In this document: one piece after another, positions 1 to 64,000 of the stretch
Layout of the letters: every line of letters begins with the position of its first letter
Numbering within the stretch: position 1 is the stretch's first letter
Origin: Spinactinospora alkalitolerans
Lineage (GTDB): Bacteria > Actinomycetota > Actinomycetes > Streptosporangiales > Streptosporangiaceae
Reading direction: 5' to 3'
NCBI RefSeq assembly: GCF_013408795.1
Contig: NZ_JACCCC010000001.1
Span: 3,162,001 to 3,226,000 of the forward strand
Length of the DNA: 64,000 bases
Notes under the pieces: generated by a model
What the model saw: the letters and a program-made list of their open reading frames with translations, nothing else
Told to the model about the DNA's origin: nothing
Database searches by the model: none
Position numbers and translations under genes: made by a program

Positions 1-450
1 CGCGCGTTCTCCATCGAGCGGCTGGGCAACGCCACGATGAGCCTGGCCATCGGGCAGGCCGCGCTCGACCGCAGCGCGCGCTACGTGCGGGAGCGCGAGC
101 AGTTCGGCAAACCGCTCGCCGAGTTCCAGACCGTCCAGTCCATCCTGGCCGACATGCTCATCCAGGTGGAGAGCGCCCGGCTGCTGATCCACCGGGCCGC
201 CGCCAACGCCGGAACCGGCCTGCCCGACCCGCTGGAGGCGTCGCTGGCCAAGTGCCACGCCAACGAGATGGCCAAGCGGGTCAGCGACCTCGGCATGCAA
301 CTGCACGGCGGCAACGGCTACACCGAGGAGTTCGGCCTGGAACGCCTGCACCGCGACGCGCACGGCTGGGCGATCGCCGGAGGCACCCCCGCGATGCAGC
401 GCGTCCGGATCGCCTCGCAGATGCTGGGGCGCCGGTTCGGCCAGCGGTAG
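1..450 (+). CDS. acyl-CoA dehydrogenase, C-terminal part (gene enters from left edge)
   Basis: The reading frame is open from base 1, so the start lies outside the window; about 149 residues are visible. They match the C-terminal helical domain of acyl-CoA dehydrogenases, flavoenzymes that introduce the alpha,beta double bond into acyl-CoA thioesters. The visible signatures are REREQFGKPLAEFQ near the beginning and QLHGGNGYTEEFGLERLHRD near the end. The place where most family members carry the catalytic glutamate (YEGT) reads AGGT, so that base is missing here. The next gene, 43 bp downstream, is a second acyl-CoA dehydrogenase that keeps it. This suggests the two form a heteromeric enzyme, as known for actinobacterial steroid side-chain dehydrogenases (inference). 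Confidence 0.9.
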   Translation, partial: RAFSIERLGNATMSLAIGQAALDRSARYVREREQFGKPLAEFQTVQSILADMLIQVESARLLIHRAAANAGTGLPDPLEASLAKCHANEMAKRVSDLGMQLHGGNGYTEEFGLERLHRDAHGWAIAGGTPAMQRVRIASQMLGRRFGQR

Positions 451-493
451 CGGCACACGTCCACGAGCAAGGCACGAGCAAGGAGAGTCACCG

Positions 494-1621
494 GTGTTCG
501 ATCTACCTCCGGACCACCAGGGCATCAAGGACGAGGCCGCGCGGCTGGCCGACTCCCTGCGCCCGATCGCCGCCCGGGCCGACGAGGCCGACCGGGTCGA
601 CGCGGACGTGGCCGCCGCGCTGCGCGAGAGCGGGCTGTGCGGGCTGACCGTCCCGCTGCGCCACGGCGGCCGCCACGAGCGCGTGGACCCGCTCGCCGTG
701 ACCGTCGCAAGGGAGTCGCTGTGCGCCGTCTCGGCGCACCTGGACTCGCTCTTCGCCCTCCAGGGCATCGGCGGCCACGCGCTGGCGGTGAGCGGCAACG
801 AGGCCCTGGCCGCCGAATGGCTGCCCCGGGTCGCGCGCCTGGACGCGATCGCCGGGCTGGCGCTGACCGAGCCGGACGCCGGCTCCGACCTCAAGAACAT
901 CGGCACCCGGGTGCGGGCCAAGGGCGGCGAGCTCGTCGTCTCCGGGCACAAGACCTTCATCTCCAACGGCGCCGACGCCGACTTCTTCACCGTGCTCTGC
1001 CGCGAGGACGAGGGCCATTCCCTGGTGCTGGTCCCGGCCGGCCTGCCGGGGGTCACGGTGCGGCCCAGCCCGCAGATCATGGCCCCGCACGTGCTCGGCG
1101 ACATCGAGTTCGCCGATGTCGCCGTCCCCGAGTCCCACCGCCTCAGCGCGCCCGGCGGCGGCTTCGCCCCGGTCCTGGCCACCCTGAGCACCTTCCGCGT
1201 CTCCGTGGCCGGTGCGGCGGTCGGCCTGGCCCAGGCCGCACTCGACGAGGCGGTCCGCCACACCCGCGAGCGCGAGCAGTTCGGCAGGCCGCTCATCGGG
1301 ATCGGCGCCGTCGGACAGATGCTCGCCCTGTCCTGGACCGAGATCGAGATGGCCCGCTCGCTCACCTACCGGGCGGCCTGGCAGGCCGGCCGGGACGCCC
1401 GGGCGGCGCTGCACCTGTCCTCCATGGCCAAGGTCGGCGCCACCGAGACCGCCGGCAGGGTCGTCGACCGCAGCGTGCAGGCGATGGGCCGGTTCGGCCT
1501 CGTCCGGGGGTCGGTCATCGAGCGGCTCTACCGTACGGCGCGGCCCATGCGGGTCTACGAGGGCGGTACCGAGGTCATCCTCGACTCCCTCGCCAAGACC
1601 CTGGCCAAGGGGGAGGCCTGA
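494..1621 (+). CDS. acyl-CoA dehydrogenase
   Basis: A 375-residue acyl-CoA dehydrogenase of usual length. A GTG start is chosen because AAGGAGAG lies just upstream and the protein then begins at the N-terminal helical domain. LTEPDAGSDLKNIGT (about residues 129-143) is the beta-domain substrate/FAD signature. REREQFGRP opens the C-terminal domain, and VYEGGTEVI places the expected catalytic glutamate at about residue 356. It follows another dehydrogenase that lacks this glutamate and overlaps the next SDR gene by one base (TGATG), so it belongs to an operon. The substrate is unknown. The neighbours (SDR, amidohydrolase, thiolase, hydratase) suggest beta-oxidation of an unusual, perhaps cyclic, carboxylic acid. 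Confidence 0.92.
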   Translation: MFDLPPDHQGIKDEAARLADSLRPIAARADEADRVDADVAAALRESGLCGLTVPLRHGGRHERVDPLAVTVARESLCAVSAHLDSLFALQGIGGHALAVSGNEALAAEWLPRVARLDAIAGLALTEPDAGSDLKNIGTRVRAKGGELVVSGHKTFISNGADADFFTVLCREDEGHSLVLVPAGLPGVTVRPSPQIMAPHVLGDIEFADVAVPESHRLSAPGGGFAPVLATLSTFRVSVAGAAVGLAQAALDEAVRHTREREQFGRPLIGIGAVGQMLALSWTEIEMARSLTYRAAWQAGRDARAALHLSSMAKVGATETAGRVVDRSVQAMGRFGLVRGSVIERLYRTARPMRVYEGGTEVILDSLAKTLAKGEA

Positions 1622-2370
1622 TGACCGGGGAGCTCGAAGGCAGGGTGGCGCTGGTCACCGGCGCGGGCCGGGGGATCGGGGCCGCGATCGCCCGCGGGTT
1701 CGCCGAGCGCGGGGCGCTCGTGGTCGGCGCGGCCCGCTCCAAGGACCAACTGGAGGAGCTGGCCGCCGAGGACCCCGAGCACATCTTCGCCGCCGCGGTG
1801 GACCTGCGCGACGAGGCGTCGCTGTCGGGCCTGGTCGACCTGGTCGTCGAGCGGCACGGCCGGATCGACGTCCTGGTCAACAACGCCGGCGTCGCCCCGG
1901 CGGCCGACTTCGTTCATGAGCCGGTCCAGCAGTGGCGCGACACCCTGGCGGTGAACGTGATCGCCCCGATGGCGCTGGCCCAGGCCGCCGGACGGCACTT
2001 CATCGCCCAGGGCGGCGGCAAGATCATCAACATCGCCTCGACCACCGGTGTGCGCGGCAAGCCCGGCCTGGTGGGCTACTCCGCCTCCAAGGGCGCGGTG
2101 CTGCGCTTCACCGAGTCGCTGGCCGCGGAGTGGGCGCGGCACGGCGTCCAGGTCAACTGCATCGCCCCCGGCGCGTTCGGAACCGACGCCCAGCGCGCGG
2201 TGCTGGAGTCCCCGGACCTGCTGGCCCGCCGGGTGCGCCGGATCCCGGCCAGGCGCATGGGCGAGGTCTCGGAACTGGTGCCGCTGGCCTGCCTGCTGGC
2301 CGCGCCGGGATCCGACTTCATCAACGGATCGGTCTTCGTCGTCGACGGCGGCGAGTCGGGAAAGCTGTGA
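1621..2370 (+). CDS. SDR family NAD(P)-dependent oxidoreductase
   Basis: A 249-residue classical short-chain dehydrogenase. The cofactor motif TGAGRGIG is at residues 13-20, NNAG at 87-90, and the catalytic Ser140, Tyr153 and Lys157 (YSASK) are all present. The C-terminal VDGG motif is intact. The start codon overlaps the stop of the preceding acyl-CoA dehydrogenase, which implies translational coupling. A likely role is oxidation or reduction of a hydroxy/keto intermediate of the same acyl chain, but the substrate cannot be read from the sequence. Confidence 0.92.
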   Translation: MTGELEGRVALVTGAGRGIGAAIARGFAERGALVVGAARSKDQLEELAAEDPEHIFAAAVDLRDEASLSGLVDLVVERHGRIDVLVNNAGVAPAADFVHEPVQQWRDTLAVNVIAPMALAQAAGRHFIAQGGGKIINIASTTGVRGKPGLVGYSASKGAVLRFTESLAAEWARHGVQVNCIAPGAFGTDAQRAVLESPDLLARRVRRIPARRMGEVSELVPLACLLAAPGSDFINGSVFVVDGGESGKL

Positions 2371-2378
2371 GGCAGAGG

Positions 2379-3167
2379 ATGATCATCGACGCGCACACCC
2401 ACGTCTGGCCCGACCGGATCGCCGCCAAGGCGCTGGCCGGGCGGGTCCCCGGCATGGAGGCGCTGGGCGACGGCACGATCAGCGGGCTCAGGCGGTCCAT
2501 GGACGAGACCGGCGTCGACCACTGCGTCGCCTTCGGCATCGCCGACCACGCCCGCCACGTCGAACGCGCCAACGAGTTCATCTCCTCCCGGGCCACCGAC
2601 CGGCTCACCCCGTTCGGCACCGTCCACCTCGACCTCTCGGTGGAGGAGAACATGGACTCGCTGGCGCGGCACGGGATCAAGGGGGTGAAGCTGCACCCGC
2701 TGTTCCAGCGGTTCGCCCTGGACGACCGGCGGCTGTGGGCCCTGTTCGACGCCTTCGGCTCCGACATCGCGGTCATCGCCCACGTCGGCTTCGGCGGGGA
2801 GGGCTCGGCCAACGACAACTCCACGCCGCAGATGCTCGCCGACGTGGTGCGCAACTTCCCGCGGCTGCGGTTGATGGCCTGCCACTTCGGCGGCTTCCGG
2901 CGGCTGGACGAGGCGGAGCGGTACGTGGTGGGGCTGCCCGTGGTTCTGGAGACCTCCTGGCCGCCGAGCCTGGCCGAGATCCCGACCGAGCGGCTGCGCA
3001 GGATCGTGCGGCGCCACGGGCCCGAGCGGATGGTCTTCGGCTCCGACTGGCCGATGGTCGACCCGGCCGCCGAGATCGAGGCGATCCGCCGGCTCGAACT
3101 GCACGAGGACGACGAGGCCGCGATCCTCGGCGGCAACCTCGCCGAGATCATCGGCGTCGGGGGCTGA
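2379..3167 (+). CDS. amidohydrolase family 2 metal-dependent hydrolase/decarboxylase
   Basis: A 262-residue TIM-barrel protein of the amidohydrolase-2 family, which includes ACMSD-like decarboxylases and 2-pyrone-4,6-dicarboxylate lactonases. The N-terminal DAHTHVW supplies the HxH metal ligands (His6, His8). KLHP, IAHVG, ACHFGG and the C-terminal FGSDWPM (metal-binding Asp) follow in the usual order. It starts 8 bp after the SDR stop and is the last gene of the plus-strand operon, just before a strong hairpin terminator. It may open a ring, or hydrolyse or decarboxylate an intermediate of the pathway (inference). Confidence 0.85.
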   Translation: MIIDAHTHVWPDRIAAKALAGRVPGMEALGDGTISGLRRSMDETGVDHCVAFGIADHARHVERANEFISSRATDRLTPFGTVHLDLSVEENMDSLARHGIKGVKLHPLFQRFALDDRRLWALFDAFGSDIAVIAHVGFGGEGSANDNSTPQMLADVVRNFPRLRLMACHFGGFRRLDEAERYVVGLPVVLETSWPPSLAEIPTERLRRIVRRHGPERMVFGSDWPMVDPAAEIEAIRRLELHEDDEAAILGGNLAEIIGVGG

Positions 3168-3187
3168 CCCCGCGGCGCCGGCAACGC

Positions 3188-3223
3188 GAAGGGCCGTACC
3201 GGAAAATCCCGGTACGGCCCTTC
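3188..3223 (+). terminator. Rho-independent-like terminator after the plus-strand operon
   Basis: A perfect 15-bp inverted repeat (3188-3202 and 3209-3223) with a 6-nt loop starts 20 bp after the amidohydrolase stop. There is no long T-tract, as is common in actinomycetes. Confidence 0.85.
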
Positions 3224-3548
3224 CGCGCCGACCTCGACGCCGTGGACCTTGGAAGTGCGATGCCGTGAAGTCGGGAAACGGGCGGGGGCGTCGAGAGTCT
3301 CCGCCGGTCCGGTGCTCCCTCGGCCGAAGCCTGCGGGGTCGGGCTGTCGTCAGCGCGCCGGCGACGGCGGCGCGAAAGGCCGCGGTGTCAGCTTGTGCGG
3401 GTCTTGTGGCCGGGCTCCGGCGCGTAGAAGGCCGGGCGAGACCTCTCGGGCGGCCACCGCCGGCGCGCTGACCGCGGCCCTGGCAGCCCTGCTCGAGTAC
3501 AGGGAGACCTGTGGGACACCGGTCGACATCGGCGCGGGACGCCGATGC
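3224..3548. other. intergenic region, nothing recognised
   Basis: About 325 bp between the terminator of the plus operon and the 3' end of the convergent enoyl-CoA hydratase gene. Open frames exist but show no recognisable protein. I see no repeat or RNA structure. Confidence 0.6.
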
Positions 3549-4316
3549 TCACTTGTTCCGCCACTGCGGTGCGCGCTTCTCGGTGAACGCGCGCGCCCCC
3601 TCACGGGCGTCCTCCGAGGAGCGGACCGCGTCGGCGATCGGCGCCTGCCGCTCGAAGGACTCCTCTCTCGGCCAGTCGCGGGACTCGGCGATGACGCGCT
3701 TGCTCGCGGCCACCGCCAGCGGGGCGTTCGCGGCGATCTCCCGCGCCAGGTCCAGGGCCGCGTCGAGCGCCCGGCCCGCGGGCGCGAGCCTGCCGACGAG
3801 TCCGGCGGCGTGCGCGCGCTCGGCGGGCACCATCGCTCCGGTGAGCGTGAACTCCATGGCCAGGTGGTAGGGGATGCGGTCGGGCAGCCGGAACAGGCCG
3901 CCCGCCGCCGCGACGAGCCCGCGCTTGACCTCGGGCAGGCCGAACTTCGCGTTGTCGGCGGCGACGATCATGTCGCAGGCCAGCGCGAGCTCGAACCCCC
4001 CGGCCAGCGCGTAGCCCTCGACCGCGGCGATCACCGGGGTGGCCGGGGGCCGCTCGACCAGGCCGGCGAAGCCCCGGCCGGGCAGCACCGGCCGCTCGCC
4101 GCGCAGGAACGCCTTGAGGTCCATGCCGGCGCAGAACGTCGCTCCGGCCCCGGCCAGGACCCCCACCCGCAGGTCGTCGCGGGCGTCCAGCTCATCCATC
4201 GCCGCCGCGACCCCTTCGGCGACCTCGCCGTTCACCGCGTTGCGCGCCTCGGGCCGGTCGATGGTGACGACCAGCACCCCGTCCTGCTCCCGCGTCTTCA
4301 CCGCAGCGCTCATCAC
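3549..4316 (-). CDS. enoyl-CoA hydratase/isomerase (crotonase) family protein
   Basis: A 255-residue crotonase-fold protein. Oxyanion-hole elements are at CAGMDL (residues 62-67) and LAGGFEL (104-110). Both glutamates that activate water in true enoyl-CoA hydratases have counterparts: Glu109 in GGFEL and Glu129 in GLPEV. A hydratase is therefore more likely than an isomerase. It is the last gene of a thiolase-SDR-hydratase set (22 bp gap to the SDR) and would add water to the 2-enoyl-CoA made by an acyl-CoA dehydrogenase such as those at 1-1621. Confidence 0.9.
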   Translation of the reverse strand: MMSAAVKTREQDGVLVVTIDRPEARNAVNGEVAEGVAAAMDELDARDDLRVGVLAGAGATFCAGMDLKAFLRGERPVLPGRGFAGLVERPPATPVIAAVEGYALAGGFELALACDMIVAADNAKFGLPEVKRGLVAAAGGLFRLPDRIPYHLAMEFTLTGAMVPAERAHAAGLVGRLAPAGRALDAALDLAREIAANAPLAVAASKRVIAESRDWPREESFERQAPIADAVRSSEDAREGARAFTEKRAPQWRNK

Positions 4317-4338
4317 GCGCCTCCTGTCGTCGTCGTTG

Positions 4339-5103
4339 TCAGCGGGCGGCCATGCGGATCGCGCCGTCCAGCCGGATGGTCTCGCCGTTGAGCATCGGGT
4401 TGGCGATGATGTGCAGCGCCAGCGAGGCGTACTCCTCTGGCTCGCCCAGCCGGGCGGGGTTGGGCACCGATCCGCCGAGGGAGGCCCGGACCTCCTCGGG
4501 CAGCCGGGCCAGGATGGGGGTGTCGAACAGGCCCGGCGCGATGGTGCAGACCCGGACGAGCCGGCTCGCCAGGTCGCGCGCCGCGACCAGGGTCATCCCC
4601 ACGACCCCGGCCTTGGCCGAGGCGTAGGGGATCTGGCCGATCTGGCCCTCGTATGCGGCGACGGAGGCCGTGAGCACGCAGACGCCCCGCTGGCCGTCGA
4701 CCGGCTCGTTGCGGGCCATGCGCTCGGCGGCCAGGCGCAGGACGTTGAACGTGCCGATCAGGTTGGTCCGCACCACCGACTCGTAGGCCTCCAGCGAACC
4801 GGCGTTGCCCGCCCTGTCCACCAGCCGCACCGCTCCCCCGCGGCCGGCGCAGTGCACGAGCCCGCGGATCGGCCCCATGGCCTCGGCCGCGTCCATGGCG
4901 GCGCCGACGGCCTCGGGGTCGGTGACGTCGGCGGGCGAGAAGGCGGCGCCCTCCCCCAGTTCCTCGGCCACCTCGGCCCCCGGGGAGCCGGGGAGGTCGA
5001 GGACGACGACCTTCCCGCCCTCCTTCACCAGCCGGGTCGCGGTGGCGCGGCCCAGGCCGGACGCCCCTCCGGTGACGACGAAGGTCGCCCCTGGCACCAG
5101 CAT
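4339..5103 (-). CDS. SDR family 3-hydroxyacyl-CoA dehydrogenase-like protein
   Basis: A 254-residue SDR resembling type-2 3-hydroxyacyl-CoA dehydrogenases (HSD17B10-like). TGGASGLG is at residues 11-18, and the usual NNAG is replaced by HCAG. Ser147, Tyr160 and Lys164 (YASAK) form the catalytic set. The tail [17 protein letters not shown] is characteristic of this subgroup. It lies between the thiolase (52 bp) and the hydratase (22 bp), so the three cover the last three steps of a beta-oxidation round. Confidence 0.9.
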
Positions 5104-5155
5104 GCGTGTCCTCCTCGCTCGTCCGCGGCGCGCGCCGCGGTGGTCGTCCGGTCGC

Positions 5156-6346
5156 CTACTCGCTCAGGCGCTCGATGATCGTGGCGTTGGCCATGCCGCC
5201 GGCCTCGCACATCACCTGCAGGCCGTAGCGGCCGCCGGTGCCCTCCAGCGCGGTGAGCATGGTCGTCATGAGCCGGGCCCCGGATGCCCCCAGGGGGTGG
5301 CCGAGCGCGATCGCGCCGCCGCGCGGATTGAGCCGGGCGTCGTCGACCCCGGTCTCGCGCTGCCAGGCCAGCGGCACCGAGGCGAAGGCCTCGTTGACCT
5401 CGAAGTGGTCGATGTCGGCGGCGGTCAGGCCTGCGCGCGCGAGCACGTCGCGGGTGGCGGGGATGGGGGCCGTCAGCATCAGCAGCGGGTCGTCGCCGCG
5501 CACCGCCGCGGCGTGGAAGCGGGCGCGCGGCCGCAGCCCCAGGGCCCTGGCTCGCCCCTCGGCCATGACGAGCAGGGCAGACGCGCCGTCGGTGATCTGC
5601 GAGGAGTTGCCGGCGGTGACCCCCCATTCGAGATCGGGGAAGCGCTCGCGCGCCTGGTCCGACGCGAAGGCCGGGGCGAGTGCGGCCAGCCGCTCCGCCG
5701 TGGTGCCGGGTCGGATCGACTCGTCGCGCTCGACGGGCGGCTCCCCCTCCCCGGTGCGCACCGGCACGATCTCTGCGGCGAAGCGCCCGTCGGCCGCTGC
5801 GGCCGCCGCCCGCTGCTGCGAGCGCGCGGCGTAGGCGTCCATCTCCGCGCGGGTGAGCTTCCACCGCTGCGCGACCAGTTCCGCGGACACGCCCTGGGGC
5901 ACCAGCCCCGGCGCGTAGCGCCGGGCGACCCCGGGCCCGTAGGGGTCGGCGCCCAATCGGGCCGAGCCCATCGGCACCCGGCTCATCGACTCGACCCCGC
6001 CGGCCACCACGGCGTCGTAGGCGCCGGCCATGACGCCCTGCACCGCGAACTGGATCGCCTGCTGGCCCGACCCGCACCGCCGGTCGACGGTGACCGCCGG
6101 AACGTGCTCGGGCAGGCCCGCCGCCAGCCACGCCATGCGTCCGGGGGTGGCCGCCTGCTCGCCGGCCTGGCTGACGCAGCCGATGATCACGTCGTTCACG
6201 AGACCGGGGTCGACGTCGTTGCGGTCCATGAGCCCGGCGAAGAGCCGGGCGAGCAGTTCCACGGCGTGGACGCCGGACAGCGCGCCCCCTGGCCTGCCCC
6301 TGCCCATCGGTGTGCGGACGGCGTCGACGATGACGGCGGATTCCAC
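5156..6346 (-). CDS. acetyl-CoA C-acyltransferase (thiolase)
   Basis: A 396-residue thiolase of normal length. It has the nucleophile Cys91 in DRRCGSGQQA, the GHPLGASGA motif with His350, and the second catalytic cysteine Cys380 in CEAGGMANA. All active-site residues of a degradative thiolase are present. It is first in the thiolase-SDR-hydratase operon on the minus strand. The preceding 120 bp contain an AT-rich promoter-like stretch. It would cleave 3-ketoacyl-CoA with CoA. Confidence 0.93.
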   Translation of the reverse strand: MESAVIVDAVRTPMGRGRPGGALSGVHAVELLARLFAGLMDRNDVDPGLVNDVIIGCVSQAGEQAATPGRMAWLAAGLPEHVPAVTVDRRCGSGQQAIQFAVQGVMAGAYDAVVAGGVESMSRVPMGSARLGADPYGPGVARRYAPGLVPQGVSAELVAQRWKLTRAEMDAYAARSQQRAAAAAADGRFAAEIVPVRTGEGEPPVERDESIRPGTTAERLAALAPAFASDQARERFPDLEWGVTAGNSSQITDGASALLVMAEGRARALGLRPRARFHAAAVRGDDPLLMLTAPIPATRDVLARAGLTAADIDHFEVNEAFASVPLAWQRETGVDDARLNPRGGAIALGHPLGASGARLMTTMLTALEGTGGRYGLQVMCEAGGMANATIIERLSE

Positions 6347-6468
6347 GGACTCCTCCTCCGGTGGGCGGCGCGCCCCGTGCGGGGCGCCGCGGAACGCAAG
6401 CGGTGCTCGGCCGGACGGCGACGGCGCGGGCTCACACGTTCATCGCGGACCCAACGCCGTACAATTGA

Positions 6469-6500
6469 TGATAATGGTAATTATACTCTTGGTTTGTCAA
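6469..6500 (-). promoter_or_regulatory. candidate promoter/operator of the thiolase operon
   Basis: An AT-rich island in otherwise GC-rich DNA. On the minus strand TTGACA (6500-6495) is followed after 18 bp by CATTAT (6476-6471). The same bases hold a partly symmetrical ATAAT-GGTA-ATTAT element (6471-6484) that could bind the nearby GntR protein. The reading is by eye only. Confidence 0.4.
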
Positions 6501-6542
6501 CACCCACCGTCGAAAGAGGGGACGAGGAGCCCACCTCTGCCC

Positions 6543-6760
6543 GCCGACGCTTCTTGGCCTTGAGTTTCAACCTCGGCCCCCGGGACGGAGCAGGCGCGCG
6601 GGTGGGTCCTCTCCACCTCGACCCCCAGTGGCCGGGGGCGGCATGCACCATCACCCAACCACCGCGGGCTTGCGTCCTCGGGCTGAGGCTTCAAGCCCCC
6701 CAGTGGCCAAGGTCAAAACTCACGTTGACCTTGTCACGTTGACCCTGTGGGGCCTGAAAA
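6543..6760. repeat. noncoding region with internal repeats, possible dispersed repeat element
   Basis: Between the thiolase promoter and the gntR 3' end lie about 600 bp without a convincing gene. The stretch contains a 14-bp tandem pair (6720-6733 and 6734-6747, one mismatch). It also has a 9-bp inverted repeat CAAGGTCAA/TTGACCTTG (6708-6716, 6725-6733) and two copies of CCCAGTGGCC. Similar strings (GGGCTGAGnCTCAA, CCTCAAACCC, GACCTTGAAG) recur near 10.27 kb and 59.5 kb. This fits a degenerate dispersed intergenic repeat (inference). Confidence 0.4.
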
Positions 6761-6944
6761 CGTCGCGATAATCCCGACAAGGCCAAGACCGCCGAGAGAA
6801 CCACCGTGTGCGCCCGCTGCCGCTTTTCCGCCCGAGGCCGCTCGACGCCCGACGGTGAACAAGGCCGCATCGACGCAGAAGGGGCGGGCAGGAGACGGGG
6901 GCCGCTCCCGAGTGGTCCATTGCTCCGGCGGCCCCGGTCCGGGG

Positions 6945-7709
6945 TCAGCGCCAGTCGACGACCTCGTCCATCAGGTACGGCTCACGCTCGGCGACCCGCT
7001 TCACGTACTCGTCCATGTGCTCGCGCATCAGCCGCTCCGCCGCCTCGGCGTCGCCGGCGATGATCGCGTCGGCGATGTCGGCGTGCGCCCGCCGGACGTG
7101 GTCGCCCTCGTGGGCGACGTAGACGCTGGAGGCGCGTTCGGTGAAGACGTCCTTCATCGCGCGGGCGACCAGGGTGAGCAGGCCGTTGCCCGACATCGCC
7201 AGCACCTTCGCGTGGAAGGCGTCGGTGGCCCGGAGCCACTCGGCGGTCCCCTCGGCGTCGAAGCCCTGCTGCACGATGGCCCGCAGGTCGTCGTTGTCCT
7301 CCGGATCGCGGCGCTCCGCCGCCAACCGCGCGACCAGCGGCTCCAGGATCAGCCGGGCCTCGACGAGCTCGGCGAACCGGATACCGAGCACCTGGAAGAA
7401 CAGGGTGGCCATCCGACCGAAGTCGCGGCTGTCCACCTCCGAGACGACGGGGCCGCCGCCCGGCCCCGGCTTCATCCGGATCAGCCCGTGCACCTCCAGG
7501 ATGCGCAGCGCCTCACGGAGCGAACCGCGCGCGACCTGGTAGCGCTCCAGCATGGCGCTTTCGGATTCGAGCGTGGAATTCGGGGCGAGACCCCGCTTCG
7601 CGATGTCGCGGACGATTTCGCGCGCGATGATCTCGGAGACCTTCTCACTGCGCCGTTCCCACGCGGCACCCGCTGCTGATCCGGTTTCACTCATAATGCT
7701 CGGCAGCAT
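6945..7709 (-). CDS. GntR family transcriptional regulator, FCD (FadR) type
   Basis: A 254-residue regulator. The N-terminal winged helix spans about residues 22-90 (LARGSLREALRILEVHGLI-type recognition helix). An FCD ligand domain follows with the expected metal-site histidines in DAFHAKVL, RAHADIADAI and REHMDEYV. The first codons contain a small palindrome, ATGCT-GCCG-AGCAT. A start six codons later (MSETGS) is possible. It lies on the same strand as the CaiB and CitE genes and upstream of the thiolase operon, so it probably controls this acyl-CoA locus in response to a carboxylic acid or CoA ester. Confidence 0.88.
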   Translation of the reverse strand: MLPSIMSETGSAAGAAWERRSEKVSEIIAREIVRDIAKRGLAPNSTLESESAMLERYQVARGSLREALRILEVHGLIRMKPGPGGGPVVSEVDSRDFGRMATLFFQVLGIRFAELVEARLILEPLVARLAAERRDPEDNDDLRAIVQQGFDAEGTAEWLRATDAFHAKVLAMSGNGLLTLVARAMKDVFTERASSVYVAHEGDHVRRAHADIADAIIAGDAEAAERLMREHMDEYVKRVAEREPYLMDEVVDWR

Positions 7710-7823
7710 ACCGCTCTTTTCAGCGCGCCGATCTTAGAGCGGATTCTCCGGCGGAGAAAAGAGCTCGAATTGAGAAATGTATCCCGTTCTCTCAAGTTCG
7801 GCGGGCGGCGCGCGGCCGGCCGC

Positions 7824-9056
7824 TCACCCGGTGGGCACGCCGCCGATGACTCCGCGGCCGGCCAGCTCGGCGAGCTCCCCGTCCGAGAGCTCCAGCGCGT
7901 CGGCGAGCACCTGACGGGTGTGCTCGCCGACCGCGGGCACACCGTCGTAGACGGGACCCGAATACCCCGCCATGTGCAGCACCGGGCCGGGCGTCAGCAC
8001 CGACGGCCCGAGCACGTCGCTGCCCGTGATGTTCACGAGGGTCCGCTCCAGGAAGTGCGGGTCGGCCACGATGTCACCGGCGTCGTTGACCGGGGAGCAC
8101 ACCACCTCGGCCTCCTCCAGCACGGCCAGCACCCGGTCGCGCGGGAGCGAGCCGACCCAGTCCGAGACCTGCTTCTGCACCAGGTCGTTGTTGCGCAGCC
8201 GGGCGGCGTTGGTGGCGAACCTGGGGTCCTCGACCAGCTCGGGCCGCCCCATCGCGGCGAAGAGCCGCGCCGCGATCGACTGGTTGGAGGCCGCGATGGA
8301 AAGGAACCTGCCGTCGGCCGCCTCGTAGATGCCCCGCGGCGACGCCGCGCCCGTCCCGTTGCCGACGCGGCCCTGCACCTCGCCGAGCGCGGTGTACTTG
8401 AGCACCAGGTCGCCGATGATGAACATCAGCGGCTCGTACAGCGCCACGTCGACCACGTCCCCGCACCCGGTGTGCTCCCGCCGGTACAGGGCCATGGCCG
8501 TGCCCATGGCCGCCGAGATGCCGGCGATGGAGTCGGCGAAGCCGAACGGCGGCGAGGTGGGCGGGGAGTCCGGCCACCCGTTGATCTGGGCGAACCCGCC
8601 GGCCGTCTCGGCCACGGTGCCGAACCCCGGGCGCGAGCGGTAGGGCCCGGTCTGGCCGAAGCCGGACACCCGGGCGAGCACCAGCCCGGGGTTGTCCGCG
8701 CCGAGCACGTCGTAGCCCAGCCCCCAGCTCTCCAGCCGGCCCGGCCGGAAGGACTCGACGACGACGTCGACGCCGGAGGCCATCCGCCGGACGAGTTCGC
8801 GGCCGTCCTTCTCCCGCAGGTCGATCCCGACCGAGCGCTTGCCGGCGTTGATCCGGGAGAAGCCCAGCGACAGCCCGTCCTTCTGCGGCACCCACTGCCG
8901 GGCGTAGTCCCCGGCGATCGGGTCCTCCACCTTGACCACCTCGGCGCCGAAGTCCCTCAGCATCCGTCCCGCCGTGGGCGCGGCGTACATCGAACCGAGT
9001 TCGAGCACGCGCACGCCCGCGAGGGGCCCGTCCGCACCGGGCCTGTTGCCTGCCAT
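7824..9056 (-). CDS. CaiB/BaiF family CoA transferase
   Basis: 410 residues, the usual length for family III CoA transferases. The start is at MAGNRPGADG because GVRVLELGSMYAAPTAGRMLRDFGAEVVKVE directly after it is the family N-terminus; an upstream in-frame extension runs into the next gene. The catalytic aspartate is predicted at Asp175 in FGFADSIAG. These enzymes move CoA from a donor such as succinyl-CoA to a carboxylic acid, so it could activate the substrate of the pathway. It lies 85 bp downstream of a CitE-type lyase gene, a pairing seen in itaconate/citramalate-type pathways. Confidence 0.92.
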   Translation of the reverse strand: MAGNRPGADGPLAGVRVLELGSMYAAPTAGRMLRDFGAEVVKVEDPIAGDYARQWVPQKDGLSLGFSRINAGKRSVGIDLREKDGRELVRRMASGVDVVVESFRPGRLESWGLGYDVLGADNPGLVLARVSGFGQTGPYRSRPGFGTVAETAGGFAQINGWPDSPPTSPPFGFADSIAGISAAMGTAMALYRREHTGCGDVVDVALYEPLMFIIGDLVLKYTALGEVQGRVGNGTGAASPRGIYEAADGRFLSIAASNQSIAARLFAAMGRPELVEDPRFATNAARLRNNDLVQKQVSDWVGSLPRDRVLAVLEEAEVVCSPVNDAGDIVADPHFLERTLVNITGSDVLGPSVLTPGPVLHMAGYSGPVYDGVPAVGEHTRQVLADALELSDGELAELAGRGVIGGVPTG

Positions 9057-9141
9057 GTTCGCCTGCCTTTCGACGGCCGTGCCGATCCGATGGCCAGCGG
9101 GCGCCGGACGCGCCCACTGGATGTGGTGGGGCCCGGGGTGC

Positions 9142-10059
9142 TCACGGCCCCGGTCGCCGGTCCCCCGGCCGTCCGCTCCCGCTCGCGCCGAGGCGTTCGG
9201 CGCGCTCCAGCCACTCCAGCGCCTTGTCGTAGTGGGCCCTGTCGATGTGCACCCCCCGGTAGCGCAGCGCCCCGGTGCCCGCTGCCGCCGCCTGCTCATA
9301 GGCCGCGACCAGGCCGCGGTAGAAGGCGACGTCGCCGTCCGAGGGGGTGAAGACGTCGTTGATGACCCCGACGTGGCCGGGGTGGATCGCGATCATCCCG
9401 CGGAAGCCGAGCCGTCGGCCGCGCCGCGCGAACTCCCCGAGGCCGTCGAGGTCGTCCAGCGCCTCCCACAGGCCGGTGAGCGCGTGGATCCCGGCTTCGC
9501 GGCAGGCGAGCAGGATCCGGCTGCGGTGGTAGAGCGTCTCGGTGCCCTCCGGGGACCACTCATAGCCCACGGCCCTGGCGATGTCGGCGTGCTCGGCCGT
9601 CGGACCGATCATGGCGCCCACCCGCGGGGAGGCGGTGGCCACCTCCAGGCAGCCGTGGATCGCCCGCACCGTCTCCACCGGGATGATGTACTCCAGACCG
9701 CTCACGCCGTTGCGCGCCTCGAAGTGGTCCAGCAGCGCGTCGTAGCGCAGGACGTCGGTGGCGCACTCGATCTTGGGCGCGAAGATCCCGGTCAGCCCCG
9801 GGACCACCACCTCCTCCAGGTCGGCGCCGGTGAGCCTGGTGCTCAGCGGGTTGACCCGGACGAAGACTCCCGCTTCGCCGCCGCCGGCGCGCACGCGCCG
9901 GACCGACTCGGCGACCATGGTCCTGGCCGCGGCCTTCTCCCCCTCGGGCACGGAGTCCTCGAGGTCGAGCACGATCGCGTCGGCGCCGGCCCGCAGCGCC
10001 TTGTCCACCCAGTTCGGACGGTGCCCCGGCAGGAAGAGCACGGAGCGGTAGGGCTGCAT
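9142..10059 (-). CDS. HpcH/HpaI (CitE-like) CoA-ester lyase
   Basis: 305 residues of the CitE-like TIM-barrel family (malyl-, citramalyl- or beta-methylmalyl-CoA lyases). Visible hallmarks are RSVLFLPG at the N-terminus, the LDLEDSVP motif (residues 31-38), FVRVN, the Mg2+-binding IPVET (Glu129) and the second acidic site around Glu156/Asp159. It would split a 3-hydroxyacyl-CoA into acetyl-CoA or propionyl-CoA and an oxoacid. The start ATG overlaps the stop of a 23-codon ORF (TGATG), which suggests coupled translation. Confidence 0.9.
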   Translation of the reverse strand: MQPYRSVLFLPGHRPNWVDKALRAGADAIVLDLEDSVPEGEKAAARTMVAESVRRVRAGGGEAGVFVRVNPLSTRLTGADLEEVVVPGLTGIFAPKIECATDVLRYDALLDHFEARNGVSGLEYIIPVETVRAIHGCLEVATASPRVGAMIGPTAEHADIARAVGYEWSPEGTETLYHRSRILLACREAGIHALTGLWEALDDLDGLGEFARRGRRLGFRGMIAIHPGHVGVINDVFTPSDGDVAFYRGLVAAYEQAAAAGTGALRYRGVHIDRAHYDKALEWLERAERLGASGSGRPGDRRPGP

Positions 10060-10130
10060 CAGCGGCTCCTCGGCAGGCCGGGCACATACTCGGCCGTGTA
10101 GTCGTGCACCGTGTCAGCGCCGAGGTCCAT
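10059..10130 (-). CDS. 23-residue ORF translationally coupled to the CitE-like gene
   Basis: An ATG preceded by a very good AGGAGGAGC Shine-Dalgarno opens a 23-codon frame (MDLGADTVHDYTAEYVPGLP...). Its TGA overlaps the ATG of the lyase gene by one base. The lyase itself has no comparable ribosome-binding site. I do not recognise the peptide. It may be a leader that loads ribosomes for the lyase, or the remnant of a larger upstream gene. Confidence 0.5.
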   Translation of the reverse strand: MDLGADTVHDYTAEYVPGLPRSR

Positions 10131-10230
10131 GCTGCTCCTCCTGCTCGGGACCGCCCCGTCCGGCGGGTCGGTCCGGGCGGCGGTGGTGCGTCCCCGCAAC
10201 CGGCGTCGAGCACCCACCTCGCACACTTTC

Positions 10231-10345
10231 CTAGTAATCATCATCATAGTATCGACGCGCCGACGGTCAACCCCTCAAACCCCCACCGGGGCCCGGCGAC
10301 GCACGACACGACTTCAGCCTTAACCATATAACTATTATCAGAGAA
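10231..10345. promoter_or_regulatory. AT-rich upstream region of the CitE/CaiB genes
   Basis: Two AT-rich patches, 10231-10252 and 10321-10342, flank a GC-rich stretch containing CCTCAAACCC. On the minus strand the second patch reads TGATAATAGTTATATGG. This shares TGATAAT and GT-x-AT with the AT-rich island in front of the thiolase gene (6469-6486). Both could carry promoter and GntR-operator elements for the minus-strand acyl-CoA genes. Confidence 0.35.
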
Positions 10346-10484
10346 AGAATGATGAGGGGCACACCACGGCCGAGAAGCCCCGATCACCCGGCCGCGCACG
10401 CCGACCGGCCACTCCCCGGAGCGCGCCGCGGCACCGGGGCGGGCCGTCGGGTATCCGCAGGCCTTTCCGGGTAGCCGGTGCGCC

Positions 10485-10867
10485 ATGGAAGCGTCGACGT
10501 CGACCTCGCTGCTCGCCGCCCTCGCCGTCACCGCCGCCCTGATCGGGCTGCACGCGGCCGGGCGATGGGTCTGCACTTCGTCCTGACCGACCGCGGGCTG
10601 GTCCGCTACCACGGCGACCGGTTCGGCCTGCGCACCCGCCTGCTGCTGGCCGCGGCCCTCCTCCTCGGCTGGCTCCTGGCGCTGGTCGCCGCGCCCACGA
10701 GCACACTCGTCGTCAGCCTGCTCACCGCGTTCCTGGGCGGCAGCATCCTGCTCAACGTCTTCAAGGAGGAGCTGCCCTCGGCCCGGCGCAGCAGCCTCGC
10801 CTGGTTCACCGTCGGCCTGGTCCTCTACGGGGTCCTGCTCGCCGTCATCACCGCGGTCGGCGAGTGA
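10485..10867 (+). pseudogene. ZIP-like membrane protein gene with internal deletion
   Basis: From the ATG at 10485 the first about 27 residues (LLAALAVTAALIGLHAAGR) look like the N-terminal membrane helix of a ZIP-like multi-spanning protein family. The frame then stops at 10586. In another frame, from about 10565, the C-terminal part of the same kind of protein continues to 10867: GLHFVLTDRGL, two membrane segments and ILLNVFKEELP. The middle (roughly 130 residues in relatives I remember) is absent and the join is out of frame. This is best explained as a deletion pseudogene. Alternatively the C-terminal part could start at ATG 10565 as a 100-residue membrane protein. Confidence 0.6.
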
Positions 10868-10904
10868 TCCCTCCGGCGGCGCCCGGGGCTGAGCGCCCGG
10901 GCGC

Positions 10905-11243
10905 TCAGCCCCGGGTGTCCTCACGCCATTCGCGGGTGAGCTCCGCCGACTCCACCGAGACCCGGATGGCGTCGTCCCCCAGGTCCTCGATGCCCTCCCA
11001 CCTCAGGTAGCGCTCGTGCCGGCGCAGCCAGTGCAGGATCGGGCGCAGGGGCGTCGGCGGCTCCAGCGACCCTCCGTAGCCGAAGCGGCCGGCCACGGCG
11101 CTGTGGCCGGCGATCAGCCCCAGGACCTCGTAGCGGCCCTCCGGTGTGTGCCGGACGACGACGTCCTGGACCTTGCCCAGGTTGTCGCCATGGTTGTCGA
11201 AGACCGGGCGACCCAGCAGGTCACTGACGCGTATCGTCGGCAT
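10905..11243 (-). CDS. PRC-barrel domain protein
   Basis: 112 residues. The first half (IRVSDLLGRPVFDNHGDNLG, VQDVVVRHTPEGRYEVLGLI) has the pattern of a PRC-barrel, a small beta-barrel found in RNA-processing factors and in membrane-associated partner proteins. The second half is basic and helical. The start lies 23 bp inside the 3' end of the upstream gene, so this is the last gene of the Nramp operon. The role is unknown; a cytosolic partner of the transporter is a reasonable guess. Confidence 0.75.
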   Translation of the reverse strand: MPTIRVSDLLGRPVFDNHGDNLGKVQDVVVRHTPEGRYEVLGLIAGHSAVAGRFGYGGSLEPPTPLRPILHWLRRHERYLRWEGIEDLGDDAIRVSVESAELTREWREDTRG

Positions 11244-11628
11244 CGTCTGCTCCGGGAAAGTGTCCGATGAACCGGCGCCGCAGCCAGTCCTCCAGCGCCC
11301 AGACCTCTTCGGGCGCGGCCGTCGACAGACGCGTCGTCGGCGCGAACTCGGTGACGTCGGCCACCGGTATCCGTACGGGCTCGGGCTCGCCCGGCCGCAG
11401 CCGCCGCAGCAGCGTCTGCCACGCCCGGCCCAGCCGCCCCGACAGCCGGGGCCCCAGGGCCGCCGAATCGGTCAGCAGCGCGCTCATGACCGGCCGGCCC
11501 CCTTCCTCCCACGACAGTTCGATGTCGTCGGCCTTTCCGGTGAGGCGACCGTCGCGGTCGGCGATCTGCCGGTCCAGAACGGTGAACCCGATCCGGAACA
11601 CCTCGGATGAGTCGTGTCGCACGGTCAC
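11221..11628 (-). CDS. small PRC-barrel-like protein coupled to the Nramp transporter
   Basis: 135 residues from a GTG that overlaps the transporter stop by 4 bp (GTGA), which decides the start. VLDRQIADRDGRLTGKADDIELSW followed by a hydrophobic strand and ALGPRL resembles a PRC-barrel-type fold. The C-terminal half holds PVRIPVADVTEFAP and a helical WALEDWLRRRF segment. There is no signal peptide or membrane helix. Two such proteins in a row behind a transporter suggest a cytosolic regulatory or scaffolding function (inference). Confidence 0.65.
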   Translation of the reverse strand: MTVRHDSSEVFRIGFTVLDRQIADRDGRLTGKADDIELSWEEGGRPVMSALLTDSAALGPRLSGRLGRAWQTLLRRLRPGEPEPVRIPVADVTEFAPTTRLSTAAPEEVWALEDWLRRRFIGHFPGADDADDTRQ

Positions 11629-12854
11629 TGCCCCGCCTTGGTGTAGATCATCAGTGGAATGGTCACGATGGAGACCACGACCAGCAGGACCAGGTAGCAG
11701 GTGCCGATGATGTTGGTGAACCTGGAGTTCACCCGGTCGCCGAGGTAGTCGCGGTCGTTGGCGACGATGAAGATCGGCAGGTAGGTCAGCGGCAGCGCCG
11801 CGGCGGAGAGCACGATGCTGTACTCGGTGACCTTGATCGGATCGAGCGTGGTCAGGATCAGGGCCAGCCCGGCCAGCAGGGTGAGCAGCACGACCGTGTG
11901 GAACCGCGTGGCATCGGCCGGTTGGAGGTGCTTGCCCCACGGCCAGCCCAGGTACTGGGCGACGCTGTAGCCGGCGGCCAGGCCCGACTCCAGGGCCGCG
12001 CCGAACGTGGCGACGAAGAAGCCCACGATGACCACGATGAGCCCGATCTTGCCCAGTGCCACCGAGACCGGCAGCGCCACCTGGCTGAGATGCTCCACCT
12101 GCACTCCGGCGGGGAAGAACAGCACCGCGGCGCAGCCCATGATGGCCAGCGCCAGCAGGCCCCCGACCGGGAAGCCGAAGAACACGTTGAACCGCGCCTG
12201 CCCCAGGTCCTTGCTGGACCAGTGCTCCTCGACGCCGCCGGAGGAGAAGAACAGCACCGTGTAGGGGGTCATGGACGCGCCGAACAGCGCGATCCCGTAG
12301 TACCACCAGGTGGACCAGTCCTCCCCCGGTGGCGGGGCCGGGCTCGCCGCGCCGTTCAGCAGCGCCCCCCAGTCCGGCCCCAGCCGCCACAGCGCGACGG
12401 CGAAAACGATCAGCGCGAGGCCGAGCAGCCCATAGGTCTGCTCCATCTTCTCGAACGGCAGCCGCCAGATCACCACCCAGACCAGGACGCCGACCACCGG
12501 CACCCACAGCAGGTAGTGGATGCTGCTCGCCAGCTCCAGCGCCAGCGCGACGCCGCCGAGCTGGGCCGCCAGCGTCAGCAGCGTGATGAAGTACGAGGCC
12601 ATGAGGTTGGCCAGCCCGGTGCGCGCGCCCAGCCGCTCCCGGACGAGGTCGAACGTCGCCCGCCCGCTGACCGCGGTGACGCGCGCCGACATCTCGGTGA
12701 ACAGCACGATCCCGATGACGCCCACGACGATCACCCAGGCCAGCGACATGCCGAACCTGGCTCCGACCAGCGCGCCGGCCACCAGGTCGCCGATGTCGAG
12801 GAACCCGCCGATCGCCGTGAGGAAGCCGAGGGTGAAGGCCAGGAGCCGCTTCAT
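11625..12854 (-). CDS. Nramp family divalent metal transporter, noncanonical
   Basis: A 409-residue integral membrane protein with about 11 hydrophobic segments and the overall Nramp (SLC11) layout. The usual TM1 DPGN motif is replaced by DIGD (residues 20-23). The TM6 metal motif MPH is replaced by MTPY (195-198). These are the metal-coordinating positions in Mn2+/Fe2+ Nramps, so ion specificity may differ, for example Mg2+ or another cation as in Nramp-related transporters. It overlaps the upstream lipoprotein and downstream PRC-like genes by 4 bp each (ATGA, GTGA), which makes a coupled operon. Confidence 0.85.
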   Translation of the reverse strand: MKRLLAFTLGFLTAIGGFLDIGDLVAGALVGARFGMSLAWVIVVGVIGIVLFTEMSARVTAVSGRATFDLVRERLGARTGLANLMASYFITLLTLAAQLGGVALALELASSIHYLLWVPVVGVLVWVVIWRLPFEKMEQTYGLLGLALIVFAVALWRLGPDWGALLNGAASPAPPPGEDWSTWWYYGIALFGASMTPYTVLFFSSGGVEEHWSSKDLGQARFNVFFGFPVGGLLALAIMGCAAVLFFPAGVQVEHLSQVALPVSVALGKIGLIVVIVGFFVATFGAALESGLAAGYSVAQYLGWPWGKHLQPADATRFHTVVLLTLLAGLALILTTLDPIKVTEYSIVLSAAALPLTYLPIFIVANDRDYLGDRVNSRFTNIIGTCYLVLLVVVSIVTIPLMIYTKAGQ

Positions 12855-13327
12855 CGAGTGCTCTCCTCGATCTTCTCCAGACTCCCCGCAGTCGCGCCGA
12901 GGTCCCGTTCGGCCGCGCGGACCCCGGCGATGTCGTCGCGGCGCACGGCGATCCGCAGGTCGGCGAGGCCCTCCGTCGCCCTGTCGGCCAGGGCCATCAG
13001 CCGCGCGCGCAGCGGGTCCAGGTCCCGTGAGGGCGGCTGCCGCGTCGCGAACGACTCACGGACCGACAGGGCGACGTTCTCCACATCGCTGACGGTGACC
13101 TCGGCGTAGGGGTCCAGCGACCGCTCCCCTTCGATGGTCTGGGCCACGAGGACGCCCGTGCGCACCGAGGAGAGGAGGGACCCCGCGCTCAGATTGGCGC
13201 TTTCGAGGTAGCCCTCCTCGGTCAGGATCGGGCCTGGCATGCACCCCGCGACCGCCGCGATCAGCAGCAGGACGGCCGCGAGCCGCGCGCCGGGTGCCGC
13301 TCGTCCGCGGCTGCGCGCCCCCGTCAC
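12851..13327 (-). CDS. lipoprotein of unknown function in the Nramp operon
   Basis: 158 residues with a type II signal peptide: basic N-terminus, LLLIAAVAGC with lipobox cysteine at residue 29. The mature part is predicted to be almost entirely helical and charged, and looks like a coiled-coil or four-helix bundle. No known domain is recognised. Its stop overlaps the Nramp start by 4 bp, so the two are co-translated. It would sit on the outer face of the membrane beside the transporter. Confidence 0.7.
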   Translation of the reverse strand: MTGARSRGRAAPGARLAAVLLLIAAVAGCMPGPILTEEGYLESANLSAGSLLSSVRTGVLVAQTIEGERSLDPYAEVTVSDVENVALSVRESFATRQPPSRDLDPLRARLMALADRATEGLADLRIAVRRDDIAGVRAAERDLGATAGSLEKIEESTR

Positions 13328-13394
13328 GGCAGGGCCACTGCGGCCCGGGCGACGCCGGAGCGTCCGCGCGGAGCCGCCGTGGCCGGGGCCGGCA

Positions 13395-13961
13395 TCAGGT
13401 GTGGCGTCCGGTGAGGGCGTCGCGCATGCGGTCGATCATGCCGGCGCCGGGGTCGAGGATGCGGTTGGCCGGCGGGGTGTCGGGGGCGCTGGGGTGCGGG
13501 CGGGTGGGGGCGCTCTTCTTGGCCTGGAGCACCTTCTGGCCCAGCTCGGCCAGCTCCTGCTGGGAGCAGGCCTCGCGCAGCCGGGGCAGCAGGTCGTTCT
13601 CCTCGTCGGAGACGTGGTGGCGGATGTCGCGGATCAGGGTGGCCAGCAGCTCCTCGAAGCGGGCGTCGCCGGGGTCCAGGCCTTCGAGGTCCTTCATCAC
13701 GCGCTCGGCCTCGGCGTGCTCCTGGACCTCGTGGTCGGCGATGCGGTCGCCGTCGGCCAGGGCCTTGCGGGCGGCGGGGTACATGTACTGCTCTTCGGCC
13801 ACGGAGTGGCGCACCAGTTCGGTGATGACGTGGTCGGTGAGCTCCTTGCGGCGCTCGGGCGCCAGGTCGCCCTGCTCCAGTTCGGTGAAGACGCGTTCGA
13901 CGTCGCGGTGGTCGGAGACGATCACGCCGATCAGGTCGGGGCTCTGCTCGGTCTGGGACAC
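13395..13961 (-). CDS. hemerythrin HHE domain protein
   Basis: 188 residues with a clear hemerythrin-like four-helix bundle. Candidate diiron ligands are His18 (SDHRDVE), His52 and Glu56 (RHSVAEEQYMYP), His77/His82, and His115/His116 with Glu120/121 (RHHVSDEENDLLP). A proline-rich tail follows. Such proteins bind O2, NO or iron. It lies 67 bp upstream of the lipoprotein-Nramp-PRC genes on the same strand and may be in one transcript with them. Confidence 0.9.
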   Translation of the reverse strand: MSQTEQSPDLIGVIVSDHRDVERVFTELEQGDLAPERRKELTDHVITELVRHSVAEEQYMYPAARKALADGDRIADHEVQEHAEAERVMKDLEGLDPGDARFEELLATLIRDIRHHVSDEENDLLPRLREACSQQELAELGQKVLQAKKSAPTRPHPSAPDTPPANRILDPGAGMIDRMRDALTGRHT

Positions 13962-14251
13962 GGGTCCTCCTTCGGATGCGGCCGGTGCGCCACAGGGGCG
14001 CCTGCGTTGACGGACTCAACTGCCCAACAACCACCGGAACGAACATCCGCACCGGGAAGAAATCCCACCGTTCCCCCGGCCCACCGGTCGATTCCTCCGC
14101 ACTCCTGCTCCGCGATGATGGGATGCCCGGGTCGTCCGCCTCGGGAGGGTTCCGGCGCCGCTCCTCGCCGCGGGGGCTCGGGCATCCGTGCGCCGAAGCG
14201 GGGAACGCCGAAGCCGGAGAGCAGGGAAGCAGGGGAGAAGGAAGGTCGCGC

Positions 14252-14800
14252 ATGCCATCGGATCCGGAGCGCTTCATCGTCGTGACCGGAGGACCGGGAT
14301 CGGGGAAGAGCACCCTGATCGACCGGCTGCAGGAGGCGGGCTTCGCGCGCTCGGACGAAGCCGGCCGGGGCGTCATCCGGGACCAGGCCGCGATCGGCGG
14401 GCGCGCGCTGCCCTGGGTCGATCCGGACCTGTTCGCCGAGATGATGCTCTCCTGGGAGCTGCGCTCGCACCGGCTGGCCGCGGCGCGGACCGGTCCCGTC
14501 TTCTTCGACCGCGGGGTCCCCGACGTCGTGGGCTACCTGCGGCTGGAGGGCCGCCCCGTCCCGGCCCACGTGCACGCCGCGGCACGGGCGTTCCGCTACC
14601 ACCGCCGCGTGTTCGTCGCGCCCCCGTGGCCGGAGATCTACCGGCGGGACACCGAGCGCAGGCAGTCCCTCGACGAGGCCGAGCGGACCTACGAGGCCAT
14701 GGTCGCGACCTATCCGGAGTACGGCTATGAACCGGTGCCGCTCCCCCGCGCATCCGTTGAGGAGCGGCTCCGGTTCGTCGTCGACGCGATCGGCCGCTAG
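14252..14800 (+). CDS. AAA-type P-loop NTPase/kinase-like protein
   Basis: 182 residues starting at an ATG with AAGGAAGG upstream. The Walker A motif GGPGSGKST is at residues 13-21. FDRGVPD (about residues 87-93) fits a Walker B/DRG-type motif of small nucleotide-kinase-like ATPases. The C-terminal half (YRRDTERRQSLDEAERTYEAM) resembles a lid and Arg-rich segment. It stands alone between the hemerythrin gene and the convergent lectin gene. The substrate is unknown. Confidence 0.8.
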   Translation: MPSDPERFIVVTGGPGSGKSTLIDRLQEAGFARSDEAGRGVIRDQAAIGGRALPWVDPDLFAEMMLSWELRSHRLAAARTGPVFFDRGVPDVVGYLRLEGRPVPAHVHAAARAFRYHRRVFVAPPWPEIYRRDTERRQSLDEAERTYEAMVATYPEYGYEPVPLPRASVEERLRFVVDAIGR

Positions 14801-14814
14801 ATCGCTGACGGGAG

Positions 14815-14840
14815 TCGGGAGGCTGCGGCCGCAGCCTCCC
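14815..14840. terminator. bidirectional terminator between convergent genes
   Basis: A perfect 26-bp palindrome lies 15 bp after the ATPase stop and 60 bp from the 3' end of the convergent lectin/beta-helix gene. Confidence 0.8.
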
Positions 14841-14900
14841 GCTCACCGCGGCAGGGCCCGAAAACAACGCCGACCCTCTCCCATCACCGATCTAAACGAT

Positions 14901-16544
14901 CTAGCAGACGTCGAGACTGCTGTTGACCCGGGTGATGTTGCGGAAGACGGTGTTGTTCCCGCACGGGTTCTCGGTGACGGCGGAATCGGTCACCGTCAGG
15001 TTCTGCACGGTGATGTCGGAGTTGTTGGCGAACTCCGACCGCGCGGCGAGCCGGATGTCACCGGGGCCCGCCACACTGCCCGACTCGGCGGCGAGGGTCA
15101 CGTTGTGGCAGTTCTCGATCAGGATGGCGTTGCTGCCGGTCTGGGCGATGTCCAGCCGGTCGATGACGGCGCCGCCGCTCTCGGAGACGCAGAAGACGCC
15201 GCGGCCGCCGCCCCGCGCACGCACCTCGCCGACGCGGATGTTCGCGGGGTAGCCGCCGCCCACGCGGCCGTTGCGGTTGGCCATGCGAAACGCCGCGTAG
15301 CCGGTGCCCGTACCGGTCCCCACCCCGTCGACCAGACCCACCTCGGCGTTGATCGTGTCGTTGAGGAGCAGCCCGGAGTAGGCCGTGTCGCGGGCCACCA
15401 CCGTGCCGACCGTAAGGCCGTCGACGCCGTAGGTCTCGACGCCGTGGTTGCCCGTTCCTTCGACGTAGACGTGGTCGATCCGGACATCGCGCGTGTGCAC
15501 GCTGCGGTCGCCGTGGTTGTCGATGCGCACCCCGAGACCGCCGGACAGGCGCAGGTCGATCTGGCCGAGGTGGACGTCGGTGGCGTTGCGGACGAAGATC
15601 CCGAAGTACGGGGCCCCGGTGACGCTCAGGTGCGAGACCTCGATGTCGCTGACGTTGCGGGCGCGGACGACGGCGTTGTCCCCGGAGGGCGATCCGGTCA
15701 CGTCGACGGTGCCGCAGACCTCCAGGGCGGTGTGGCTCGGCAGGTCCAGCGAGGAGCCGGCGCTCATCGTGCCCGAACCGCGGACGACGACCCGCTCCTT
15801 CGAACCGCGCCCCGGGGTGAGGCTGTCCACGGCCGCGCGCATCGCCTGGAGCATGTCGTCGCCGGTGTAGACGGTGCTGCCGCCGTTGCGCGCGGTCCAC
15901 GTACCGCCGTTCTGCACCACCTCGGCGCTGAAGGAACCGGTGCCGCAGGTGCCGTCGCCGCCGTCATCGCCGCCGTCTGCGACCTTGACCGGCTGCCAGC
16001 GCTGGTTGGCGCCGTCGAGGTCGGTGAACTGGGAGATCCGGCCGCCGTCCGCGGTGGACCATTCCCAGACCTCCAGGGCCTTTCCGCTGTTGCGGTTGAT
16101 CAACCGGACGTCTCCGTTCGAGGAGTCCTCGACCCGGAACTGCTGGTTGGTGCCGCCGTTGTCGGTGTACTGCCGGATTTCGGCGCCGTCCTCGGTGGAA
16201 CGCTCCCAGACGTCCACCGCCTTTCCGCTGTTGCGGTTGATCAGCGCGTAGTATCCGCCGCCGGCGTCCACGAAACGGAATTGCTGGTTGACGGCGCCGG
16301 TGTTGGTGTATTGGCGAATTTCGGCGCCGTTCTCGGTGGAGTGCTCCCAGACGTCCACCGCCTTTCCGCTGTGCCGGTTCACCAGCACGTAGTAGGCGTC
16401 GGTGTCGATGTCGGCCGCCTCGGCGGTGCGCGCGCCGGTGACGAGGAAGGCCGCGATGAGCGCGGCGGTGGAGACGAGCACGAGGAGGGCCCGCCGGAGC
16501 GGTGCCGGTCGGCGTGCCGAGAGCGTGGGCGGGTTCATGTCCAT
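14901..16544 (-). CDS. secreted protein: ricin-type lectin domain plus right-handed beta-helix
   Basis: 547 residues. A Sec signal peptide ends near residue 43 (TAEA/ADID). Residues about 48-190 contain three copies of a ricin-B-like repeat (NRxSGKAVDVWExSTENGAEI, QQF/QRW), a carbohydrate-binding module. A short Gly/Asp linker follows. Residues about 205-547 form repeated short beta-strands typical of a right-handed parallel beta-helix (pectate-lyase/rhamnogalacturonase superfold). This combination suggests a secreted polysaccharide-binding lyase or hydrolase. I cannot identify catalytic residues or the substrate. The upstream region holds a CRE-like operator. Confidence 0.85.
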   Translation of the reverse strand: MDMNPPTLSARRPAPLRRALLVLVSTAALIAAFLVTGARTAEAADIDTDAYYVLVNRHSGKAVDVWEHSTENGAEIRQYTNTGAVNQQFRFVDAGGGYYALINRNSGKAVDVWERSTEDGAEIRQYTDNGGTNQQFRVEDSSNGDVRLINRNSGKALEVWEWSTADGGRISQFTDLDGANQRWQPVKVADGGDDGGDGTCGTGSFSAEVVQNGGTWTARNGGSTVYTGDDMLQAMRAAVDSLTPGRGSKERVVVRGSGTMSAGSSLDLPSHTALEVCGTVDVTGSPSGDNAVVRARNVSDIEVSHLSVTGAPYFGIFVRNATDVHLGQIDLRLSGGLGVRIDNHGDRSVHTRDVRIDHVYVEGTGNHGVETYGVDGLTVGTVVARDTAYSGLLLNDTINAEVGLVDGVGTGTGTGYAAFRMANRNGRVGGGYPANIRVGEVRARGGGRGVFCVSESGGAVIDRLDIAQTGSNAILIENCHNVTLAAESGSVAGPGDIRLAARSEFANNSDITVQNLTVTDSAVTENPCGNNTVFRNITRVNSSLDVC

Positions 16545-16696
16545 TCGGTACTCCGTGAGGGGTGGCGCTCGACGAGCGCGTCAGAGCATGGGGGGATACG
16601 GGGATGTCCGCACGCCGGAAATGGAGCGCTTCACCGCTGAAGCGAGGTCCGCGGACCTGGAAATCGCGGGCGGCGCGAATGGCGCCCACCCCGCAA

Positions 16697-16710
16697 TGAA
16701 AGCGTTTTCC
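16697..16710. promoter_or_regulatory. CRE/LacI-family-type operator upstream of the lectin/beta-helix gene
   Basis: TGAAAGCGTTTTCC matches 13 of 14 positions of the LacI/CcpA-family consensus TGWAARCGYTWNCW, including the central CG. It lies about 150 bp upstream of the lectin gene. A 14-bp palindrome (16645-16658) and a small hairpin (16627-16644) lie between. The likely role is carbohydrate-responsive repression. Confidence 0.6.
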
Positions 16711-16789
16711 AAGAGATGGTAGATAAAGAGGGGCGAATGAGTCAATGGGCGCGGTGACGCCGCTCACCGGAGGCGTCCGCCGGGAATGC

Positions 16790-16806
16790 GTTCGCTTGCG
16801 GCGTAC
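16790..16806. promoter_or_regulatory. ClgR-like operator upstream of clpC
   Basis: GTTCGC-N5-GCGTAC matches the published actinobacterial ClgR box (GTTCGC-N5-GCG with a partly symmetrical right arm). It lies 120 bp before the clpC start, where ClgR activates clp genes in Streptomyces and mycobacteria. Confidence 0.55.
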
Positions 16807-16926
16807 GCGGGACTTCTCAGACCCGTTCGGTAGTTGGATGGGGAGAAAGCCCCGGCCATGGGGGAAAGATCAGGCTGCGCCTGGGAGGTCTTCTCCTGTG
16901 GGGGCCGATGTGAGGAGCGACGAGAG

Positions 16927-19434
16927 ATGTTCGAGAGGTTTACCGACCGCGCGCGGCGGGTGGTGGTTCTGGCCCAGGAGGAGGCCAGGATGTTGAACCA
17001 CAACTACATCGGGACTGAGCACATCCTGCTGGGTCTGATCCATGAGGGTGAGGGCGTCGCTGCCAAGGCGTTGGAGAGTCTGGGGATCAGCCTGGAGGCG
17101 GTGCGTCAGCAGGTTGAGGAGATCATCGGGCAGGGCCAGCAGGCGCCTTCGGGGCATATTCCGTTCACGCCGCGGGCCAAGAAGGTGCTGGAGCTGTCGT
17201 TGCGGGAGGCGCTGCAGCTGGGGCACAACTACATCGGGACCGAGCACATCCTTCTTGGTCTGATCCGTGAGGGTGAGGGTGTGGCGGCCCAGGTGCTGGT
17301 GAAGTTGGGGGCTGATCTGAACCGGGTGCGTCAGCAGGTGATTCAGCTGCTGCACGGTTATCAGGGCAAGGAGCCTCAGGCGGCGGGGGCGGCCTCGGAG
17401 TCGGCGCCGTCGACGTCGCTGGTGCTGGATCAGTTCGGCCGCAACCTGACCCAGGCGGCGCGTGAGTCCAAGCTGGATCCGGTGATCGGGCGCGACAGTG
17501 AGATCGAGCGGGTGATGCAGGTGCTGTCGCGGCGCACCAAGAACAACCCGGTGCTGATCGGTGAGCCGGGGGTGGGCAAGACCGCGGTGGTGGAGGGCCT
17601 GGCCCAAAAGATCGTCAAGGGGGAGATCCCGGAGACGTTGAAGGACAAGCAGCTCTACACCCTGGATCTGGGCGCGCTGGTGGCCGGGTCGCGGTATCGG
17701 GGGGATTTTGAGGAGCGGCTGAAGAAGGTGCTCAAGGAGATCCGGACCCGCGGCGACATCATCTTGTTCATTGATGAGCTGCACACCCTGGTCGGGGCGG
17801 GGGCGGCCGAGGGCGCGATCGATGCGGCCTCGATTCTGAAGCCGATGCTGGCCCGGGGGGAGCTGCAGACCATCGGGGCGACCACGTTGGATGAGTACCG
17901 CAAGCATTTGGAGAAGGACGCGGCGCTGGAGCGCCGGTTCCAGCCGATCCAGGTCGATGAGCCCACGATCGCCCACACGATCGAGATTTTGAAGGGGCTG
18001 CGGGACCGCTATGAGGCCCATCACCGGGTCTCCATCACCGATTCGGCGCTGGTGGCCGCGGCGCAGTTGGCGGACCGCTACATCTCCGACCGGTTCCTGC
18101 CGGACAAGGCGATCGATCTGATCGATGAGGCGGGCTCGCGGATGCGGATCCGGCGGATGACGGCGCCGCCGGATCTGCGCGAGTTCGACGAGAAGATCGC
18201 CGGGGTGCGCCGGGACAAGGAGTCGGCCATCGACGCCCAGGACTTTGAGAAGGCCGCCTCGCTGCGTGATGACGAGAAGCAGCTGCTGGGCCGGAAGGCC
18301 CAGCGGGAGAAGGAGTGGAAGGCCGGGGACATGGACGTGGTGGCCGAGGTCGGCGAGGAGTTGATCGCCGAGGTGCTGGCCACCGCGACCGGGATCCCGG
18401 TGTTCAAGCTCACCGAGGAGGAGTCCTCGCGGCTGCTGCGGATGGAGGAGGAGCTGCACAAGCGGGTGATCGGCCAGGAGGACGCGATCCGGGCGCTGTC
18501 GCAGGCGATCCGGCGCACCCGGGCGGGGTTGAAGGACCCCAAGCGTCCGGGGGGTTCCTTCATCTTCGCCGGGCCGTCGGGGGTGGGCAAGACCGAGTTG
18601 TCCAAGACGCTGGCGGAGTTCCTGTTCGGTGATGAGGAGGCGCTGATCCAGCTCGACATGAGCGAGTTCATGGAGAAGCACACCGTGTCGCGGCTGTTCG
18701 GGTCGCCGCCCGGCTATGTGGGCTATGAGGAGGGCGGTCAGCTGACCGAGAAGGTGCGGCGCAAGCCGTTCTCGGTGGTGCTGTTCGACGAGATCGAAAA
18801 GGCCCACTCCGACATCTTCAACTCGCTGCTGCAGGTGCTGGAGGAGGGCCGGCTCACCGACGCCCAGGGCCGCAACGTCGACTTCAAGAACACCGTGATC
18901 ATCATGACCACCAACCTGGGCACCCGCGACATCTCCAAGGGCCAGGCGATGGGCTTTGCCAAGGAGGACGACTCCAAGACCAACTACGACCGGATGAAGG
19001 CCAAGGTCACCGAGGAGCTCAAGTCGCACTTCCGCCCGGAGTTTTTGAACCGGGTCGATGACACCATCGTGTTCCACCAGCTCACCGAGGACGAGATCGT
19101 CTCGATCGTGGATCTGATGGTGGACAAGCTCGACGAGCGGCTCAAGGACCGCGACATGGGCCTGGAGCTGCGGCCCGCGGCCAAGAGCCTGCTGGCCGAG
19201 CGCGGCTATGACCCGGTGCTGGGCGCGCGGCCGCTGCGGCGCACCATCCAGCGCGAGATCGAGGACCAGCTCTCGGAGAAGATCCTCTACGGCGAGGTCA
19301 GGGCCGGCCAGATCATCATCGTCGACACCGCCGGCGAAGGCGCCGAGGCCGCCTTCACCTTCCGCGGCGTGCCCAAGCCCGAGGCGGTGCCCGACACCCC
19401 CCGGGTCGAGCAGGCCGCAACCAACACCGACTGA
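16927..19434 (+). CDS. clpC: ATP-dependent Clp protease ATP-binding subunit ClpC
   Basis: An 835-residue Hsp100 unfoldase of standard length. It has two Clp-N repeats (about 1-145) and a first AAA+ domain with Walker A GEPGVGKT at 212-219 and Walker B LFIDE near 280-284. A UVR/middle domain follows at about 419-465 ([14 protein letters not shown]). The second AAA+ domain has Walker A GPSGVGKT at 549-556. The ATG at [10 protein letters not shown] is chosen from conservation and the GAGGAGCG site. It feeds unfolded proteins to ClpP. Codon use in the first half is less GC-biased at third positions than in its neighbours, with several GAT, TTG and TAT codons, which may reflect a highly conserved housekeeping gene. 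Confidence 0.98.
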
Positions 19435-19453
19435 GCACCACCCCACCCGCGGC

Positions 19454-19478
19454 AGGGGCGGCCCACCCGGCCGCCCCT
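19454..19478 (+). terminator. clpC terminator
   Basis: A 10-bp perfect stem (19454-19463/19469-19478) with a 5-nt loop, 20 bp after the clpC stop. Confidence 0.65.
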
Positions 19479-19547
19479 CCCGCGCGTTTCAGGACCCCGA
19501 CCACCACGGATCCCGGGCCGCTCCCCCGTTTCCGCCCGGTCCGGTCC

Positions 19548-20516
19548 ATGGCCGCGCAAGCGGTGCGGCCGACACCCGTTGCGAGCGATGGGGCGGGAGC
19601 GACGGATGCCCGGTTCTACGATTGGGGCATGGACGCAGGACTGTTCCCGGACGACGCCCAGCTCCGCCGGATCAACCGCGAGGCCGTCATTCTGGGAGCG
19701 GCCGGATATTCGATCCTGCTGCAGGTCTGCCACCCCGGGGTGGGCCAGGGCGTGCGCGACCACAGCGATTTCGCCCAGCGCCCCCTCGACCGGCTCCGCG
19801 GCACGCTCACCTTCGTCTACGGCATGGTCTTCGGCACCGAGGAGGAGGCCGAGCGCATCGCGCGGATCGTCCGCGCCATGCACAAGCGGATCACCGGCCC
19901 CGGCTACCACGCGCTCGACCCCGAACTGCAGGTATGGGTGGCCGCAACGCTCTACCAGGGCGGCGTGCGGATGTATGAGATGACGGTCGGGGCACTCTCC
20001 CCCCGGGAGAAGGACGAGGTCTACGAGCAGGCCGCGGTCTTCGCGACGGCCCTCGGTTGCCCCGCGGAGCGCTGGCCGGCCGACCGGGCCTCCTTCGAGG
20101 CCTACTGGGCCGACATGGTCGCGTCGATCGAGGTCACCGACACCGCACGCGGCATCGCCGACGCGCTGTTCGATCCCCCGAACCCCGCCGTCCGCGCGGC
20201 GGCCCGACTGCAGCGCTTCCTCGCCGCGGGCCTGCTGCCGCCGCGGATCCGGGAGCAGCTCGGCCTGGAGTGGCGACCGTCCCAGCAGCGCAGGTTCGAC
20301 CGGCTGATCGCGCTCACCCGGGCCGTCTACCCGCGGCTGCCGCTCGCGGTGCGGTCCCTGCCCAAGAACGCCTACATGTGGGACATGCGCCGCCGGGCCG
20401 CCCGCAACCGGCTCTACGGGCGTCCCGGAAGGTCCGGTGGGGATCCCTCGCTGCGGGCTCCACGCGGAGGAGCCCGCCGACGCGGCCCCGGCAGGCCCGG
20501 CGTCCGAGACTCCTGA
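19548..20516 (+). CDS. DUF2236 / oxygenase MpaB family protein
   Basis: 322 residues from the first ATG. The start is uncertain, because an ATG at 19629 (MDAGLFPDD) also lacks a good ribosome site. INREAVILGAAGYSILLQVCHPGV followed by DHSDFAQRPLDRLRGTLTFVYGMVFGT and a helical body with MHKRITGPGYHALDPELQVWV is the DUF2236 pattern. The family includes a latex-clearing-protein-like heme enzyme and MpaB oxygenases, but the function of most members is unknown. The tail is Arg/Gly-rich and low complexity. Confidence 0.8.
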   Translation: MAAQAVRPTPVASDGAGATDARFYDWGMDAGLFPDDAQLRRINREAVILGAAGYSILLQVCHPGVGQGVRDHSDFAQRPLDRLRGTLTFVYGMVFGTEEEAERIARIVRAMHKRITGPGYHALDPELQVWVAATLYQGGVRMYEMTVGALSPREKDEVYEQAAVFATALGCPAERWPADRASFEAYWADMVASIEVTDTARGIADALFDPPNPAVRAAARLQRFLAAGLLPPRIREQLGLEWRPSQQRRFDRLIALTRAVYPRLPLAVRSLPKNAYMWDMRRRAARNRLYGRPGRSGGDPSLRAPRGGARRRGPGRPGVRDS

Positions 20517-20547
20517 TCCACCGGCGCCGCGGCCCGCGAGGGCCCCT

Positions 20548-20943
20548 ATGCTGATGCCTGTGAGAACGGGGGCGGACGAGCGCATCGGGCATCTGGGCCC
20601 GGCCTGGGTGCGCATGCTGCTGCTGGGGGCGCTGCTGTTCGGCGTCGCGGCCATGCACACGCTCGGGCATCCGCAGGCGGACGGGCACGGGCCCGCTCCG
20701 GCCGCCGCGCACGCCGATCCCGTGGCTGCGCACGCCGATTCCGGGCTCCCCGCCATGGATCCGACGTCGGTGTGCCTGGCGATCGGCGGGATGGCGATCG
20801 CGCTGCTCGGCCTGGCCGCCGCGGTGTTCACCCCCTGGCCGGGTGTGCTGGTGCCGCCGCCGGCGCGGATACGGTGGCCGCTGCTGCGCACCGCGCCGCC
20901 GGATCCGCCTTCTCTGGCGAAACTGCAGGTGTTACGGCTCTAG
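20548..20943 (+). CDS. DUF6153-like small membrane protein
   Basis: 131 residues (start ATG 20548, GAGGG upstream; ATG 20554 is also possible). It has one N-terminal membrane segment, LLLGALLFGVAAMHTLGH, a His/Ala-rich extracytoplasmic stretch (DGHGPAPAAAHADPVAAHAD) and a second membrane helix. This matches the actinobacterial DUF6153 family. It is directly followed by a DUF305 lipoprotein gene, and the two are frequent neighbours. The His-rich loop suggests metal (copper) handling, which is inference. Confidence 0.7.
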   Translation: MLMPVRTGADERIGHLGPAWVRMLLLGALLFGVAAMHTLGHPQADGHGPAPAAAHADPVAAHADSGLPAMDPTSVCLAIGGMAIALLGLAAAVFTPWPGVLVPPPARIRWPLLRTAPPDPPSLAKLQVLRL

Positions 20944-21069
20944 ATGCCCCTTTCGGGCACCGGCGCGCCCCGGCGCCGCCCGGATCCGGCTCCGCACCTG
21001 TTCAGCACACCGTCACGCCGTGGCGCCCATGCGCCGTGCGCGGACACCGCCATGAAAAGGACCGATGAT

Positions 21070-21711
21070 ATGACCACCGACACCCGTAAGCGCGCGCTCC
21101 TGCTGGCTCCGGCCGCCCTGGCCGCCGCCCTGTTCCTCGCCTCCTGCGGCGGGGGCGAGGAGGACTCCGCCGCGCCCGCGCCCGAGTCCTCGGAGCAGGC
21201 CGCGGCCGAGTTCAACGACTCCGACGTGATGTTCGCCCAGATGATGATCCCGCACCACGAGCAGGCCGTGGAGATGTCGCAACTGGCCGAGGACCGGGCC
21301 GGCGACGACGTCAAGGAGCTCGCGGCCGAGATCGAGGCCGCCCAGGGCCCCGAGATCGAGCAGCTCACCCGGATGCTGGAGTCCTGGGGCGAGGAGCCCA
21401 TGAGCGACGGCGAGAGCATGGAGCACGGCATGGCCGGCATGATGACCGGCGAGGAGATGGCCGAACTGGAGCAGGTCGAGGGCGAGGCCTTCGACATGAT
21501 GTTCCTGGACATGATGGTCGCCCACCACGAGGGCGCGGTCGAAATGGCCCAGAACGAGCTCGACAACGGCGTCAACCCCGAGGCCATCGAGCTCGCCCAG
21601 GCCGTCGTGGAGGCCCAGCAGAGTGAGATCGAGCAGATGACCGGCATGCTCGGCGACAGCGGCGCCGACGGCGACTCCGAGGGGGAGGACGGGGGGCACG
21701 GCGGCCACTGA
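21070..21711 (+). CDS. DUF305 family lipoprotein
   Basis: 213 residues from an ATG with AAAAGGA eight bases upstream. An ATG 18 bp earlier lacks such spacing. The lipobox LFLASC has Cys26. Two DUF305 modules carry the paired motifs MMIPHHEQAVEM and MMVAHHEGAVEM, the His/Met pattern thought to bind metal. The tail is acidic and ends in HGGH. It is likely a membrane-anchored copper- or iron-related protein co-transcribed with the DUF6153 gene. Confidence 0.88.
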   Translation: MTTDTRKRALLLAPAALAAALFLASCGGGEEDSAAPAPESSEQAAAEFNDSDVMFAQMMIPHHEQAVEMSQLAEDRAGDDVKELAAEIEAAQGPEIEQLTRMLESWGEEPMSDGESMEHGMAGMMTGEEMAELEQVEGEAFDMMFLDMMVAHHEGAVEMAQNELDNGVNPEAIELAQAVVEAQQSEIEQMTGMLGDSGADGDSEGEDGGHGGH

Positions 21712-21762
21712 TCCCGCCGTACGGCCCCCGGCGCGGCAGCGGTGGGAGCCGTGCTAGGAATT

Positions 21763-21801
21763 CGGGTCGGGGCCCCGGCGGTCCGCCGGGGCCCCGACCC
21801 G
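21763..21801 (+). terminator. strong hairpin terminator after the DUF305 gene
   Basis: A 39-bp nearly perfect GC-rich palindrome (arms 21763-21781 and 21783-21801) lies 50 bp after the stop and before the next Shine-Dalgarno. Confidence 0.8.
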
Positions 21802-21839
21802 AGCGCCGCCGCCGGTACCGATCACCGAAGGAGATCACG

Positions 21840-22535
21840 ATGCCGCTTCCCGCCCTCGTAGTGGTCCACGGCGCCTGGCACGGCCCGTGGTGCTGGCGCC
21901 CGCTGATCGAACGGCTCCCGGACGTCGCGGTGCACCCGGTCGCGCTCCCCTCCAGCGGCGCCGACCCGACGGCGCTGGGCGGGCTGTACGACGACGCCGA
22001 GGCCGTCCGGGCCGCTGTGGCCGGGATCGAGGGGCCGGTGGTGGTCTGCGCGCACTCCTACGGCGGCCTGCCCGTGACCGAGGCGCTCACCGGGGTCGGC
22101 GACGTCCGGCGCCTGGTCTACCTGTGCTCCTTCCAGCTCGACGCCGGCGAGTCGCTGCTGGGCTCGGTGGGCGGCACCCCGCCGGAGTGGTGGGACGTGC
22201 ACGAGGCGGACGGCTACGTGGACGCGCTGGACCCCGCAGCGGTGTTCTACGGCGACGTCGCCCCGGAGACGGCGCGGGCGGCGATCGGCGCGCTCGGCCA
22301 CCAGTCCCTCGCCTCGGTCACGCAGCCGCTGCGGGAGGCCGCGTGGCGGACGATCCCCAGCACCTACGTGGTCTGCGAGCGCGACGCGGGGATCCCGCCC
22401 TTCGCCCAGGAGGCGATGGCCCAGCGGGCGCAGCGCGTGCTGCGCATGGACGCCTCGCACTCGCCGTTCCTGTCCCGCCCCGCCGAGCTCGCCGGACTGC
22501 TGCGCGCGGAGCTGACCGAGGCCGCCGCCCGGTAG
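21840..22535 (+). CDS. alpha/beta-fold hydrolase
   Basis: 231 residues with a GAAGGAG ribosome site. HGAWHGPWCW supplies the oxyanion-hole region. CAHSYGG carries the nucleophile serine, CERDAGIPP the acid region, and DASHSPFLS the catalytic histidine. This resembles the methylesterase / hydroxynitrile-lyase-like group of the superfamily. It is isolated between two hairpin terminators, so it is likely monocistronic. The substrate is unknown. Confidence 0.88.
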   Translation: MPLPALVVVHGAWHGPWCWRPLIERLPDVAVHPVALPSSGADPTALGGLYDDAEAVRAAVAGIEGPVVVCAHSYGGLPVTEALTGVGDVRRLVYLCSFQLDAGESLLGSVGGTPPEWWDVHEADGYVDALDPAAVFYGDVAPETARAAIGALGHQSLASVTQPLREAAWRTIPSTYVVCERDAGIPPFAQEAMAQRAQRVLRMDASHSPFLSRPAELAGLLRAELTEAAAR

Positions 22536-22607
22536 CGCGGCGGTGCCGGCCGTCCCGGTGCCGACGCCCGCGCCGTCCCGGCCCTGCGGCCCCCCGCCGC
22601 GCGCCCC

Positions 22608-22650
22608 GCCGGACGCGGCCCCGGCCACCGGGTCCGGGGCCGCGTCCGGC
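22608..22650. terminator. bidirectional terminator between convergent hydrolase and oxidase genes
   Basis: A 17-bp perfect stem (22608-22624/22634-22650) with a 9-nt loop, immediately before the stop codon of the minus-strand oxidase. Confidence 0.8.
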
Positions 22651-22653
22651 CGG

Positions 22654-23826
22654 TCACTGCCGGCCGGGCAGCCGCACCTGCGACAGGTGCACGTCCGGGC
22701 GCTCGCCGGGCGTGAAGCGGTCCGCCCGAAAGTCGGCGAGCAGCTCGGAGCGGGTGCCGCGGAGCACCTCGTCGGCCACCAGCGGGGCCAGCGCGGGGGC
22801 CAGCGTGATCCCGCTGTGCGTCGCGACCGCGTAGACGCGCCGACCGCCGTCGGCGAACCCGCACGCGGTGAGGCCGTCGGCGGGCAGCGACCGCTGCCCC
22901 ACCCGCACCTCGGCGATGCGGGCGTGCTCGCCGCCGCGGAGCACCCGGGCGAGCCGCCGGAGGAGCTCCTCGGCGAGCGGCGCGTCGGCCCCCGGCGGGC
23001 GGGCCGGATCGGCGTCGGCGTCGAGGTCGAGCCCCTGCAGCACGAGCCGTCCCCCGCCGTCGGGGCGCAGGTTCAGGTGCGAGGTGGTGAGCACGCGCTC
23101 CAGGCGCACCGGCGCCGGTTCGGTGTAGGCGAGGTAGCCGGTGGTCGCCGAGCCGGCCGCGTCCGGATCGGCCATCGGCACGTGGCACCCCGCTGTGGCC
23201 AGGAGCGGCTCGGTCCACCGGCCCGCGGCGGTGACGACGGCGTCGGCCGTCGCCGTGGATCCGTCGGCCAGCGCGATGTCGGCCCCGTCGGCGTGCGGCA
23301 CGACGGCGCGCACCGGCGCGGGGCAGGCGATCTCGGCCCCGGAGGCGAGCGCGTCGGTGAGCAAGCGGGCCAGGTACTCGGCCGGCAGCACGTAGCCCTC
23401 GTCGGGGAAGAACGCCGCGGAGCGCACGCCGTCGGGGATGCGCGCGCCCGGCTCCATGGCGCGGGCCTCCTCGGCGGGAATCCACTCGGCGGCGTAGCCG
23501 CGCCCGCGCAGTCGCGCCACGGAGCGTTCGAGCACCCGTGCGTGCCCGGGCTCGGTGGCCCACTCCAGGTTGCCGGTGGGGTGGAACCAACGGGGGCCGT
23601 CGGGGAGGCTCCGGTGGAGCTCGTGGTGGGCCCGGACGCCCGCGAGGTTCAGCCCGTGGTAGGAGTCGGGCTCCTTGGCGTGGGAGTTGACCCAGGCGAA
23701 GGACGTCCCGCTGGTCCCGGCCCCGGGCCGGTCCTGCTCGTAGACGGTGACCCGGCACCCCTGGCCGGCGAACTCGCGGGCGAGGGAGAGTCCGATGACC
23801 CCTGCGCCGACGACGGCGATGCGCAC
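22654..23826 (-). CDS. FAD-dependent oxidoreductase, DAO family
   Basis: 390 residues from a GTG with AAGGAAGGG upstream. The N-terminal Rossmann motif is VVGAGVIGLSLA. GTSGTSFAWVNSHAKEP and the C-terminal VATHSGITLAPALAPLVADE are typical of the DAO family (glycine/sarcosine/D-amino-acid oxidases and relatives). It lies 50 bp downstream of an SSS symporter gene and in the same direction, so the pair probably takes up and oxidises an amino-acid-like compound. Confidence 0.88.
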   Translation of the reverse strand: MRIAVVGAGVIGLSLAREFAGQGCRVTVYEQDRPGAGTSGTSFAWVNSHAKEPDSYHGLNLAGVRAHHELHRSLPDGPRWFHPTGNLEWATEPGHARVLERSVARLRGRGYAAEWIPAEEARAMEPGARIPDGVRSAAFFPDEGYVLPAEYLARLLTDALASGAEIACPAPVRAVVPHADGADIALADGSTATADAVVTAAGRWTEPLLATAGCHVPMADPDAAGSATTGYLAYTEPAPVRLERVLTTSHLNLRPDGGGRLVLQGLDLDADADPARPPGADAPLAEELLRRLARVLRGGEHARIAEVRVGQRSLPADGLTACGFADGGRRVYAVATHSGITLAPALAPLVADEVLRGTRSELLADFRADRFTPGERPDVHLSQVRLPGRQ

Positions 23827-23876
23827 TGCGTTTCCCTTCCTTCCTGTGGAGAGCGGTCCGCGGCGGCCCGCTCGGA

Positions 23877-25319
23877 TCATTCGTGGGCGGCCGGAGCGCG
23901 GTCGCGCCCCGAGCGGTTCGAGACCCGGGTGGCCGCGAGAGCGGCGGCCATGCATATCAGCGACGCTCCCATGCCGTAGACCGCGTAGGGCACGGTGGTC
24001 CCGGCGAGCTGCGCCGCGGCGCAGCCGGCCATGCCCCCGAGCATGGTGGTGACGGCCACGCCGGGCGTGAGCCGCATCCGGTCGCGCAGCGCGAATCCGG
24101 CGAAGACGGGCACGGCGAGCGAGGCCGCGGAGTAGGCGTAGGTCGCGACGAGCCAGTCGAGCGCCTTCGGGAAGGCGACGGCGAGCGCCGCGGCGGTGAC
24201 CGTGACGACCACCGTGAGCGCCCGCGACATCCGCACGAGTTCCCGTTCGGGCCGCGCGCCGCCGCGGACCCCTTGGTAGAGGTCGCGCACCAGGTTCGTC
24301 ACGACCGAGTGCAGGGCGCTGGAGGTGGTCGAGACGATGGTCGCCACCAGGAAGCCGGCGAAGATCAGCATGACCCACAGCGGGAGCTGGCCGATGAACC
24401 AGCCGGCGGCGAGCTCGCGCTCCCCGACCGTGAAGTCGGCGCCCATGGCGCGGGCCGCCAGTCCGAGGATCCCCGCGTACACGCCGGCGATGAGCATCAT
24501 CAGCCCGCTGACCACCAGGCCGGTGCGCACCTGCCCGACCTCCTTCGCGGCGAACACCCGCTGGTAGTAGAGCTGGTTGGTGAGGGTCCCCGGAATGATC
24601 GCGAACGCCCACAGCACGATGGTCTCCCAGCCCACCAGGGTGATCGATCCGGGGGACCACAGTTCGGCGGGGACGCTGGCGGTGATGCCGTCCCAGCCGC
24701 CGACCATGTACAGGGCGTAGGCCACCACGAACACCGTCACGACGAGCATGAAGACGCCGAAGATGTAGTCCGACCAGGCCACCGAGAGCAGTCCGCCCGG
24801 GAGCACGAACAGCAGGGACGCCACCGCCATCACCATGATGAGCGTCGGCAGGGGCACGCCGGTGATCTGGGAGAACAGCCGGGCGAACGCGACGAACTGG
24901 GTGGCCAGCCAGCCGAACGGCACGACGACCGTGCACAGCGCGGCGATCGCGATGAGCCGCCGGTCCCGGCCGAACAGCCGGGTGAGGATCTGCGGGACGG
25001 TGTCGAACTCCTGCCTGCGCAGCCAGTTCGCGAGCACGGCGAGCAGCAGGAACCCGATCATGCAGGCCAGTTCGTAGAGCAGCACCGACCAGCCCCAGGC
25101 GTAGCCGATCCCGACGTGGGCGACGAGCACGCCGCCGCCGGAGGCCGTGGCGAACTGGCTGAAGACGACCACGCGCAGCGGCAGGGCGCGGCCGCCGACG
25201 ATCCAGTCCTCGGACGTCTTGGCGCGGCGGCCGTAGTGGAGGGCGATGAGGGCGCCGGCGCCCGTCACGAGGACGCACGAGCCGATGACGAGGGCGATGG
25301 TGAGTCCGTTTTCTGACAT
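23877..25319 (-). CDS. sodium:solute symporter (SSS family)
   Basis: 480 residues and about 13 membrane segments. EDWIVGGRALPLRVVVFSQFATASGG and the mid-protein TLTNQLYYQRVFAAK are SSS signatures. The start at MSENGLTI is preferred over an in-frame ATG 39 bp earlier that lies in a small inverted repeat. The gene is flanked by two DAO-family oxidase genes, which suggests that it imports their amino-acid or N-methyl-amino-acid substrate (inference). Confidence 0.88.
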   Translation of the reverse strand: MSENGLTIALVIGSCVLVTGAGALIALHYGRRAKTSEDWIVGGRALPLRVVVFSQFATASGGGVLVAHVGIGYAWGWSVLLYELACMIGFLLLAVLANWLRRQEFDTVPQILTRLFGRDRRLIAIAALCTVVVPFGWLATQFVAFARLFSQITGVPLPTLIMVMAVASLLFVLPGGLLSVAWSDYIFGVFMLVVTVFVVAYALYMVGGWDGITASVPAELWSPGSITLVGWETIVLWAFAIIPGTLTNQLYYQRVFAAKEVGQVRTGLVVSGLMMLIAGVYAGILGLAARAMGADFTVGERELAAGWFIGQLPLWVMLIFAGFLVATIVSTTSSALHSVVTNLVRDLYQGVRGGARPERELVRMSRALTVVVTVTAAALAVAFPKALDWLVATYAYSAASLAVPVFAGFALRDRMRLTPGVAVTTMLGGMAGCAAAQLAGTTVPYAVYGMGASLICMAAALAATRVSNRSGRDRAPAAHE

Positions 25320-25403
25320 GGTTCCACCCGGTTTCAGGCATGCCGAAAACCACGGCATGGCGCGATGGGGAGGGGACGGGGCCGCGCGCGGCGGTCCCGC
25401 GGG

Positions 25404-25431
25404 GATCCGGCGCCGACGTCGGCGCCGGATC
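25404..25431. terminator. 28-bp perfect palindrome between oxidase and symporter genes
   Basis: A perfect palindrome of 28 bp in the 137-bp gap between the upstream oxidase stop (25457) and the symporter start (25319). It could be an intra-operon terminator/attenuator or a protein-binding site. Confidence 0.6.
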
Positions 25432-25456
25432 GTGCGGTGGACGGGTCAGCGGCGGT

Positions 25457-26608
25457 TCACAGCAGGCGCGCCGGGTCCAGGTGCGCGATGTCGTGCCGCG
25501 TCCGGCCGTCCAGGGCGAGGTCGGCGATCACCTCGCCGAACAGTGGGGAGAGCTTGAATCCGTGCCCGGAGAACCCGGTCGCGAGGACCAGGCCGGGCCG
25601 GCCGGGGACGGGGCCGAGGAGGGCGTGGCCGTCGGGTGTGAAGGCGTCGGCGTAGGTGGCGATGCGGTTGGGGTCGCGGTGCAGCTCAGGCAGGTGGACG
25701 CGGACGGTGTCGCGGACGACGGAGAGGAGTTCGGCGGTGGCGCTCCTGGGCAGGGCGCTCGGGTCGGTGACGGCCGCCCGGGCCGCCGTGTGCGAGCTGA
25801 CCTTGACCGAGACCCCGTCCATGACGGGGAAGCACGAGTAGGCGAGGTCGCCGACGCGGATCACGACGGGGTTGCGGTCGGGCGTCAGGGCCGCGGGGTC
25901 CCTGGCGGGGAACCAGCACAGGGTGATCTGCCTGCCGCGCAGGCCGAAGGCGGACAGCAGGTCCGCGGCGGGCGCGCCGGGCGCGGAGCTCCACGGCCCG
26001 GGCGCGAGGACGACGTGGTCGACCTCGTGCTCGTCGCCGCCCGCGCGCAGCACCCACCGGCCGCCGCGGCGTTCGCAGGCCTCGACGGGGGCGTAGCGCC
26101 GGATGCGGGCGCCGAGCTCCTCAGCCCGCAGTGCGGCGGCCGACAGCGCGATGTCGGGCCTGACGACCCCGGCGCACGGGTCGAGGACGGCGATCTCCCC
26201 CGGCCCCAGCGGGTGCTGCGGGAACCGCTCGGCGGCCTCGCGCGGGGTGAGCACCGCGTGGTCGAGGCCGTGCCGTTCGGCGCCGGAGCGCAGTTCCCTG
26301 ATCGAGGGGTGGCCGGGCGGACCGATCGTCAGCCCGCCGCACATCCGCAGCAGGTCCCGCCCCGTCTGCTCCTCCAGCTCCCGCCAGAGCTCCTCGGAGC
26401 GCCGCAGGAGCGGGACGTAGCGGCCGCCCTCCATGTAGGCGGTGCGGAAGATCCTGGACTCGCCGCCGGCGGCTCCGCGGTCGTGTCCGGGGGCGTACCG
26501 GTCGAACGCGATGACGTCGGCGCCGCGGTCGGCGAGGCGCCAGGCCGCCATGGTTCCCATGGTTCCGGCGCCGACGATGCCGACGCGGGGTGCGGAGGGA
26601 GGCTGCAT
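25457..26608 (-). CDS. FAD-dependent oxidoreductase, sarcosine oxidase/MSOX-like
   Basis: 383 residues. The FAD-binding VGIVGAGTMGTMAAWRLADRG is followed by GESRIFRTAYMEG, where monomeric sarcosine oxidases and N-methyl amino acid oxidases carry the Arg/His region near the flavin. The C-terminus has TGFSGHGFKLSPLFGEVIADL, close to the MSOX motif with the flavin-linking Cys replaced by Lys/Leu, so covalent FAD is not predicted. It lies 9 bp downstream of a GntR gene. The likely substrates are N-methylated amino acids. Confidence 0.88.
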   Translation of the reverse strand: MQPPSAPRVGIVGAGTMGTMAAWRLADRGADVIAFDRYAPGHDRGAAGGESRIFRTAYMEGGRYVPLLRRSEELWRELEEQTGRDLLRMCGGLTIGPPGHPSIRELRSGAERHGLDHAVLTPREAAERFPQHPLGPGEIAVLDPCAGVVRPDIALSAAALRAEELGARIRRYAPVEACERRGGRWVLRAGGDEHEVDHVVLAPGPWSSAPGAPAADLLSAFGLRGRQITLCWFPARDPAALTPDRNPVVIRVGDLAYSCFPVMDGVSVKVSSHTAARAAVTDPSALPRSATAELLSVVRDTVRVHLPELHRDPNRIATYADAFTPDGHALLGPVPGRPGLVLATGFSGHGFKLSPLFGEVIADLALDGRTRHDIAHLDPARLL

Positions 26609-26617
26609 GACCGTCTC

Positions 26618-27346
26618 CTAGTCGGGGTCAGGAGGGCTCTCCACGAGTGACTGCTCGATGTAGAAGGGGCTGTGGTCGGGCAGGAGAGTCGATTCGAAGA
26701 CCTCGGCCGGCCGTCCGTCGGCGAGCCGGATGTGGCGCCGCAGCCGGAACACCGGGATGCCCGGCGGCCGGTCGAGGAGGGCTGCCTCCTCCTCCGAGAG
26801 CAGCCGCGGTTCGACGTACATCCGGGAGCTGTGGACGGGGACGCCGGTCCGCCGGAAGTAACCGATCGTCGTGAGGTCCTCCAGCGGCTCGTCGAGCAGC
26901 CGCGGAACGAGCGCGAACGGGATGACCGCGAGCTCGGTGGCGATGGGCCGCTCGGCGACGTCGAGCTTGACCCTGCGCAGTTGCACGACGGGGGTGTCGG
27001 GCTCGATGCCCTCCAGGTCGGCCGCCGCGTCCCGTGCGGGGATCACCCGCGCCTCCGACACGACGTGGCGGCCCTCGATCTCGGGGCCGGTGCTCAGCGG
27101 GCCGGCGAGGCGGAGCAGGTTGCGCTCGGGCGCCGCCCTGGCGACGAACGTGCCGCGCCTGCGGTAGCGGACGACCAGTCCCCGCTGCACGAGCTCCTGG
27201 ACGGCCCGCTGCACCGTCACCCGGCTCACACCGTAGGTCCGCGCCAGCTCGGCCTCGGTGGGCACTCGGGTGCCCGGAGGCCACGCGCCGGAGACGATCT
27301 CGGTCTCCAGATCGCTGCGGATCCTGTCGTAGAGTGCGAGCTCCAT
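26618..27346 (-). CDS. GntR family transcriptional regulator, UTRA (HutC) type
   Basis: 242 residues. The winged helix (PTEAELARTYGVSRVTVQRAVQELVQRGLVVRYRRRGTFV) covers about residues 25-70, followed by a UTRA effector domain ending ESTLLPDHSPFYIEQSL. ATG 27346 is chosen because a promoter-like pair ends only 6 bp upstream and there is no ribosome site, so the transcript is probably leaderless. As first gene of a GntR-oxidase set it probably regulates the adjacent oxidase and symporter genes. Confidence 0.9.
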   Translation of the reverse strand: MELALYDRIRSDLETEIVSGAWPPGTRVPTEAELARTYGVSRVTVQRAVQELVQRGLVVRYRRRGTFVARAAPERNLLRLAGPLSTGPEIEGRHVVSEARVIPARDAAADLEGIEPDTPVVQLRRVKLDVAERPIATELAVIPFALVPRLLDEPLEDLTTIGYFRRTGVPVHSSRMYVEPRLLSEEEAALLDRPPGIPVFRLRRHIRLADGRPAEVFESTLLPDHSPFYIEQSLVESPPDPD

Positions 27347-27352
27347 TATTTG

Positions 27353-27382
27353 AGTTAACCAATCCCCGTTTTGATAAGTCAA
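27353..27382 (-). promoter_or_regulatory. promoter of the GntR/oxidase operon, leaderless start
   Basis: On the minus strand TTGACT (27382-27377), an 18-bp spacer and TTAACT (27358-27353). The ATG of the regulator follows after 6 bp, which puts transcription and translation starts at nearly the same base. Confidence 0.6.
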
Positions 27383-27421
27383 TACTTGGAGCGAAGGCGG
27401 TGGCGGATCGACGCCCCAATG

Positions 27422-27507
27422 GCCACCGGGAGCCGCCCGGCGGGCGGCTCCCGGTGGCGTGCGGGTGCGGAATCGACGGAGCCCGGCGGCGGTCGCCGCC
27501 GGGCTCC
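27422..27507 (-). terminator. tandem hairpin terminators after the LLM oxidoreductase gene
   Basis: Two GC-rich hairpins: 27478-27507 (13-bp stem) and 27422-27458 (16-bp perfect stem). They lie directly downstream of the minus-strand LLM gene, which ends at 27540. Confidence 0.75.
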
Positions 27508-27539
27508 GTCCGCGCCCCCGTCCCCGCCGTTCGCGCGGG

Positions 27540-28529
27540 TTACGCGGGGACCAGCCCGCTGACGTCGGCCAGCAGCTCGAAGGAGCGCAGCCAGGCCTGC
27601 CTGCGGGTGACCGGGGAGGCGACGATGAGCTCGTCGGCCCGGGCGTGCTCGGCGAAGCGGTCGAGGTAGTCCTTCACCTCGTCCGGGGTGCCGACGGCGG
27701 AGTACCTGGTCATGTTCAGCACCTGACGCCCGGCCGGGGATCGCAGGACCTCGTCCGCCTCCTCCGGCGTGAACGTCCGGCCCCGGCCGAACAGCAGGCC
27801 GACCCTGCTGCGCTTGGCGGCCAGGAACTGCTCCTGCGCGTCGTCGGCGGTGTCGGCCGCTATGACGTTGACGCCGGCGATGACGTAGGGCCGCTCCAAC
27901 TGCGCGGACGGCGTGAACTCGCGCCGGTAGACGGCGACGGCCTCCTCCAATGCGTCCGGGGCGAAGTGGGAGGCGAAGGAGTACGGGAGTCCGAGCGCGG
28001 CGGCGAGCTTGGCCCCGAACAGCGAGGAGCCGAGGATGTACAGCGGCACGTCGGTGCCCTTGCCCGGCGTCGCGTCGACGCCCGGGACGCGGGACTCCCC
28101 CGTCAGGTACCCCTGCAGCTCCAGGACGTCCTGCGGGAAGCTCTCCGCGGACATCGGGTCGCGGCGCAGGGCCCGCATGGTCTGCTGGTCGCTGCCCGGC
28201 GCACGCCCGAGCCCCAGGTCGATGCGGCCCGGGTGCAGCGTCTCCAGGGTCCCGAACTGCTCGGCGATGGTCAGCGGGGCGTGGTTGGGGAGCATGACGC
28301 CGCCGGCCCCGAGGCGGATCGTCCGGGTGTGCGCGGCGACGTGCGCGATGAGCACGCTGGTCGCCGAGGAGGCGATGGTGGCCATGTTGTGGTGCTCCGC
28401 GTACCAGATCCGCCGGTAGCCCCACTCCTCGGCGCGCCGGGCCAGGGTGACGCTGGCGCTCAGGCTGTCGCCGACCGCGTCCCCCTCGCCGATGTGTGCC
28501 AGATCAAGGATGGAGAGCGGGACCGTCAT
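27540..28529 (-). CDS. LLM class flavin-dependent oxidoreductase (luciferase-like monooxygenase)
   Basis: 329 residues of the bacterial-luciferase-like TIM-barrel family. Key strings are [64 protein letters not shown] and [24 protein letters not shown], which mark the F420/FMN-dependent LLM subgroup. The substrate cannot be predicted. It is monocistronic and followed by two terminators. Confidence 0.92.
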
Positions 28530-28850
28530 GGTGGGACGAGCCTTTCGTTGCGGAGACGGGAACGGGCGCCCCGGCGCTGCCCGGACGCGCTATGGGCAAC
28601 ATCGCCGCCGCCGCGGTTATTTCGACAACGCTCGAACAAAACCGGCCGGGAGCGCAGCACTCGCCTCCCCCGGCCGGCCGCGCCGCTCACGCCGCGCGGA
28701 CCTCGGACTTCGGGATCTGGGCGGCGGGTTGCCGCCGTCGTCGACGATGTGGAAGGCGCCCTCGCCCCCGGCAGGCCTGGACTCCCCGGGCTCCGGCGTC
28801 CTCCGCCGCGGCGTTGCGGAAGGACGCCGTCCCCGGGCCCGGTACCCGGC
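28530..28850. other. intergenic region with a hairpin and a possible epimerase remnant
   Basis: About 320 bp without an intact gene. On the minus strand bases about 28730-28765 encode GEGAFHIVDDGGN, similar to the GxYHVVDDxP segment of NAD-dependent epimerases, but the frame is short and breaks. A GC-rich imperfect hairpin lies at 28642-28677. Confidence 0.35.
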
Positions 28851-29255
28851 TCACATGGAGGTGCGCCGGGTGACGGCGAGCTGACCGGTGAGGAAGGCGA
28901 GCTTGTCGGGGTTGACGACGTTGCGCAGCGCCACGATCCCACCGTCGCCGACCTCGGGCACGATCACCGCGACCGGCGTGCCCGGCAGCAGCCCCGGGAT
29001 CGCGGGGGCGCCGTTGACCTCGACGACGCGGATCTCGTGCTCGGGCGTGATCAGGTTGGTGAGCACCGTGGTCAGCCAGGCCGCGGGCGTGGCGACGGCG
29101 GAGCGGTCGGCCGCGTGCCAGCGCAGGTAGGCGTCCTGGACCGCGTCCTCGGCCTCGCTCGCGGAGCCGAGCATCCGGTAGGCGACGGCGAAGAGCCTGG
29201 GCCGGTGGGCCTCGAACTCGGCGGCCTCGCCGGCCTCATCGGTGTCCGCGGTCAT
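28851..29255 (-). pseudogene. ECF41-type sigma factor gene with in-frame internal deletion
   Basis: 134 residues instead of the about 290 of ECF41/SigJ-type sigma factors. Residues 1-68 are sigma region 2 (LFAVAYRMLGSASEAEDAVQDAYLRW, PAAWLTTVLTNL). From residue 69 the sequence jumps to the end of the C-terminal SnoaL-like domain (VNGAPAIPG, DGGIVALRNVVNPDKL). It keeps the NPDKL motif but has lost region 4, the WLPEP and the DGGGK motifs. Without region 4 it cannot recognise a -35 element and is probably nonfunctional, although a short regulatory protein cannot be excluded. Confidence 0.8.
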
Positions 29256-29295
29256 GGAGGCGGCATGCCACGTCCCGCCGTCCGCCGGGGTGCCG

Positions 29296-30813
29296 TCACG
29301 GGCGCTCCTGGACCCTCTCCCGGCTATCGGCGTCGGCCTCGGCGCCCTCCGTCCTGGTCCGGACGGCCGGGGCGATGACGAAGAGCAGGCCGAGGAGCAC
29401 GGCGCAGGCGCCGATGACTCCGAAGTACAGGGCCGCGTCGCCCCGGTCGTAGAAACCGACGATCTGCGCCGAGATCCCCTGCCCCGCGGCTCCGGAGGCC
29501 AGCCAGATCCCCATGGTCTGCGTCGCGAACGCGGCCGGCGCCAGCCTCGTCGTCGCGGACAGCCCGATCGGGGACAGGCAGAGCTCGCCCACCGTGACCA
29601 GGGCGAAGCTCGCGACCAGCCACAGAGGCCCGGACTTCTGCTCCCCCAGGGCCGGGATGACGAGAAGGGCGTAGGAGGCTCCGGCGAAGAGCAGGCCCAT
29701 TCCGAACTTCGCCGGGGTGGAGGGCTGGCGCGAGCGCCTGCCCAGCGCCAGCCACATGGCGGCGAAGCACGGGGCCAGGACGATCAGGACCAGGGAGCCG
29801 ACCGACTGGAACCACGACGAAGGGATCTCGAAGCCGGAGAGGTCGAGGTCGGTGCTCTGCCGGGCGTACTGGGCGAGCACGATCGCGCCCTGCTCCTGGA
29901 TGATCCAGAAGCAGACGGCCGCCATGAACAGCGGGATGTAGGCGAGGACCCGGGAACGCTCCTCCGGCGTGGTCCGCCCGCTCCGCAGCATCATCGTGAA
30001 GTAGGTGACCGGAAGCGCGATGGAGAGCACGCTGACGGCGTCGACGACGAGGTCGGCGGTGAGGCGTCCGGAGACGGCCGCGGCCGCGGCGGCGAGCACG
30101 GTGAGGGCCGCGGCCGCCGCTATCGGCCACGCCGTGCGCGACGAGCGGATCTCGGACGCGCGGAGCGGGTTGGCCGGGCGCCTGCCCGCCTCGCTCAGGT
30201 GGCGCTGCCCCCGGACGTAGACGAGCAGCCCGATGGCCATGCCGATCGCCGCGAGGCCGAACCCCAGGTGGTAGTCGTACCTCTGGCCGAGCGTCCCCAC
30301 GGTCAGGGGCGCGAGCAGGGCGCCGATGCTGATCCCCATGTAGTAGATGGTGAATCCGGAGTCCCGGCGGAGGTCCTTGTCGGCGTAGAGGTCGCCGACG
30401 GAGATCGAGATGTTGGGCTTCAGCAGGCCCGTGCCCAGGACGATGAAGATCATCGAGACGTACAGGGCGGTGGTCCCGGCGGGCAGCGCCAGGAACACGT
30501 GCCCGCACATGATCAGGATTCCGCCGTACAGCGTGCAGCGGCGGACGCCCAGGAGGCGGTCGCTCACCCACCCGCCGGCGATCGCGGCCATGTAGATGGC
30601 CGAACCGTACACGGCGACCAGTGACAGCGCCGTGCCGTTGTCGATCCCCAGGCCGCCGTCGGCGACCCGGTCGTACATGTAGTAGAGCAGGAGCGCTCTC
30701 ATCCCGTAGTACGAGAAGCGCTCCCACGCCTCTGTGAAGAAGAGCGTCGCGAGGCCCCGCGGGTGCCCCAGGAAACCACGCGTACGCTTCCCCGCCTCCG
30801 TCGGAATGCTCAC
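29296..30813 (-). CDS. POT family proton-dependent oligopeptide transporter
   Basis: 505 residues and 12-14 membrane segments. The PTR2/POT signature ExxERFxYYG is present as EAWERFSYYG (residues 28-37), with GGWVSDRLLG and the second signature FTIYYMGISIGALLAPLTVG. It would import di- and tripeptides with protons. It is monocistronic. Confidence 0.93.
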   Translation of the reverse strand: MSIPTEAGKRTRGFLGHPRGLATLFFTEAWERFSYYGMRALLLYYMYDRVADGGLGIDNGTALSLVAVYGSAIYMAAIAGGWVSDRLLGVRRCTLYGGILIMCGHVFLALPAGTTALYVSMIFIVLGTGLLKPNISISVGDLYADKDLRRDSGFTIYYMGISIGALLAPLTVGTLGQRYDYHLGFGLAAIGMAIGLLVYVRGQRHLSEAGRRPANPLRASEIRSSRTAWPIAAAAALTVLAAAAAAVSGRLTADLVVDAVSVLSIALPVTYFTMMLRSGRTTPEERSRVLAYIPLFMAAVCFWIIQEQGAIVLAQYARQSTDLDLSGFEIPSSWFQSVGSLVLIVLAPCFAAMWLALGRRSRQPSTPAKFGMGLLFAGASYALLVIPALGEQKSGPLWLVASFALVTVGELCLSPIGLSATTRLAPAAFATQTMGIWLASGAAGQGISAQIVGFYDRGDAALYFGVIGACAVLLGLLFVIAPAVRTRTEGAEADADSRERVQERP

Positions 30814-30896
30814 ACGGACTCTCCGCGGTCGGAAATGGGAAGGGCCGAGCCGGCCAGCGTACCCGCGGCCCCGAGGCCGGGGTCAGCGCGGGCGGC

Positions 30897-30928
30897 GACC
30901 CGGCCGCCGCGGGACCGGCGGCCGGGTC
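30897..30928 (-). terminator. hairpin terminator at the sulfotransferase 3' end
   Basis: A 13-bp perfect stem (30897-30909/30916-30928) with a 6-nt loop that includes two bases of the stop codon of the minus-strand sulfotransferase gene. Confidence 0.6.
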
Positions 30929-31931
30929 ACGGGGCTCCGCCGCCGTCCTGGGCGGCGCCGATGTCCGGGGTCGGCTCGTTCATCCGCCACCAGCGGTCGT
31001 GCAGCCGGCGCTTGCGGCGGGCGAGCCGGCGCATCGCGGCGACCTTGGCGTAGCGGGCGAGGTGGCGGGGCGCCGCGCGCGGCGCCCCGGACGGCTCGTA
31101 GCCGTTCTCGCGCAGCCGCCCGGCCAGCACGGTCTCGGCCAGGCGGATCTCCCACGGCTCCAGGCGCTCCTTCCAGGCGCCGGAGCCGGCCCGGTTGATG
31201 TCGCGGCGGGTGTTGCCGTGCCAGGTCTTGCGCTCGGGGATGACGTCTCCGGCGACCCGCCTCGGCTCGCACATCGCGGGGTGGAACTCCTCGCCGAGGA
31301 AGGCGCACAGGTCGGACAGCTCCCCCTGCGGGTCCTCGATCAGGTCCTCGTAGCGGAGCCGGTGGTAGGAGTCCGGGGGCAGCCGGCGAGCCGCGGTGCG
31401 ACCGTAGTCGACGGCCTCGGCCCAGGTGGAGATCGCGTGGTAGGAGTCCAGGCGGTACCACGGCATCCGCTTGAGCGAGCCGACGCAGTCGCGCCCGTCC
31501 CGGACCAGGTGCACGATCTGGGCGTCGGGGAACAACCGGAGCAGCTCGTCGATGTACTGGTAGTAGCCGGGACGCTTGTCGCCCCACCTGGGCTTGTCGA
31601 ATCTGCGGGCGTAGCCGCGGAACACGGTGCCCAGCGCCGAGCCCAGGGTGGGCGGGGCCTCGACGATCTCGGCGATGGTCTGCTCCGCGTCCAGCCTCAG
31701 GTCGGCGAAGCGGGTCCCGGCCGGGCGGACGATCCGCTCGGCCAGCGCACGACGGTTGGCGGCCTCCCGCAGATCGCCGAACTCCCTCCTGCGCCGGTAG
31801 GCGTCGAGGAGGAACCGGGTCTCCGGCGGGATCGCGATGCGCGGATGTGCGTGCAGCATGAGCTGCAGCAGCGTGGTGCCCGACCGCGGGCACCCCACGA
31901 TGATGATCGGCCGTTCGGACGGTCCAGTCAT
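30927..31931 (-). CDS. sulfotransferase family protein
   Basis: 334 residues starting at MTGPSERP. The PAPS-binding loop VGCPRSGTTLLQ is at residues 12-23, and the 3'-phosphate-binding segment IVHLVRDGRDCVGSLKR lies in mid-protein. RYEDLIEDPQGEL and the C-terminal region fit the Sulfotransfer_3 group. The basic C-terminal tail (MRRLARRKRRLHDRWWRMNE) may contact membranes or nucleic acid. The acceptor is unknown. Confidence 0.9.
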   Translation of the reverse strand: MTGPSERPIIIVGCPRSGTTLLQLMLHAHPRIAIPPETRFLLDAYRRRREFGDLREAANRRALAERIVRPAGTRFADLRLDAEQTIAEIVEAPPTLGSALGTVFRGYARRFDKPRWGDKRPGYYQYIDELLRLFPDAQIVHLVRDGRDCVGSLKRMPWYRLDSYHAISTWAEAVDYGRTAARRLPPDSYHRLRYEDLIEDPQGELSDLCAFLGEEFHPAMCEPRRVAGDVIPERKTWHGNTRRDINRAGSGAWKERLEPWEIRLAETVLAGRLRENGYEPSGAPRAAPRHLARYAKVAAMRRLARRKRRLHDRWWRMNEPTPDIGAAQDGGGAP

Positions 31932-31989
31932 GGCCCCACAATAGGGCCGGCGGATCCGGGGCAGGCCAGGACCGTGCGGGCCGGGGGGT

Positions 31990-32110
31990 GGAGCCCCCGT
32001 CGTCACCGGCGGCCCCGACCCCGAGACCAAGGAGTTCCTGGTCGGCTACTGGATCGTCGACTGCGAGAGCCCGGAGCGGGCCTGCGAGCTCGCCGCCCGG
32101 TTCCCCGACC
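31990..32110 (+). pseudogene. fragment of a YCII/DGPF-domain protein gene
   Basis: In frame 1 the bases encode VVTGGPDPETKEFLVGYWIVDCESPERACELAARFPD. This matches the centre of YCII-related (DGPF) proteins, where VxDGPFxETKExLxGYxxxDxxSxxEAxExAxRxP is the core. Neither the N-terminal start nor the C-terminal half is present. Intact relatives usually stand next to ECF sigma genes. Confidence 0.55.
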
Positions 32111-32112
32111 GT

Positions 32113-32142
32113 CGGCGGCCCCGGGCGCTCCCGGGGCCGCCG
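32113..32142 (-). terminator. terminator after the DUF4185 gene
   Basis: A 13-bp perfect stem (32113-32125/32130-32142) with a 4-nt loop, downstream of the minus-strand stop at 32156. Confidence 0.7.
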
Positions 32143-32155
32143 GCGGTCGGCGGGC

Positions 32156-33325
32156 TCAGGCGCCGAACCCCCGGATCCGGTGCTGCATGACCCGGTAGGG
32201 CCAGTCGTTGTCGGTGTTCCACTGGCTGACGGACAGGTGCAGATCGTCCAGGGTCGATCCGGGGATGATGTAGCCGCCGTAGAGCTGCGCGACGTGGGAG
32301 TCGTCCTCCGCGCCCCATTCGCCTCCCCAGATCAGGGTCCGGCGGTAGGCGGTGTGCAGGTTGGAGGTCGGCGTGTCCACCACGATGCCGTCGATCCGGT
32401 AGTCACCGGCGTTGAACCAGGTCAGCATCCATTTGCCGTCGAGCGGGCGCAGACACAGCTCGCCGAACGCGCCGTCCAGGATCGGCGTCGGCGGGTTGCC
32501 CCAGGCCCAGGTGCCGTCCCGGTACCCCCACGGCTCGTAGGCCGCCGGGTCGGCGATGCGCTCACTGCGGACCCGGTGCAGGATGATGGGCTTGCTGCGG
32601 GTGAACTCGGTGGAGTAGACGTAGACGTAGCCGTCGTTGCCCAGGCCCCAGGTCAGCAGCTGGAACAGGCCGCCGTGCAGGTCGCTGGGGAACTTCGCCC
32701 CCGTGTGGACCCAGGTCGCGCCGGAGTCGTCGGAGCGCCAGATCTCCGTCCACACCACGTTGCCCAGGCCCTGGTTGACCATCGCGTGCAGGTACATGGT
32801 GCCGCCGATGGTGATGACGTCGGAGGGGAGCACGGTGGAGAAGACCGGGTTGTCGTGCTCGTAGGGCCACAACTGCTGCGCCGCGTCCCCGCCCACGGCG
32901 CCGGACCACCGCACGCCGCCGTCGAGGTCGGTCGTCGTGGAGTAGAGGGCGACCGGTGAGCGCCACCATCCGCCGCCCACCCTCGCCTCCTCGAAGGTGT
33001 CGCCGAACACGAACAGCATCCGGCCGTCGGGGGTGACGGCGGGGACGCCCAGGTCGGTCGCCTCCATCCGGAACCGCGTCGTCAGGCCGGGGCCGGTGAG
33101 GTCGGCGATCTTGGTCACCTCCAGCGCCTGGGAGGCCGCTGCGCCCGGGGTTCGGGTCTGCGCCGCGGCCGCGCCGCCCATCGGCGCGCCGGCCAGGAGA
33201 CCGGAACCGACGACCGCTCCGGCGGCGGTCCTGAGGAACGCCGACCGGTTCATCGAGGGGCCCGCCCGCCCGGAAGGCGGGGCCGCCGCTGCCGGACGGG
33301 GGTTGCCGTCGTCGCTGACTCGCAT
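32156..33325 (-). CDS. secreted DUF4185 domain protein
   Basis: 389 residues from an ATG with GGGAG upstream. An ATG 12 bp earlier and MNRSAFLRT at 33253 are alternatives. NRSAFLRTAAGAVVGSGLLAGAP is a Tat-like or Sec signal region. The mature part has the five-bladed-propeller-like DUF4185 pattern with VTPDGRMLFVFGDTFEE and YVYVYSTEFTRSKPIILHRV. Related proteins are secreted by actinobacteria; some DUF4185 enzymes cleave arabinogalactan-type glycans. It is divergent from a sialidase-like gene and shares an operator-like motif with it. Confidence 0.82.
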   Translation of the reverse strand: MRVSDDGNPRPAAAAPPSGRAGPSMNRSAFLRTAAGAVVGSGLLAGAPMGGAAAAQTRTPGAAASQALEVTKIADLTGPGLTTRFRMEATDLGVPAVTPDGRMLFVFGDTFEEARVGGGWWRSPVALYSTTTDLDGGVRWSGAVGGDAAQQLWPYEHDNPVFSTVLPSDVITIGGTMYLHAMVNQGLGNVVWTEIWRSDDSGATWVHTGAKFPSDLHGGLFQLLTWGLGNDGYVYVYSTEFTRSKPIILHRVRSERIADPAAYEPWGYRDGTWAWGNPPTPILDGAFGELCLRPLDGKWMLTWFNAGDYRIDGIVVDTPTSNLHTAYRRTLIWGGEWGAEDDSHVAQLYGGYIIPGSTLDDLHLSVSQWNTDNDWPYRVMQHRIRGFGA

Positions 33326-33341
33326 GCTCGCTCCCATGTCC

Positions 33342-33354
33342 GAGAAATCGATTC
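33342..33354. promoter_or_regulatory. operator-like motif, DUF4185 side
   Basis: GAGAAATCGATTC immediately upstream of the DUF4185 gene. The same motif with one extra base occurs at 33745-33760 in front of the divergent sialidase gene. Confidence 0.5.
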
Positions 33355-33744
33355 CCCCTTTCTTTCAACACCTCCCTGGCAATGTCAACAGGCGGTCGCG
33401 AAAATCCCTGAGAGTCCGCACCGAGTCGGACGGCCGCTTTGGCGCGGCATATTTCCGCTGCTCACAGCGCTTTTTCGACGTCTCCGCCTCCGCTGCGCCG
33501 TGGCGCGCCCATCGGGGGAAGCCGAGGCCCGCCGCGCGGATCCGGCGCGGACGCACCGGGCCGGGGAACAGGATCCGCCACCCCAAAGAGCCGAGAACCG
33601 GGCGATACCCGAAATATCCATTTCGGCACGGACCGGCCAACCGGCCTTCTCCGGACAGAAACACCCGCATTGACCTGCTGCTATTCCCGAACATGCAACA
33701 CCGCCGCCTCACCCCGGCGCATTTCTATCGTTGTAAATACGTCT

Positions 33745-33760
33745 GAGAAATCGTATTCTC
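33745..33760. promoter_or_regulatory. operator-like motif, sialidase side
   Basis: GAGAAATCGTATTCTC, an inverted repeat GAGAA-N6-TTCTC, 30 bp upstream of the sialidase start. The rest of the 390-bp divergent region (33361-33740) shows no gene; its base composition near 33700-33750 is unusually AT-rich, as expected for promoters. Confidence 0.55.
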
Positions 33761-33789
33761 CGCTGACCGACCCCTTTGGAGGCAATGCG

Positions 33790-35565
33790 ATGGCTCCCCC
33801 ACCCCGCCGACGGTCCCGCCGCTCGGTCCGGCGCGCGGCGACCGCGGTCGCCGCAGCGGCGCTCGCGCTGGCCACGACGGCGGTCCCCGCGTCAGCCCAC
33901 CCCGGCCACGTGCTCTACGAGCCCGACCCGGTGACCAACAGCGACGACAGGGCGTCCTACGAACACGCGATCCAGCTCTCCGACGGCACGATCCTGGCGA
34001 CGTTCGAGCGCCAACTCAGCACCGGCAGCGACCCCGGCAGGGGCTGGCTCATCTACCGCAGCACCGACCGGGGCGCCACCTTCGAGCGGATCGCCCGGGT
34101 CGAGCCGCACGGGCTGCCGGAGGCCACCAACGCGCTGCAACCCGCGCTGATGGAGTTGCACACCGACACCGGCGACCTCGAAGCGGGGACGGTCGTGCTC
34201 GCCGCGGAGACGGGCCAGGACGGCGGGTTCGACGTCCAGCTCTTCACCAGCACCGACAAGGGCGAGACCTGGAACTACCTCAGCACGCCGGAGCGCACCC
34301 GTCCCGGAACCGACGGGGAGCGCCGGATCTGGGAGCCGTTCCCGGTCCAGCTCGACGACGGCCGCCTCGTGGTCTACTACTCCGACGAGATCGTCCCCGG
34401 CCGCGAGCAGAACATCGCCTACAAGACCTCCGACGACGGCGGCCTGACGTGGAGCGCGCCGGTGGACGCGTGGAACCCCACCGGCCCCGACGACCGGCCC
34501 GGGATGTCCACCGTGGCCCGGATGGGCGACGGCCGCTACATCATGAGCGTGGAGTTCTGCGGCAACGCCAACGCCCCCGTCGACTACTGCCGGGTCCGGT
34601 TCAAGACCTCCGACGACGGGCTGGACTGGGGCGATCCCACCGACTGGGGGACGCGGCCGCAGACCGGCACCGGACACCTGCTGCACGGCAACCCGATGGT
34701 CGCCTGGTCCCCCGCCGGCGGCCCCGACGGCACCGTCATCCTGACCGCGGGCGCCCTGATCGAGAGCCTGGACCAGCCGCACACCGAGGCGGGCGGACAC
34801 GGGCAGACCCTCCTGGTCAACCACGACAACGGCGAAGGGGAGTGGCACGAGCTCACCGCCCCGATGCCCACGACTTACGGCGGCTACCAGTCGGGCTACC
34901 GCAATGCCGTCCTCCCCATCGACGACGGCGGCGACCTGCTGTTCCTCACCGCCTCGCACGTGGGCGGCGACACCGAGCGCAACCGCGTCGTCCACGGCAG
35001 CTCCAACGCGGGGGTCCTGCCCTACGACACCGCGTTCGCCGACGGAACGGACCTGGGCTGGGACACCTTCGGCGGCGACTGGTCGGTGGCCGACGAGGTC
35101 TACTCCGAGAGCGAGGGCGGCCCGGGCCACAAGTCGGTCGCGGGCTCGACCGCGTGGACGGACTACACGATGGAGGGGCGGGTCCGGCTCGACGGCACCG
35201 GAAACGCCGGGCTCCTGGTGCGGGTCAGCGATCCGGAGGTCGGCCCGGACGCCCACGAGGGCTACTACGTCGGCATCAGCGACGAGGACGGCGGCGCGTT
35301 CATCGGCCGGCAGAGCCACGACTGGACGCGGCTGGGCGACGTGCGCCCCATGCCCGGCGGAATCGAGCGGGGCGCGTGGTACGACGTGTCGGTGACGGCC
35401 TCCGGCTGCACGTTCGCGGTCCGCGCCGAACCCGCCGACGGCAGCGGGGAACCGGTCGCCTTCGAGGAGACCGATCCCGGCTGCGCGGCCTCCGGAGCGA
35501 TCGGGGTCCGCACGTTCGGCACCGCGGCCTCGTGGCGCGACATCACGGTGACCCCGGCCGGCTGA
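33790..35565 (+). CDS. secreted exo-alpha-sialidase-like protein (BNR/Asp-box propeller) with C-terminal jelly-roll domain
   Basis: 591 residues; ATG with GGAGG seven bases upstream. The signal peptide ends near residue 36 (AVPASA/HPG). Four Asp-box type motifs (STDRGATF, STDKGETW, TSDDGGLTW, TSDDGLDW) define a sialidase-fold propeller of about residues 37-410. Residues about 430-591 (DTFGGDWSVADEVYSE..., NAGLLVRVSD..., GYYVGISDEDGG) form a concanavalin-like/laminin-G-like domain. It probably trims a terminal sugar from a glycan. The sialidase arginine triad cannot be assigned with certainty, so another exo-glycosidase activity is possible. Confidence 0.88.
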   Translation: MAPPPRRRSRRSVRRAATAVAAAALALATTAVPASAHPGHVLYEPDPVTNSDDRASYEHAIQLSDGTILATFERQLSTGSDPGRGWLIYRSTDRGATFERIARVEPHGLPEATNALQPALMELHTDTGDLEAGTVVLAAETGQDGGFDVQLFTSTDKGETWNYLSTPERTRPGTDGERRIWEPFPVQLDDGRLVVYYSDEIVPGREQNIAYKTSDDGGLTWSAPVDAWNPTGPDDRPGMSTVARMGDGRYIMSVEFCGNANAPVDYCRVRFKTSDDGLDWGDPTDWGTRPQTGTGHLLHGNPMVAWSPAGGPDGTVILTAGALIESLDQPHTEAGGHGQTLLVNHDNGEGEWHELTAPMPTTYGGYQSGYRNAVLPIDDGGDLLFLTASHVGGDTERNRVVHGSSNAGVLPYDTAFADGTDLGWDTFGGDWSVADEVYSESEGGPGHKSVAGSTAWTDYTMEGRVRLDGTGNAGLLVRVSDPEVGPDAHEGYYVGISDEDGGAFIGRQSHDWTRLGDVRPMPGGIERGAWYDVSVTASGCTFAVRAEPADGSGEPVAFEETDPGCAASGAIGVRTFGTAASWRDITVTPAG

Positions 35566-35577
35566 CCGGCACCCGAC

Positions 35578-35649
35578 CCGCCGACCTTGAAGTCACCGGA
35601 GCCGGAAGGCCCCGTCCCTGTTCGCGGGGAGGCGCTTCAGGGTCGGCGG
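35578..35649 (+). terminator. long stem-loop after the sialidase gene
   Basis: 15-base arms (35578-35592 and 35635-35649) with one mismatch enclose about 42 nt, which also contain a small GC hairpin. It starts 13 bp after the stop. Confidence 0.55.
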
Positions 35650-35688
35650 AGGGCGCGGAGCTCCTGGTCTTTACGCTCCGGCGCCGCT

Positions 35689-35718
35689 TTGTTACATTTC
35701 TCGGCGGCTGCATACCGT
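35689..35718 (+). promoter_or_regulatory. candidate promoter of the dipeptide-type ABC operon
   Basis: TTGTTA (35689-35694), 18 bp, TACCGT (35713-35718, TANNNT type), about 90 bp before the first gene of the operon. Confidence 0.4.
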
Positions 35719-35809
35719 AGCCAATGATTCGTCGCAGGGCCCCCGGCCGTTGGTGCCGCCCCGCACGGCGAGGCACCGGGGCACGGGAGGAACTCAGGGT
35801 GAAGCGCAT

Positions 35810-37450
35810 ATGACACCGCAGCGGCCGCGGCGCGCGCGGCCGGGGAGAGCGGTCCTCGCGGCGGGGTCCGCGGTCGCCGTCGCGATCGGCGGCTGCGCTC
35901 CGCTTGTCACCCCGCAGGAGGCGACCGCGCCGGAGCAGAGCGTGGTCGAGGCCCCCACCCGCTCCGGCGGCGAGCTGGTCGTCGGGCTCGACGCCGAGCC
36001 CGACGCGCTGGACCCGACGCTGGCCGGCACGCTGGTCGGCCGGCAGGTCTTCGCGAGCATGTGCGAGAAGCTCTACGACACCGGCACCGACCTGTCGCTC
36101 GTCCCCCAGCTCGCCGCCGACCTGCCGCGGCTCTCCGACGACGGGCTCGTGGCGACCGTCCCGCTGCGCACCGACGCCGTGTTCAACGACGGCACCGAGT
36201 TCGACGCCGAGGCCGTGAAGACCAGCCTGGACCGACACCGGGAGCTCTCCGGCTCCTCGCGCGGCACCGAGCTCTCCGCGGTGCGAAACGTCGAGGTGGT
36301 CGACGACCACACCGTCCGCATCGAGCTGTCGCGCCCCTACGCGCCGCTCACATCGGTGCTCGCCGACCGCGCCGGGATGATCATGTCGCCGGAGCAGCTC
36401 GACGAACTGGGCGAGGACTTCGGCCGGCACCCGGTCTGCGTGGGCCCGTTCTCGTTCGTGGAGCGGGTCGCCCAGGACCGCATCGTGGTCGAGAAGAGCG
36501 ACCTCTACTACGGCGCCGACGAGGTCGAACTGGACCGGATCACCTACCGGGCCATCACCGACGACTCGATCCGGCTCGCGAACCTGCGCTCCGGCCAACT
36601 CGACGCAGCCCTGCAGATCAACCCCAACGACGTCGCCACCGTCTCCACCGAGGACGGGCTGGAACTGCTCAGCCAGCCCTCCACCCAGTACATGGGCATC
36701 ACCGTGAACATCCGCAACTCCGACGGGGTCGGCGAGGAGCCCGGCCAGGTGGAGGGCGAACTGGCCCGAAGCGACGAACTGCGCGAGGCGTTCGCGCTGT
36801 CGCTGGACCGCGCCATGATCAACGAGGTGGTCTTCAGCGGCCTCTACGCCCCTGCGTGCGGCCCCATTCCACCCACCAGCGAGTACGCCACCGAGGAGAC
36901 CCAGGCCTGCCCCGACTTCGACCCCGACCGGGCGAGGGAGCTGGTCGCGGAGTCGGGAGCCGACACACCGGTCCCGGTGGACATGATGATCCCCAACGAC
37001 CCCACCAATCTGCGCCTGGGCCAGGTGGTCCAGGCCATGGCCGCCGAGACCGGGTTCCGGGTGCGGTTGCGCCCCACCGAGTTCGCCTCGTCCACGGCCG
37101 AGGGCCAGGCCGGCAACTTCGAGACCTACGTGGTCGGCTGGTCCGGCCGACCCGATCCCGACGGCAACATCGCCCAGTTCTTCACCGAGGGCGGCAGCAA
37201 CAACTACAGCGGCTACGCGACCGAGGAGACCGACCGGCTCATCCGGGAGGCCGCGGCCGAGAACGACCCCGAACGACGCAAGGAGCTGTACTCCGACCTG
37301 GTGCCGCGGCTGCGCGGCTTCAACAGCATCATCTACCTCTACCGGCAGCAGATTTACGTCGCGCACACCGACGAGGTCGCCGGCCTGCAGGTCTACCCCG
37401 ACGGGCTGCTGCGGCTCGGCACCGCCGGCTACGTGGCGGAAGGCGGGTGA
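35810..37450 (+). CDS. ABC transporter substrate-binding lipoprotein, SBP family 5 (Dpp/Opp type)
   Basis: 546 residues. The signal peptide ends in a lipobox with Cys29 (AVAIGGC). GGELVVGLDAEPDALDPTLAGTLVGRQVFASMCEKLYD is the start of the SBP_bac_5 domain, and the C-terminus has RPDPDGNIAQFFTEGGSNNYSGYATEETDRLI. It would capture peptides, nickel-chelates or oligosaccharides outside the cell. It is the first gene of a four-gene operon with 4-bp spacing or overlaps, and lies next to the sialidase gene. Confidence 0.92.
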   Translation: MTPQRPRRARPGRAVLAAGSAVAVAIGGCAPLVTPQEATAPEQSVVEAPTRSGGELVVGLDAEPDALDPTLAGTLVGRQVFASMCEKLYDTGTDLSLVPQLAADLPRLSDDGLVATVPLRTDAVFNDGTEFDAEAVKTSLDRHRELSGSSRGTELSAVRNVEVVDDHTVRIELSRPYAPLTSVLADRAGMIMSPEQLDELGEDFGRHPVCVGPFSFVERVAQDRIVVEKSDLYYGADEVELDRITYRAITDDSIRLANLRSGQLDAALQINPNDVATVSTEDGLELLSQPSTQYMGITVNIRNSDGVGEEPGQVEGELARSDELREAFALSLDRAMINEVVFSGLYAPACGPIPPTSEYATEETQACPDFDPDRARELVAESGADTPVPVDMMIPNDPTNLRLGQVVQAMAAETGFRVRLRPTEFASSTAEGQAGNFETYVVGWSGRPDPDGNIAQFFTEGGSNNYSGYATEETDRLIREAAAENDPERRKELYSDLVPRLRGFNSIIYLYRQQIYVAHTDEVAGLQVYPDGLLRLGTAGYVAEGG

Positions 37451-37454
37451 GCCG

Positions 37455-38411
37455 ATGGGACGCTACCTCGCGGGGCGGCTGCTGCAGTCGCTGGTGACCC
37501 TGTTCCTGGTGTCGATCGTGATCTTCGTCGGCGTCCGGTCCATGCCGGGCGATCCGGCGCTGCTGTTGGCGGGCGAGGAGGCCGACCCGACCACCGTCGC
37601 CGAGATCCGCGAACGGCTCGGCCTGGACCGGCCGCTGCTCGTGCAGTACCTGATCTGGCTGGTCCAGATGGCCCGGTTCGACTTCGGCGAGTCGATCCGC
37701 TCCGGGCTGCCCGTCACCGACGTCATCCTCACCCGCATCCCCGTCACCGTGGAGCTGGCGCTGCTGAGCCTGCTGGTCGCCGCCGTGCTCGGGATCGCAT
37801 CGGGCGTGGTCGCCGCCGTCCGGCAGGGCCGGCCCGCCGACTGGGCGGCCAACGCGGTCGCGCTGCTCGGGCTGTCGATCCCGAACTTCTGGATGGGGCT
37901 CATGGGGATCCTGGTCTTCGCCGTGGCGCTGGGCTGGCTGCCCGCATCGGGCTACGTGCCGCTCCTCGACTCCCCCGCGGGCAACCTGACCAGCCTGGCC
38001 ATGCCCGCCATCGTGCTGGGCACCGGGCTCGCAGCGGTCATCATGCGCCAGACCCGCTCGTCAATGATCGAGGGGCTCGGCTCCGACTACGTCCGCACCG
38101 CGCGCGCCAAGGGCATGTCGCGGCGGCGGGTCGTCCTGGTGCACGCGCTGCGCAACAGCATGATCACCGTGCTGACCATCCTCGGCCTGCAACTGGGCGC
38201 GCTCATCTCCGGCACGGTCGTCACCGAGCAGATCTTCGTGCTGCCGGGCTTCGGCAGACTCATGGTCGAGTCGGTCTTCACCCGCGACTTCCCGATCATC
38301 CAGGCCGCGGTGATGGTCACGGCGGTCGGCTACATCGCGGTCAACCTCGCGGTCGACCTGCTCTATTCGGTCGTCGACCCGCGGATCCGGGTCCAGGAAG
38401 GAACGCGATGA
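37455..38411 (+). CDS. ABC transporter permease, DppB-like
   Basis: 318 residues and six membrane segments. The N-terminal MGRYLAGRLLQSLVTLFLVSIVIFV and the EAA loop YVRTARAKGMSRRRVVLVHALRNS are typical of DppB/OppB permeases. It starts 4 bp after the binding-protein stop and overlaps the next permease gene by 4 bp. Confidence 0.94.
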   Translation: MGRYLAGRLLQSLVTLFLVSIVIFVGVRSMPGDPALLLAGEEADPTTVAEIRERLGLDRPLLVQYLIWLVQMARFDFGESIRSGLPVTDVILTRIPVTVELALLSLLVAAVLGIASGVVAAVRQGRPADWAANAVALLGLSIPNFWMGLMGILVFAVALGWLPASGYVPLLDSPAGNLTSLAMPAIVLGTGLAAVIMRQTRSSMIEGLGSDYVRTARAKGMSRRRVVLVHALRNSMITVLTILGLQLGALISGTVVTEQIFVLPGFGRLMVESVFTRDFPIIQAAVMVTAVGYIAVNLAVDLLYSVVDPRIRVQEGTR

Positions 38412-39298
38412 CGGCCGAGGCCACGCGGCCCCGCGAGACGGCGACCTCCGACGCACCCGCGGCGCGCGGCCGAGCGATGCGCCGGCTGCTGCGCAACCCC
38501 GCCGGGATGTTCGGGCTCGTGCTGGCGGCGCTGCTCGTCGGCGCGGCGCTGCTCGCCCCGGTCATCGCCCCGCACGCCCCCGAGGCCGTCGACTTCGGCA
38601 CGCTGCGCCGACCGCCGTCGTGGGCCCACTGGCTGGGCACCGACGAACTGGGCCGCGACCAGCTCTCGCGCGTCCTGTACGGGCTGCGCTCCTCGCTCGC
38701 GGTCGGACTCCTTGCGGTGCTGATCGCCGCCGCCGTCTCGGTCCCGCTCGGACTGGTCGCCGGCTACTACCGGCGCTGGGGCGACCCGATCGTGTCCCGG
38801 CTCAACGACGCGCTGATGTCGTTTCCGTTCCTGGTGCTCGCGGTCGGCCTCGCGGCCATCCTCGGACCGTCGCTGCTCAACGCGGCGATCGCCATCGGGG
38901 TGTCGCAGGTCCCGAACATGGTCCGGGTGGTCCGCGGCGAGACGCTGCGGCTGGCCAACGAGAACTACGTCGAAGGGGCGATCGCGGTCGGCGCGAGCGA
39001 CGCCTCCGTGCTCGTCCGGCACATCCTCCCCAACTCGGTCAACGCGCTGCTGATCCAGATCACGGTCGGCATCCCCGCCGCGATCATCGGCGAGTCGCTG
39101 CTGTCCTTCCTGGGGCTGGGCGTACAGCCGCCCACTCCCTCACTGGGCACCATGCTCTCCGGGGCGCAGCCGTTCTTCGCGCTGGCCCCCTGGCTCGCCG
39201 TGTTCCCCGGACTGGTGATCGTCGTGGCGACGCTCGCCTTCAACCTGCTCGGCGACGGACTCCGCGACGCCCTGGACCCGAAGGGACGGCCCCGATGA
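38408..39298 (+). CDS. ABC transporter permease, DppC-like
   Basis: 296 residues. An N-terminal cytosolic extension, a first helix after AMRRLLRNPAGMFG, and then a six-helix permease core with LGTDELGRDQLSRVLYGLRSS and the EAA loop YVEGAIAVGASDASVLVRHILPNS. It pairs with the DppB-like subunit. ATGA overlaps occur at both ends. Confidence 0.94.
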   Translation: MTAEATRPRETATSDAPAARGRAMRRLLRNPAGMFGLVLAALLVGAALLAPVIAPHAPEAVDFGTLRRPPSWAHWLGTDELGRDQLSRVLYGLRSSLAVGLLAVLIAAAVSVPLGLVAGYYRRWGDPIVSRLNDALMSFPFLVLAVGLAAILGPSLLNAAIAIGVSQVPNMVRVVRGETLRLANENYVEGAIAVGASDASVLVRHILPNSVNALLIQITVGIPAAIIGESLLSFLGLGVQPPTPSLGTMLSGAQPFFALAPWLAVFPGLVIVVATLAFNLLGDGLRDALDPKGRPR

Positions 39299-41067
39299 GC
39301 AGCACGGAGACCACGGGCGCCGAGACCGCGGCAGCGGCGCCCCCCGTCCTGCGGTTCAGCGATCTGTCCGTGGGGTTTCACACCGAGGGCGGCCCGGTGC
39401 GGGCCGCCTCGGGGGTCACCTTCGACGTCGGCCCGGCCGAGGTGGTCGCCGTGGTGGGGGAGTCGGGCTCCGGCAAGACCGTCAGCGCGATGTCGCTGCT
39501 CGGCCTGCTGCCCAACGGCGCCTCGGTCGAGGGATCGGCCGCCCTCGCCGGCGAGGAGCTGATCGGAGTCGGCGAGCGGCGGCTCCGGCGGATCCGCGGC
39601 AACGAGATCGCGATGATCTTCCAGGAGCCCATGACCTCGCTGAACCCCGTGTTCACCGTGGGCTGGCAGCTCGCCGAAGTGCTGCGCGGCCACAAGGGGA
39701 TGTCGCGGTCGGCGGCGCGCGAACGCTCAAGGGAACTGCTGGAGCTGGTCGGAATCCCCGACGCCGCCCGGCGGCTGGGGGCCTACCCGCACCAGCTCTC
39801 CGGCGGCCAGCGCCAGCGCGTCGTGATCGCCATGGCCGTGGCCTGCGAACCCAAGGTGCTCGTCGCCGACGAGCCGACCACGGCGCTCGATGTCACCGTC
39901 CAGGCCGGGATCCTCGACCTCCTGCGCGACCTGCGCGACCGGCTGCGCACCGCGATCGTGCTCATCACCCACGACATGGGGGTGGTCGCCGACATCGCCG
40001 ACCGGGTCGTGGTCATGTACCGCGGCGAAATCGTCGAGACCGGCCCGGTCGCCGAGCTCTTCGCCGCGCCGGAGCATCCCTACACCCGCGGGCTGCTGGC
40101 GGCGGTGCCGCACCTCGGCCGGGCCGAGACGGCGCCGCGGGACCCGGACTCCCTCGCTGCCGTCGGCGGCCTCAAGAGGTCCGACGCCGGCGGGGACGCC
40201 GAGGAGAAAAGGACCGCAGGGACCACCGAGGCCGCCGAGGCCGCGGCCGACGCGTCGGCGGCGTTGGAGATCAGCGACCTCGTCGCGACCTACGGGGCGT
40301 TGACCGCGGTCAACGGGGTTTCGCTGTCGGTCGCGCCGGGCGAGGTGTTCGGCCTCGTCGGCGAGTCGGGGTCGGGCAAATCCACGGTCGGCCGGTGCGC
40401 GGCGGGGCTGAAGAGCCCCGCGTCGGGCACCGTGGCCATCGCCGGGCACGACATCACCGGACTCTCCCGGCGCAGGATGCGCCCGCTGCGCCGGGAGTTC
40501 GGCATCGTGTTCCAGGACCCGGCCTCGTCGCTGGACCCGCGGATGACGATCGGCGCCTCCGTCGGCGAACCGCTGCGCACGCACCGGCTGTGCCGCGGGA
40601 GCGAACTGGCCGATCGGGTGGCCACGGCGCTGGAGGAGGTGTCGTTGGCCCCCGACCTGCGCAACCGGTTCCCGCACGAGCTGTCCGGCGGCCAACGGCA
40701 GCGGGTCAGCATCGCGCGTGCGCTGGTGCTGGGCCCCAAGCTGCTCATCGCCGACGAGCCGACCAGCGCCCTCGACGTCTCGGTGCAGGCCGACGTGCTG
40801 GAACTGTTCCTGGACCTGCAGCGGCGGCTGCGGTTCGGCTGCCTGTTCATCAGCCACGACCTGGCGGTGGTGGAACTGCTGGCCGACCGGGTCGCGGTGA
40901 TGCGCGGCGGCGAGCTCGTCGAGACAGGCGCCACCGCTTCCGTTCTGGCCGCCCCGCAGCACGACTACACCCGGAGGCTGCTCATGGCGGCCCCGGTCCC
41001 CGACCCCGCCGAGCAGCGCCGCCGCCGCGAGGCCCGCTCCGGCGGCGCTCCGGGGCCCGCCGGGTGA
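39295..41067 (+). CDS. fused dipeptide-type ABC ATPase (DppD-DppF fusion)
   Basis: 590 residues containing two complete nucleotide-binding domains. The first has Walker A GESGSGKT at 55-62, signature [14 protein letters not shown] and Walker B VLVADEP. The second has Walker A GESGSGKS at 356-363, [14 protein letters not shown] and LLIADEP. An Ala/Glu-rich linker (about residues 285-325) joins them, and each half ends with the oligopeptide-type tail ([22 protein letters not shown]). This fusion replaces the separate D and F subunits and completes the importer. Confidence 0.95.
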
Positions 41068-41075
41068 GATCGGGG

Positions 41076-41125
41076 CCGGCGCGGCCGGCCTCGGAGGCCG
41101 CGACCGCGGACCGCTGCCGCGCCGG
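41076..41125. terminator. GC-rich stem-loop between the ABC operon and the sulfatase gene
   Basis: A 9-bp outer stem (41076-41084/41117-41125) with an inner short hairpin, between convergent genes. Confidence 0.4.
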
Positions 41126-41173
41126 GCTGGCGCGTACGGAGCGGTCCCCGCGAAGGGACCCGGCCCGCGGCCG

Positions 41174-42487
41174 TCACCCCGGGGCCTCGATCAGCGGCGG
41201 CCGCTCCCCCGCCTCGACCATGCGCCGGACGAGCCGTTCGCGCAGCCGCTCGACGACCCCCGAGTGCGACGCCGCGCCGACGAGGTTGTGCAGTTCGTCG
41301 GGGTCGGCCTCGAGATCGTAGAGGTAGGCGTCGACGTAGCGGTCGGCCGACGGGGTGTTCCAGGCGTCGGCGCCGGGCGCGACGACCCCGTACTTCCACC
41401 GCTCCGTCCGCAGCGCCCTGCCCACCTCCGACTCGCTGACCTGGACCAGCACGTCGTTGGGCCGGGTGTCGGCCTCCCCCCGAAGGAGGGGCACGAGCGA
41501 GTGCCCGTCCATGTCCTCGGGGACCGGGAGCCCGGCGGCCTCCAGCAGCGTCGGGGGCAGGTCGACGTGGCTGACGAGCCGGGACGGGGCCGCTCCGGCG
41601 CCCAGCTCCGGCCCGGACAGCACCGTGGGGACCCTGATCGAGGCGTCGTGGCAGCTCCGCTTGTACTCGCCGTTACGGGTCTTGAAGTGGCACCCGTGGT
41701 CGGAGGTGAAGAGCACGACGGTGTCGTCGGCGAGCCCCAGCTCCCCGAGGGCGGTCGTGAACCTGCCGAGGCACTCGTCCACCCGCTTGACCATCCCGTA
41801 GTAGCCCGCCAGGTGCTCGTCGGAGTTCCCGCCGAGAGCGGCCAGGTCACCGGGGGTCCAGGCCCCCTCGTAGCGCTCCCGGTAGCCGTCGGGCGCGGGG
41901 TAGTCGTCGCGCTGGTTCTGGTGGTGGGGTTCGAGGAAGGACAGGAACAGGAAGAACGGGGCGTCGCGCTCCCGCCCGATGTAGTCGATCGCCGCGTCGG
42001 TGATCGCGTCCGCGCGGTACCCGGGGAGGTCGTGGGGCTCCCCGTGCTCGTCGTAGAGGGTGGTGCGGTAGGCGTCGGAGGTGAACTCGAGCAGGTTCGA
42101 GGCCAGCCAGTGCCGGTACCCGCCGCGCTGCTCGGGCCGCACCGGGCCGGCGACGTCGTCGTCGGCGAGGTGCCACTTGCCGATGTAGGCCGTCTCGTAG
42201 CCCGCCTCGCCGAACCGGTCGGCCAGGGTGGGGACGTCGTCCGGCAGGGGGATCCCGTTGCGGAAGCAGCCGATGCCGGCCGGGTACCTGCCGGTCTGCA
42301 GGGACGCGCGCGAGGGGGCGCACACCGGCTGGCAGGTGAAGGAGTTCGCCACGTGCACCCCCTCCTCGGCCATCCGGTCGAGGTTCGGGGTCAGGCCGAG
42401 CGGGTTGCCGTGCAGACCCGTCGTGTCCCAGCGCTGCTGGTCGGTGAGGAACACGACCGCGTTCTTCGCGGATCGCCGGTCGTTCAC
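41174..42487 (-). CDS. sulfatase (Cys-type, formylglycine-dependent)
   Basis: 437 residues of the type I sulfatase/alkaline-phosphatase superfamily. The metal motif LTDQQRWD lies near the N-terminus. The maturation motif CAPSR (Cys56, to be converted to formylglycine) sits in CQPVCAPSRASLQTGRYP, and GKWHL plus SDHGCH follow. No signal peptide is seen, so it acts inside the cell, consistent with an adjacent transporter that brings in the sulfate ester. It lies downstream of the MHS transporter gene (79 bp) on the same strand, opposite a LacI regulator. Confidence 0.93.
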   Translation of the reverse strand: MNDRRSAKNAVVFLTDQQRWDTTGLHGNPLGLTPNLDRMAEEGVHVANSFTCQPVCAPSRASLQTGRYPAGIGCFRNGIPLPDDVPTLADRFGEAGYETAYIGKWHLADDDVAGPVRPEQRGGYRHWLASNLLEFTSDAYRTTLYDEHGEPHDLPGYRADAITDAAIDYIGRERDAPFFLFLSFLEPHHQNQRDDYPAPDGYRERYEGAWTPGDLAALGGNSDEHLAGYYGMVKRVDECLGRFTTALGELGLADDTVVLFTSDHGCHFKTRNGEYKRSCHDASIRVPTVLSGPELGAGAAPSRLVSHVDLPPTLLEAAGLPVPEDMDGHSLVPLLRGEADTRPNDVLVQVSESEVGRALRTERWKYGVVAPGADAWNTPSADRYVDAYLYDLEADPDELHNLVGAASHSGVVERLRERLVRRMVEAGERPPLIEAPG

Positions 42488-42566
42488 GCTGTCACCTCGT
42501 CTTCGTCGGGGACGGTCGGCGGATTCGTCCGTTCGCTGCGTGCGCCGCTGCGGGCCCGGGGACGCC

Positions 42567-43907
42567 TCACGGGTCGCCGGCCGCGGTGCGGGCGCCCGTC
42601 CCCCGCGACTCCAGTTCGGAGACGTCGAGCTCGCGCGTCTCGCGCATGAAGGCCGTGGAGACGACCGACGCCAGGCCCAGCGCGGCGACCAGCGCCGCGA
42701 CGGGCCAGATCGCGCCGCCCGAGGCCACGAGCAGCGACGTCGCCGCGGCCGGGACGAAGCCCGCGACCATGGCGGAGGTCTGGTAGGCGAAGGACATCCC
42801 GGAGTAGCGGACCCGCACGCCGAACATCTCGGTGAACAGCGTGGCCTGGAGGCTGGACATGCACACGGCGCTGCCGAGCGCCGCGAGCGCCATCGCCGTC
42901 CACGCCCACCAGGTGGAGCCCGAGTTGAGCAGCCAGAAGTAGGGGAACGCGGTGAGCGCGACGAGGACGCCGCCCGCCAGATACAGCGGCCTGCGGCCGA
43001 CGCGGTCGGAGATCGCGCCCGCGACGGGGATGAGCGCCAGCGCGATGACGTTGTACAGGACCACCCCGGTGAGGGCGACGTTCTCGCCGTAGCCCAGGCT
43101 CGTGGTGACGTAGCTGATCACGAAGGGTTGATAGATCTGGGAGCTCCCGGCCTCGCCGATGCGCGCGCCGAAGGCCACGGCGATGCTCCTGGGGTACCTG
43201 CGCAGCGCGGTCCACAGCGGGATGCGCTCGCGCCGCCCGGTCCTCTTGACCTCGTCGAAGGCGGGGGTCTCCTGGATCTTGAGCCGGACGACGAGGCCGA
43301 CGGCGAGCAGGACCGCGCTCAGCAGGAACGGGATCCGCCACCCCCAGCTCAGGAACTGATCGTCGGGGAGGGCGGCGAAGAGGCTCACCACCGACACCGC
43401 GATCAGGTAGCCGATGGCCCCGCCGGTCTGCGGGAGGCTGCCCCAGAAGCCCCGGCGGGCACGCGGGGCGTGCTCCACCGTGAGCAGCGAAGCCCCGCCG
43501 AACTCACCGCCCAGCCCGAGTCCCTGCACCAGGCGGAGCAGCACCAGCAGGGCCGGCGCCCACAGCCCGATCGAGTGGTAGTCGGGGAGCAGGCCGATCA
43601 GGAACGTGGCGCCGCCGATGATCATCATCGTCGTGACGAGGACCTGCTTGCGTCCGACCCGGTCGCCGAGGTGGCCGAAGACCAGCGCGCCGATGGGGCG
43701 GGAGACGAACCCCACGCCGAACGTGGCCAGGGAGGCCAGAGTCCCGAGGACGGGGTCGATGTCGGGGAAGAACAGCCTGCTGAAGACGAGGGCCGCCGAT
43801 ATCCCGTAGAGGTTGAAGTCGTACCACTCCAGCATCGCGCCGGACAGGCTGGCCGCGACGACCTTGGGCATCGGCTGGGCGGGGGATCCGTTCGGTTGGT
43901 GGGTCAT
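42567..43907 (-). CDS. MFS transporter, metabolite:H+ symporter (MHS) family
   Basis: 446 residues and 12 membrane segments. AASLSGAMLEWYDFNLYG and the loop motif GHLGDRVGRKQ mark the MHS/ProP-KgtP-ShiA group, which takes up organic acids, betaines and similar solutes. It forms a two-gene unit with the sulfatase. A 15-bp palindrome in the divergent region is the probable LacI-family control site. Confidence 0.92.
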   Translation of the reverse strand: MTHQPNGSPAQPMPKVVAASLSGAMLEWYDFNLYGISAALVFSRLFFPDIDPVLGTLASLATFGVGFVSRPIGALVFGHLGDRVGRKQVLVTTMMIIGGATFLIGLLPDYHSIGLWAPALLVLLRLVQGLGLGGEFGGASLLTVEHAPRARRGFWGSLPQTGGAIGYLIAVSVVSLFAALPDDQFLSWGWRIPFLLSAVLLAVGLVVRLKIQETPAFDEVKRTGRRERIPLWTALRRYPRSIAVAFGARIGEAGSSQIYQPFVISYVTTSLGYGENVALTGVVLYNVIALALIPVAGAISDRVGRRPLYLAGGVLVALTAFPYFWLLNSGSTWWAWTAMALAALGSAVCMSSLQATLFTEMFGVRVRYSGMSFAYQTSAMVAGFVPAAATSLLVASGGAIWPVAALVAALGLASVVSTAFMRETRELDVSELESRGTGARTAAGDP

Positions 43908-44060
43908 CCTCGACCTTTCGGTGGTGGCGCCGCTGTGAACGGGGACGGCGGATCCGGTGCGGGAACCGCGGGCGCGGTTCCGGGCGGTCCGCTCCGGGGA
44001 TGACCGGCTCGGCCGGCGGCGGGCGGGTGCGACGCCGGGTGAGCCGGGCTGTTATTCGAT

Positions 44061-44075
44061 TAACGTCAGACGTTA
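44061..44075. promoter_or_regulatory. 15-bp palindrome, probable operator of the LacI regulator
   Basis: TAACGTCAGACGTTA, perfect 7-bp arms around a central A, in the intergenic region between the MHS gene (minus) and the lacI-type gene (plus). A further half-site TAACGTT occurs at 44147-44153, just before the regulator start. Confidence 0.65.
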
Positions 44076-44159
44076 GGGCCTCGTTCGCCACACGTCCAGA
44101 CCGGTGCGGACAAGCGCGCGACGTTGCGACCGGGGCGAACCCCGGATAACGTTCACAAA

Positions 44160-45194
44160 GTGGCAGCGACCGAGCCTCCGCGCCGTCCGACGCAGCGCGA
44201 CATCGCGCGACGCGCGGGAGTCTCCACCGCCACCGTCTCCTACGTCCTCAGCGGCCGGCGCGGAGGAGCCAAGCCCCCGCCGCAGGAGACGCGCGAGCGC
44301 GTCATGCGCGCCGTCGCCGAGATCGGCTACCAGATCGACCACTCGGCCCGCAGCCTCCGCCGCCGCCGCACCGACCTGGTCGGACTGATGTACCCGGCGC
44401 CGTCGAGCCCGTGGTCGGACCGATTGGCCGAGCAGATGCAGGCGGCCGCCGCCGAGCGCGGCCTGGCGGTCGTCGCGCTGCCGGTGAGCGAGAGCACGCC
44501 GAGCGACGCGCTCCTGCGCGTCCTGCGCGAGCGCTACGTCGACGGCGCGATCCTGCTGCCGGACTGCCCGCTGGGCGGCGCCGAGCTCTCCGCGCTGGCG
44601 CGGCAGGGCCTGTCCCTGGTGGTCTTCGACGACGAGCTGCGCCCCGACGGCTTCGACGTGGTCCGCCAGGACCGCGCCCGGTCCTGCCGCGCCGCGGTGG
44701 AGCGGCTGGTGGCGCTGGGCCATCGGAGGATCGGCTACCTCGCCCACCCCGGCGAGAGCGAATGGGCGCCCGCGCGGTCGGTGAAGCTGCACGGCTACCG
44801 GCGGGTGCTCGGCGAGCACGGGATCGGCGTCGACCCCGACCTGGTGCGCCCGGTGGCCGACTCCCGCCCGGACGCCTACGCGGCGGTGCGCGAGCTGCTG
44901 GGCCGGCCCGACCCTCCCACGGCGCTGCTCTCGGCCACCGACCGCGCCGCCATCGACGCCATCTGGGCCGCGCGGGACCTCGGCGCCGCCGTCCCCGAGG
45001 AGCTGGCGGTCATCGGGATCGGCAACATCCCCGAGGGGCTGGTGATCTCCCCGGCCCTGACCACCGTCGGGGCGCCCGTCCTGGACTTCTCCCGCGAGGT
45101 CGCGCGGCTCTTCGCCCGCCTCGAATCCGCCTCCCCGCTCCCCGACGCGGTGCTCGCCGCGCCGTGGGAGCTCATCGTCCGGGAGTCGGGCTGA
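44160..45194 (+). CDS. LacI family transcriptional regulator
   Basis: 344 residues from a GTG at 44160. TQRDIARRAGVSTATVSYVLSG is the N-terminal helix-turn-helix with hinge helix ARSLRRRRTDLVGLMYP. The periplasmic-binding-like effector domain follows (PTALLSATDRAAIDAI, VIGIGNIPE, TTVGAPVLDFSREVARL). A TAACGT stretch ends 7 bp before the start with no ribosome site, so leaderless expression is possible. Divergent from the MHS/sulfatase genes, it is their likely repressor and probably senses their substrate or product. Confidence 0.93.
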   Translation: MAATEPPRRPTQRDIARRAGVSTATVSYVLSGRRGGAKPPPQETRERVMRAVAEIGYQIDHSARSLRRRRTDLVGLMYPAPSSPWSDRLAEQMQAAAAERGLAVVALPVSESTPSDALLRVLRERYVDGAILLPDCPLGGAELSALARQGLSLVVFDDELRPDGFDVVRQDRARSCRAAVERLVALGHRRIGYLAHPGESEWAPARSVKLHGYRRVLGEHGIGVDPDLVRPVADSRPDAYAAVRELLGRPDPPTALLSATDRAAIDAIWAARDLGAAVPEELAVIGIGNIPEGLVISPALTTVGAPVLDFSREVARLFARLESASPLPDAVLAAPWELIVRESG

Positions 45195-45236
45195 TCCGGG
45201 ACCGCCGGGCGGCGGGCCGACCGGCCCCGCCCGCGG

Positions 45237-46649
45237 TCACCCCCGCGATCGGGCGGGGGCGGGCCGCGCCGCTTCGGGCGCCCTGGTGCAGAGGCTGACC
45301 GCGACCAGCGCGACGACCGCGGCGGGCAGCGCCGCGATCACGCCGTTGAGCTCCCCCGGGGTGCCGGCGACCTCCCATCCGATGGTGGTCAGCGCGCCGG
45401 CCAGCAGGGCCGCCACCGCGCCGGCCGTTGTCGCACGCCGCCAGAACAGCACCGCGAACACGACCGGGGTGATGGCCGCGCCGTAGACGGTGTAGCTGTA
45501 CATCTGCAGGTCCAGCACCGTGGGGAAGAAGAACCCGAGCACGAACGCGACGAGCGCGATGGCCAGCACCGACCCGCGCTGCACGAGCAGCCGCTGACGG
45601 TCGCCCACCTCCGTGCGGGCGAAGCGCACCCACAGGTCGTAGGTGATGTTGGAGGCGCAGGAGAGCATGAACGACGACCCTGTGGTGATCACGAAGGCCA
45701 CGGCGCCCGCCAGGATCAGGCCGCCGAGTACGGCCGGGAGGTGGCCCTCGGAGGCCAGGCTGAGGATGGACAGGTCGCCGTTGATCCCGGGCATGAGCAC
45801 CGCCGCCGCCGAGGCCAGCAGGACGACGGGGACGATCACCAGGAAGCTGGAGAAGAACATCCCGAGCGTGGAGGAGCGCGCGGTGCGCTCGTCCTGGGCC
45901 GCCGTCAGCCGCTGGTAGATGTTCTGGTCGGCCAGCAGCAGCAGGAACAGCGGCATGAAGTAGCCGAGCATCTGGAGCCAGGTCAGCCCGCCGCTGACCG
46001 TGGCCGCCTGCTCGGGCAGCCCCTCCCAGTACGCGCCGGGGCCCCCGACCGCCGCGAAGACCAGCGGCAGCGCGACGAACAGCCCGAGCACGATCACGAT
46101 GGCGGAGAGGAAATCGGTGTAGGCGACGGAGAACAGGCCGCCGGTGACGGTGAGCAGGGTGACCACGACGGCGACGAGGACGGTGCCCTGGGTGGCGCTC
46201 AGCGGGGTGACCAGGCTGACGACGTAGCCGCCGCCGATGAACTGCGAGGCGACCAGGCCCAGGTAGGCGACCGTCGTGACGAGTGCGGCGACCGTGCGCA
46301 CCCCCGTCCCGAACCTCGCCTCCAGCAGCTCGGGGATGGTGTAGCGGGAGGCCCGCCGGATGCGGCGCGCGGCCAGGAGAAGCACCAGGATGCCGCAGGG
46401 CGTCCCGGCGAAGAAGATCATTCCGGCCACCGGGCCGTAGGTGTAGGCGAAGTTCGCCCCGCCGATGATCGTGCCCGAACCGACCCAGGTGACCAGCATC
46501 GTGGCGATCATGACCGGGCGCGAGAGGCTGCGGCCGGCGAACATGAAGTCGTCGCCGCCGCCCACCTTGGCCGAGCGGCTGAAATACACCGCCACCCCCA
46601 CCATGGCCAGTAGGTAGACGGCGAAGATGACGAGATGGACTGCTTGCAC
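45237..46649 (-). CDS. sodium:solute symporter (SSS family)
   Basis: 470 residues from a GTG with AAGGTGG upstream; an in-frame longer version would have no ribosome site. It has 13 membrane helices; DDFMFAGRSLSRPVMIATMLVTWVGSG and LADQNIYQRLTAAQDERTA are SSS signatures. A perfect palindrome TGCAA-N6-TTGCA lies 77 bp upstream, matching another beside the RpiR gene, so this transporter and the amidohydrolase at 47891 probably share the RpiR protein. Confidence 0.92.
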   Translation of the reverse strand: MQAVHLVIFAVYLLAMVGVAVYFSRSAKVGGGDDFMFAGRSLSRPVMIATMLVTWVGSGTIIGGANFAYTYGPVAGMIFFAGTPCGILVLLLAARRIRRASRYTIPELLEARFGTGVRTVAALVTTVAYLGLVASQFIGGGYVVSLVTPLSATQGTVLVAVVVTLLTVTGGLFSVAYTDFLSAIVIVLGLFVALPLVFAAVGGPGAYWEGLPEQAATVSGGLTWLQMLGYFMPLFLLLLADQNIYQRLTAAQDERTARSSTLGMFFSSFLVIVPVVLLASAAAVLMPGINGDLSILSLASEGHLPAVLGGLILAGAVAFVITTGSSFMLSCASNITYDLWVRFARTEVGDRQRLLVQRGSVLAIALVAFVLGFFFPTVLDLQMYSYTVYGAAITPVVFAVLFWRRATTAGAVAALLAGALTTIGWEVAGTPGELNGVIAALPAAVVALVAVSLCTRAPEAARPAPARSRG

Positions 46650-46725
46650 GGGGACCACCTTGGAACGGGGTCGGAGGGGAACGGCGGCTGAACGCGGTCG
46701 ATGAAAGCAGGTGTGCGCCACGTCA

Positions 46726-46741
46726 TGCAACACTTATTGCA
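46726..46741. promoter_or_regulatory. RpiR-type operator, symporter side
   Basis: TGCAACACTTATTGCA, a TGCAA-N6-TTGCA palindrome (six-base arms if the flanking A/T are counted), upstream of the SSS gene. Confidence 0.65.
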
Positions 46742-46894
46742 TTTGCTGTGATGGAGATCACTCCACTTCATCGAACTCTGACCGCCGCGTTCGCGGAGCG
46801 GGGTGGGGCTTCCAGGAATCGGACCTGCTGTGCCGCCGGCGCTGCGCGCACTTCGACAGCCGACCCCTGTACGGACCCGATCGTCGAACATCGG

Positions 46895-47728
46895 TCAGAA
46901 GAGCTCCGCCTGCTCCCACAGCCGCTCGGTCTCCCGGACCGCGCGCAGGGCGGACTCCCCGCCCACGCGGGCCAGCTCCGCAAGCACCGCGTGCACGACC
47001 GCCATCACCGCGGTCAGCGACGGGAACATCCCCACCCCCTCGCTGGGGACCAGCACCACGTGCGCGGCCCCCTCCACCAGCGGGGAGTCCCGGCGGTCGG
47101 TGACGACGGCCGTCGTCACCGACCGCTGCGCCGCGATCTGCGCCGCCGAGCGGATCGCCCGGGGCAGCCGCCACAGGTCGCACAGCACCAGCAGGTCCCG
47201 TTCTCCCATCCGGGAGAGGTCGCTGACCAGCCCGGTCCCGCCGCCCTGGCGCATCTCCACGTCGTAGCCCATGATCCCCGCGGCGTGCGAGAGCTGCAGG
47301 CCGGGCGCTGCGAACGTACCCGACCCCAGCACGATGGTGCGCCGGGCGCCGTGGATCCCGGCCGCGATGGCGCGCACCGCCGCTGCGTCGAGCGTCGCCG
47401 AGAGCATGCGCAGGCTCTCGCGGTCGGAGCGCACCGCGGCCTGGACCGGGTCGGCGTCGGAGAAGGCGTGCTCGGCCAGCACCTCGCCCGCGCTCAGCGA
47501 CGCCAGGTAGCGCGAGCGCAGCTCGATGCGCAGCGCGGGCCAGCCGGAGAAGCCGAGCTGCTGCGCCGCCCGGACCACCGTGGCCACGTTGACGTCGGCG
47601 CGCTCGGCCAGCTCGGCGGTGCTGGCGTAGGAGGCGAACCTGGGCTCGTCGCGCAGCACCCGGATCACGCGCTCGCTCGCCCGCCCCAGCCGGCCCCCGG
47701 CCAGCGCCTCCTCGATCCAGTCCGGCAT
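46895..47728 (-). CDS. RpiR family transcriptional regulator (HTH + SIS)
   Basis: 277 residues from an ATG with GAGGAGG upstream. The N-terminal HTH_6 domain (STAELAERADVNVATVVRAAQQLGFSGWPALR) is followed by a SIS phosphosugar-binding-like domain with GARRTIVLGSGTFAAPGLQLS and TDRRDSPLVEGAAHVVLVPSEG. It is transcribed towards the symporter gene. Identical-arm palindromes lie on both sides of it. Confidence 0.9.
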   Translation of the reverse strand: MPDWIEEALAGGRLGRASERVIRVLRDEPRFASYASTAELAERADVNVATVVRAAQQLGFSGWPALRIELRSRYLASLSAGEVLAEHAFSDADPVQAAVRSDRESLRMLSATLDAAAVRAIAAGIHGARRTIVLGSGTFAAPGLQLSHAAGIMGYDVEMRQGGGTGLVSDLSRMGERDLLVLCDLWRLPRAIRSAAQIAAQRSVTTAVVTDRRDSPLVEGAAHVVLVPSEGVGMFPSLTAVMAVVHAVLAELARVGGESALRAVRETERLWEQAELF

Positions 47729-47816
47729 CCCGACCTCCTCCTCGGCCCCTCGTCGGCCCCTCGTCGGGCCCTCCGCCCATAGCGATACCACCGCCCGGTC
47801 GGTCGCCCGCACATCC

Positions 47817-47832
47817 TGCAACATATATTGCA
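47817..47832. promoter_or_regulatory. RpiR-type operator, amidohydrolase side
   Basis: TGCAACATATATTGCA, the same TGCAA-N6-TTGCA palindrome, located between the divergent rpiR-type and amidohydrolase genes. Confidence 0.7.
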
Positions 47833-47890
47833 AATGAGGCGCCGCTCACGCACCGCGCCGTCCACGCGCACTTCGTTCGGAGGTATGCCA

Positions 47891-49138
47891 ATGACCACCC
47901 GATCCGCCCTGTTCACCAACGCGAACCTCGTCGACCCCGAGGCCGGGACCACCCGGGGCGACTCCTGGCTCCTGGTCAGGGACGGGCTCATCGCCGACCA
48001 CGGGCGGGGCGAGGCCCCCGGCGCCGACGCCGAGGTGATCGACCTGGGCGGCGCGAGCCTGCTGCCCGGGCTGGTCGACGCGCACGTGCACGCCACCGCG
48101 CTCAGCGCCGACCTCGGCTCCGTATCCGACCGGTCCCCCTCCTATGTGGCCGCCTACGCCGCTCGCTCCCTCACCGACATGCTGCACCGCGGCTTCACCA
48201 CCGTGCGCGACGTGGGCGGCGGCGACCACGGCCTCGCCGACGCCATCGCCGACGGCCTGTTCGACGGCCCGCGGCTGCTGTTCGGGGGCAAGGCGCTGTC
48301 CCAGACCGGCGGCCACGGCGACTTCCGGCCCCGCGGCCGGCACGGCCGCGACGCGCACGGGTGCTGCCCCGGGGCCGGGCTCGTCTGCGACGGCCCGATC
48401 GAGTTCCGCCGGGCCGCCCGCGAACAGCTTCGCACCGGCGCCCACCACGTGAAGATCATGCTGTCCGGGGGCGTCGCCTCCCCCACCGACCGCATCGACT
48501 CCACGCAGTCCGCCGACGACGAGATCCGCGCCGTCGTCGAGGAGGCCGAGGCCGCCAACCGCTACGTCACCGGGCACGCCTACACCGCGCGGGCGGTCAA
48601 CCGCGGCCTGCGCCTGGGCGTGCGCTGCATCGAACACGGCAACCTCATCGACGAGAGCAGTGTCGGGCTGTTCGTGGACAACGACGCCTACCTCGTCCCC
48701 ACCCTGGTCACCTATCGGGAGCTGTCCCGGCAGGGCGCGCGCAACGGGCTCCCGCCGGAGAGCCAGGCCAAGGTCGACACCGTCCTCACCCGCGGACTGG
48801 ACGCGCTGCGCCTGGCCCACGAGGCCGGGGTGAACCTGGTCTTCGGCACCGACCTGCTCGGCGCCATGCAGGCGCACCAGAACGAGGAGTTCGCGATCCG
48901 CGCGCAGGTGCAGCCCGCGCCGGACGTTCTGCGCGCCGCCACCGGCACCGCCGCCCGGCTGCTGGGCCTGGAGGGCCGGATCGGCACGCTGCGCCCGGGC
49001 GCGCACGCCGACCTGATCGCGGTCGAGGGCGACCCGCTCGCCGACGTCTCCGTGCTCGCCGACCCCGAGCACCACCTCCGCCTGGTGATGCGCGACGGCG
49101 TCGTGCGGCACACCCGGAACACCGCCTCGCAGCGCTGA
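47891..49138 (+). CDS. amidohydrolase (imidazolonepropionase/Xaa-Pro dipeptidase-like)
   Basis: 415 residues. The ATG at 47891 is chosen over 47885 because GGAGG lies seven bases upstream. A small beta-domain is followed by DAHVHATA with metal ligands His65 and His67. Further ligands are Lys in HHVKIMLSGG, His in TGHAYTARA and EHGNLID, and Asp in FGTDLLGA. This is the binuclear-metal amidohydrolase subgroup annotated as prolidase- or imidazolonepropionase-related. With the SSS transporter it forms an uptake-and-hydrolysis pair. Confidence 0.9.
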   Translation: MTTRSALFTNANLVDPEAGTTRGDSWLLVRDGLIADHGRGEAPGADAEVIDLGGASLLPGLVDAHVHATALSADLGSVSDRSPSYVAAYAARSLTDMLHRGFTTVRDVGGGDHGLADAIADGLFDGPRLLFGGKALSQTGGHGDFRPRGRHGRDAHGCCPGAGLVCDGPIEFRRAAREQLRTGAHHVKIMLSGGVASPTDRIDSTQSADDEIRAVVEEAEAANRYVTGHAYTARAVNRGLRLGVRCIEHGNLIDESSVGLFVDNDAYLVPTLVTYRELSRQGARNGLPPESQAKVDTVLTRGLDALRLAHEAGVNLVFGTDLLGAMQAHQNEEFAIRAQVQPAPDVLRAATGTAARLLGLEGRIGTLRPGAHADLIAVEGDPLADVSVLADPEHHLRLVMRDGVVRHTRNTASQR

Positions 49139-49183
49139 CCCGGGCTCCCGCCGCCCGCGCCCGCGCGGTGCGTGCCGGATCGG

Positions 49184-49214
49184 GGCTCTGCGCCCGCCGG
49201 GGAGGCGCGGAGCC
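49184..49214. terminator. hairpin between convergent amidohydrolase and SorC genes
   Basis: An 11-bp stem with one G-U pair (49184-49194/49204-49214) and a 9-nt loop. Confidence 0.5.
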
Positions 49215-49221
49215 GCCCCTC

Positions 49222-50220
49222 TCACCCCAGCAGGCCGCGCGCCACCGCGGAGTCGGTCACCAGGGTGGAGAGCAGCCCGGTGCGCAGCAGCACGCCGATC
49301 GCCTCGGTCTTGTGCTCGCCGCCGGCCACGGCGATGACCTCGGGCACCCGCCGGAGCTGCGCGGCGCTGATACTGAGCACCCGGTCGTCCAGGTCGGTGC
49401 GGACCTGCTCGCCGTCGGCGTCGAAGAGCTGCGCCGACATCTCGGCGCGCACCCCCAGCGACGCGTACTGCTCGCGCTTGTCCGGGGTGAGGGCCTGGTA
49501 GACGGTCGACGACCGCCCGTCCCACCCGCCGATGGCGACCACCGCCTTGGTCAACCGGTCGAAGTGGGCGAAGGCCTCGGCGATGCCGGGGTCGGCGCGC
49601 AGGGTGCGGGCGGTGCCGGCGTCGGGCAGGATCAGCGGGGCGTAGATCGGGTAGGCCGGACCGCCCGAGAGCTGGGCGGCGCGGCGGACCGTCTCGACCG
49701 AGCCCACGCTGTCGGCCCGGGCCGAGAGCACCCCGTTGAGCTGCACGGTGGTGCACCGGGCCAGCCTGGTCAGCCCGGCCCCCATGGCCTGCAGCGTCCT
49801 GCCCCAGGCCAGGCCGAGGACATCGCCGGGGACGACGATCTCGCCGAGCAGGTCGGCGGCGACCGCGCCGAGCTGCCGGCTGGTGTCGCCGGGATCCTCG
49901 GGGGTCGACACGACGATGGCGCGGTCCAGTCCGTAGGCCTCGCACAGCCGGTCGGACAGCTCGGCGTCCAGTTGGGTGGGCAGCCGGATGTCGATGCGCA
50001 CGATGCCGGTCTCGCGCGCGGTCTCCAGGGCGCGCGCGACCTTGAACCGGCTCAGCCCGAACTCCTCCCCGATCTCGACCTTGGAGCGCCCGTCCAGGTA
50101 GAAGCGCCGCGCGATCGCCGACACCAGGACCAGCTCCGCGGGCCCCTTGACCGGTGCCTTCTCGGCGTTCGCCGATGCGTCCGAGGCGGCGCCCGGACGC
50201 CCGTCCACCGCTTCGCTCAT
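49222..50220 (-). CDS. SorC/DeoR-type sugar-binding transcriptional regulator
   Basis: 332 residues. The N-terminal helix-turn-helix (RRFYLDGRSKVEIGEEFGLSRFKVARALETARETGIV) is followed by a SorC sugar-phosphate domain (LGLAWGRTL, CTTVQLNGVL, AVVAIGGWDGRSST, VIAVAGGEHKTEAI). It is divergent from a dehydrogenase/ABC-importer operon, which it probably controls in response to a phosphorylated polyol or sugar. Confidence 0.92.
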   Translation of the reverse strand: MSEAVDGRPGAASDASANAEKAPVKGPAELVLVSAIARRFYLDGRSKVEIGEEFGLSRFKVARALETARETGIVRIDIRLPTQLDAELSDRLCEAYGLDRAIVVSTPEDPGDTSRQLGAVAADLLGEIVVPGDVLGLAWGRTLQAMGAGLTRLARCTTVQLNGVLSARADSVGSVETVRRAAQLSGGPAYPIYAPLILPDAGTARTLRADPGIAEAFAHFDRLTKAVVAIGGWDGRSSTVYQALTPDKREQYASLGVRAEMSAQLFDADGEQVRTDLDDRVLSISAAQLRRVPEVIAVAGGEHKTEAIGVLLRTGLLSTLVTDSAVARGLLG

Positions 50221-50232
50221 GTGATTGCCACC

Positions 50233-50323
50233 ATGCTCATTTGTAAATCATACGTTGACATCGGGTTTCCGATACGTCTTCAATGAGGTTAATCAGATGT
50301 GTCCGGCACCGCTCAGATGAGCA
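50233..50323 (+). promoter_or_regulatory. promoter and paired half-sites of the dehydrogenase/ABC operon
   Basis: TTGACA (50255-50260), 18 bp, TTCAAT (50279-50284). The flanking 7-bp inverted pair TGCTCAT (50234-50240) and ATGAGCA (50317-50323) could bind the SorC protein. Confidence 0.45.
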
Positions 50324-50365
50324 CGATGGGCGTGCCGGTGGAGAGCCCAACCGCGAGGAGCGACC

Positions 50366-51373
50366 GTGCGCGCAGCGATCATCGAGCAGCCAGGGACGAT
50401 CAGCATCGGAGAGCGCCCCGATCCGACCCCGGCCCCCGACGGGGTCGTGCTCCGCGTCGGGGCCTGCGGCATCTGCGGCACCGACCTGCACATCGCCGAC
50501 GGCGAGTTCCCGCCCAGCCCCTACCCCCTGGTCCCCGGCCACGAGTTCGCCGGCGAGGTCGTCGCGGTGGGCTCGGCCGCCCCCGGCGGGCTGCGGGTGG
50601 GCGACCGGGTCGCCGTCGACCCGTCACTGTTCTGCGGGCACTGCTCCTTCTGCCGGGCGGGGCGGGGCAACCTGTGCGCCAACTGGGGCGCCATCGGCGA
50701 CACCGTCGACGGCGCGTTCGCCGAGTACGTGGCGGCCCCCGCCGCGAACTGCCACCGGATGCCCGAGGGGATGACCTTCCGGGAGGGCGCCATCGTCGAG
50801 CCGCTGTCCTGCGCGGTGCACGGGGTGCGCCGCATCGGGGTGTTCCCCGGCGAGCGGTTCCTGCTCATCGGGGCGGGCACCATGGGCCTGCTGCTGCAGC
50901 AGCTGCTGCAGCAGGGCGGGGCCCGGGTCACCATGGTCGACCGCAACGCCGACCGGCTGAAGATCGCCGCCGGCTTCGGCGCGCACGCCACCGCCACCGA
51001 CACCGCCGACCTCGGCGACGAGCGCTTCGACGCCGCCGTCGACGTCACCGGGGCCCCGCCCGCCATCGAGGCCGCCTTCGCCTCGCTGCGGCGCGGCGGA
51101 CGGCTGCTCATCTTCGGGGTCGCGGCCGACGACGCGCGCGTCGACCTGTCCCCGTTCCGCATCTACAACGACGAGATCACCGTGGTCGGCTCCATGGCGG
51201 TCCTCAACAGCTACGGCGCGGCCCTCGACCTGCTCGCCTCCGACGCGGTGCAGACCGGGCCCCTGCTCAGCCACGCCCTGCCGCTCGCCGAGTTCCCCGC
51301 GGCACTGGACCTCATGCGCGCGGGGGCGGGCGTGAAGGTGCAGGTCGCGCCCTCCGACGGGGCCGGCCGGTGA
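50366..51373 (+). CDS. zinc-dependent alcohol/polyol dehydrogenase (MDR family)
   Basis: 335 residues from a GTG with GAGGAGCG upstream. The catalytic zinc ligands are Cys37, His59 and Glu60. The structural zinc cysteines are at 90, 93, 96 and 104 (CGHCSFCRAGRGNLC), and the NAD motif is LIGAGTMG. This is the sorbitol/threonine-dehydrogenase-like subgroup. It is the first gene of an operon with an ABC sugar importer and would oxidise the imported polyol or sugar. Confidence 0.92.
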   Translation: MRAAIIEQPGTISIGERPDPTPAPDGVVLRVGACGICGTDLHIADGEFPPSPYPLVPGHEFAGEVVAVGSAAPGGLRVGDRVAVDPSLFCGHCSFCRAGRGNLCANWGAIGDTVDGAFAEYVAAPAANCHRMPEGMTFREGAIVEPLSCAVHGVRRIGVFPGERFLLIGAGTMGLLLQQLLQQGGARVTMVDRNADRLKIAAGFGAHATATDTADLGDERFDAAVDVTGAPPAIEAAFASLRRGGRLLIFGVAADDARVDLSPFRIYNDEITVVGSMAVLNSYGAALDLLASDAVQTGPLLSHALPLAEFPAALDLMRAGAGVKVQVAPSDGAGR

Positions 51374-51414
51374 CCATCCGCCCCCCGAAGCCCTCGCCGA
51401 GGAGGACCGACCCG

Positions 51415-52770
51415 ATGCGCATTCCACTGCGTCCGATCGCCGCGCTCAGCACAGCGGCGCTGCTGCTCACCGGCTGCGCCGGGGCCGGAGCGACGGCGAG
51501 CGGCGACGAAGGCACCCGCCTGGTCGTCGCCATCGTCTCCAACCCGCAGATGCAGGACGCCATATCACTGCAGTCGCGGTTCACGGAGGCCAATCCCGGC
51601 ATCGACGTGGACTTCGTGTCCCTGCCCGAGAACGAGGCCCGCGCCAAGATCACCACGTCCATCGCCACGGGCGGCGGCGAGTTCGACGTGGTCATGATCA
51701 GCAACTACGAGACCAAGCAGTGGGCGGAGTTCGGCTGGCTGGAGAACCTGCAGCCGCGCATCGACGCCACCGAGGGCTACGACGACGAGGACTTCATGCC
51801 CTCGATCCGCGAGGACCTCTCCTACGAGGGCGACATGTACTCGGTGCCGTTCTACGGCGAGTCGTCCTTCGTCGCCTACCGCAAGGACCTGTTCGAGCAG
51901 GCCGGGGTCGAGATGCCGGCCGACCCCACCTGGGACGAGATCGCCGCGCTGGCCGCCGAGCTCGACGGCGTCGAGCCGGGGGTCGCCGGCATCTGCCTGC
52001 GCGGCCTCGCCGGATGGGGCGAGGTCCTCAGCCCCTTCAACAGCGTCCTCAACACCTTCGGCGGGCGCTGGTACGACCAGGAGTGGAACGCCCGACTCGA
52101 CTCGCCGGAGTTCCGCGAGGCCGCGGAGTTCTACGTGGACCTGGTCCGCAAGCACGGCCAGCCCGGCGCGGCCAACAGCGGGTTCGGCGACTGCCTGAAC
52201 CGCTACAGCCAGGGCCAGACGGCCATGTTCTACGACTCCACCGCCATGGTCAGCACCACCGAGAACCCCGATGCCAGCACGGTCGTCGGCGAGAGCGGCT
52301 ACGTCGCCGCCCCGGTCGCCGAGAGCGACTACGGCGGCTGGCTCTACACCTGGTCCCTGGGCGTCCCCGCTTCCTCCCCGCACAAGGAGGAGGCCTGGCG
52401 GTTCGTCTCCTGGATGACCGACAAGGACTACATCCGCACCGTCGGCGAGACCTACGGCTGGGAGCGGGTGCCGCCCGGCAGCCGCCGGTCGACGTTCGAG
52501 ATCCCCGAGTACGCGGAGGCCGCCGAGGCCTACGCCGAGCCCATGCGGCGCGGCATCGAGGAGGCCGACCCGCGGAACCCCACGCTGCAGCCGGTCCCCT
52601 ACACCGGCATCGGCTTCCTGGCCATCCCGGAGTTCCAGGACCTGGGCACCCGGGTCAGCCAGCAGCTCAGCGCCGCCATCGCCGGACAGATCAGTGTGGA
52701 GGAGGCGCTGGAGCAGAGCCAGCGCTACGCCCAGAGCGTGGGCGACACCTACAAGGAGGAGAGCCGATGA
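51415..52770 (+). CDS. ABC transporter substrate-binding lipoprotein (sugar/polyol, family 1)
   Basis: 451 residues with GAGGAGGA before the ATG. The lipobox TGC has Cys21. LQSRFTEANPGIDVDFVSLPENEARAKI and GEFDVVMISNYETKQWAE are the SBP_bac_1 pattern, close to sorbitol/mannitol-binding SmoE-type proteins. It captures the substrate for the two permeases encoded immediately downstream (ATGA overlap). Confidence 0.93.
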   Translation: MRIPLRPIAALSTAALLLTGCAGAGATASGDEGTRLVVAIVSNPQMQDAISLQSRFTEANPGIDVDFVSLPENEARAKITTSIATGGGEFDVVMISNYETKQWAEFGWLENLQPRIDATEGYDDEDFMPSIREDLSYEGDMYSVPFYGESSFVAYRKDLFEQAGVEMPADPTWDEIAALAAELDGVEPGVAGICLRGLAGWGEVLSPFNSVLNTFGGRWYDQEWNARLDSPEFREAAEFYVDLVRKHGQPGAANSGFGDCLNRYSQGQTAMFYDSTAMVSTTENPDASTVVGESGYVAAPVAESDYGGWLYTWSLGVPASSPHKEEAWRFVSWMTDKDYIRTVGETYGWERVPPGSRRSTFEIPEYAEAAEAYAEPMRRGIEEADPRNPTLQPVPYTGIGFLAIPEFQDLGTRVSQQLSAAIAGQISVEEALEQSQRYAQSVGDTYKEESR

Positions 52771-53699
52771 GCGCCGCAGCCACGGCCGCCCGCCGGCGCA
52801 GCCCCGAAGCGGTGGAGCGCGCCCAGGGCTGGGCCCGCCGTGCCCCGCTGCTGCCCGCACTGGTGTTCACGGTGCTCGTCACCCAGCTCCCGTTCCTGTT
52901 CACCGTGTTCTACTCGCTGCAGTCGTGGAACCTGCTGCGGCCCGGCTCCCAGTCGTTCGTGGGGCTGGCCAACTACGCCGCGGTCTTCACCGACGCCCAG
53001 TTCCTCACGGCGGCCCTCAACACCGTGCTGATCACCTCGGCGTGCGTGCTGGTGGCCATGGCCCTGGGCATCGGGCTGGCGCTGCTGCTGGACCGCAGGT
53101 TCCTCGGCCGCGGTGTGGTGCGCACCCTGCTCATCACCCCGTTCCTGGTGCTGCCGGTGGCCACCGCGCTGCTGTGGAAGAACGCCATGTTCGACCCGGT
53201 GTTCGGGCTGATCGGCTTCCTGCTCACCCCGTTCGGGCTGGGCGGCGTCGACTGGGTGTCGCAGTACCCGGTGGTCTCGGTCGTCACCGCCCTTGTGTGG
53301 CAGTGGACCCCGTTCATGATGCTGCTGGTGCTGGCCGGCCTGCAGAGCCAGGGCCGCGACGTCATCGAGGCCGGGCAGGTCGACGGCGCCGGCCGGTGGC
53401 AGATGTTCGTCGCCATCACCCTGCCGCACCTGCGCCGCTACATCGAGCTGGGCGTGCTGCTGGGATCGATCTACGTGGTGAACACCTTCGACACCATCTA
53501 CATGATGACCCAGGGCGGTCCCGGCACGGCAAGCGCCAACCTGCCGTTCTACATCTACCAGCGGACCTTCCTCGGCTTCGACATCGGCCAGTCCGCCGCC
53601 ATGGGCGTCGTCGTGGTCGTCGGCACCATCGTCGTGGCCACGCTGGCGCTGCGGCTCATCTTCCGCTCGTTCATGACCGCCCAGGAGGGGATCTCGTGA
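52767..53699 (+). CDS. ABC sugar transporter permease (MalF/SmoF-like)
   Basis: 310 residues and six membrane segments. The EAA loop is GQVDGAGRWQMFVAITLPHLR, and TQGGPGTASANLPFYIYQRTF is typical of this subunit. ATGA overlap with the binding-protein gene and GTGA overlap with the next permease gene. Confidence 0.94.
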   Translation: MSAAATAARRRSPEAVERAQGWARRAPLLPALVFTVLVTQLPFLFTVFYSLQSWNLLRPGSQSFVGLANYAAVFTDAQFLTAALNTVLITSACVLVAMALGIGLALLLDRRFLGRGVVRTLLITPFLVLPVATALLWKNAMFDPVFGLIGFLLTPFGLGGVDWVSQYPVVSVVTALVWQWTPFMMLLVLAGLQSQGRDVIEAGQVDGAGRWQMFVAITLPHLRRYIELGVLLGSIYVVNTFDTIYMMTQGGPGTASANLPFYIYQRTFLGFDIGQSAAMGVVVVVGTIVVATLALRLIFRSFMTAQEGIS

Positions 53700-54595
53700 C
53701 CACCGCAGCCCCCGCGCGCCCGGGCGGCGGCCCCGCGCCGGCGCCCCGTCCCGCGCCCCGCCGGCCCGAGCGCGGCCGCCGCTCCGGTGGCGCGCGCGGC
53801 ATCGCGCTGACCGTACTGACCTGGGCCATCGGCCTGGTGTTCGTCTCGCCCGCCCTGTGGCTGGTGCTGACCGCGTTCAAGCAGGAGGGCGACGCGGCCA
53901 CCACCCCGCCGAAGTTGTTCTTCGAGCCCACCCTGGAGCAGTTCGAGGCGGTGCTGGCCGCCGACTTCCTGCCCTACCTGGGCAACTCGGTGATCGCGAC
54001 GCTGGCCTCCACCGCCCTGGTGCTGGTGCTGGGCGTGCCGGCTGCCTACGCGCTGTCGATCCGCCCGGTCAAGCGCACCCAGGACGTGCTGTTCTTCTTC
54101 ATCTCCACCAAGATGCTGCCGGTGGTCGCCGTGGTGGTGCCGCTCTACGTCGCTGCCGCCGAGGTGGCGATGCTGGACAACATCTGGACGCTCGTCGTCC
54201 TCTACACCGCCATGAACCTGCCGATCGCGGTGTGGATGCTGCGCTCGTTCTTCCTGGAGGTCCCCAAGGGCGTCATCGAGGCCGCCCAGTTGGAGGGCGC
54301 GAGCCTGCCAAGGGTGCTGTGGTCGGTGATGCTGCCGGTCATGGCGCCCGGCGTCGCCGCCACCGCCCTGATCTGCATGATCTTCTCGTGGAACGAGTTC
54401 TTCTTCGCGGTCAACCTCACCGCGGTGCAGGCGGCGACGGTGCCGGTGTTCATGGTCGGGTTCATCACCAGCGAGGGCCTGTTCCTCGCCCAGCTCTGCG
54501 CGGCGGCCACGCTGGCGTCCCTGCCGATCGTGATCGTCGGCTGGATCGCCCAGCGCCAACTGGTGCGCGGCCTGTCCATGGGCGCGGTGAAATAA
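53696..54595 (+). CDS. ABC sugar transporter permease (MalG/SmoG-like)
   Basis: 299 residues from a GTG overlapping the previous stop. A Pro/Arg-rich cytosolic N-terminus precedes six membrane helices. The EAA loop is AAQLEGASLPRVLWSVMLPVMAPG, and IFSWNEFFFAVNLT is characteristic. No ATPase gene follows; the importer probably borrows a shared MsiK-type ATPase encoded elsewhere. Confidence 0.94.
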   Translation: MTTAAPARPGGGPAPAPRPAPRRPERGRRSGGARGIALTVLTWAIGLVFVSPALWLVLTAFKQEGDAATTPPKLFFEPTLEQFEAVLAADFLPYLGNSVIATLASTALVLVLGVPAAYALSIRPVKRTQDVLFFFISTKMLPVVAVVVPLYVAAAEVAMLDNIWTLVVLYTAMNLPIAVWMLRSFFLEVPKGVIEAAQLEGASLPRVLWSVMLPVMAPGVAATALICMIFSWNEFFFAVNLTAVQAATVPVFMVGFITSEGLFLAQLCAAATLASLPIVIVGWIAQRQLVRGLSMGAVK

Positions 54596-54619
54596 GGGAC
54601 CGCGGCGTCGGGCAGGAGG

Positions 54620-54647
54620 AGGGGCGGCGAGTGCGCTCGCCGCCCCT
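54620..54647 (+). terminator. terminator of the polyol operon
   Basis: A 12-bp stem (54620-54631/54636-54647) with a 4-nt loop, 25 bp after the permease stop. Confidence 0.75.
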
Positions 54648-54660
54648 TCCGCGTCGCGCC

Positions 54661-55194
54661 CTACTCCCGCTCCCGCAGGCCGCCGTCCTCGACGACGACG
54701 CCCGCCTGCGGCCCGTCCGCGCCGCAGTCCGGGCCGTTGTGGATCATCTCCGGGGTCACCGTGATCCGCTCGTCCAGCACATCCCGGCCGCCGTGGTCGG
54801 AGAGCACGACCCGCACCTCGACCGGTTCGGCCGGCAGGTCGGGCACCTGGGCGATGCCGTGCAGTCCGCCGGTGGGCACCATGGACGCGCCGCACGCACC
54901 GTCCGGGCCCTCCTCGCACTCCTCCGGCTGCGCCGAGGTGGCCGGGGAGAGCAGGACCTCGGGCTCCCGGCATCGACCGTCCCAGCACACCTCCATGGCG
55001 GCCTCGGCCACCCCGGCGGCGTCGGACTCCTCGACGTCGAGGGACACCCCCACCACGGCCGCCGGCATGGTGCACCCGACACCGGAGCCCGCCGCCGCGC
55101 CGCACGCGGTCAGCGCGCACAGGGCGGTGAGCGCGAGCCCGGCCCCGCCGCCCCTGCGGACATCGGGCCGCCCCCGCCGGGCGCGAGCATGCAT
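54661..55194 (-). CDS. putative lipoprotein of unknown function
   Basis: 177 residues. A basic N-terminus and the lipobox ALTAC (Cys31) predict a lipoprotein. The mature part is acidic and rich in cysteine (about eight Cys, including CWDGRCRE, CEEGPDGACG and CGADG), which implies disulfides, and no known domain is seen. It is convergent to the polyol operon and stands alone. Confidence 0.65.
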   Translation of the reverse strand: MHARARRGRPDVRRGGGAGLALTALCALTACGAAAGSGVGCTMPAAVVGVSLDVEESDAAGVAEAAMEVCWDGRCREPEVLLSPATSAQPEECEEGPDGACGASMVPTGGLHGIAQVPDLPAEPVEVRVVLSDHGGRDVLDERITVTPEMIHNGPDCGADGPQAGVVVEDGGLRERE

Positions 55195-55312
55195 CAGGAC
55201 TCCCCACGTCGGACCGGACCGCGCACGGCGTTCGCGCGGTGGCGCAGAGACCCGAAGACCCCCGCGCCTTCACGGTGCCACGGCCCGCACCGCCCCGGCC
55301 ACCGCCGTGGCC

Positions 55313-56248
55313 TCACCCGGCCGTCTGCTCGGCGCGCCGGCGCAGGGCGGGGTGCCGCCGGGCCTCGACCAGCCAGTCCAGAGCCTGCGATCCCCGCACC
55401 ACCGGGTTGCGCAGGGAGCCCACCCCGCTGATGCCGATCTCGACGACGTCGCCGGCCTGCAGGGAGAACTCCATGCTCGGGACGATCCCGGTGCCCGTCG
55501 CGAGCACGGCGCCGTCGGGGAAGGGGTGGCAGCGGAACAGGTACGACACCAGTTCCGCCGGGTCCCTGCGCATGGCGGTCAGGGGAACCTCGCCGGAGAA
55601 CACGCTCTCCCCGCCGCGGTCGATGCGCATCCGCACCCGCTCGGCGCGGACGTCGGGCACCTCCCACACCGGTCGGATGACCGGCCCCAGCGCGCAGCCT
55701 CCCGCGTACACCTTGGCCTGCGGCAGGTACAGCGCGTTCTCGCCCTCGATGGACCGCGAGCTGACGTCGTCGCACACGCAGTAGCCGACGACCTCTCCGT
55801 GGGCGTTGACCACCAGGGCGAGTTCCGGTTCCGCGACGTCGAGCACCGAGTCGGCACGGACCGCGATCGGTTCGCCGTCGGTCACCACCCGCCAGGCCAC
55901 CGACTTGAAGAACAGCTCGGGGCGCTCCGCCGCGTAGACCCGATCGTAGAGGTCGGCGCTGTCGCTCTCCTCCCCCCGGGCCTCACGGGAGCGCTCGTAG
56001 GTCACGCCGCCGGCCCACACCTCGGTGTCGCCGTCGACGGGCGGCAGCACCGCGACGTCCTCCAGGCGCCCGACAGGCCGCTGCCCGGACGCGGCCAGGA
56101 CCCGTTCCCGCAGCTCGGCCAGTGGCGACCTGAGCAGGTCGGCCACGCTGTCCACGCCGGTGACCGCGCGGAGCGCGCCTTCCTCGTCGTCGCACAGTCC
56201 GACGCGCACGCGTCCTTCGGCGTCGGCGAAGCGCAGGATCCCGTCCAC
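55313..56248 (-). CDS. fumarylacetoacetate hydrolase family protein, likely 2-keto-3-deoxy sugar acid dehydratase
   Basis: 311 residues from a GTG with AAAGGTG upstream. The C-terminal FAH fold has PELFFKS, the metal-binding Glu140 and Glu142 (AEPELALV), Asp160/161 (CDDVSS) and Lys179 (QAKVYAGG), as in 2-dehydro-3-deoxy-arabinonate/xylonate dehydratases. The neighbours (IlvD/Edd dehydratase, IclR regulators, GntP permease, oxoglutarate-semialdehyde dehydrogenase) support the second dehydration of a Weimberg-type pathway over FAA hydrolysis. The upstream region carries several copies of an IclR-like motif. Confidence 0.88.
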   Translation of the reverse strand: MDGILRFADAEGRVRVGLCDDEEGALRAVTGVDSVADLLRSPLAELRERVLAASGQRPVGRLEDVAVLPPVDGDTEVWAGGVTYERSREARGEESDSADLYDRVYAAERPELFFKSVAWRVVTDGEPIAVRADSVLDVAEPELALVVNAHGEVVGYCVCDDVSSRSIEGENALYLPQAKVYAGGCALGPVIRPVWEVPDVRAERVRMRIDRGGESVFSGEVPLTAMRRDPAELVSYLFRCHPFPDGAVLATGTGIVPSMEFSLQAGDVVEIGISGVGSLRNPVVRGSQALDWLVEARRHPALRRRAEQTAG

Positions 56249-56453
56249 GGTCAGCACCTTTCGTCCCGGATCCCGGAGGGACCGGAGAAGTCCGTCGTCT
56301 GTTCCGGTCGAAGGCCGGCCCGCCCCATCGGCGCCGCGGAGGCCGCCCGCGCCGGCGCGCCACCGAGCCGGGCCCGGGCCGGACCGGGCGCGGCGGAGCC
56401 GCCGATGCGTGCGGGGCACGGGGCGAGGCGCCGGGGCACCTCCTCCACTTCGC

Positions 56454-56601
56454 GTACAACATGCAGAACACCGACCATGATGCTGAACGTAACATCCGCG
56501 CCGCGCCCGCGTACATCCGTATTGCGCGAGAACTTGACCCATGTCACGTTTCCGGCCTACCGTCCTTTTCAGCATGCTGTCTACCGTTCCGCATACTGAA
56601 C
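56454..56601. promoter_or_regulatory. cluster of IclR-type operator motifs upstream of the FAH-family gene
   Basis: On the minus strand the best copy is GTTCAGTATGCGGAAC (56601-56586). Related copies lie at 56454-56469, 56473-56488 and 56568-56581 (centre CAGCATGCTG). They resemble the element 57524-57539 beside the iclR-type gene. The rest of the 450-bp gap holds only a possible transporter-tail remnant (56610-56690). Confidence 0.55.
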
Positions 56602-56702
56602 GACTTGGATCAGGACGGTGCCCAGACGATGACGCCGAGCATCCCCGCGACCATCGACGCCACGGCCTCGGAGGCCCCGTGAACGGGCGGGGCCGCACCG
56701 CC

Positions 56703-57506
56703 TCACCCCGCGTCGGGCGCCCCCATCCTGGCGCCCAGCTCACGGGCCAGCGCCCGCAGTTCGGCGGCGCGCTCCTCCTGGCGCCGCGCCGAGAACCCGG
56801 CCGCCAGGCCGGTGAAGCTCACCGCGGCCGCCTGGCCCCGGGACGCCGTGCCGGGCACGGTCGCCGCCAGGCACAGCAGCCCTTCGACGGTCTCCCCCTC
56901 GTCGAGGGCGTAGCCGCGGTCGCGGACGGCGGCCAGGTCGCGCCGCAGTTCGCCGGCGTCGGTGATCGACCTCTGCGTCAGGCGCGGGAGCGGGGCCGCG
57001 CCCTCCAGCCGGGCCGCCAGCTCCGGCGCGGAGAGCTCGGCCAGCATCGCCTTGCCGGTGGCGGTCGTCGTCGCCGGCAGCGGGCGGCCGATCTGCGAGG
57101 CCAGGACGACCGGGCGGCGGCCGTCCCGCCGCGCCAGGTAGACGACCTCCAGACCGGCCTCGCTCAGGACCGCGAGCTGCACGGTCTCGTCCACCGAAGC
57201 GCCGCGGGAGCGGCAGACGTCCTGGAACTCGCGGACGATGTCGACGCCCGCCAGGTAGGCCTCGGCGTAGCCGACCAGCCGCCGCCCCAGGCCGAACCCT
57301 TCGGGGGTGCGGCGCAGCAGCCCGGAGTCGACCAGCGCGTTGCAGATGTTGGAGACCGAGGATTTGGCCGCCCCCAGCCTGCGGGCCAGTTCGGCCAGTC
57401 CGACCGCCTGGCCGCGCTGCTCGGCGAGCACGTCCAGGATGGCCGCCGCCCGGGTCACGGCCGGCGCCAGCGAACGCTCGCTTTCCACGATCGCCCCTCT
57501 CTCCAT
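56703..57506 (-). CDS. IclR family transcriptional regulator (first copy)
   Basis: 267 residues. The N-terminal winged helix (TRAAAILDVLAEQRGQAVGLAELARRLGAAKSSVSNICNALVDSGLLRR) is followed by the IclR effector domain (LPATTTATGKAMLAEL, RGYALDEGETVEGLLCLAATV). It is divergent from the sugar-acid dehydratase gene with a palindromic motif between them, and upstream of the FAH-family gene on its own strand. It is the likely controller of both. Confidence 0.92.
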   Translation of the reverse strand: MERGAIVESERSLAPAVTRAAAILDVLAEQRGQAVGLAELARRLGAAKSSVSNICNALVDSGLLRRTPEGFGLGRRLVGYAEAYLAGVDIVREFQDVCRSRGASVDETVQLAVLSEAGLEVVYLARRDGRRPVVLASQIGRPLPATTTATGKAMLAELSAPELAARLEGAAPLPRLTQRSITDAGELRRDLAAVRDRGYALDEGETVEGLLCLAATVPGTASRGQAAAVSFTGLAAGFSARRQEERAAELRALARELGARMGAPDAG

Positions 57507-57523
57507 TCAGAACCTCATTCCGG

Positions 57524-57539
57524 ATTCAACATACTGAAC
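57524..57539. promoter_or_regulatory. IclR-type operator between iclR and dehydratase genes
   Basis: ATTCAACATACTGAAC; its complement GTTCAGTATGTTGAAT shares 13 of 16 bases with the best site upstream of the FAH-family gene. The centre TTCA-N6-TGAA is symmetrical. Confidence 0.6.
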
Positions 57540-57628
57540 AGATCGGGCCGCCGCGGGCCCGACGCCCCTCGCGGGCCCGACGCCCGCGCCCGTCCCGACA
57601 CGGCGCGATGCCGCAGAGGAGATCAACG

Positions 57629-59371
57629 ATGACGACCGCACCGGAGAACGGCTCCGGCCGACGCAGCGCCCACTGGTTCGGCGCCGGCGGCCGCTCCGGC
57701 ATGATCTACCGGTCCTGGATGCGCAACCAGGGCTTCAGCGACGAGGTCTTCGACGGCCGCCCGGTCATCGGCATCGCCGTGTCGGGCTCGGAGCTGGCGC
57801 CGTGCAACGCCCACCTGTCCCGGGTGGCCGAGTCGGTCAAGCGCGGGGTGTGGCAGGCCGGCGGCTTCCCACTGGAGTTCCCGGTGATGGCACTGGGCGA
57901 GACGGTGCTGCGCCCCACCGCCATGCTCTACCGCAACCTGCTGGCGATGGAGGCCGAGGAGCTGATGCGGGCCAACCCGCTCGACGGTGCGGTGCTGCTG
58001 TCGGGGTGCGACAAGACGACTCCGGGGCTGCTGATGGCGGCCGCGAGCACCGACCTCCCCTCCCTCATGATCACCGGCGGGCCGATGCTCAACGGCAAGT
58101 TCCGCGGGGAGGACATCGGTTCGGGCACCCACGTCTGGAAGTTCGAGGAGGAGGTGCGCGCGGGGCGGATGTCGGAGGCCGACTGCGCGTTCGCCGAGTC
58201 GTGCATGTCCCGCTCCAACGGGCACTGCATGACGATGGGGACGGCCTCGACCATGGCCTGCATGGCCGAGGCGCTGGGGATGCAGCCGGCGTTCGCCGCG
58301 ACGTGGCCCGCGGTGGACGCGCGGCGCTACGCCGCGGCCCAGCGGGCGGGCCGGCGCATCGTCGCGATGGTCGAGGAGGACGTGCGGCCCTCCTCCATCA
58401 TGACCCGCGAGGCGTTCGAGAACGCCATCCGGATCAACGCGGCCATCGGCGGGTCGACCAACGCGGTCATCCACCTGCTGGCCGTCGCCGGGCGCCTGGG
58501 CGTGGACCTGGCGCTCGACGACTTCGACGCGCTGGTGCGGGAGGTGCCCACGCTGCTGGACCTGATGCCCAGCGGGCGCTTCCTGATGGAGGACTTCTGC
58601 TACGCGGGCGGCCTGCCCGCCGTCGTCGCCGAACTGGGCGACCTGCTGCACACCGAGGCGCCCACGGTCACCGGCGAGCCCATCGGGGCCGCGGCGCGCG
58701 CGGGGGCCGCCGAGTGCCACGACCGGGAGGTCATCAGGCCCTTCGACGACCCGCTGCAGCCGGCCGGGACCGGCACCGCCGTGCTGCGTGGCAACCTCGC
58801 TCCGGGCGGGGCCGTCGTCAAGCAGTCCGCCGCGAGCCCGCACCTGCTCGTCCACCGCGGCCGGGCGCGGGTGTTCGACTCACCGGAGGAGTACTACGCG
58901 GTCGCCGACGACCCCGACCTCGACGTCGACGCCGACACCGTGCTGGTCCTGCGCAACTGCGGCCCGGTCGGCTACCCGGGGATGCCGGAGGTCAGCAACG
59001 TCGCGCTGCCGTCCCGGCTCCTTTCGCAGGGGGTGACCGACATGGTGCGGATCTGCGACGGGCGCATGTCGGGCACCGCCTACGGGACGGTGGTGCTGCA
59101 CACGGCGCCGGAGGCCGCGGTCGGCGGCCCGCTGGCCCTGGTGCGCGACGGCGACGAGATCACCCTCGACGTCCCGGCGCGCCGGCTGACCCTGGAGGTC
59201 GACGACGCCGAGCTCGACCGCCGCCGCGCCGCCTGGACCCCGCCGCGGCCGCACTCCGAGCGCGGCTGGACCCGCCTGTACTGCGACCACGTCCTCCAGG
59301 CCGACCGAGGGGCCGACCTGGACTTCCTCGTGGGGTCGAGCGGCCACGAGGTCCCGCGCGAGTCGCACTGA
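57629..59371 (+). CDS. IlvD/Edd family dehydratase, likely sugar-acid (aldonate) dehydratase
   Basis: 580 residues; AGAGGAG precedes the ATG. Fe-S cysteines of the family are found in PCNAHL (Cys59), SGCDKTTPG (Cys127) and SNGHCMTMGTAST (Cys200). PSSIMTREAFENAI, IGGSTNAVIHL and the C-terminal CDGRMSGTAYGTVVLH complete the pattern. The length and the SGCDKTTPG form favour pentonate/hexonate dehydratases over the branched-chain amino-acid enzyme, and the surroundings agree. It would form a 2-keto-3-deoxy acid from the sugar acid. Confidence 0.92.
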   Translation: MTTAPENGSGRRSAHWFGAGGRSGMIYRSWMRNQGFSDEVFDGRPVIGIAVSGSELAPCNAHLSRVAESVKRGVWQAGGFPLEFPVMALGETVLRPTAMLYRNLLAMEAEELMRANPLDGAVLLSGCDKTTPGLLMAAASTDLPSLMITGGPMLNGKFRGEDIGSGTHVWKFEEEVRAGRMSEADCAFAESCMSRSNGHCMTMGTASTMACMAEALGMQPAFAATWPAVDARRYAAAQRAGRRIVAMVEEDVRPSSIMTREAFENAIRINAAIGGSTNAVIHLLAVAGRLGVDLALDDFDALVREVPTLLDLMPSGRFLMEDFCYAGGLPAVVAELGDLLHTEAPTVTGEPIGAAARAGAAECHDREVIRPFDDPLQPAGTGTAVLRGNLAPGGAVVKQSAASPHLLVHRGRARVFDSPEEYYAVADDPDLDVDADTVLVLRNCGPVGYPGMPEVSNVALPSRLLSQGVTDMVRICDGRMSGTAYGTVVLHTAPEAAVGGPLALVRDGDEITLDVPARRLTLEVDDAELDRRRAAWTPPRPHSERGWTRLYCDHVLQADRGADLDFLVGSSGHEVPRESH

Positions 59372-59378
59372 CGCGGCA

Positions 59379-59429
59379 CGGGGCGCGGCCGCATCCGGCA
59401 GTACGGGCACCGGATGCGGCCGCGCCCCG
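59379..59429 (+). terminator. very strong terminator after the dehydratase gene
   Basis: A 20-bp perfect stem (59379-59398/59410-59429) with an 11-nt loop, 8 bp after the stop. Confidence 0.85.
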
Positions 59430-59494
59430 GCCGCGGGGCCGCGGGCGCCTCATCGATATTCGAGGATCGGGTGTGCAGGGGGCCGGCCGCCGCG

Positions 59495-59575
59495 CCCCCT
59501 CCTTGGGCTGAGCCTCAAACCCGGCGATCGAGGTCGAAACCCAAGTCGAAGTTCTCCTGGACCTTGAAGTCGGTC
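59495..59575. repeat. candidate copy of a dispersed degenerate repeat
   Basis: The strings GGGCTGAGCCTCAAACCC, GAGGTCGAAACC and GACCTTGAAGTC resemble those at 6.55-6.75 kb and 10.27 kb. The copy lies exactly where the mandelate-racemase-like reading frame at 59585-59737 ends. Confidence 0.35.
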
Positions 59576-59584
59576 GCGGCCGCC

Positions 59585-59737
59585 GACGTCGAGGAGCGCC
59601 CGGGTGTGGCCCGGCGTCCGGGTCCCACCGACGCCGGTGAGCCCTTCGTCGGTGGCGACGCGGACGTGGGTGAGATCCCGCCACGGGGTGCCGAGGACGA
59701 AGGTCTCGGCTTCGGTGATCTTCATTCGCGCTCCCAT
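59585..59737 (-). pseudogene. N-terminal fragment of a mandelate racemase/muconate lactonizing-type dehydratase
   Basis: About 51 residues from MGARMKITEAETFVLG show the enolase-superfamily N-terminal capping domain. TPWRDLTHVRVATDEGLTGVG and GHTRALL are typical of galactonate/fuconate-type dehydratases. After LLDV the similarity ends in repeat-like DNA, and the whole barrel with the catalytic residues is absent (relatives have about 370-400 residues). It was probably another sugar-acid dehydratase of this locus. Confidence 0.65.
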
Positions 59738-59743
59738 GTTATG

Positions 59744-59778
59744 ATTCGAAATATCGGGCTCTGTTCGATTTTTCGCAT
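59744..59778. promoter_or_regulatory. IclR-type motifs upstream of the second iclR gene
   Basis: ATTCGAAATATCGG (59744-59757, inverted) and TGTTCGATTTTTCGCAT (59762-59778). The second matches TGTTCGATATTTCGTAC at 62261-62277 in 14 of 17 positions. Confidence 0.55.
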
Positions 59779-59873
59779 AGATTGGGAACGCGCGACGTCC
59801 GGCGTCAACAGGCCGGGGCACCGGCTAGCCTTGGTCAGCGATCCGCCGCGCCCATGGGGAGGACAGCAAGCAG

Positions 59874-60641
59874 ATGGCCCGCCGCACACCCGCCCTCCTG
59901 CGGGGTCTGGACATCCTGGAGCTCTTCACCGACGGGCGGGAGTCGATCAGCGCGCCCGAGGTGGTGGAGGAGCTCGGCCTGCCCAGGACCACGGCGCACG
60001 AGCTCCTGCACACGCTCGTCGACCGCCGCTACCTACGCCAGTCCGAGGTCCCCGGGCGCTACCAGCTGGGCCTGCAGCTCTTCCGGCTGGGCAGCGCCTA
60101 CGCCGAGCGGCTGGACACCGCCAAGGTCGGCCACCAGGTCGCCCAGGAGCTGGTCAAGGCGTGCAACGAGACGGTGCACGTCGCCGTGCTCGACCACGTC
60201 CACGTGGTCTACATCGCGAAGGTCGAGAGCTCGCACGCGGTGCGCATGGTCTCGGCCCTGGGCGCGCGCGTTCCGGCGCACTGCACCGCGCTGGGCAAGG
60301 CCCTGCTGTCGGCGCTGCCCGAACGCGAACTGCGCGACCGGTTCGGCGACGCGCCCCTGGAGGCCATGACCTCCCGCAGCATCACCGGGCTCCCCCGGCT
60401 CCTGGAGGAGCTGGAGGGGGTCCGCGCCTCGGGGACCGCCGTCGAGATCTGCGAGTCCAACCCCGACGTGTGCTGCGTGGCCGCGCCCGTGCGCGACCGC
60501 ACCGACCAGGTGGTCGCGGCCCTCAGCATCTCCGTGCCCCTGCACCGCTGGTCCGACGCGCTCCGGGGGGAGCTGGAGGAACTCGTCGCCGACGGCGCGC
60601 GGCGGTTCTCCTCGGCGCTGGGCTGGCGCTCCCGCGGGTGA
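59874..60641 (+). CDS. IclR family transcriptional regulator (second copy)
   Basis: 255 residues with GGGGAGGA upstream. The winged helix (LLRGLDILELFTDGRESISAPEVVEELGLPRTTAHELLHTLVDRRYLRQ) is followed by an effector domain (PAHCTALGKALLSAL, GTAVEICESNPDVCCVAAPV). It is distinct from the other IclR in the locus. TGTTCGATATTTCG-like motifs occur before this gene and in the GntP/U32-like divergent region, which suggests that it controls those genes. Confidence 0.92.
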   Translation: MARRTPALLRGLDILELFTDGRESISAPEVVEELGLPRTTAHELLHTLVDRRYLRQSEVPGRYQLGLQLFRLGSAYAERLDTAKVGHQVAQELVKACNETVHVAVLDHVHVVYIAKVESSHAVRMVSALGARVPAHCTALGKALLSALPERELRDRFGDAPLEAMTSRSITGLPRLLEELEGVRASGTAVEICESNPDVCCVAAPVRDRTDQVVAALSISVPLHRWSDALRGELEELVADGARRFSSALGWRSRG

Positions 60642-60668
60642 GCGCGCCCGCGCAGAGCCCCTCCGGCC

Positions 60669-62054
60669 TCAGAACAGCAGGTAGAGCACGCAGACCAGGG
60701 CGAAGGCCATCAGGCCGACCGCGGTCGCCTGGACGGTCCAGGTCTTCAGCGTGGTCTTGGTGTCCATCTCCAGGAAGCCGCGCACCAGCCAGAACCCGGA
60801 GTCGTTGACGTGTGAGAGCATGATGGACCCGGCCGCCATCGCCAGGACGACCAGCGCGAGCTCGAACTGGGAGAACCCGCCCGCCGCCTCGATCGCCGGG
60901 GCGATGAGCCCCGCCGCGGTCGTCACGGCCACCGTGGCCGACCCCTGGGCCACGCGCATGGCCACCGAGATGAGGAACGCCGCGAGGATCACCGGCAGGC
61001 CCATGCGGTCGAGGCTCTGCGCCAGCGCGTCGCCGATGCCGCTCTCGCTCAGCACCGCCCCGAACATCCCGCCGGCGCCGGTCAGCACGATGATGGTGCA
61101 GACGGGCGCGAGCGCCTGGTCGATGATCCGTTCGAGCACGTCCCCGCCGTGCCGCCGGCGCCATCCCAGCAGCCAGAGGGCCGCCAGGACCGTGATCAGC
61201 AGCGCGGCCGGGGCCTGCCCGACCGCCTGCAGGACCTGGACCCACACCGCCTCGGGGTCGACGGCGCCGGCCACGGCCAGCGTCGACATGCCGGTGTTCA
61301 GAAAGATCAGCACCAGCGGCAGCAGCAGCAGGAACAGCAGCACCGAGATCCGCGGCGGCGGCCCCAGTTCGTCGTCCTCCTCGGGCGAGGAGCCGCCGAG
61401 GATCGCGGGGACCGGGAGGTCGACGCGCCGCCCCAGCCACCGGCCGAGCAGGTACCCGCTGACGTACCAGGTCGGCACCCCCACCAGCAGGCCGGTGAGC
61501 ACCACGACGCCCACGTCGGCGCCGACCAGTTGGGTCGCGGCGACCGGACCCGGATGCGGCGGCAGCAGCGAGTGCATGACCAGGAACGCACCGGTCGCGG
61601 GCAGCGCGTAGAGCAGGACCGATCCGCCGAGCCTGCGGGCGACCGAGAAGATGATCGGGAGCATCACGACGAAGGCGGCGTCGAGGAAGATCGGGAACCC
61701 GAAGAGCAGCGAGGTGACGCTGAGCGCCAGCGGCGCCCGCTTCTCCCCGAAGAGGCGCAGGAGCCCGTCGGCCAGGACCCTGGCACCCCCGGAGACCTCG
61801 ACGAGGCGGCCGAGCATGGCCCCGAAGCCGACCAGCAGCACGACGGACCCGAGCGTGTCGCCCAGTCCCGAGACGAGCAGGGGGACCAGTTCGTCCGGCG
61901 GAACCCCGGTGGCCAGCGCCGTCCCCGCGCTCACCAGGATGAGTGCCAGAACGGCGTGCAGGCGGACTCTGATGATCAAAAAGAGCAGGACGGCTATCGA
62001 GATCGCGGCGATGGCGATCAGCCACCCCACGGAGAGGTTCGCGGTGTCTGCCAT
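60669..62054 (-). CDS. GntP family gluconate/sugar-acid:H+ symporter
   Basis: 461 residues and about 12-14 membrane helices. FGAMLGRLVEVSGGARVLADGLLRLFGEKRAP, FGFPIFLDAAFVVMLPI, HSLLPPHPGPVAA and the C-terminal SIMLSHVNDSGFWLV are the hallmark strings of GntP permeases. The start at MADTANLSVG is preferred over an upstream extension of low complexity. It would import the sugar acid handled by the flanking dehydratases. Confidence 0.94.
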   Translation of the reverse strand: MADTANLSVGWLIAIAAISIAVLLFLIIRVRLHAVLALILVSAGTALATGVPPDELVPLLVSGLGDTLGSVVLLVGFGAMLGRLVEVSGGARVLADGLLRLFGEKRAPLALSVTSLLFGFPIFLDAAFVVMLPIIFSVARRLGGSVLLYALPATGAFLVMHSLLPPHPGPVAATQLVGADVGVVVLTGLLVGVPTWYVSGYLLGRWLGRRVDLPVPAILGGSSPEEDDELGPPPRISVLLFLLLLPLVLIFLNTGMSTLAVAGAVDPEAVWVQVLQAVGQAPAALLITVLAALWLLGWRRRHGGDVLERIIDQALAPVCTIIVLTGAGGMFGAVLSESGIGDALAQSLDRMGLPVILAAFLISVAMRVAQGSATVAVTTAAGLIAPAIEAAGGFSQFELALVVLAMAAGSIMLSHVNDSGFWLVRGFLEMDTKTTLKTWTVQATAVGLMAFALVCVLYLLF

Positions 62055-62260
62055 GGATACGGACCTGTCTGGGGCTGGGGACGCGGCGTCGGCGCGCCCG
62101 ATCGGGGGGGAGTCCGGAGCCCGGGCTCGGCGCCTCGCGGCTGCGGCGTGGTCGGGGATGAGGGGGCTTCCCGGCGCCGGCCCGGCCGTTCGCGCCGAGG
62201 GGGCGGCGACGCGGCCGGCGCCGGTGCTCGCGCGGACGGTCGAACACGACGCGTTCAATG

Positions 62261-62277
62261 TGTTCGATATTTCGTAC
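62261..62277. promoter_or_regulatory. IclR-type motif, GntP side
   Basis: TGTTCGATATTTCGTAC within an AT-richer island about 200 bp before the gntP-like start, in the 420-bp divergent region to the U32-like gene. Confidence 0.55.
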
Positions 62278-62438
62278 TATGTCTGTTATTTCGGTAGCCT
62301 AGAGCGGCCGCACGGCGCGGGTCAAGCCGACAAGTGGCACAGATCACCACCTTTCGACCGGGTGCGCACCGGCCGGTTCCCGGCAGTGGAGCACCACTCG
62401 GCGTTGACCCTGATCCGCGCGTCGCCGTAGGCTGACAT

Positions 62439-62470
62439 CCGAAATAAAGAACTGTGTTCGACATTTAGGA
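62439..62470. promoter_or_regulatory. IclR-type motifs, U32-like gene side
   Basis: CCGAAATAAAGAAC (62439-62452, inverted) and TGTTCGACATTTAGGA (62455-62470), just before the start of the U32-like gene; both resemble TGTTCGATATTTCG. Confidence 0.5.
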
Positions 62471-62474
62471 CATC

Positions 62475-63452
62475 ATGACCGACGCCTCTTCCCCCTTCGT
62501 CGCCGGCCGCTCCGCGCTGGAGTCGCTCGGCGTGTCCGGCATCGCCGCCGACCCGCCCGGGTCCGCACGCTCCTTCCCCGACGGCGGCGCCTGGCGCCTG
62601 GAGATCCCCAGCGTCGAAGGCCCCCGGGCGATGGCGGCGGTCATCGAGGCCGCCGCCGAGTGGGAGGTGCCCGTGCACCGGGTCTCCCAGGGGTCGGGGG
62701 TGACCATGCTGACCGACGGCGAGATCACGGCCATGGTGCAGACCGCCGAGGAGACCGGCATCGAGCTGTGCCTGTTCGCGCGTCCCGGCGCCAACTGGGA
62801 CATCGGCGGCGCGCACGCCAGCGCCGCCGGGTCGGTCTCGGCCCGCAGCAGGGGCGGCGCGCAGCTCGCCGCGGGCGTGGCCGAGGCCGAGCGCGCCGCG
62901 GGCCTGGGCGTGCGCAGCCTGCTGGTGGCCGACGAGGGCCTGCTGTGGGTGCTGCACCGGCTGCGGTGCCGCGGCGACCTCCCGGCCGACCTGCAGCTCA
63001 AGGTCTCGGTCATGGCGGCCCCGGCCAACCCGGCGGCGCTGCGCGTCCATGAGCTCCTCGGCGCCGACACGGTGAACGTCCCATCGGACCTGACGCTGCA
63101 CCAGCTCGCGGAGCTGCGCGCGTCGAGCCCGGTGGCGCTGGACTTCTACGTCGAGGCTCCGGACAACATCGGCGGGTTCGTGCGCCACCACGAGATCGCC
63201 GAGATCATCCGCGCGGCGGCACCGGTCTACGTGAAATTCGGACTGCGCAACGCCCCGGACGTCTACCCGTCGGGCGAGCACCTCGGCGCCACCGTCGTGG
63301 CCTCGGCCCGCGAGCGGGTGCGCCGGGCCAGGATCGGACTGGACGTCCTCGCCCGCACCCCCGCACCCCCGAAGATGTCCCCGCTGGGAGAGCGCGGGCA
63401 GCCGGCGGCGTCGCGCTTCGAGCTCCCCGTGGCCACCGGGGCCGCCGGGTGA
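62475..63452 (+). CDS. U32 peptidase-like TIM-barrel protein of unknown function
   Basis: 325 residues; AGGA lies five bases before the ATG. The mid and C-terminal strings HELLGADTVNVPSDLTLHQLAELRA, LDFYVEAPDNIGGFVRHHEIAEIIRAAAPVYVKFGLRNAPDVYPSG resemble a U32-like TIM-barrel family known to me mostly as hypothetical proteins. I see no signal peptide, metal motif or clear catalytic set. It is divergent from GntP and 44 bp upstream of the semialdehyde dehydrogenase gene, so a role in sugar-acid metabolism, perhaps aldolase or epimerase-like, is inferred from context only. Confidence 0.6.
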   Translation: MTDASSPFVAGRSALESLGVSGIAADPPGSARSFPDGGAWRLEIPSVEGPRAMAAVIEAAAEWEVPVHRVSQGSGVTMLTDGEITAMVQTAEETGIELCLFARPGANWDIGGAHASAAGSVSARSRGGAQLAAGVAEAERAAGLGVRSLLVADEGLLWVLHRLRCRGDLPADLQLKVSVMAAPANPAALRVHELLGADTVNVPSDLTLHQLAELRASSPVALDFYVEAPDNIGGFVRHHEIAEIIRAAAPVYVKFGLRNAPDVYPSGEHLGATVVASARERVRRARIGLDVLARTPAPPKMSPLGERGQPAASRFELPVATGAAG

Positions 63453-63496
63453 GGCCGCCGCGCGACCACCGCACGCCACCCCGAAGGGAGACGACG

Positions 63497-64000
63497 ATGA
63501 CGGAGACCAGCACTCGGGACACGACCGAGGCGGAACTGGACCGCGTCCTGGAGTCGGCCGCGGAGGCCGCCGAGCCGTTCGGCGCACTGGCCCCGCGCGA
63601 CCGGGCGGCCGTGCTGCGCGCCGTCAGCGGCGCCGTCGACGCCTCCGCCGACGAACTCGTGCCGATCGCGCAGCAGGAGACCCGCCTGGCCGAAGCGCGG
63701 CTGCGCGGGGAGCTCGCCCGCACGGGCTTCCAGCTCAGGCTGTTCGCCGACGTGCTCGACGACGGCGGTTACCTGGAGGCCGCCATCGACGGACCCGACC
63801 CCGACTGGCCCGTCGGCCCCCGCCCCGACCTGCGCCGCGTGCTGGAGCCGATCGGCCCCGTGGTGGTGTTCGGCGCGAGCAACTTCCCCTTCGCCTTCAG
63901 CGTCATCGGCGGCGACAGCGCCTCGGCGCTGGCCGCGGGCAACCCCGTGGTCGTCAAGGCGCACCCGGGCCACCCGGAGCTGTCCGTGCGCACCGGCGAG
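63497..64000 (+). CDS. 2,5-dioxovalerate (2-oxoglutarate semialdehyde) dehydrogenase, N-terminal part
   Basis: The first 168 residues of an aldehyde dehydrogenase that continues past the right edge; AAGGGAG lies before the ATG. ETRLAEARLRGELARTGFQLRLFADVL, GPVVVFGASNFPFAFSVIGGDSASALAAGNPVVVKAHPGHP is the typical N-terminal half of type III 2-oxoglutarate-semialdehyde dehydrogenases, including the cofactor-site ASNFPFAFS and VKAHP. It would oxidise the product of the FAH-family dehydratase to 2-oxoglutarate. Confidence 0.9.
   Translation, partial: MTETSTRDTTEAELDRVLESAAEAAEPFGALAPRDRAAVLRAVSGAVDASADELVPIAQQETRLAEARLRGELARTGFQLRLFADVLDDGGYLEAAIDGPDPDWPVGPRPDLRRVLEPIGPVVVFGASNFPFAFSVIGGDSASALAAGNPVVVKAHPGHPELSVRTGE

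Follow-up and report, generated by a model that had tools for sequence, protein, structure and literature searches.

Why do a hemerythrin, a lipoprotein, an Nramp-type transporter and two PRC-barrel-like proteins stand together on one strand of the Spinactinospora alkalitolerans genome, and which of them, if any, work together? The first-pass annotation had described five same-strand genes with overlaps of 4, 4 and 23 bp, and ORFs with these overlaps are indeed present on the minus strand at 10905-13961 of the window, by which we mean the whole stretch of 64,000 nucleotides that was analysed. The features of the locus are as follows.

13395..13961, minus strand: hemerythrin (HHE), Pfam Hemerythrin 7.5e-18; judged to be a neighbour outside the unit
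12851..13327, minus strand: lipoprotein ORF, signal peptide and lipobox (AGC, Cys29) followed by a predicted four-helix bundle; first gene of the unit
11625..12854, minus strand: Nramp-family transporter (PF01566) of the NRMT-sister clade, Pfam Nramp 1.6e-48
12786..12797, minus strand: TM1 ion-site codons D20-I-G-D23 (DxxD), from the alignment of the clade
12258..12278, minus strand: TM6 ion-site codons A193-S-M-T196-P-Y-T199, from the alignment of the clade
11221..11628, minus strand: PRC1, of the PRC-II type (LDRQ motif), by hhalign; its GTG start overlaps the Nramp stop
10905..11243, minus strand: PRC2, of the PRC-I type, Pfam PRC 3.3e-7 and hhalign

The lipoprotein and Nramp genes share 4 bp (12851-12854), as do Nramp and PRC1 (11625-11628), and PRC1 and PRC2 share 23 bp (11221-11243). 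The longer overlap is plausible, since a ribosome-binding-like GGAG is located just 5' to the PRC2 ATG. A gap of 67 bp separates the end of the hemerythrin gene from the start of the lipoprotein gene. The lipoprotein and PRC1 of this genome matched no Pfam family, and promoter and terminator scans at the locus were uninformative.

Genome contigs, one genome per Nramp-carrying species, were scanned with exact 8-residue patterns. This gave 63 loci, 61 of which were used, and the domains neighbouring Nramp were scored with iterated HMMs. All 63 loci belong to Actinomycetota, a result of exact-pattern matching that does not imply absence from other phyla. Two PRC domains were found 3' to Nramp in every one of the 59 scorable loci, encoded by two genes in 31 and fused in 28; a locus at a contig edge (L019) and an interrupted one (L067) were left out of this scoring. 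The lipoprotein was found 5' to Nramp in 59 of the 61 loci, and in 54 the two genes share exactly 4 bp as they do here (counted from match starts, with a correction for four loci whose match starts inside the protein); this overlap persists even where the lipoprotein has diverged to about 20% identity. The two loci lacking a lipoprotein match are L051 and L057, the latter of which begins at a contig end. In a check fixed beforehand, the lipoprotein-Nramp-PRC-PRC order was found to hold outside close relatives: about 60 loci keep it, spread over many orders and more than one class. The idea that the overlapping genes belong together is thus supported for all four of them.

A second set of 296 Actinomycetota genomes, sampled independently, contained 13 with an Nramp of this clade (match E <= 1e-60), seven of them listed outside the class of the window. 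All 13 had a lipoprotein or PRC neighbour beside the carrier (PRC in 11, lipoprotein in 12). The PRC domains were not seen in G138 and G206 (a broken gene; a contig end), and in G204 the lipoprotein was not recognised beside Nramp. When the lipoprotein profile was run against the same 296 genomes, its 11 best matches (E 1.3e-8 or better) all adjoined an Nramp of the clade; weaker matches (5e-8 and above) were scattered and were treated as chance. No gene flanking the unit recurs beyond close relatives, so its borders are sharp. Taken together, these searches describe a patchy, self-contained and sharply bounded block, and lipoprotein-Nramp-PRC1-PRC2 is very likely a real, conserved unit.

The carrier scores 166 bits against PF01566 (cut-off 29.8), and its best solved relative is EleNRMT (7qia, 6e-26). 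The earlier assignment to the Nramp family thus stands; what is added here is a placement, derived from a tree of 71 proteins, in a clade sister to the Mg2+ transporters called NRMT and not with the transition-metal carrier MntH. The carriers of the unit are monophyletic (support 100/100) on a long stem (1.65), and the NRMTs form a clade of their own (99/97). The two clades join at a fork supported by 92/87, with the unit's carriers outside the NRMT clade and MntH separate. The genome of the window itself encodes no NRMT detectable at 1e-40.

The ion site was examined with published motif rules, by which the NRMT site is DxxG-TxxA/T (PMC8806188). A single alignment recovered the published motifs (PMC8806188), DPGN/ATIMPH for E. 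coli MntH and DxxG/TTIAPW for the NRMTs, which validates its columns. In the same columns the carrier clade reads D(I/V)GD / [AGS]AMTPY, giving the signature DxxD–[AGS]xxT. In TM1, D20 is present in 61/61 carriers and D23 in 60/61, the remaining one having Glu. In TM6, position 193 is A, G or S throughout (61/61), T196 is found in 60/61 and Tyr198 is invariant. Glu predominates at TM6 position 199 (52/61), where this genome has Thr, and the Glu98 of the clade is Gln (Q98) in this genome. Glu344 in TM10 is kept in 60/61, and where other groups have a Gln in TM10 the carrier clade has a hydrophobic residue. One divergent relative (L183, G036) reads DMGS.

The carrier has DIGD and ASMT in place of the canonical SLC11/MntH DPxN-AxxM, and it reads MTPY where MntH has MPH, so the His after the TM6 motif is absent. 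Of the NRMT site, the first Asp and the fourth-position Thr fit and the Gly and the third-position Thr do not; the NRAT (Al3+) site, DxxN-AxxT, differs by the DxxD of the carrier. Motif and tree both argue against function as a Mn/Fe MntH. We infer a hard-ligand site, whose sequence does not single out one ion. Inheritance of the NRMT substrate is uncertain, since two of the four site positions differ (Asp for Gly, Ala/Gly/Ser for Thr) and the TM10 Gln that EleNRMT requires is absent.

That the two barrel proteins are PRC domains, as the first-pass annotation proposed, is borne out for PRC2 by Pfam and for PRC1 by profile-profile comparison (hhalign, 97% against PRC profiles), together with a structure predicted for a fused homologue (pLDDT 81), which matches PRC structures. 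Similar domains are encoded beside NRMTs. These transporters were found in 81 of the 296 Actinomycetota genomes, and 28 of the best 30 had next door a match to the profile of a PRC-PRC-MgtE_N-CBS partner, although several flanks were cut, with only the C-terminal part of the partner seen in some loci and a short fragment in one (L130). Typical partners have this domain make-up, which Pfam supported in one protein (PRC twice, with MgtE_N at 7e-5, just under the cut-off); the CBS part was recognised by reading of the sequences. In six NRMT loci (L146, L149, L152, L154, L155 and L156) a separate ORF for a PRC pair is located 3' to NRMT, as in the unit.

PRC1 aligns with the second PRC domain of the NRMT partners, PRC-II (hhalign E 3.3e-11), and PRC2 with the first, PRC-I (2e-13), and both profile matches are better than those of the crossed pairs. 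A partner pair of the NRMT type is therefore found next to the carrier. An LDRQ motif separates the two types within the unit (54/60 PRC1, 0/60 PRC2); a looser form occurs in 18/18 PRC-II and in no PRC-I, although a related motif had served to delimit PRC-II in the first place. Judged by these profile matches, the PRC pair of the unit is homologous to the PRC-I/PRC-II pair. Because PRC1 pairs with PRC-II and PRC2 with PRC-I, the order of the two is swapped relative to the NRMT partners; this holds in most loci, and profile hits in one (G061, L077) suggest the NRMT order. No MgtE_N match was found in the PRC proteins of the unit, which lack the Mg2+-sensing MgtE_N/CBS part. An M-box Mg2+ riboswitch is located 5' to one NRMT partner gene (L135). 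At the unit, an Rfam scan of window positions 10000-15000 and 10 clade loci gave no match above the gathering score, M-box included, and riboswitch control was set aside on this result.

The lipoprotein, noted earlier as helical, is predicted by AF2 to be a four-helix bundle (pLDDT 91; helices 37-66, 72-94, 101-129 and 133-157). It has a signal peptide and a lipobox, VAGC, with Cys29, which is the only invariant column among 30 aligned lipoproteins, a set biased by having been selected partly by the lipobox rule. Micromonosporaceae homologues (Dactylosporangium, Planosporangium) keep a hydrophobic N-terminal anchor and lack the Cys. None of the 30 members matches a Pfam family. No His, Asp or Glu is conserved among the 30 sequences, and a role as a metal store was rejected as unlikely because no polar ligand set is conserved. 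The best Foldseek hit of the fold, PcaY_PP (E 0.0097), and the VIA matches at Z 11-14 (designed bundles, sensor domains, PsbQ) lie within helical-bundle noise. The protein may act on the outside of the membrane as a subunit with a structural, gating or sensing role.

We consider that the unit is probably (at about 0.6) an NRMT-like carrier of a hard divalent cation with a PRC regulatory pair and an outer four-helix subunit. The stretch 10905-13327, with its four genes, would then specify one multi-part membrane transporter, with the Nramp protein as the carrier. Because this protein branches beside the Mg2+ carriers, lacks the Met that selects metals and the His that handles protons in Mn/Fe Nramps, and has a rebuilt, oxygen-rich site (DxxD in TM1, Thr in TM6), it most likely imports a hard divalent cation, with Mg2+ as the first candidate and Mn2+ as the second. 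Both PRC domains together may form a cytosolic regulatory subunit of the carrier, by likeness to the presumed role of the homologous PRC-I/PRC-II pair that fronts MgtE_N-CBS proteins beside NRMTs. The lipoprotein would place its bundle on the outer membrane face beside the carrier, either as a receptor or as a subunit with a stabilising or gating role. Mg2+ is the most likely single guess for the substrate, well short of certain; the missing M-box, in the window and at 10 clade loci, and the missing MgtE_N/CBS part speak against the NRMT-like reading, as do the 92/87 support and long stem at the fork with NRMT and the generic fold matches of the lipoprotein. A bolder version, which we put forward tentatively and at less than even odds, is that the unit represents an obligate multi-subunit branch of SLC11/Nramp with a PRC-pair regulator, a lipid-anchored extracytoplasmic four-helix subunit and an ion site of a third type (DxxD-AxxT) that defines a new selectivity.

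The strongest alternative retains the PRC pair and the lipoprotein as subunits and proposes that the carrier has shifted from Mg2+ to a different substrate (Mn2+, Ca2+ or a trivalent ion), for which it would use the additional Asp together with acidic residues specific to the clade in TM6 and TM10. Replacement of DxxG/DPxN by DxxD, the frequent Glu at 199, the nearly invariant Glu344 and the long stem of the clade would suit such a shift, and a fourth-position Thr is likewise present in NRAT, a carrier of Al3+ (PMC8806188, PMC10115441). In addition, Shin et al. 2014 (PMC4072509) found that the A. capsulatum NRMT-group protein NrmT, which has an MgtE-like neighbour, behaves as a Mn2+ transporter. 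However, the nearest relatives of the carrier are Mg2+ carriers that have PRC partners in common with it, and two of the acidic residues are lost in the protein of this genome (Q98, T199). We regard such a shift as rather unlikely, and prefer the NRMT-like carrier of a hard divalent cation.

The hemerythrin had been counted as a member of the module, and its position invites a reading in which the five genes make up a single system linked to iron or redox, with hemerythrin as a diiron sensor or store and Nramp importing Fe2+ or Mn2+. It lies 67 bp upstream on the same strand, and it directly adjoins the unit only rarely: among the 61 contig loci in N. trehalosi alone (L018), and in the window's own family, where 61 genomes include 9 with the clade Nramp and 17 with this hemerythrin, in 2 of the 9 (G000 and G350). 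It does occur within the fetched flanks (about 6 kb) at 6/61 loci against about 0.55 expected, an excess whose P value of 2e-5 is indicative only, being based on hemerythrin density in one family and on loci treated as independent. At 55/61 loci, however, it is missing, and where present it is mostly kilobases away or on the opposite strand. Moreover, the gene and its leader are duplicated 0.76 Mb away in an unrelated setting (653 bp, 99.5% identical, 3 mismatches), and the Nramp lacks the Met of a transition-metal site. We therefore removed the hemerythrin from the unit, and an iron- or redox-linked system appears very improbable. Least credible is that the genes are merely co-transcribed in a stress or housekeeping operon, with the PRC proteins serving the ribosome or division and the lipoprotein the envelope: PRC domains do have other uses, in RimM, CdpB and reaction-centre H subunits, but strong matches to this lipoprotein family in the 296 genomes were found only beside the clade Nramp, the two PRC domains belong to the types that also accompany NRMTs, and the genes occur patchily, as a single block with no further conserved neighbour.

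Proteins of the Nramp family are generally regarded as carriers that act alone. If the unit is a complex, the family would gain dedicated inner and outer subunits, the role of the PRC domains encoded next to Mg2+ carriers of bacteria, so far unstudied, would be explained, and a natural DxxD site would be at hand for testing how the Nramp fold chooses among Mg2+, Mn2+ and Ca2+. A literature search, mostly without subscription papers, found no paper pairing Nramp with a PRC-barrel and none joining a PRC-barrel domain, MgtE and a transporter, in keeping with the earlier statement that no described function is known for this gene combination; as a multi-part metal-ion transporter, the unit is apparently undescribed. 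Shin et al. 2014 (PMC4072509), in the parts available, report MgtE-N-like genes beside NrmT genes and propose feedback control, and no mention of PRC domains was found in those parts.

Among known systems, the archaeal PRC proteins CdpB1/CdpB2 (8qzo, 8onw) have paired PRC-barrel folds and were the top Foldseek matches to the fused homologue, but identity is about 10% and they have no transport link. MntH and other canonical Nramp (SLC11) proteins share the Pfam family and the TM1 Asp with the carrier, which lacks DPxN-AxxM and MPH and falls in its separate 100/100 clade. The closest likeness is to NRMT/NrmT (EleNRMT 7qia; C. acetobutylicum Ca_c0685), with which the unit shares PF01566, the sister position, an ion site without Met, the lack of the TM6b His, the TM3 Glu in most members and a PRC-I/PRC-II partner encoded next door. 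It differs in having DxxD-[AGS]xxT rather than DxxG-TxxA/T, no TM10 Gln, a partner without MgtE_N and CBS whose PRC order is swapped in most loci, a dedicated lipoprotein, and no M-box found. The MgtE-N-like NrmT partners (PRC-PRC-MgtE_N-CBS proteins) likewise have both PRC types directly beside the carrier, whereas the unit keeps only the PRC pair, 3' to its carrier.

The hemerythrin gene that neighbours the unit was found, with its leader, at two places in the genome:

Window 13395-14047: hemerythrin gene and leader, copy beside the unit
L004 1388-2040 (G000:C1, about 3931670-3932322): hemerythrin gene and leader, distant copy

These segments are 99.5% identical, and the hemerythrin stop codon is the exact end of the copied block. 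Since a hemerythrin likewise adjoins the unit in N. trehalosi, it is probably the distant copy that is derived. In 6 of 61 loci (L018, L026, L032, L038, L048 and L055) a hemerythrin was observed no more than about 6 kb from the unit, against roughly 0.55 expected; these hemerythrins occur on either strand and mostly outside the unit's operon.

Beyond PRC2 lies one further reading frame:

Window 10478-10867, plus strand: small membrane-protein-like ORF, convergent with PRC2

It had no relatives among 30 family genomes and is perhaps a gene remnant.

Micromonosporaceae versions of the lipoprotein (L044, L054, L067) lack the lipobox Cys but keep a hydrophobic N-terminal anchor. Other Nramp-family and PRC variants were located as follows:

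L006 1459-2706 and 2778-3944, both minus strand: genes of an Nramp-outgroup locus in the window's genome
L082 (G138:C152 9052-9756): Nramp of the unit's clade, without its middle
L077 2529-3452 (G061): fused PRC pair

The L006 Nramp-outgroup protein has FGPGN in place of a metal motif and is probably a non-metal carrier; by visual inspection, its neighbours are a LacI-like regulator and a gene resembling dihydrodipicolinate synthase. The L082 gap, profile positions 152-321, means that the gene is broken or that the assembly is faulty there. In the fused pair of L077 the profile matches follow the order of the Nramp-related Mg2+ transporter (NRMT) partners, PRC-I type first, making it a possible intermediate.

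Two riboswitch matches were seen at NRMT loci:

L135 4072-4215, minus strand: M-box Mg2+ riboswitch of an actinobacterium, directly 5' of a PRC-PRC-MgtE_N-CBS and NRMT operon
L134 2923-2988, plus strand: Cyclic di-GMP-II riboswitch match, just 3' of an NRMT gene

At L146, L149, L152, L154, L155 and L156, the PRC pair forms an ORF of its own, about 190-210 residues long, 3' of the NRMT gene, an arrangement that mirrors that of the window's unit.

Follow-up and report, generated by a model that had tools for sequence, protein, structure and literature searches.

Two genes for glycan-active proteins diverge from a 452-bp spacer in the 64-kb stretch of DNA analysed here (the window; 72% G+C, part of one 6,684,050-bp contig), and a similar short motif stands in front of each. 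Which regulator might bind these motifs, and which glycan might the two proteins share as a target? An earlier note on this DNA proposed that a single regulator, encoded away from the two genes, controls both, and that they have a common target. The two genes and the elements between them are listed below in order of position.

32156..33325, minus strand: GH183 (DUF4185) gene, endo-D-arabinanase family (PF13810, E 3.5e-81; ORF listed from 33337)
33342-33357, no strand assigned: predicted operator O1, GAGAAATCGATTCCCC, lying between promoter and start codon of GH183 (sequence, genome scan, matrix)
33359-33364, minus strand: weak -10-like AAGAAA of the GH183 gene
33383..33388, minus strand: -35 box TTGACA of the GH183 gene (same layout before the GH183 gene of a related genome, G007)
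33731..33759, plus strand: possible GH93 promoter, TTGTAA-17-TATTCT, read by eye, with its second hexamer within O2
33745-33760, no strand assigned: predicted operator O2, GAGAAATCGTATTCTC, upstream of the GH93 gene (sequence, genome scan, matrix)
33790..35565, plus strand: GH93-like exo-arabinanase gene with a C-terminal PF06439 domain (homology search, domain match)

The divergent genes and the sites between them

Both motifs were confirmed where the earlier note had placed them, one before each of the divergent genes. They are 16-bp imperfect palindromes with CG at the centre, and in each, by eye, six of the eight position pairs agree with its own reverse complement. In these features they look like LacI-type operators; passages of PMC4052901 give a central CG for 1173 of 1303 LacI-family regulators. 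O1 lies 4 nt upstream of the first in-frame GH183 ATG (33337) and 16 nt upstream of the second (33325). The latter is preceded by GGGAG, as judged by eye, and is the likelier start. The end of O2 is 29 nt from the GH93 ATG (33790).

Within the window, GAGAAATCG occurs twice, at O1 and O2, with no third copy; 4 of 100 shuffles reach two copies. The pattern GAGAAATCGWWTTC, with up to three mismatches, has nine matches, four of which are O1 and O2 on both strands (shuffle mean 2.53; 0/100 shuffles reach nine). A repeated 9-mer in a spacer of this kind is not unusual: when the 452-bp sequence was shuffled 2000 times with dinucleotides kept, 86% of the shuffles held at least one. The spacer alone thus leaves room for a chance repeat, which the cross-genome matrix tests described below make unlikely; the motif signal comes from the genome-wide scan and the relatives, not from the shared 9-mer alone.

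The GH183 gene is the only DUF4185 match in the genome. Its closest solved chain is 8an0 (E 5.2e-32), and other solved relatives include EatA chains and the endo-alpha-D-arabinanase 8hhv (E 1.6e-14). Residues D33, D51, and E243 are essential in EndoMA1, according to passages of PMC10509167. They align, in the 8hhv alignment and as counted by hand, with D95, D113, and E293 of the protein read from 33337. Read by eye, the protein is probably exported. Arabinogalactan, which the earlier note had named as a possible target, fits this family assignment.

The divergent partner had been labeled a sialidase, and this label did not hold. Its closest solved relatives are the GH93 exo-1,5-alpha-L-arabinanases 2ydt, 2w5n, and 3a71 (E 8.7e-26 for 2ydt, up to 2.2e-24), whereas neuraminidases appear only at E 1.1. 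A GH33-type reading was therefore rejected and a sialylated target is unlikely. Residues E182 and E255 are the same in all five GH93 proteins compared, and glutamates of 2ydt align with them; they are the putative catalytic pair of the family. A single-sequence structure model of the protein had a mean pLDDT of 35.9 and was unusable for assessing the six-bladed propeller fold. This protein, also read by eye, is probably exported as well. A scan for RNA structure at the GH93 leader gave no signal (z -0.48). Downstream of the gene, at 35810-42487, an operon for a peptide-type ABC importer and a gene for a sulfatase follow, and no operator-like site was found in this interval.

Related sites in the chromosome and in other genomes

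For the earlier note, many random occurrences of the motif would have counted against its proposal; genome-wide and cross-genome scans did not show them. With up to two mismatches, GAGAAATCGNNTTCYC matched the genome at 17 forward and 21 reverse positions; the pattern reversed, as a control, matched at 3 and 3. Six places differ from it by at most one mismatch, i.e., O1, O2, 5847347, 5849994, 4560578, and 3573897. Two of them belong to one locus, 2.65 Mb from the window.

5847347 (L046:9348): between a FucI-type isomerase gene, followed by an FGGY kinase gene, and a lacI gene
5849994: between a DUF2961/GH172 gene and a sugar ABC transporter operon

This GH172 gene (5848676-5849455) is the sole DUF2961 match of the genome, so that the lone GH183 and the lone GH172 gene are both at operator-like sites. 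In one genome, four such sites accompany GH183, GH93, fucI/lacI, and GH172/ABC genes. The GH172 protein retains the stretches YGEGDD and GTGTED, which by numbering contain glutamates 233 and 254, reported as catalytic in DgGH172c (chain 8ah3, judging from residue numbering). Its closest solved relative is the alpha-D-fructofuranosidase 7v1v (E 5.8e-85), with ExoMA1 (8ic8) farther away at E 7e-34, and no signal peptide was seen by eye. Among solved structures, the isomerase is closest to the D-arabinose isomerase 3a9r (E 1.5e-17), and L-fucose isomerases score almost as well (7e-17). The neighboring kinase scored highest, under the cut-off, as a xylulokinase. Toward GH172, at 128 bp from the ABC site, there is another, weaker match both here (L046:11867, score 17.5) and in G007 (L085:13093, 15.5); it is probably a separate GH172-side operator.

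Other sites were observed elsewhere in the chromosome. That at 4560578 (L047:8579-8594), GAGAAATCGATTTCGC, lies some 20 bp upstream of a gene that reads from its sequence as a Ser/Thr kinase. It has the highest matrix score among the genome matches (26.1), lacks TTGACA, and could be a chance match or a fifth target; an evident link to the regulon is absent. The site at 3573897 is at the edge of predicted ORFs, also with no evident link. A further match, GAGGAATCGATGTCTC at L049:5595-5610 (genome 6421594, score 21.7), overlaps the start of an uncharacterized ORF at L049:5604. Finally, CAGAAACCGGTTTCTA (L046:183-198) and AAGAAACCGCTTTCTA (L046:1423-1438) flank another lacI gene beside a GH28 gene; a further LacI regulon, distinct from the present one, probably has its operators here.

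At E 1e-40, GH183 relatives were found in 9 of 250 sampled family genomes, including the present one. The isomerase was found in two of 11 relatives searched, G007 (90% identical) and G099 (67%); G099 is absent from the genomes with a GH183 match. Sites were located in both.

G007, L078:10323: GAGAAATCGATTTCAC, before the GH183 gene, at the same place as O1
G007, L085:10739: at fucI/lacI
G007, L085:13221: at GH172/ABC
G099, L086:10548, 10563, 537, 14793, and 19125: at fucI, near two lacI genes, and at GH172 and ABC genes

In G099, a large protein with DUF2961-like sequence, by our own reading, is encoded directly after fucI (L086:6692-9112), in addition to a second GH172 gene.

The site before GH183 is present in both genomes that have the isomerase and GH183, and absent in all seven that have GH183 but lack the isomerase, a small sample of two genomes with and seven without. 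In these seven, the 19-kb stretches around GH183 contain no site at up to three mismatches, and the matrix built from the four sites of the present genome yielded no match scoring 15 or more in their 133,007 bases. The GH183 proteins of three of the seven are 79-83% identical to the window protein, compared with 59% for that of G007; thus, simple relatedness does not account for the pattern.

The matrix test was carried out in both directions. The matrix from the four own sites ranked the eight G007 and G099 sites as the top eight in 58,003 bases (all at least 19.4; next 15.7). In the window, the matrix from these eight sites only gave its two highest scores to O1 (24.4) and O2 (22.2), the next match reaching 14.1; O2 was the lowest-scoring of the four own target sites. 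It is this matrix that scores the sites at 4560578 (26.1) and L049:5595 (21.7) in the own genome. Leave-one-out scores were 20.2 for O1 and 23.3 for O2. No counterpart of O2 is known in the relatives, since no relative checked has a GH93 gene adjoining GH183.

All eight GH183, fucI, and ABC promoters in the three genomes have TTGACA (six cases) or TTGACG (two) 5' of the operator, which places the operator at or just past the -10 region. This layout was not seen at the lacI side, the GH172 side, the Ser/Thr kinase site, or GH93, and a general promoter scan listed neither the GH183 nor the GH93 promoter at its threshold.

A candidate repressor and its possible target

O1 and O2 match the switches of a distant D-arabinose-type cluster, so one programme for D-arabinan use is probable. 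We consider it likely that these sites are operators of a single distant LacI-family repressor, whose regulon is split between two places and has recruited the GH93 gene. This reading starts from the sites, their conservation, the gene families, and the catalytic residues of GH183 and GH172. As long as inducer is lacking, LacI would occupy the promoters of GH183, GH93, the isomerase-kinase genes, and the ABC importer, or the DNA just behind them; GH172 and the lacI gene itself would probably be under its control too. D-arabinose or a D-arabino-oligosaccharide, as the presumed inducer, would release the repressor. In mycobacterial-type arabinogalactan or lipoarabinomannan, D-arabinan chains would then be cut internally by the exported GH183 enzyme and trimmed at their ends by the GH93-like one, likewise exported. 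Fragments would be brought into the cell by the ABC transporter, D-arabinose would be freed by GH172 in the cytoplasm, and the isomerase and kinase would convert it to D-ribulose 5-phosphate. That the repressor binds, what induces it, which substrate is cut, that the enzymes are exported, and what GH93 does are all inferred from the genes and sites. The genome has no match to Emb-family arabinosyltransferases (the control, Corynebacterium glutamicum, was positive), which makes turnover of its own wall unlikely.

The common target proposed in the earlier note thus gains support from the sequence evidence. Its chemical nature could still differ: the LacI regulon may be real and serve another furanoside or fucoside (alpha-D-fructosides, L-fucose glycans, or plant L-arabinan), with GH183 and GH93 as accessory enzymes. 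The nearest solved relative of GH172 is an alpha-D-fructofuranosidase, the isomerase is nearly as near to L-fucose isomerases and FucI-type enzymes act on L-fucose too, and the GH93 enzymes in the rows of a review that bear on this family use L-arabinan (PMC11813348). However, GH183 has all three residues that are essential in an endo-D-arabinanase, an aldose isomerase is unnecessary for free fructose, and published D-arabinan loci, in the passages that describe them, share this gene set. Moreover, an L-arabinose-type locus of the genome (AraA match; GH51 and AraB read from sequence) has its own LacI and no operator-like site at up to three mismatches in 19.5 kb. We regard another sugar as rather unlikely.

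The best candidate regulator is the LacI encoded at about 5.8476 Mb (L025/L046), a protein with PF00356 and Peripla_BP domains. The operator is in the promoter region of its own gene, and sites of the same type occur at the lacI loci of G007 and G099. Among the 28 LacI-family matches in the genome, it is the one most similar to the LacI of G007 (90%) and to each of the two G099 LacIs (48% and 47%). The proposal of one regulator encoded away from the two genes is therefore supported at the sequence level. A regulator encoded in the window, such as its LacI (44124-45194) or GntR (26618-27382), would be nearer to O1 and O2, but is a very unlikely occupant of these sites: the recognition helix of the window LacI reads STATVSYVLSG, against SPATASRVLNG in the distant protein, scores in the window besides O1 and O2 stay at or below 14.1, and the relatives carry the same site at the corresponding lacI locus.

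That O1 and O2 are chance resemblances, and GH183 and GH93 under other control, is barely credible: repeated 9-mers are common in spacer shuffles and chance may account for one or more of the strong genome sites (that at the Ser/Thr kinase gene), but the matrix from other genomes puts both sites at the top of the window and the G007 GH183 gene, only 59% identical, has the same site at the same place.

Three further observations count against a distant LacI governing D-arabinan use: the nearest solved chain of GH183, 8an0, carries only the label 'Putative secreted protein', the top-scoring genome site precedes a Ser/Thr kinase gene without evident link, and the regulon was seen in only two other sampled genomes. 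The place of GH93 in it is a separate matter. GH93 matches were found in 6 of 120 sampled family genomes, including the present one, and G007 has none; a first scan of named genomes gave no case of GH93 together with GH183. We then had 18 other GH93 loci, five from the family and 13 among the matches listed in a second scan (at least 13). None of the 18 contained GH183, GH172, or FucI at E 1e-8, and two (L100 and L101) are doubtful relatives in which that search did not show GH93. In their 365,130 bases, the own matrix found one site scoring 19 or more, in an A+T-rich genome (L101). Membership of GH93 thus depends on the operator in one genome. In Cohnella silvisoli, a GH93 relative (L089:9926-12292) matches the window protein over its full length, apparently with the C-terminal domain twice; GH183, GH172, and FucI were not found near it.

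As a tentative idea, the GH93-like protein might be an exo-D-arabinanase, i.e., a member of a family known for plant L-arabinan, shifted to the mirror-image sugar and releasing D-arabinobiose. With GH116 missing, it perhaps takes over the beta-capped ends of mycobacterial D-arabinan; a GH116-type domain (PF04685) has no match in the genome and was positive in 3 of 14 control genomes.

Relation to known systems

What appears to be new is the operator, the assigned regulator, and the inclusion of GH93; the type of system is known, D-arabinan clusters having been published for Actinobacteria. The open-access literature, with subscription papers mostly outside it, yielded no LacI regulator of D-arabinan or D-arabinose isomerase genes in Actinobacteria. 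Open-access literature contained no report of GH93 together with GH183, and the papers listed there for D-arabinan and exo-D-arabinofuranosidase do not mention GH93. For D-arabinan use, the analysis names a specific operator and a regulator candidate, and it predicts that a bacterium without Emb-family arabinosyltransferase carries a programme digesting mycobacterial-type wall arabinan. It also makes a GH93-like enzyme a candidate for action on D-arabinan, a polymer for which few enzymes are known and which is relevant to mycobacterial wall studies.

The local sugar regulons of the LacI family described in parts of PMC4052901 share with the present one a 16-bp even palindrome with central CG, a site near the regulator's own gene, and sugar genes as targets. 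Fucose and arabinose words are absent from the text of that source that was searched, and no description of the present operator was found. Known GH93 exo-1,5-alpha-L-arabinanases (2ydt, 2w5n, and 3a71) are related in sequence to the window protein (E 1e-24 to 1e-26) and have the two glutamates in common. They differ in that the GH93 rows of PMC11813348 list fungal enzymes on L-arabinan, whereas the present protein is bacterial, carries a PF06439 domain, and belongs to a predicted D-arabinose-type regulon. PUL42 of D. gadei (PMC10115798) likewise contains GH183 and GH172 enzymes and a fucose isomerase; it is a Bacteroidota cluster, and the relevant passages do not describe a LacI operator.

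The closest parallel in gene content is the D-arabinan locus of Microbacterium arabinogalactanolyticum, for which passages of PMC10509167 describe GH183, GH172, GH116, an ABC importer, an isomerase, and a kinase. The same passages report that D-arabinose induces its four GH183 genes, GH116, and the binding-protein gene, and GH172 mildly. GH183, GH172, a sugar ABC importer, isomerase, and kinase are common to both organisms. In Microbacterium, they form, as described there, a single cluster with four GH183 genes and GH116, whereas in the present genome they lie at two places 2.65 Mb apart, with one GH183 gene, a GH93-like enzyme, and a predicted LacI operator joining the parts.
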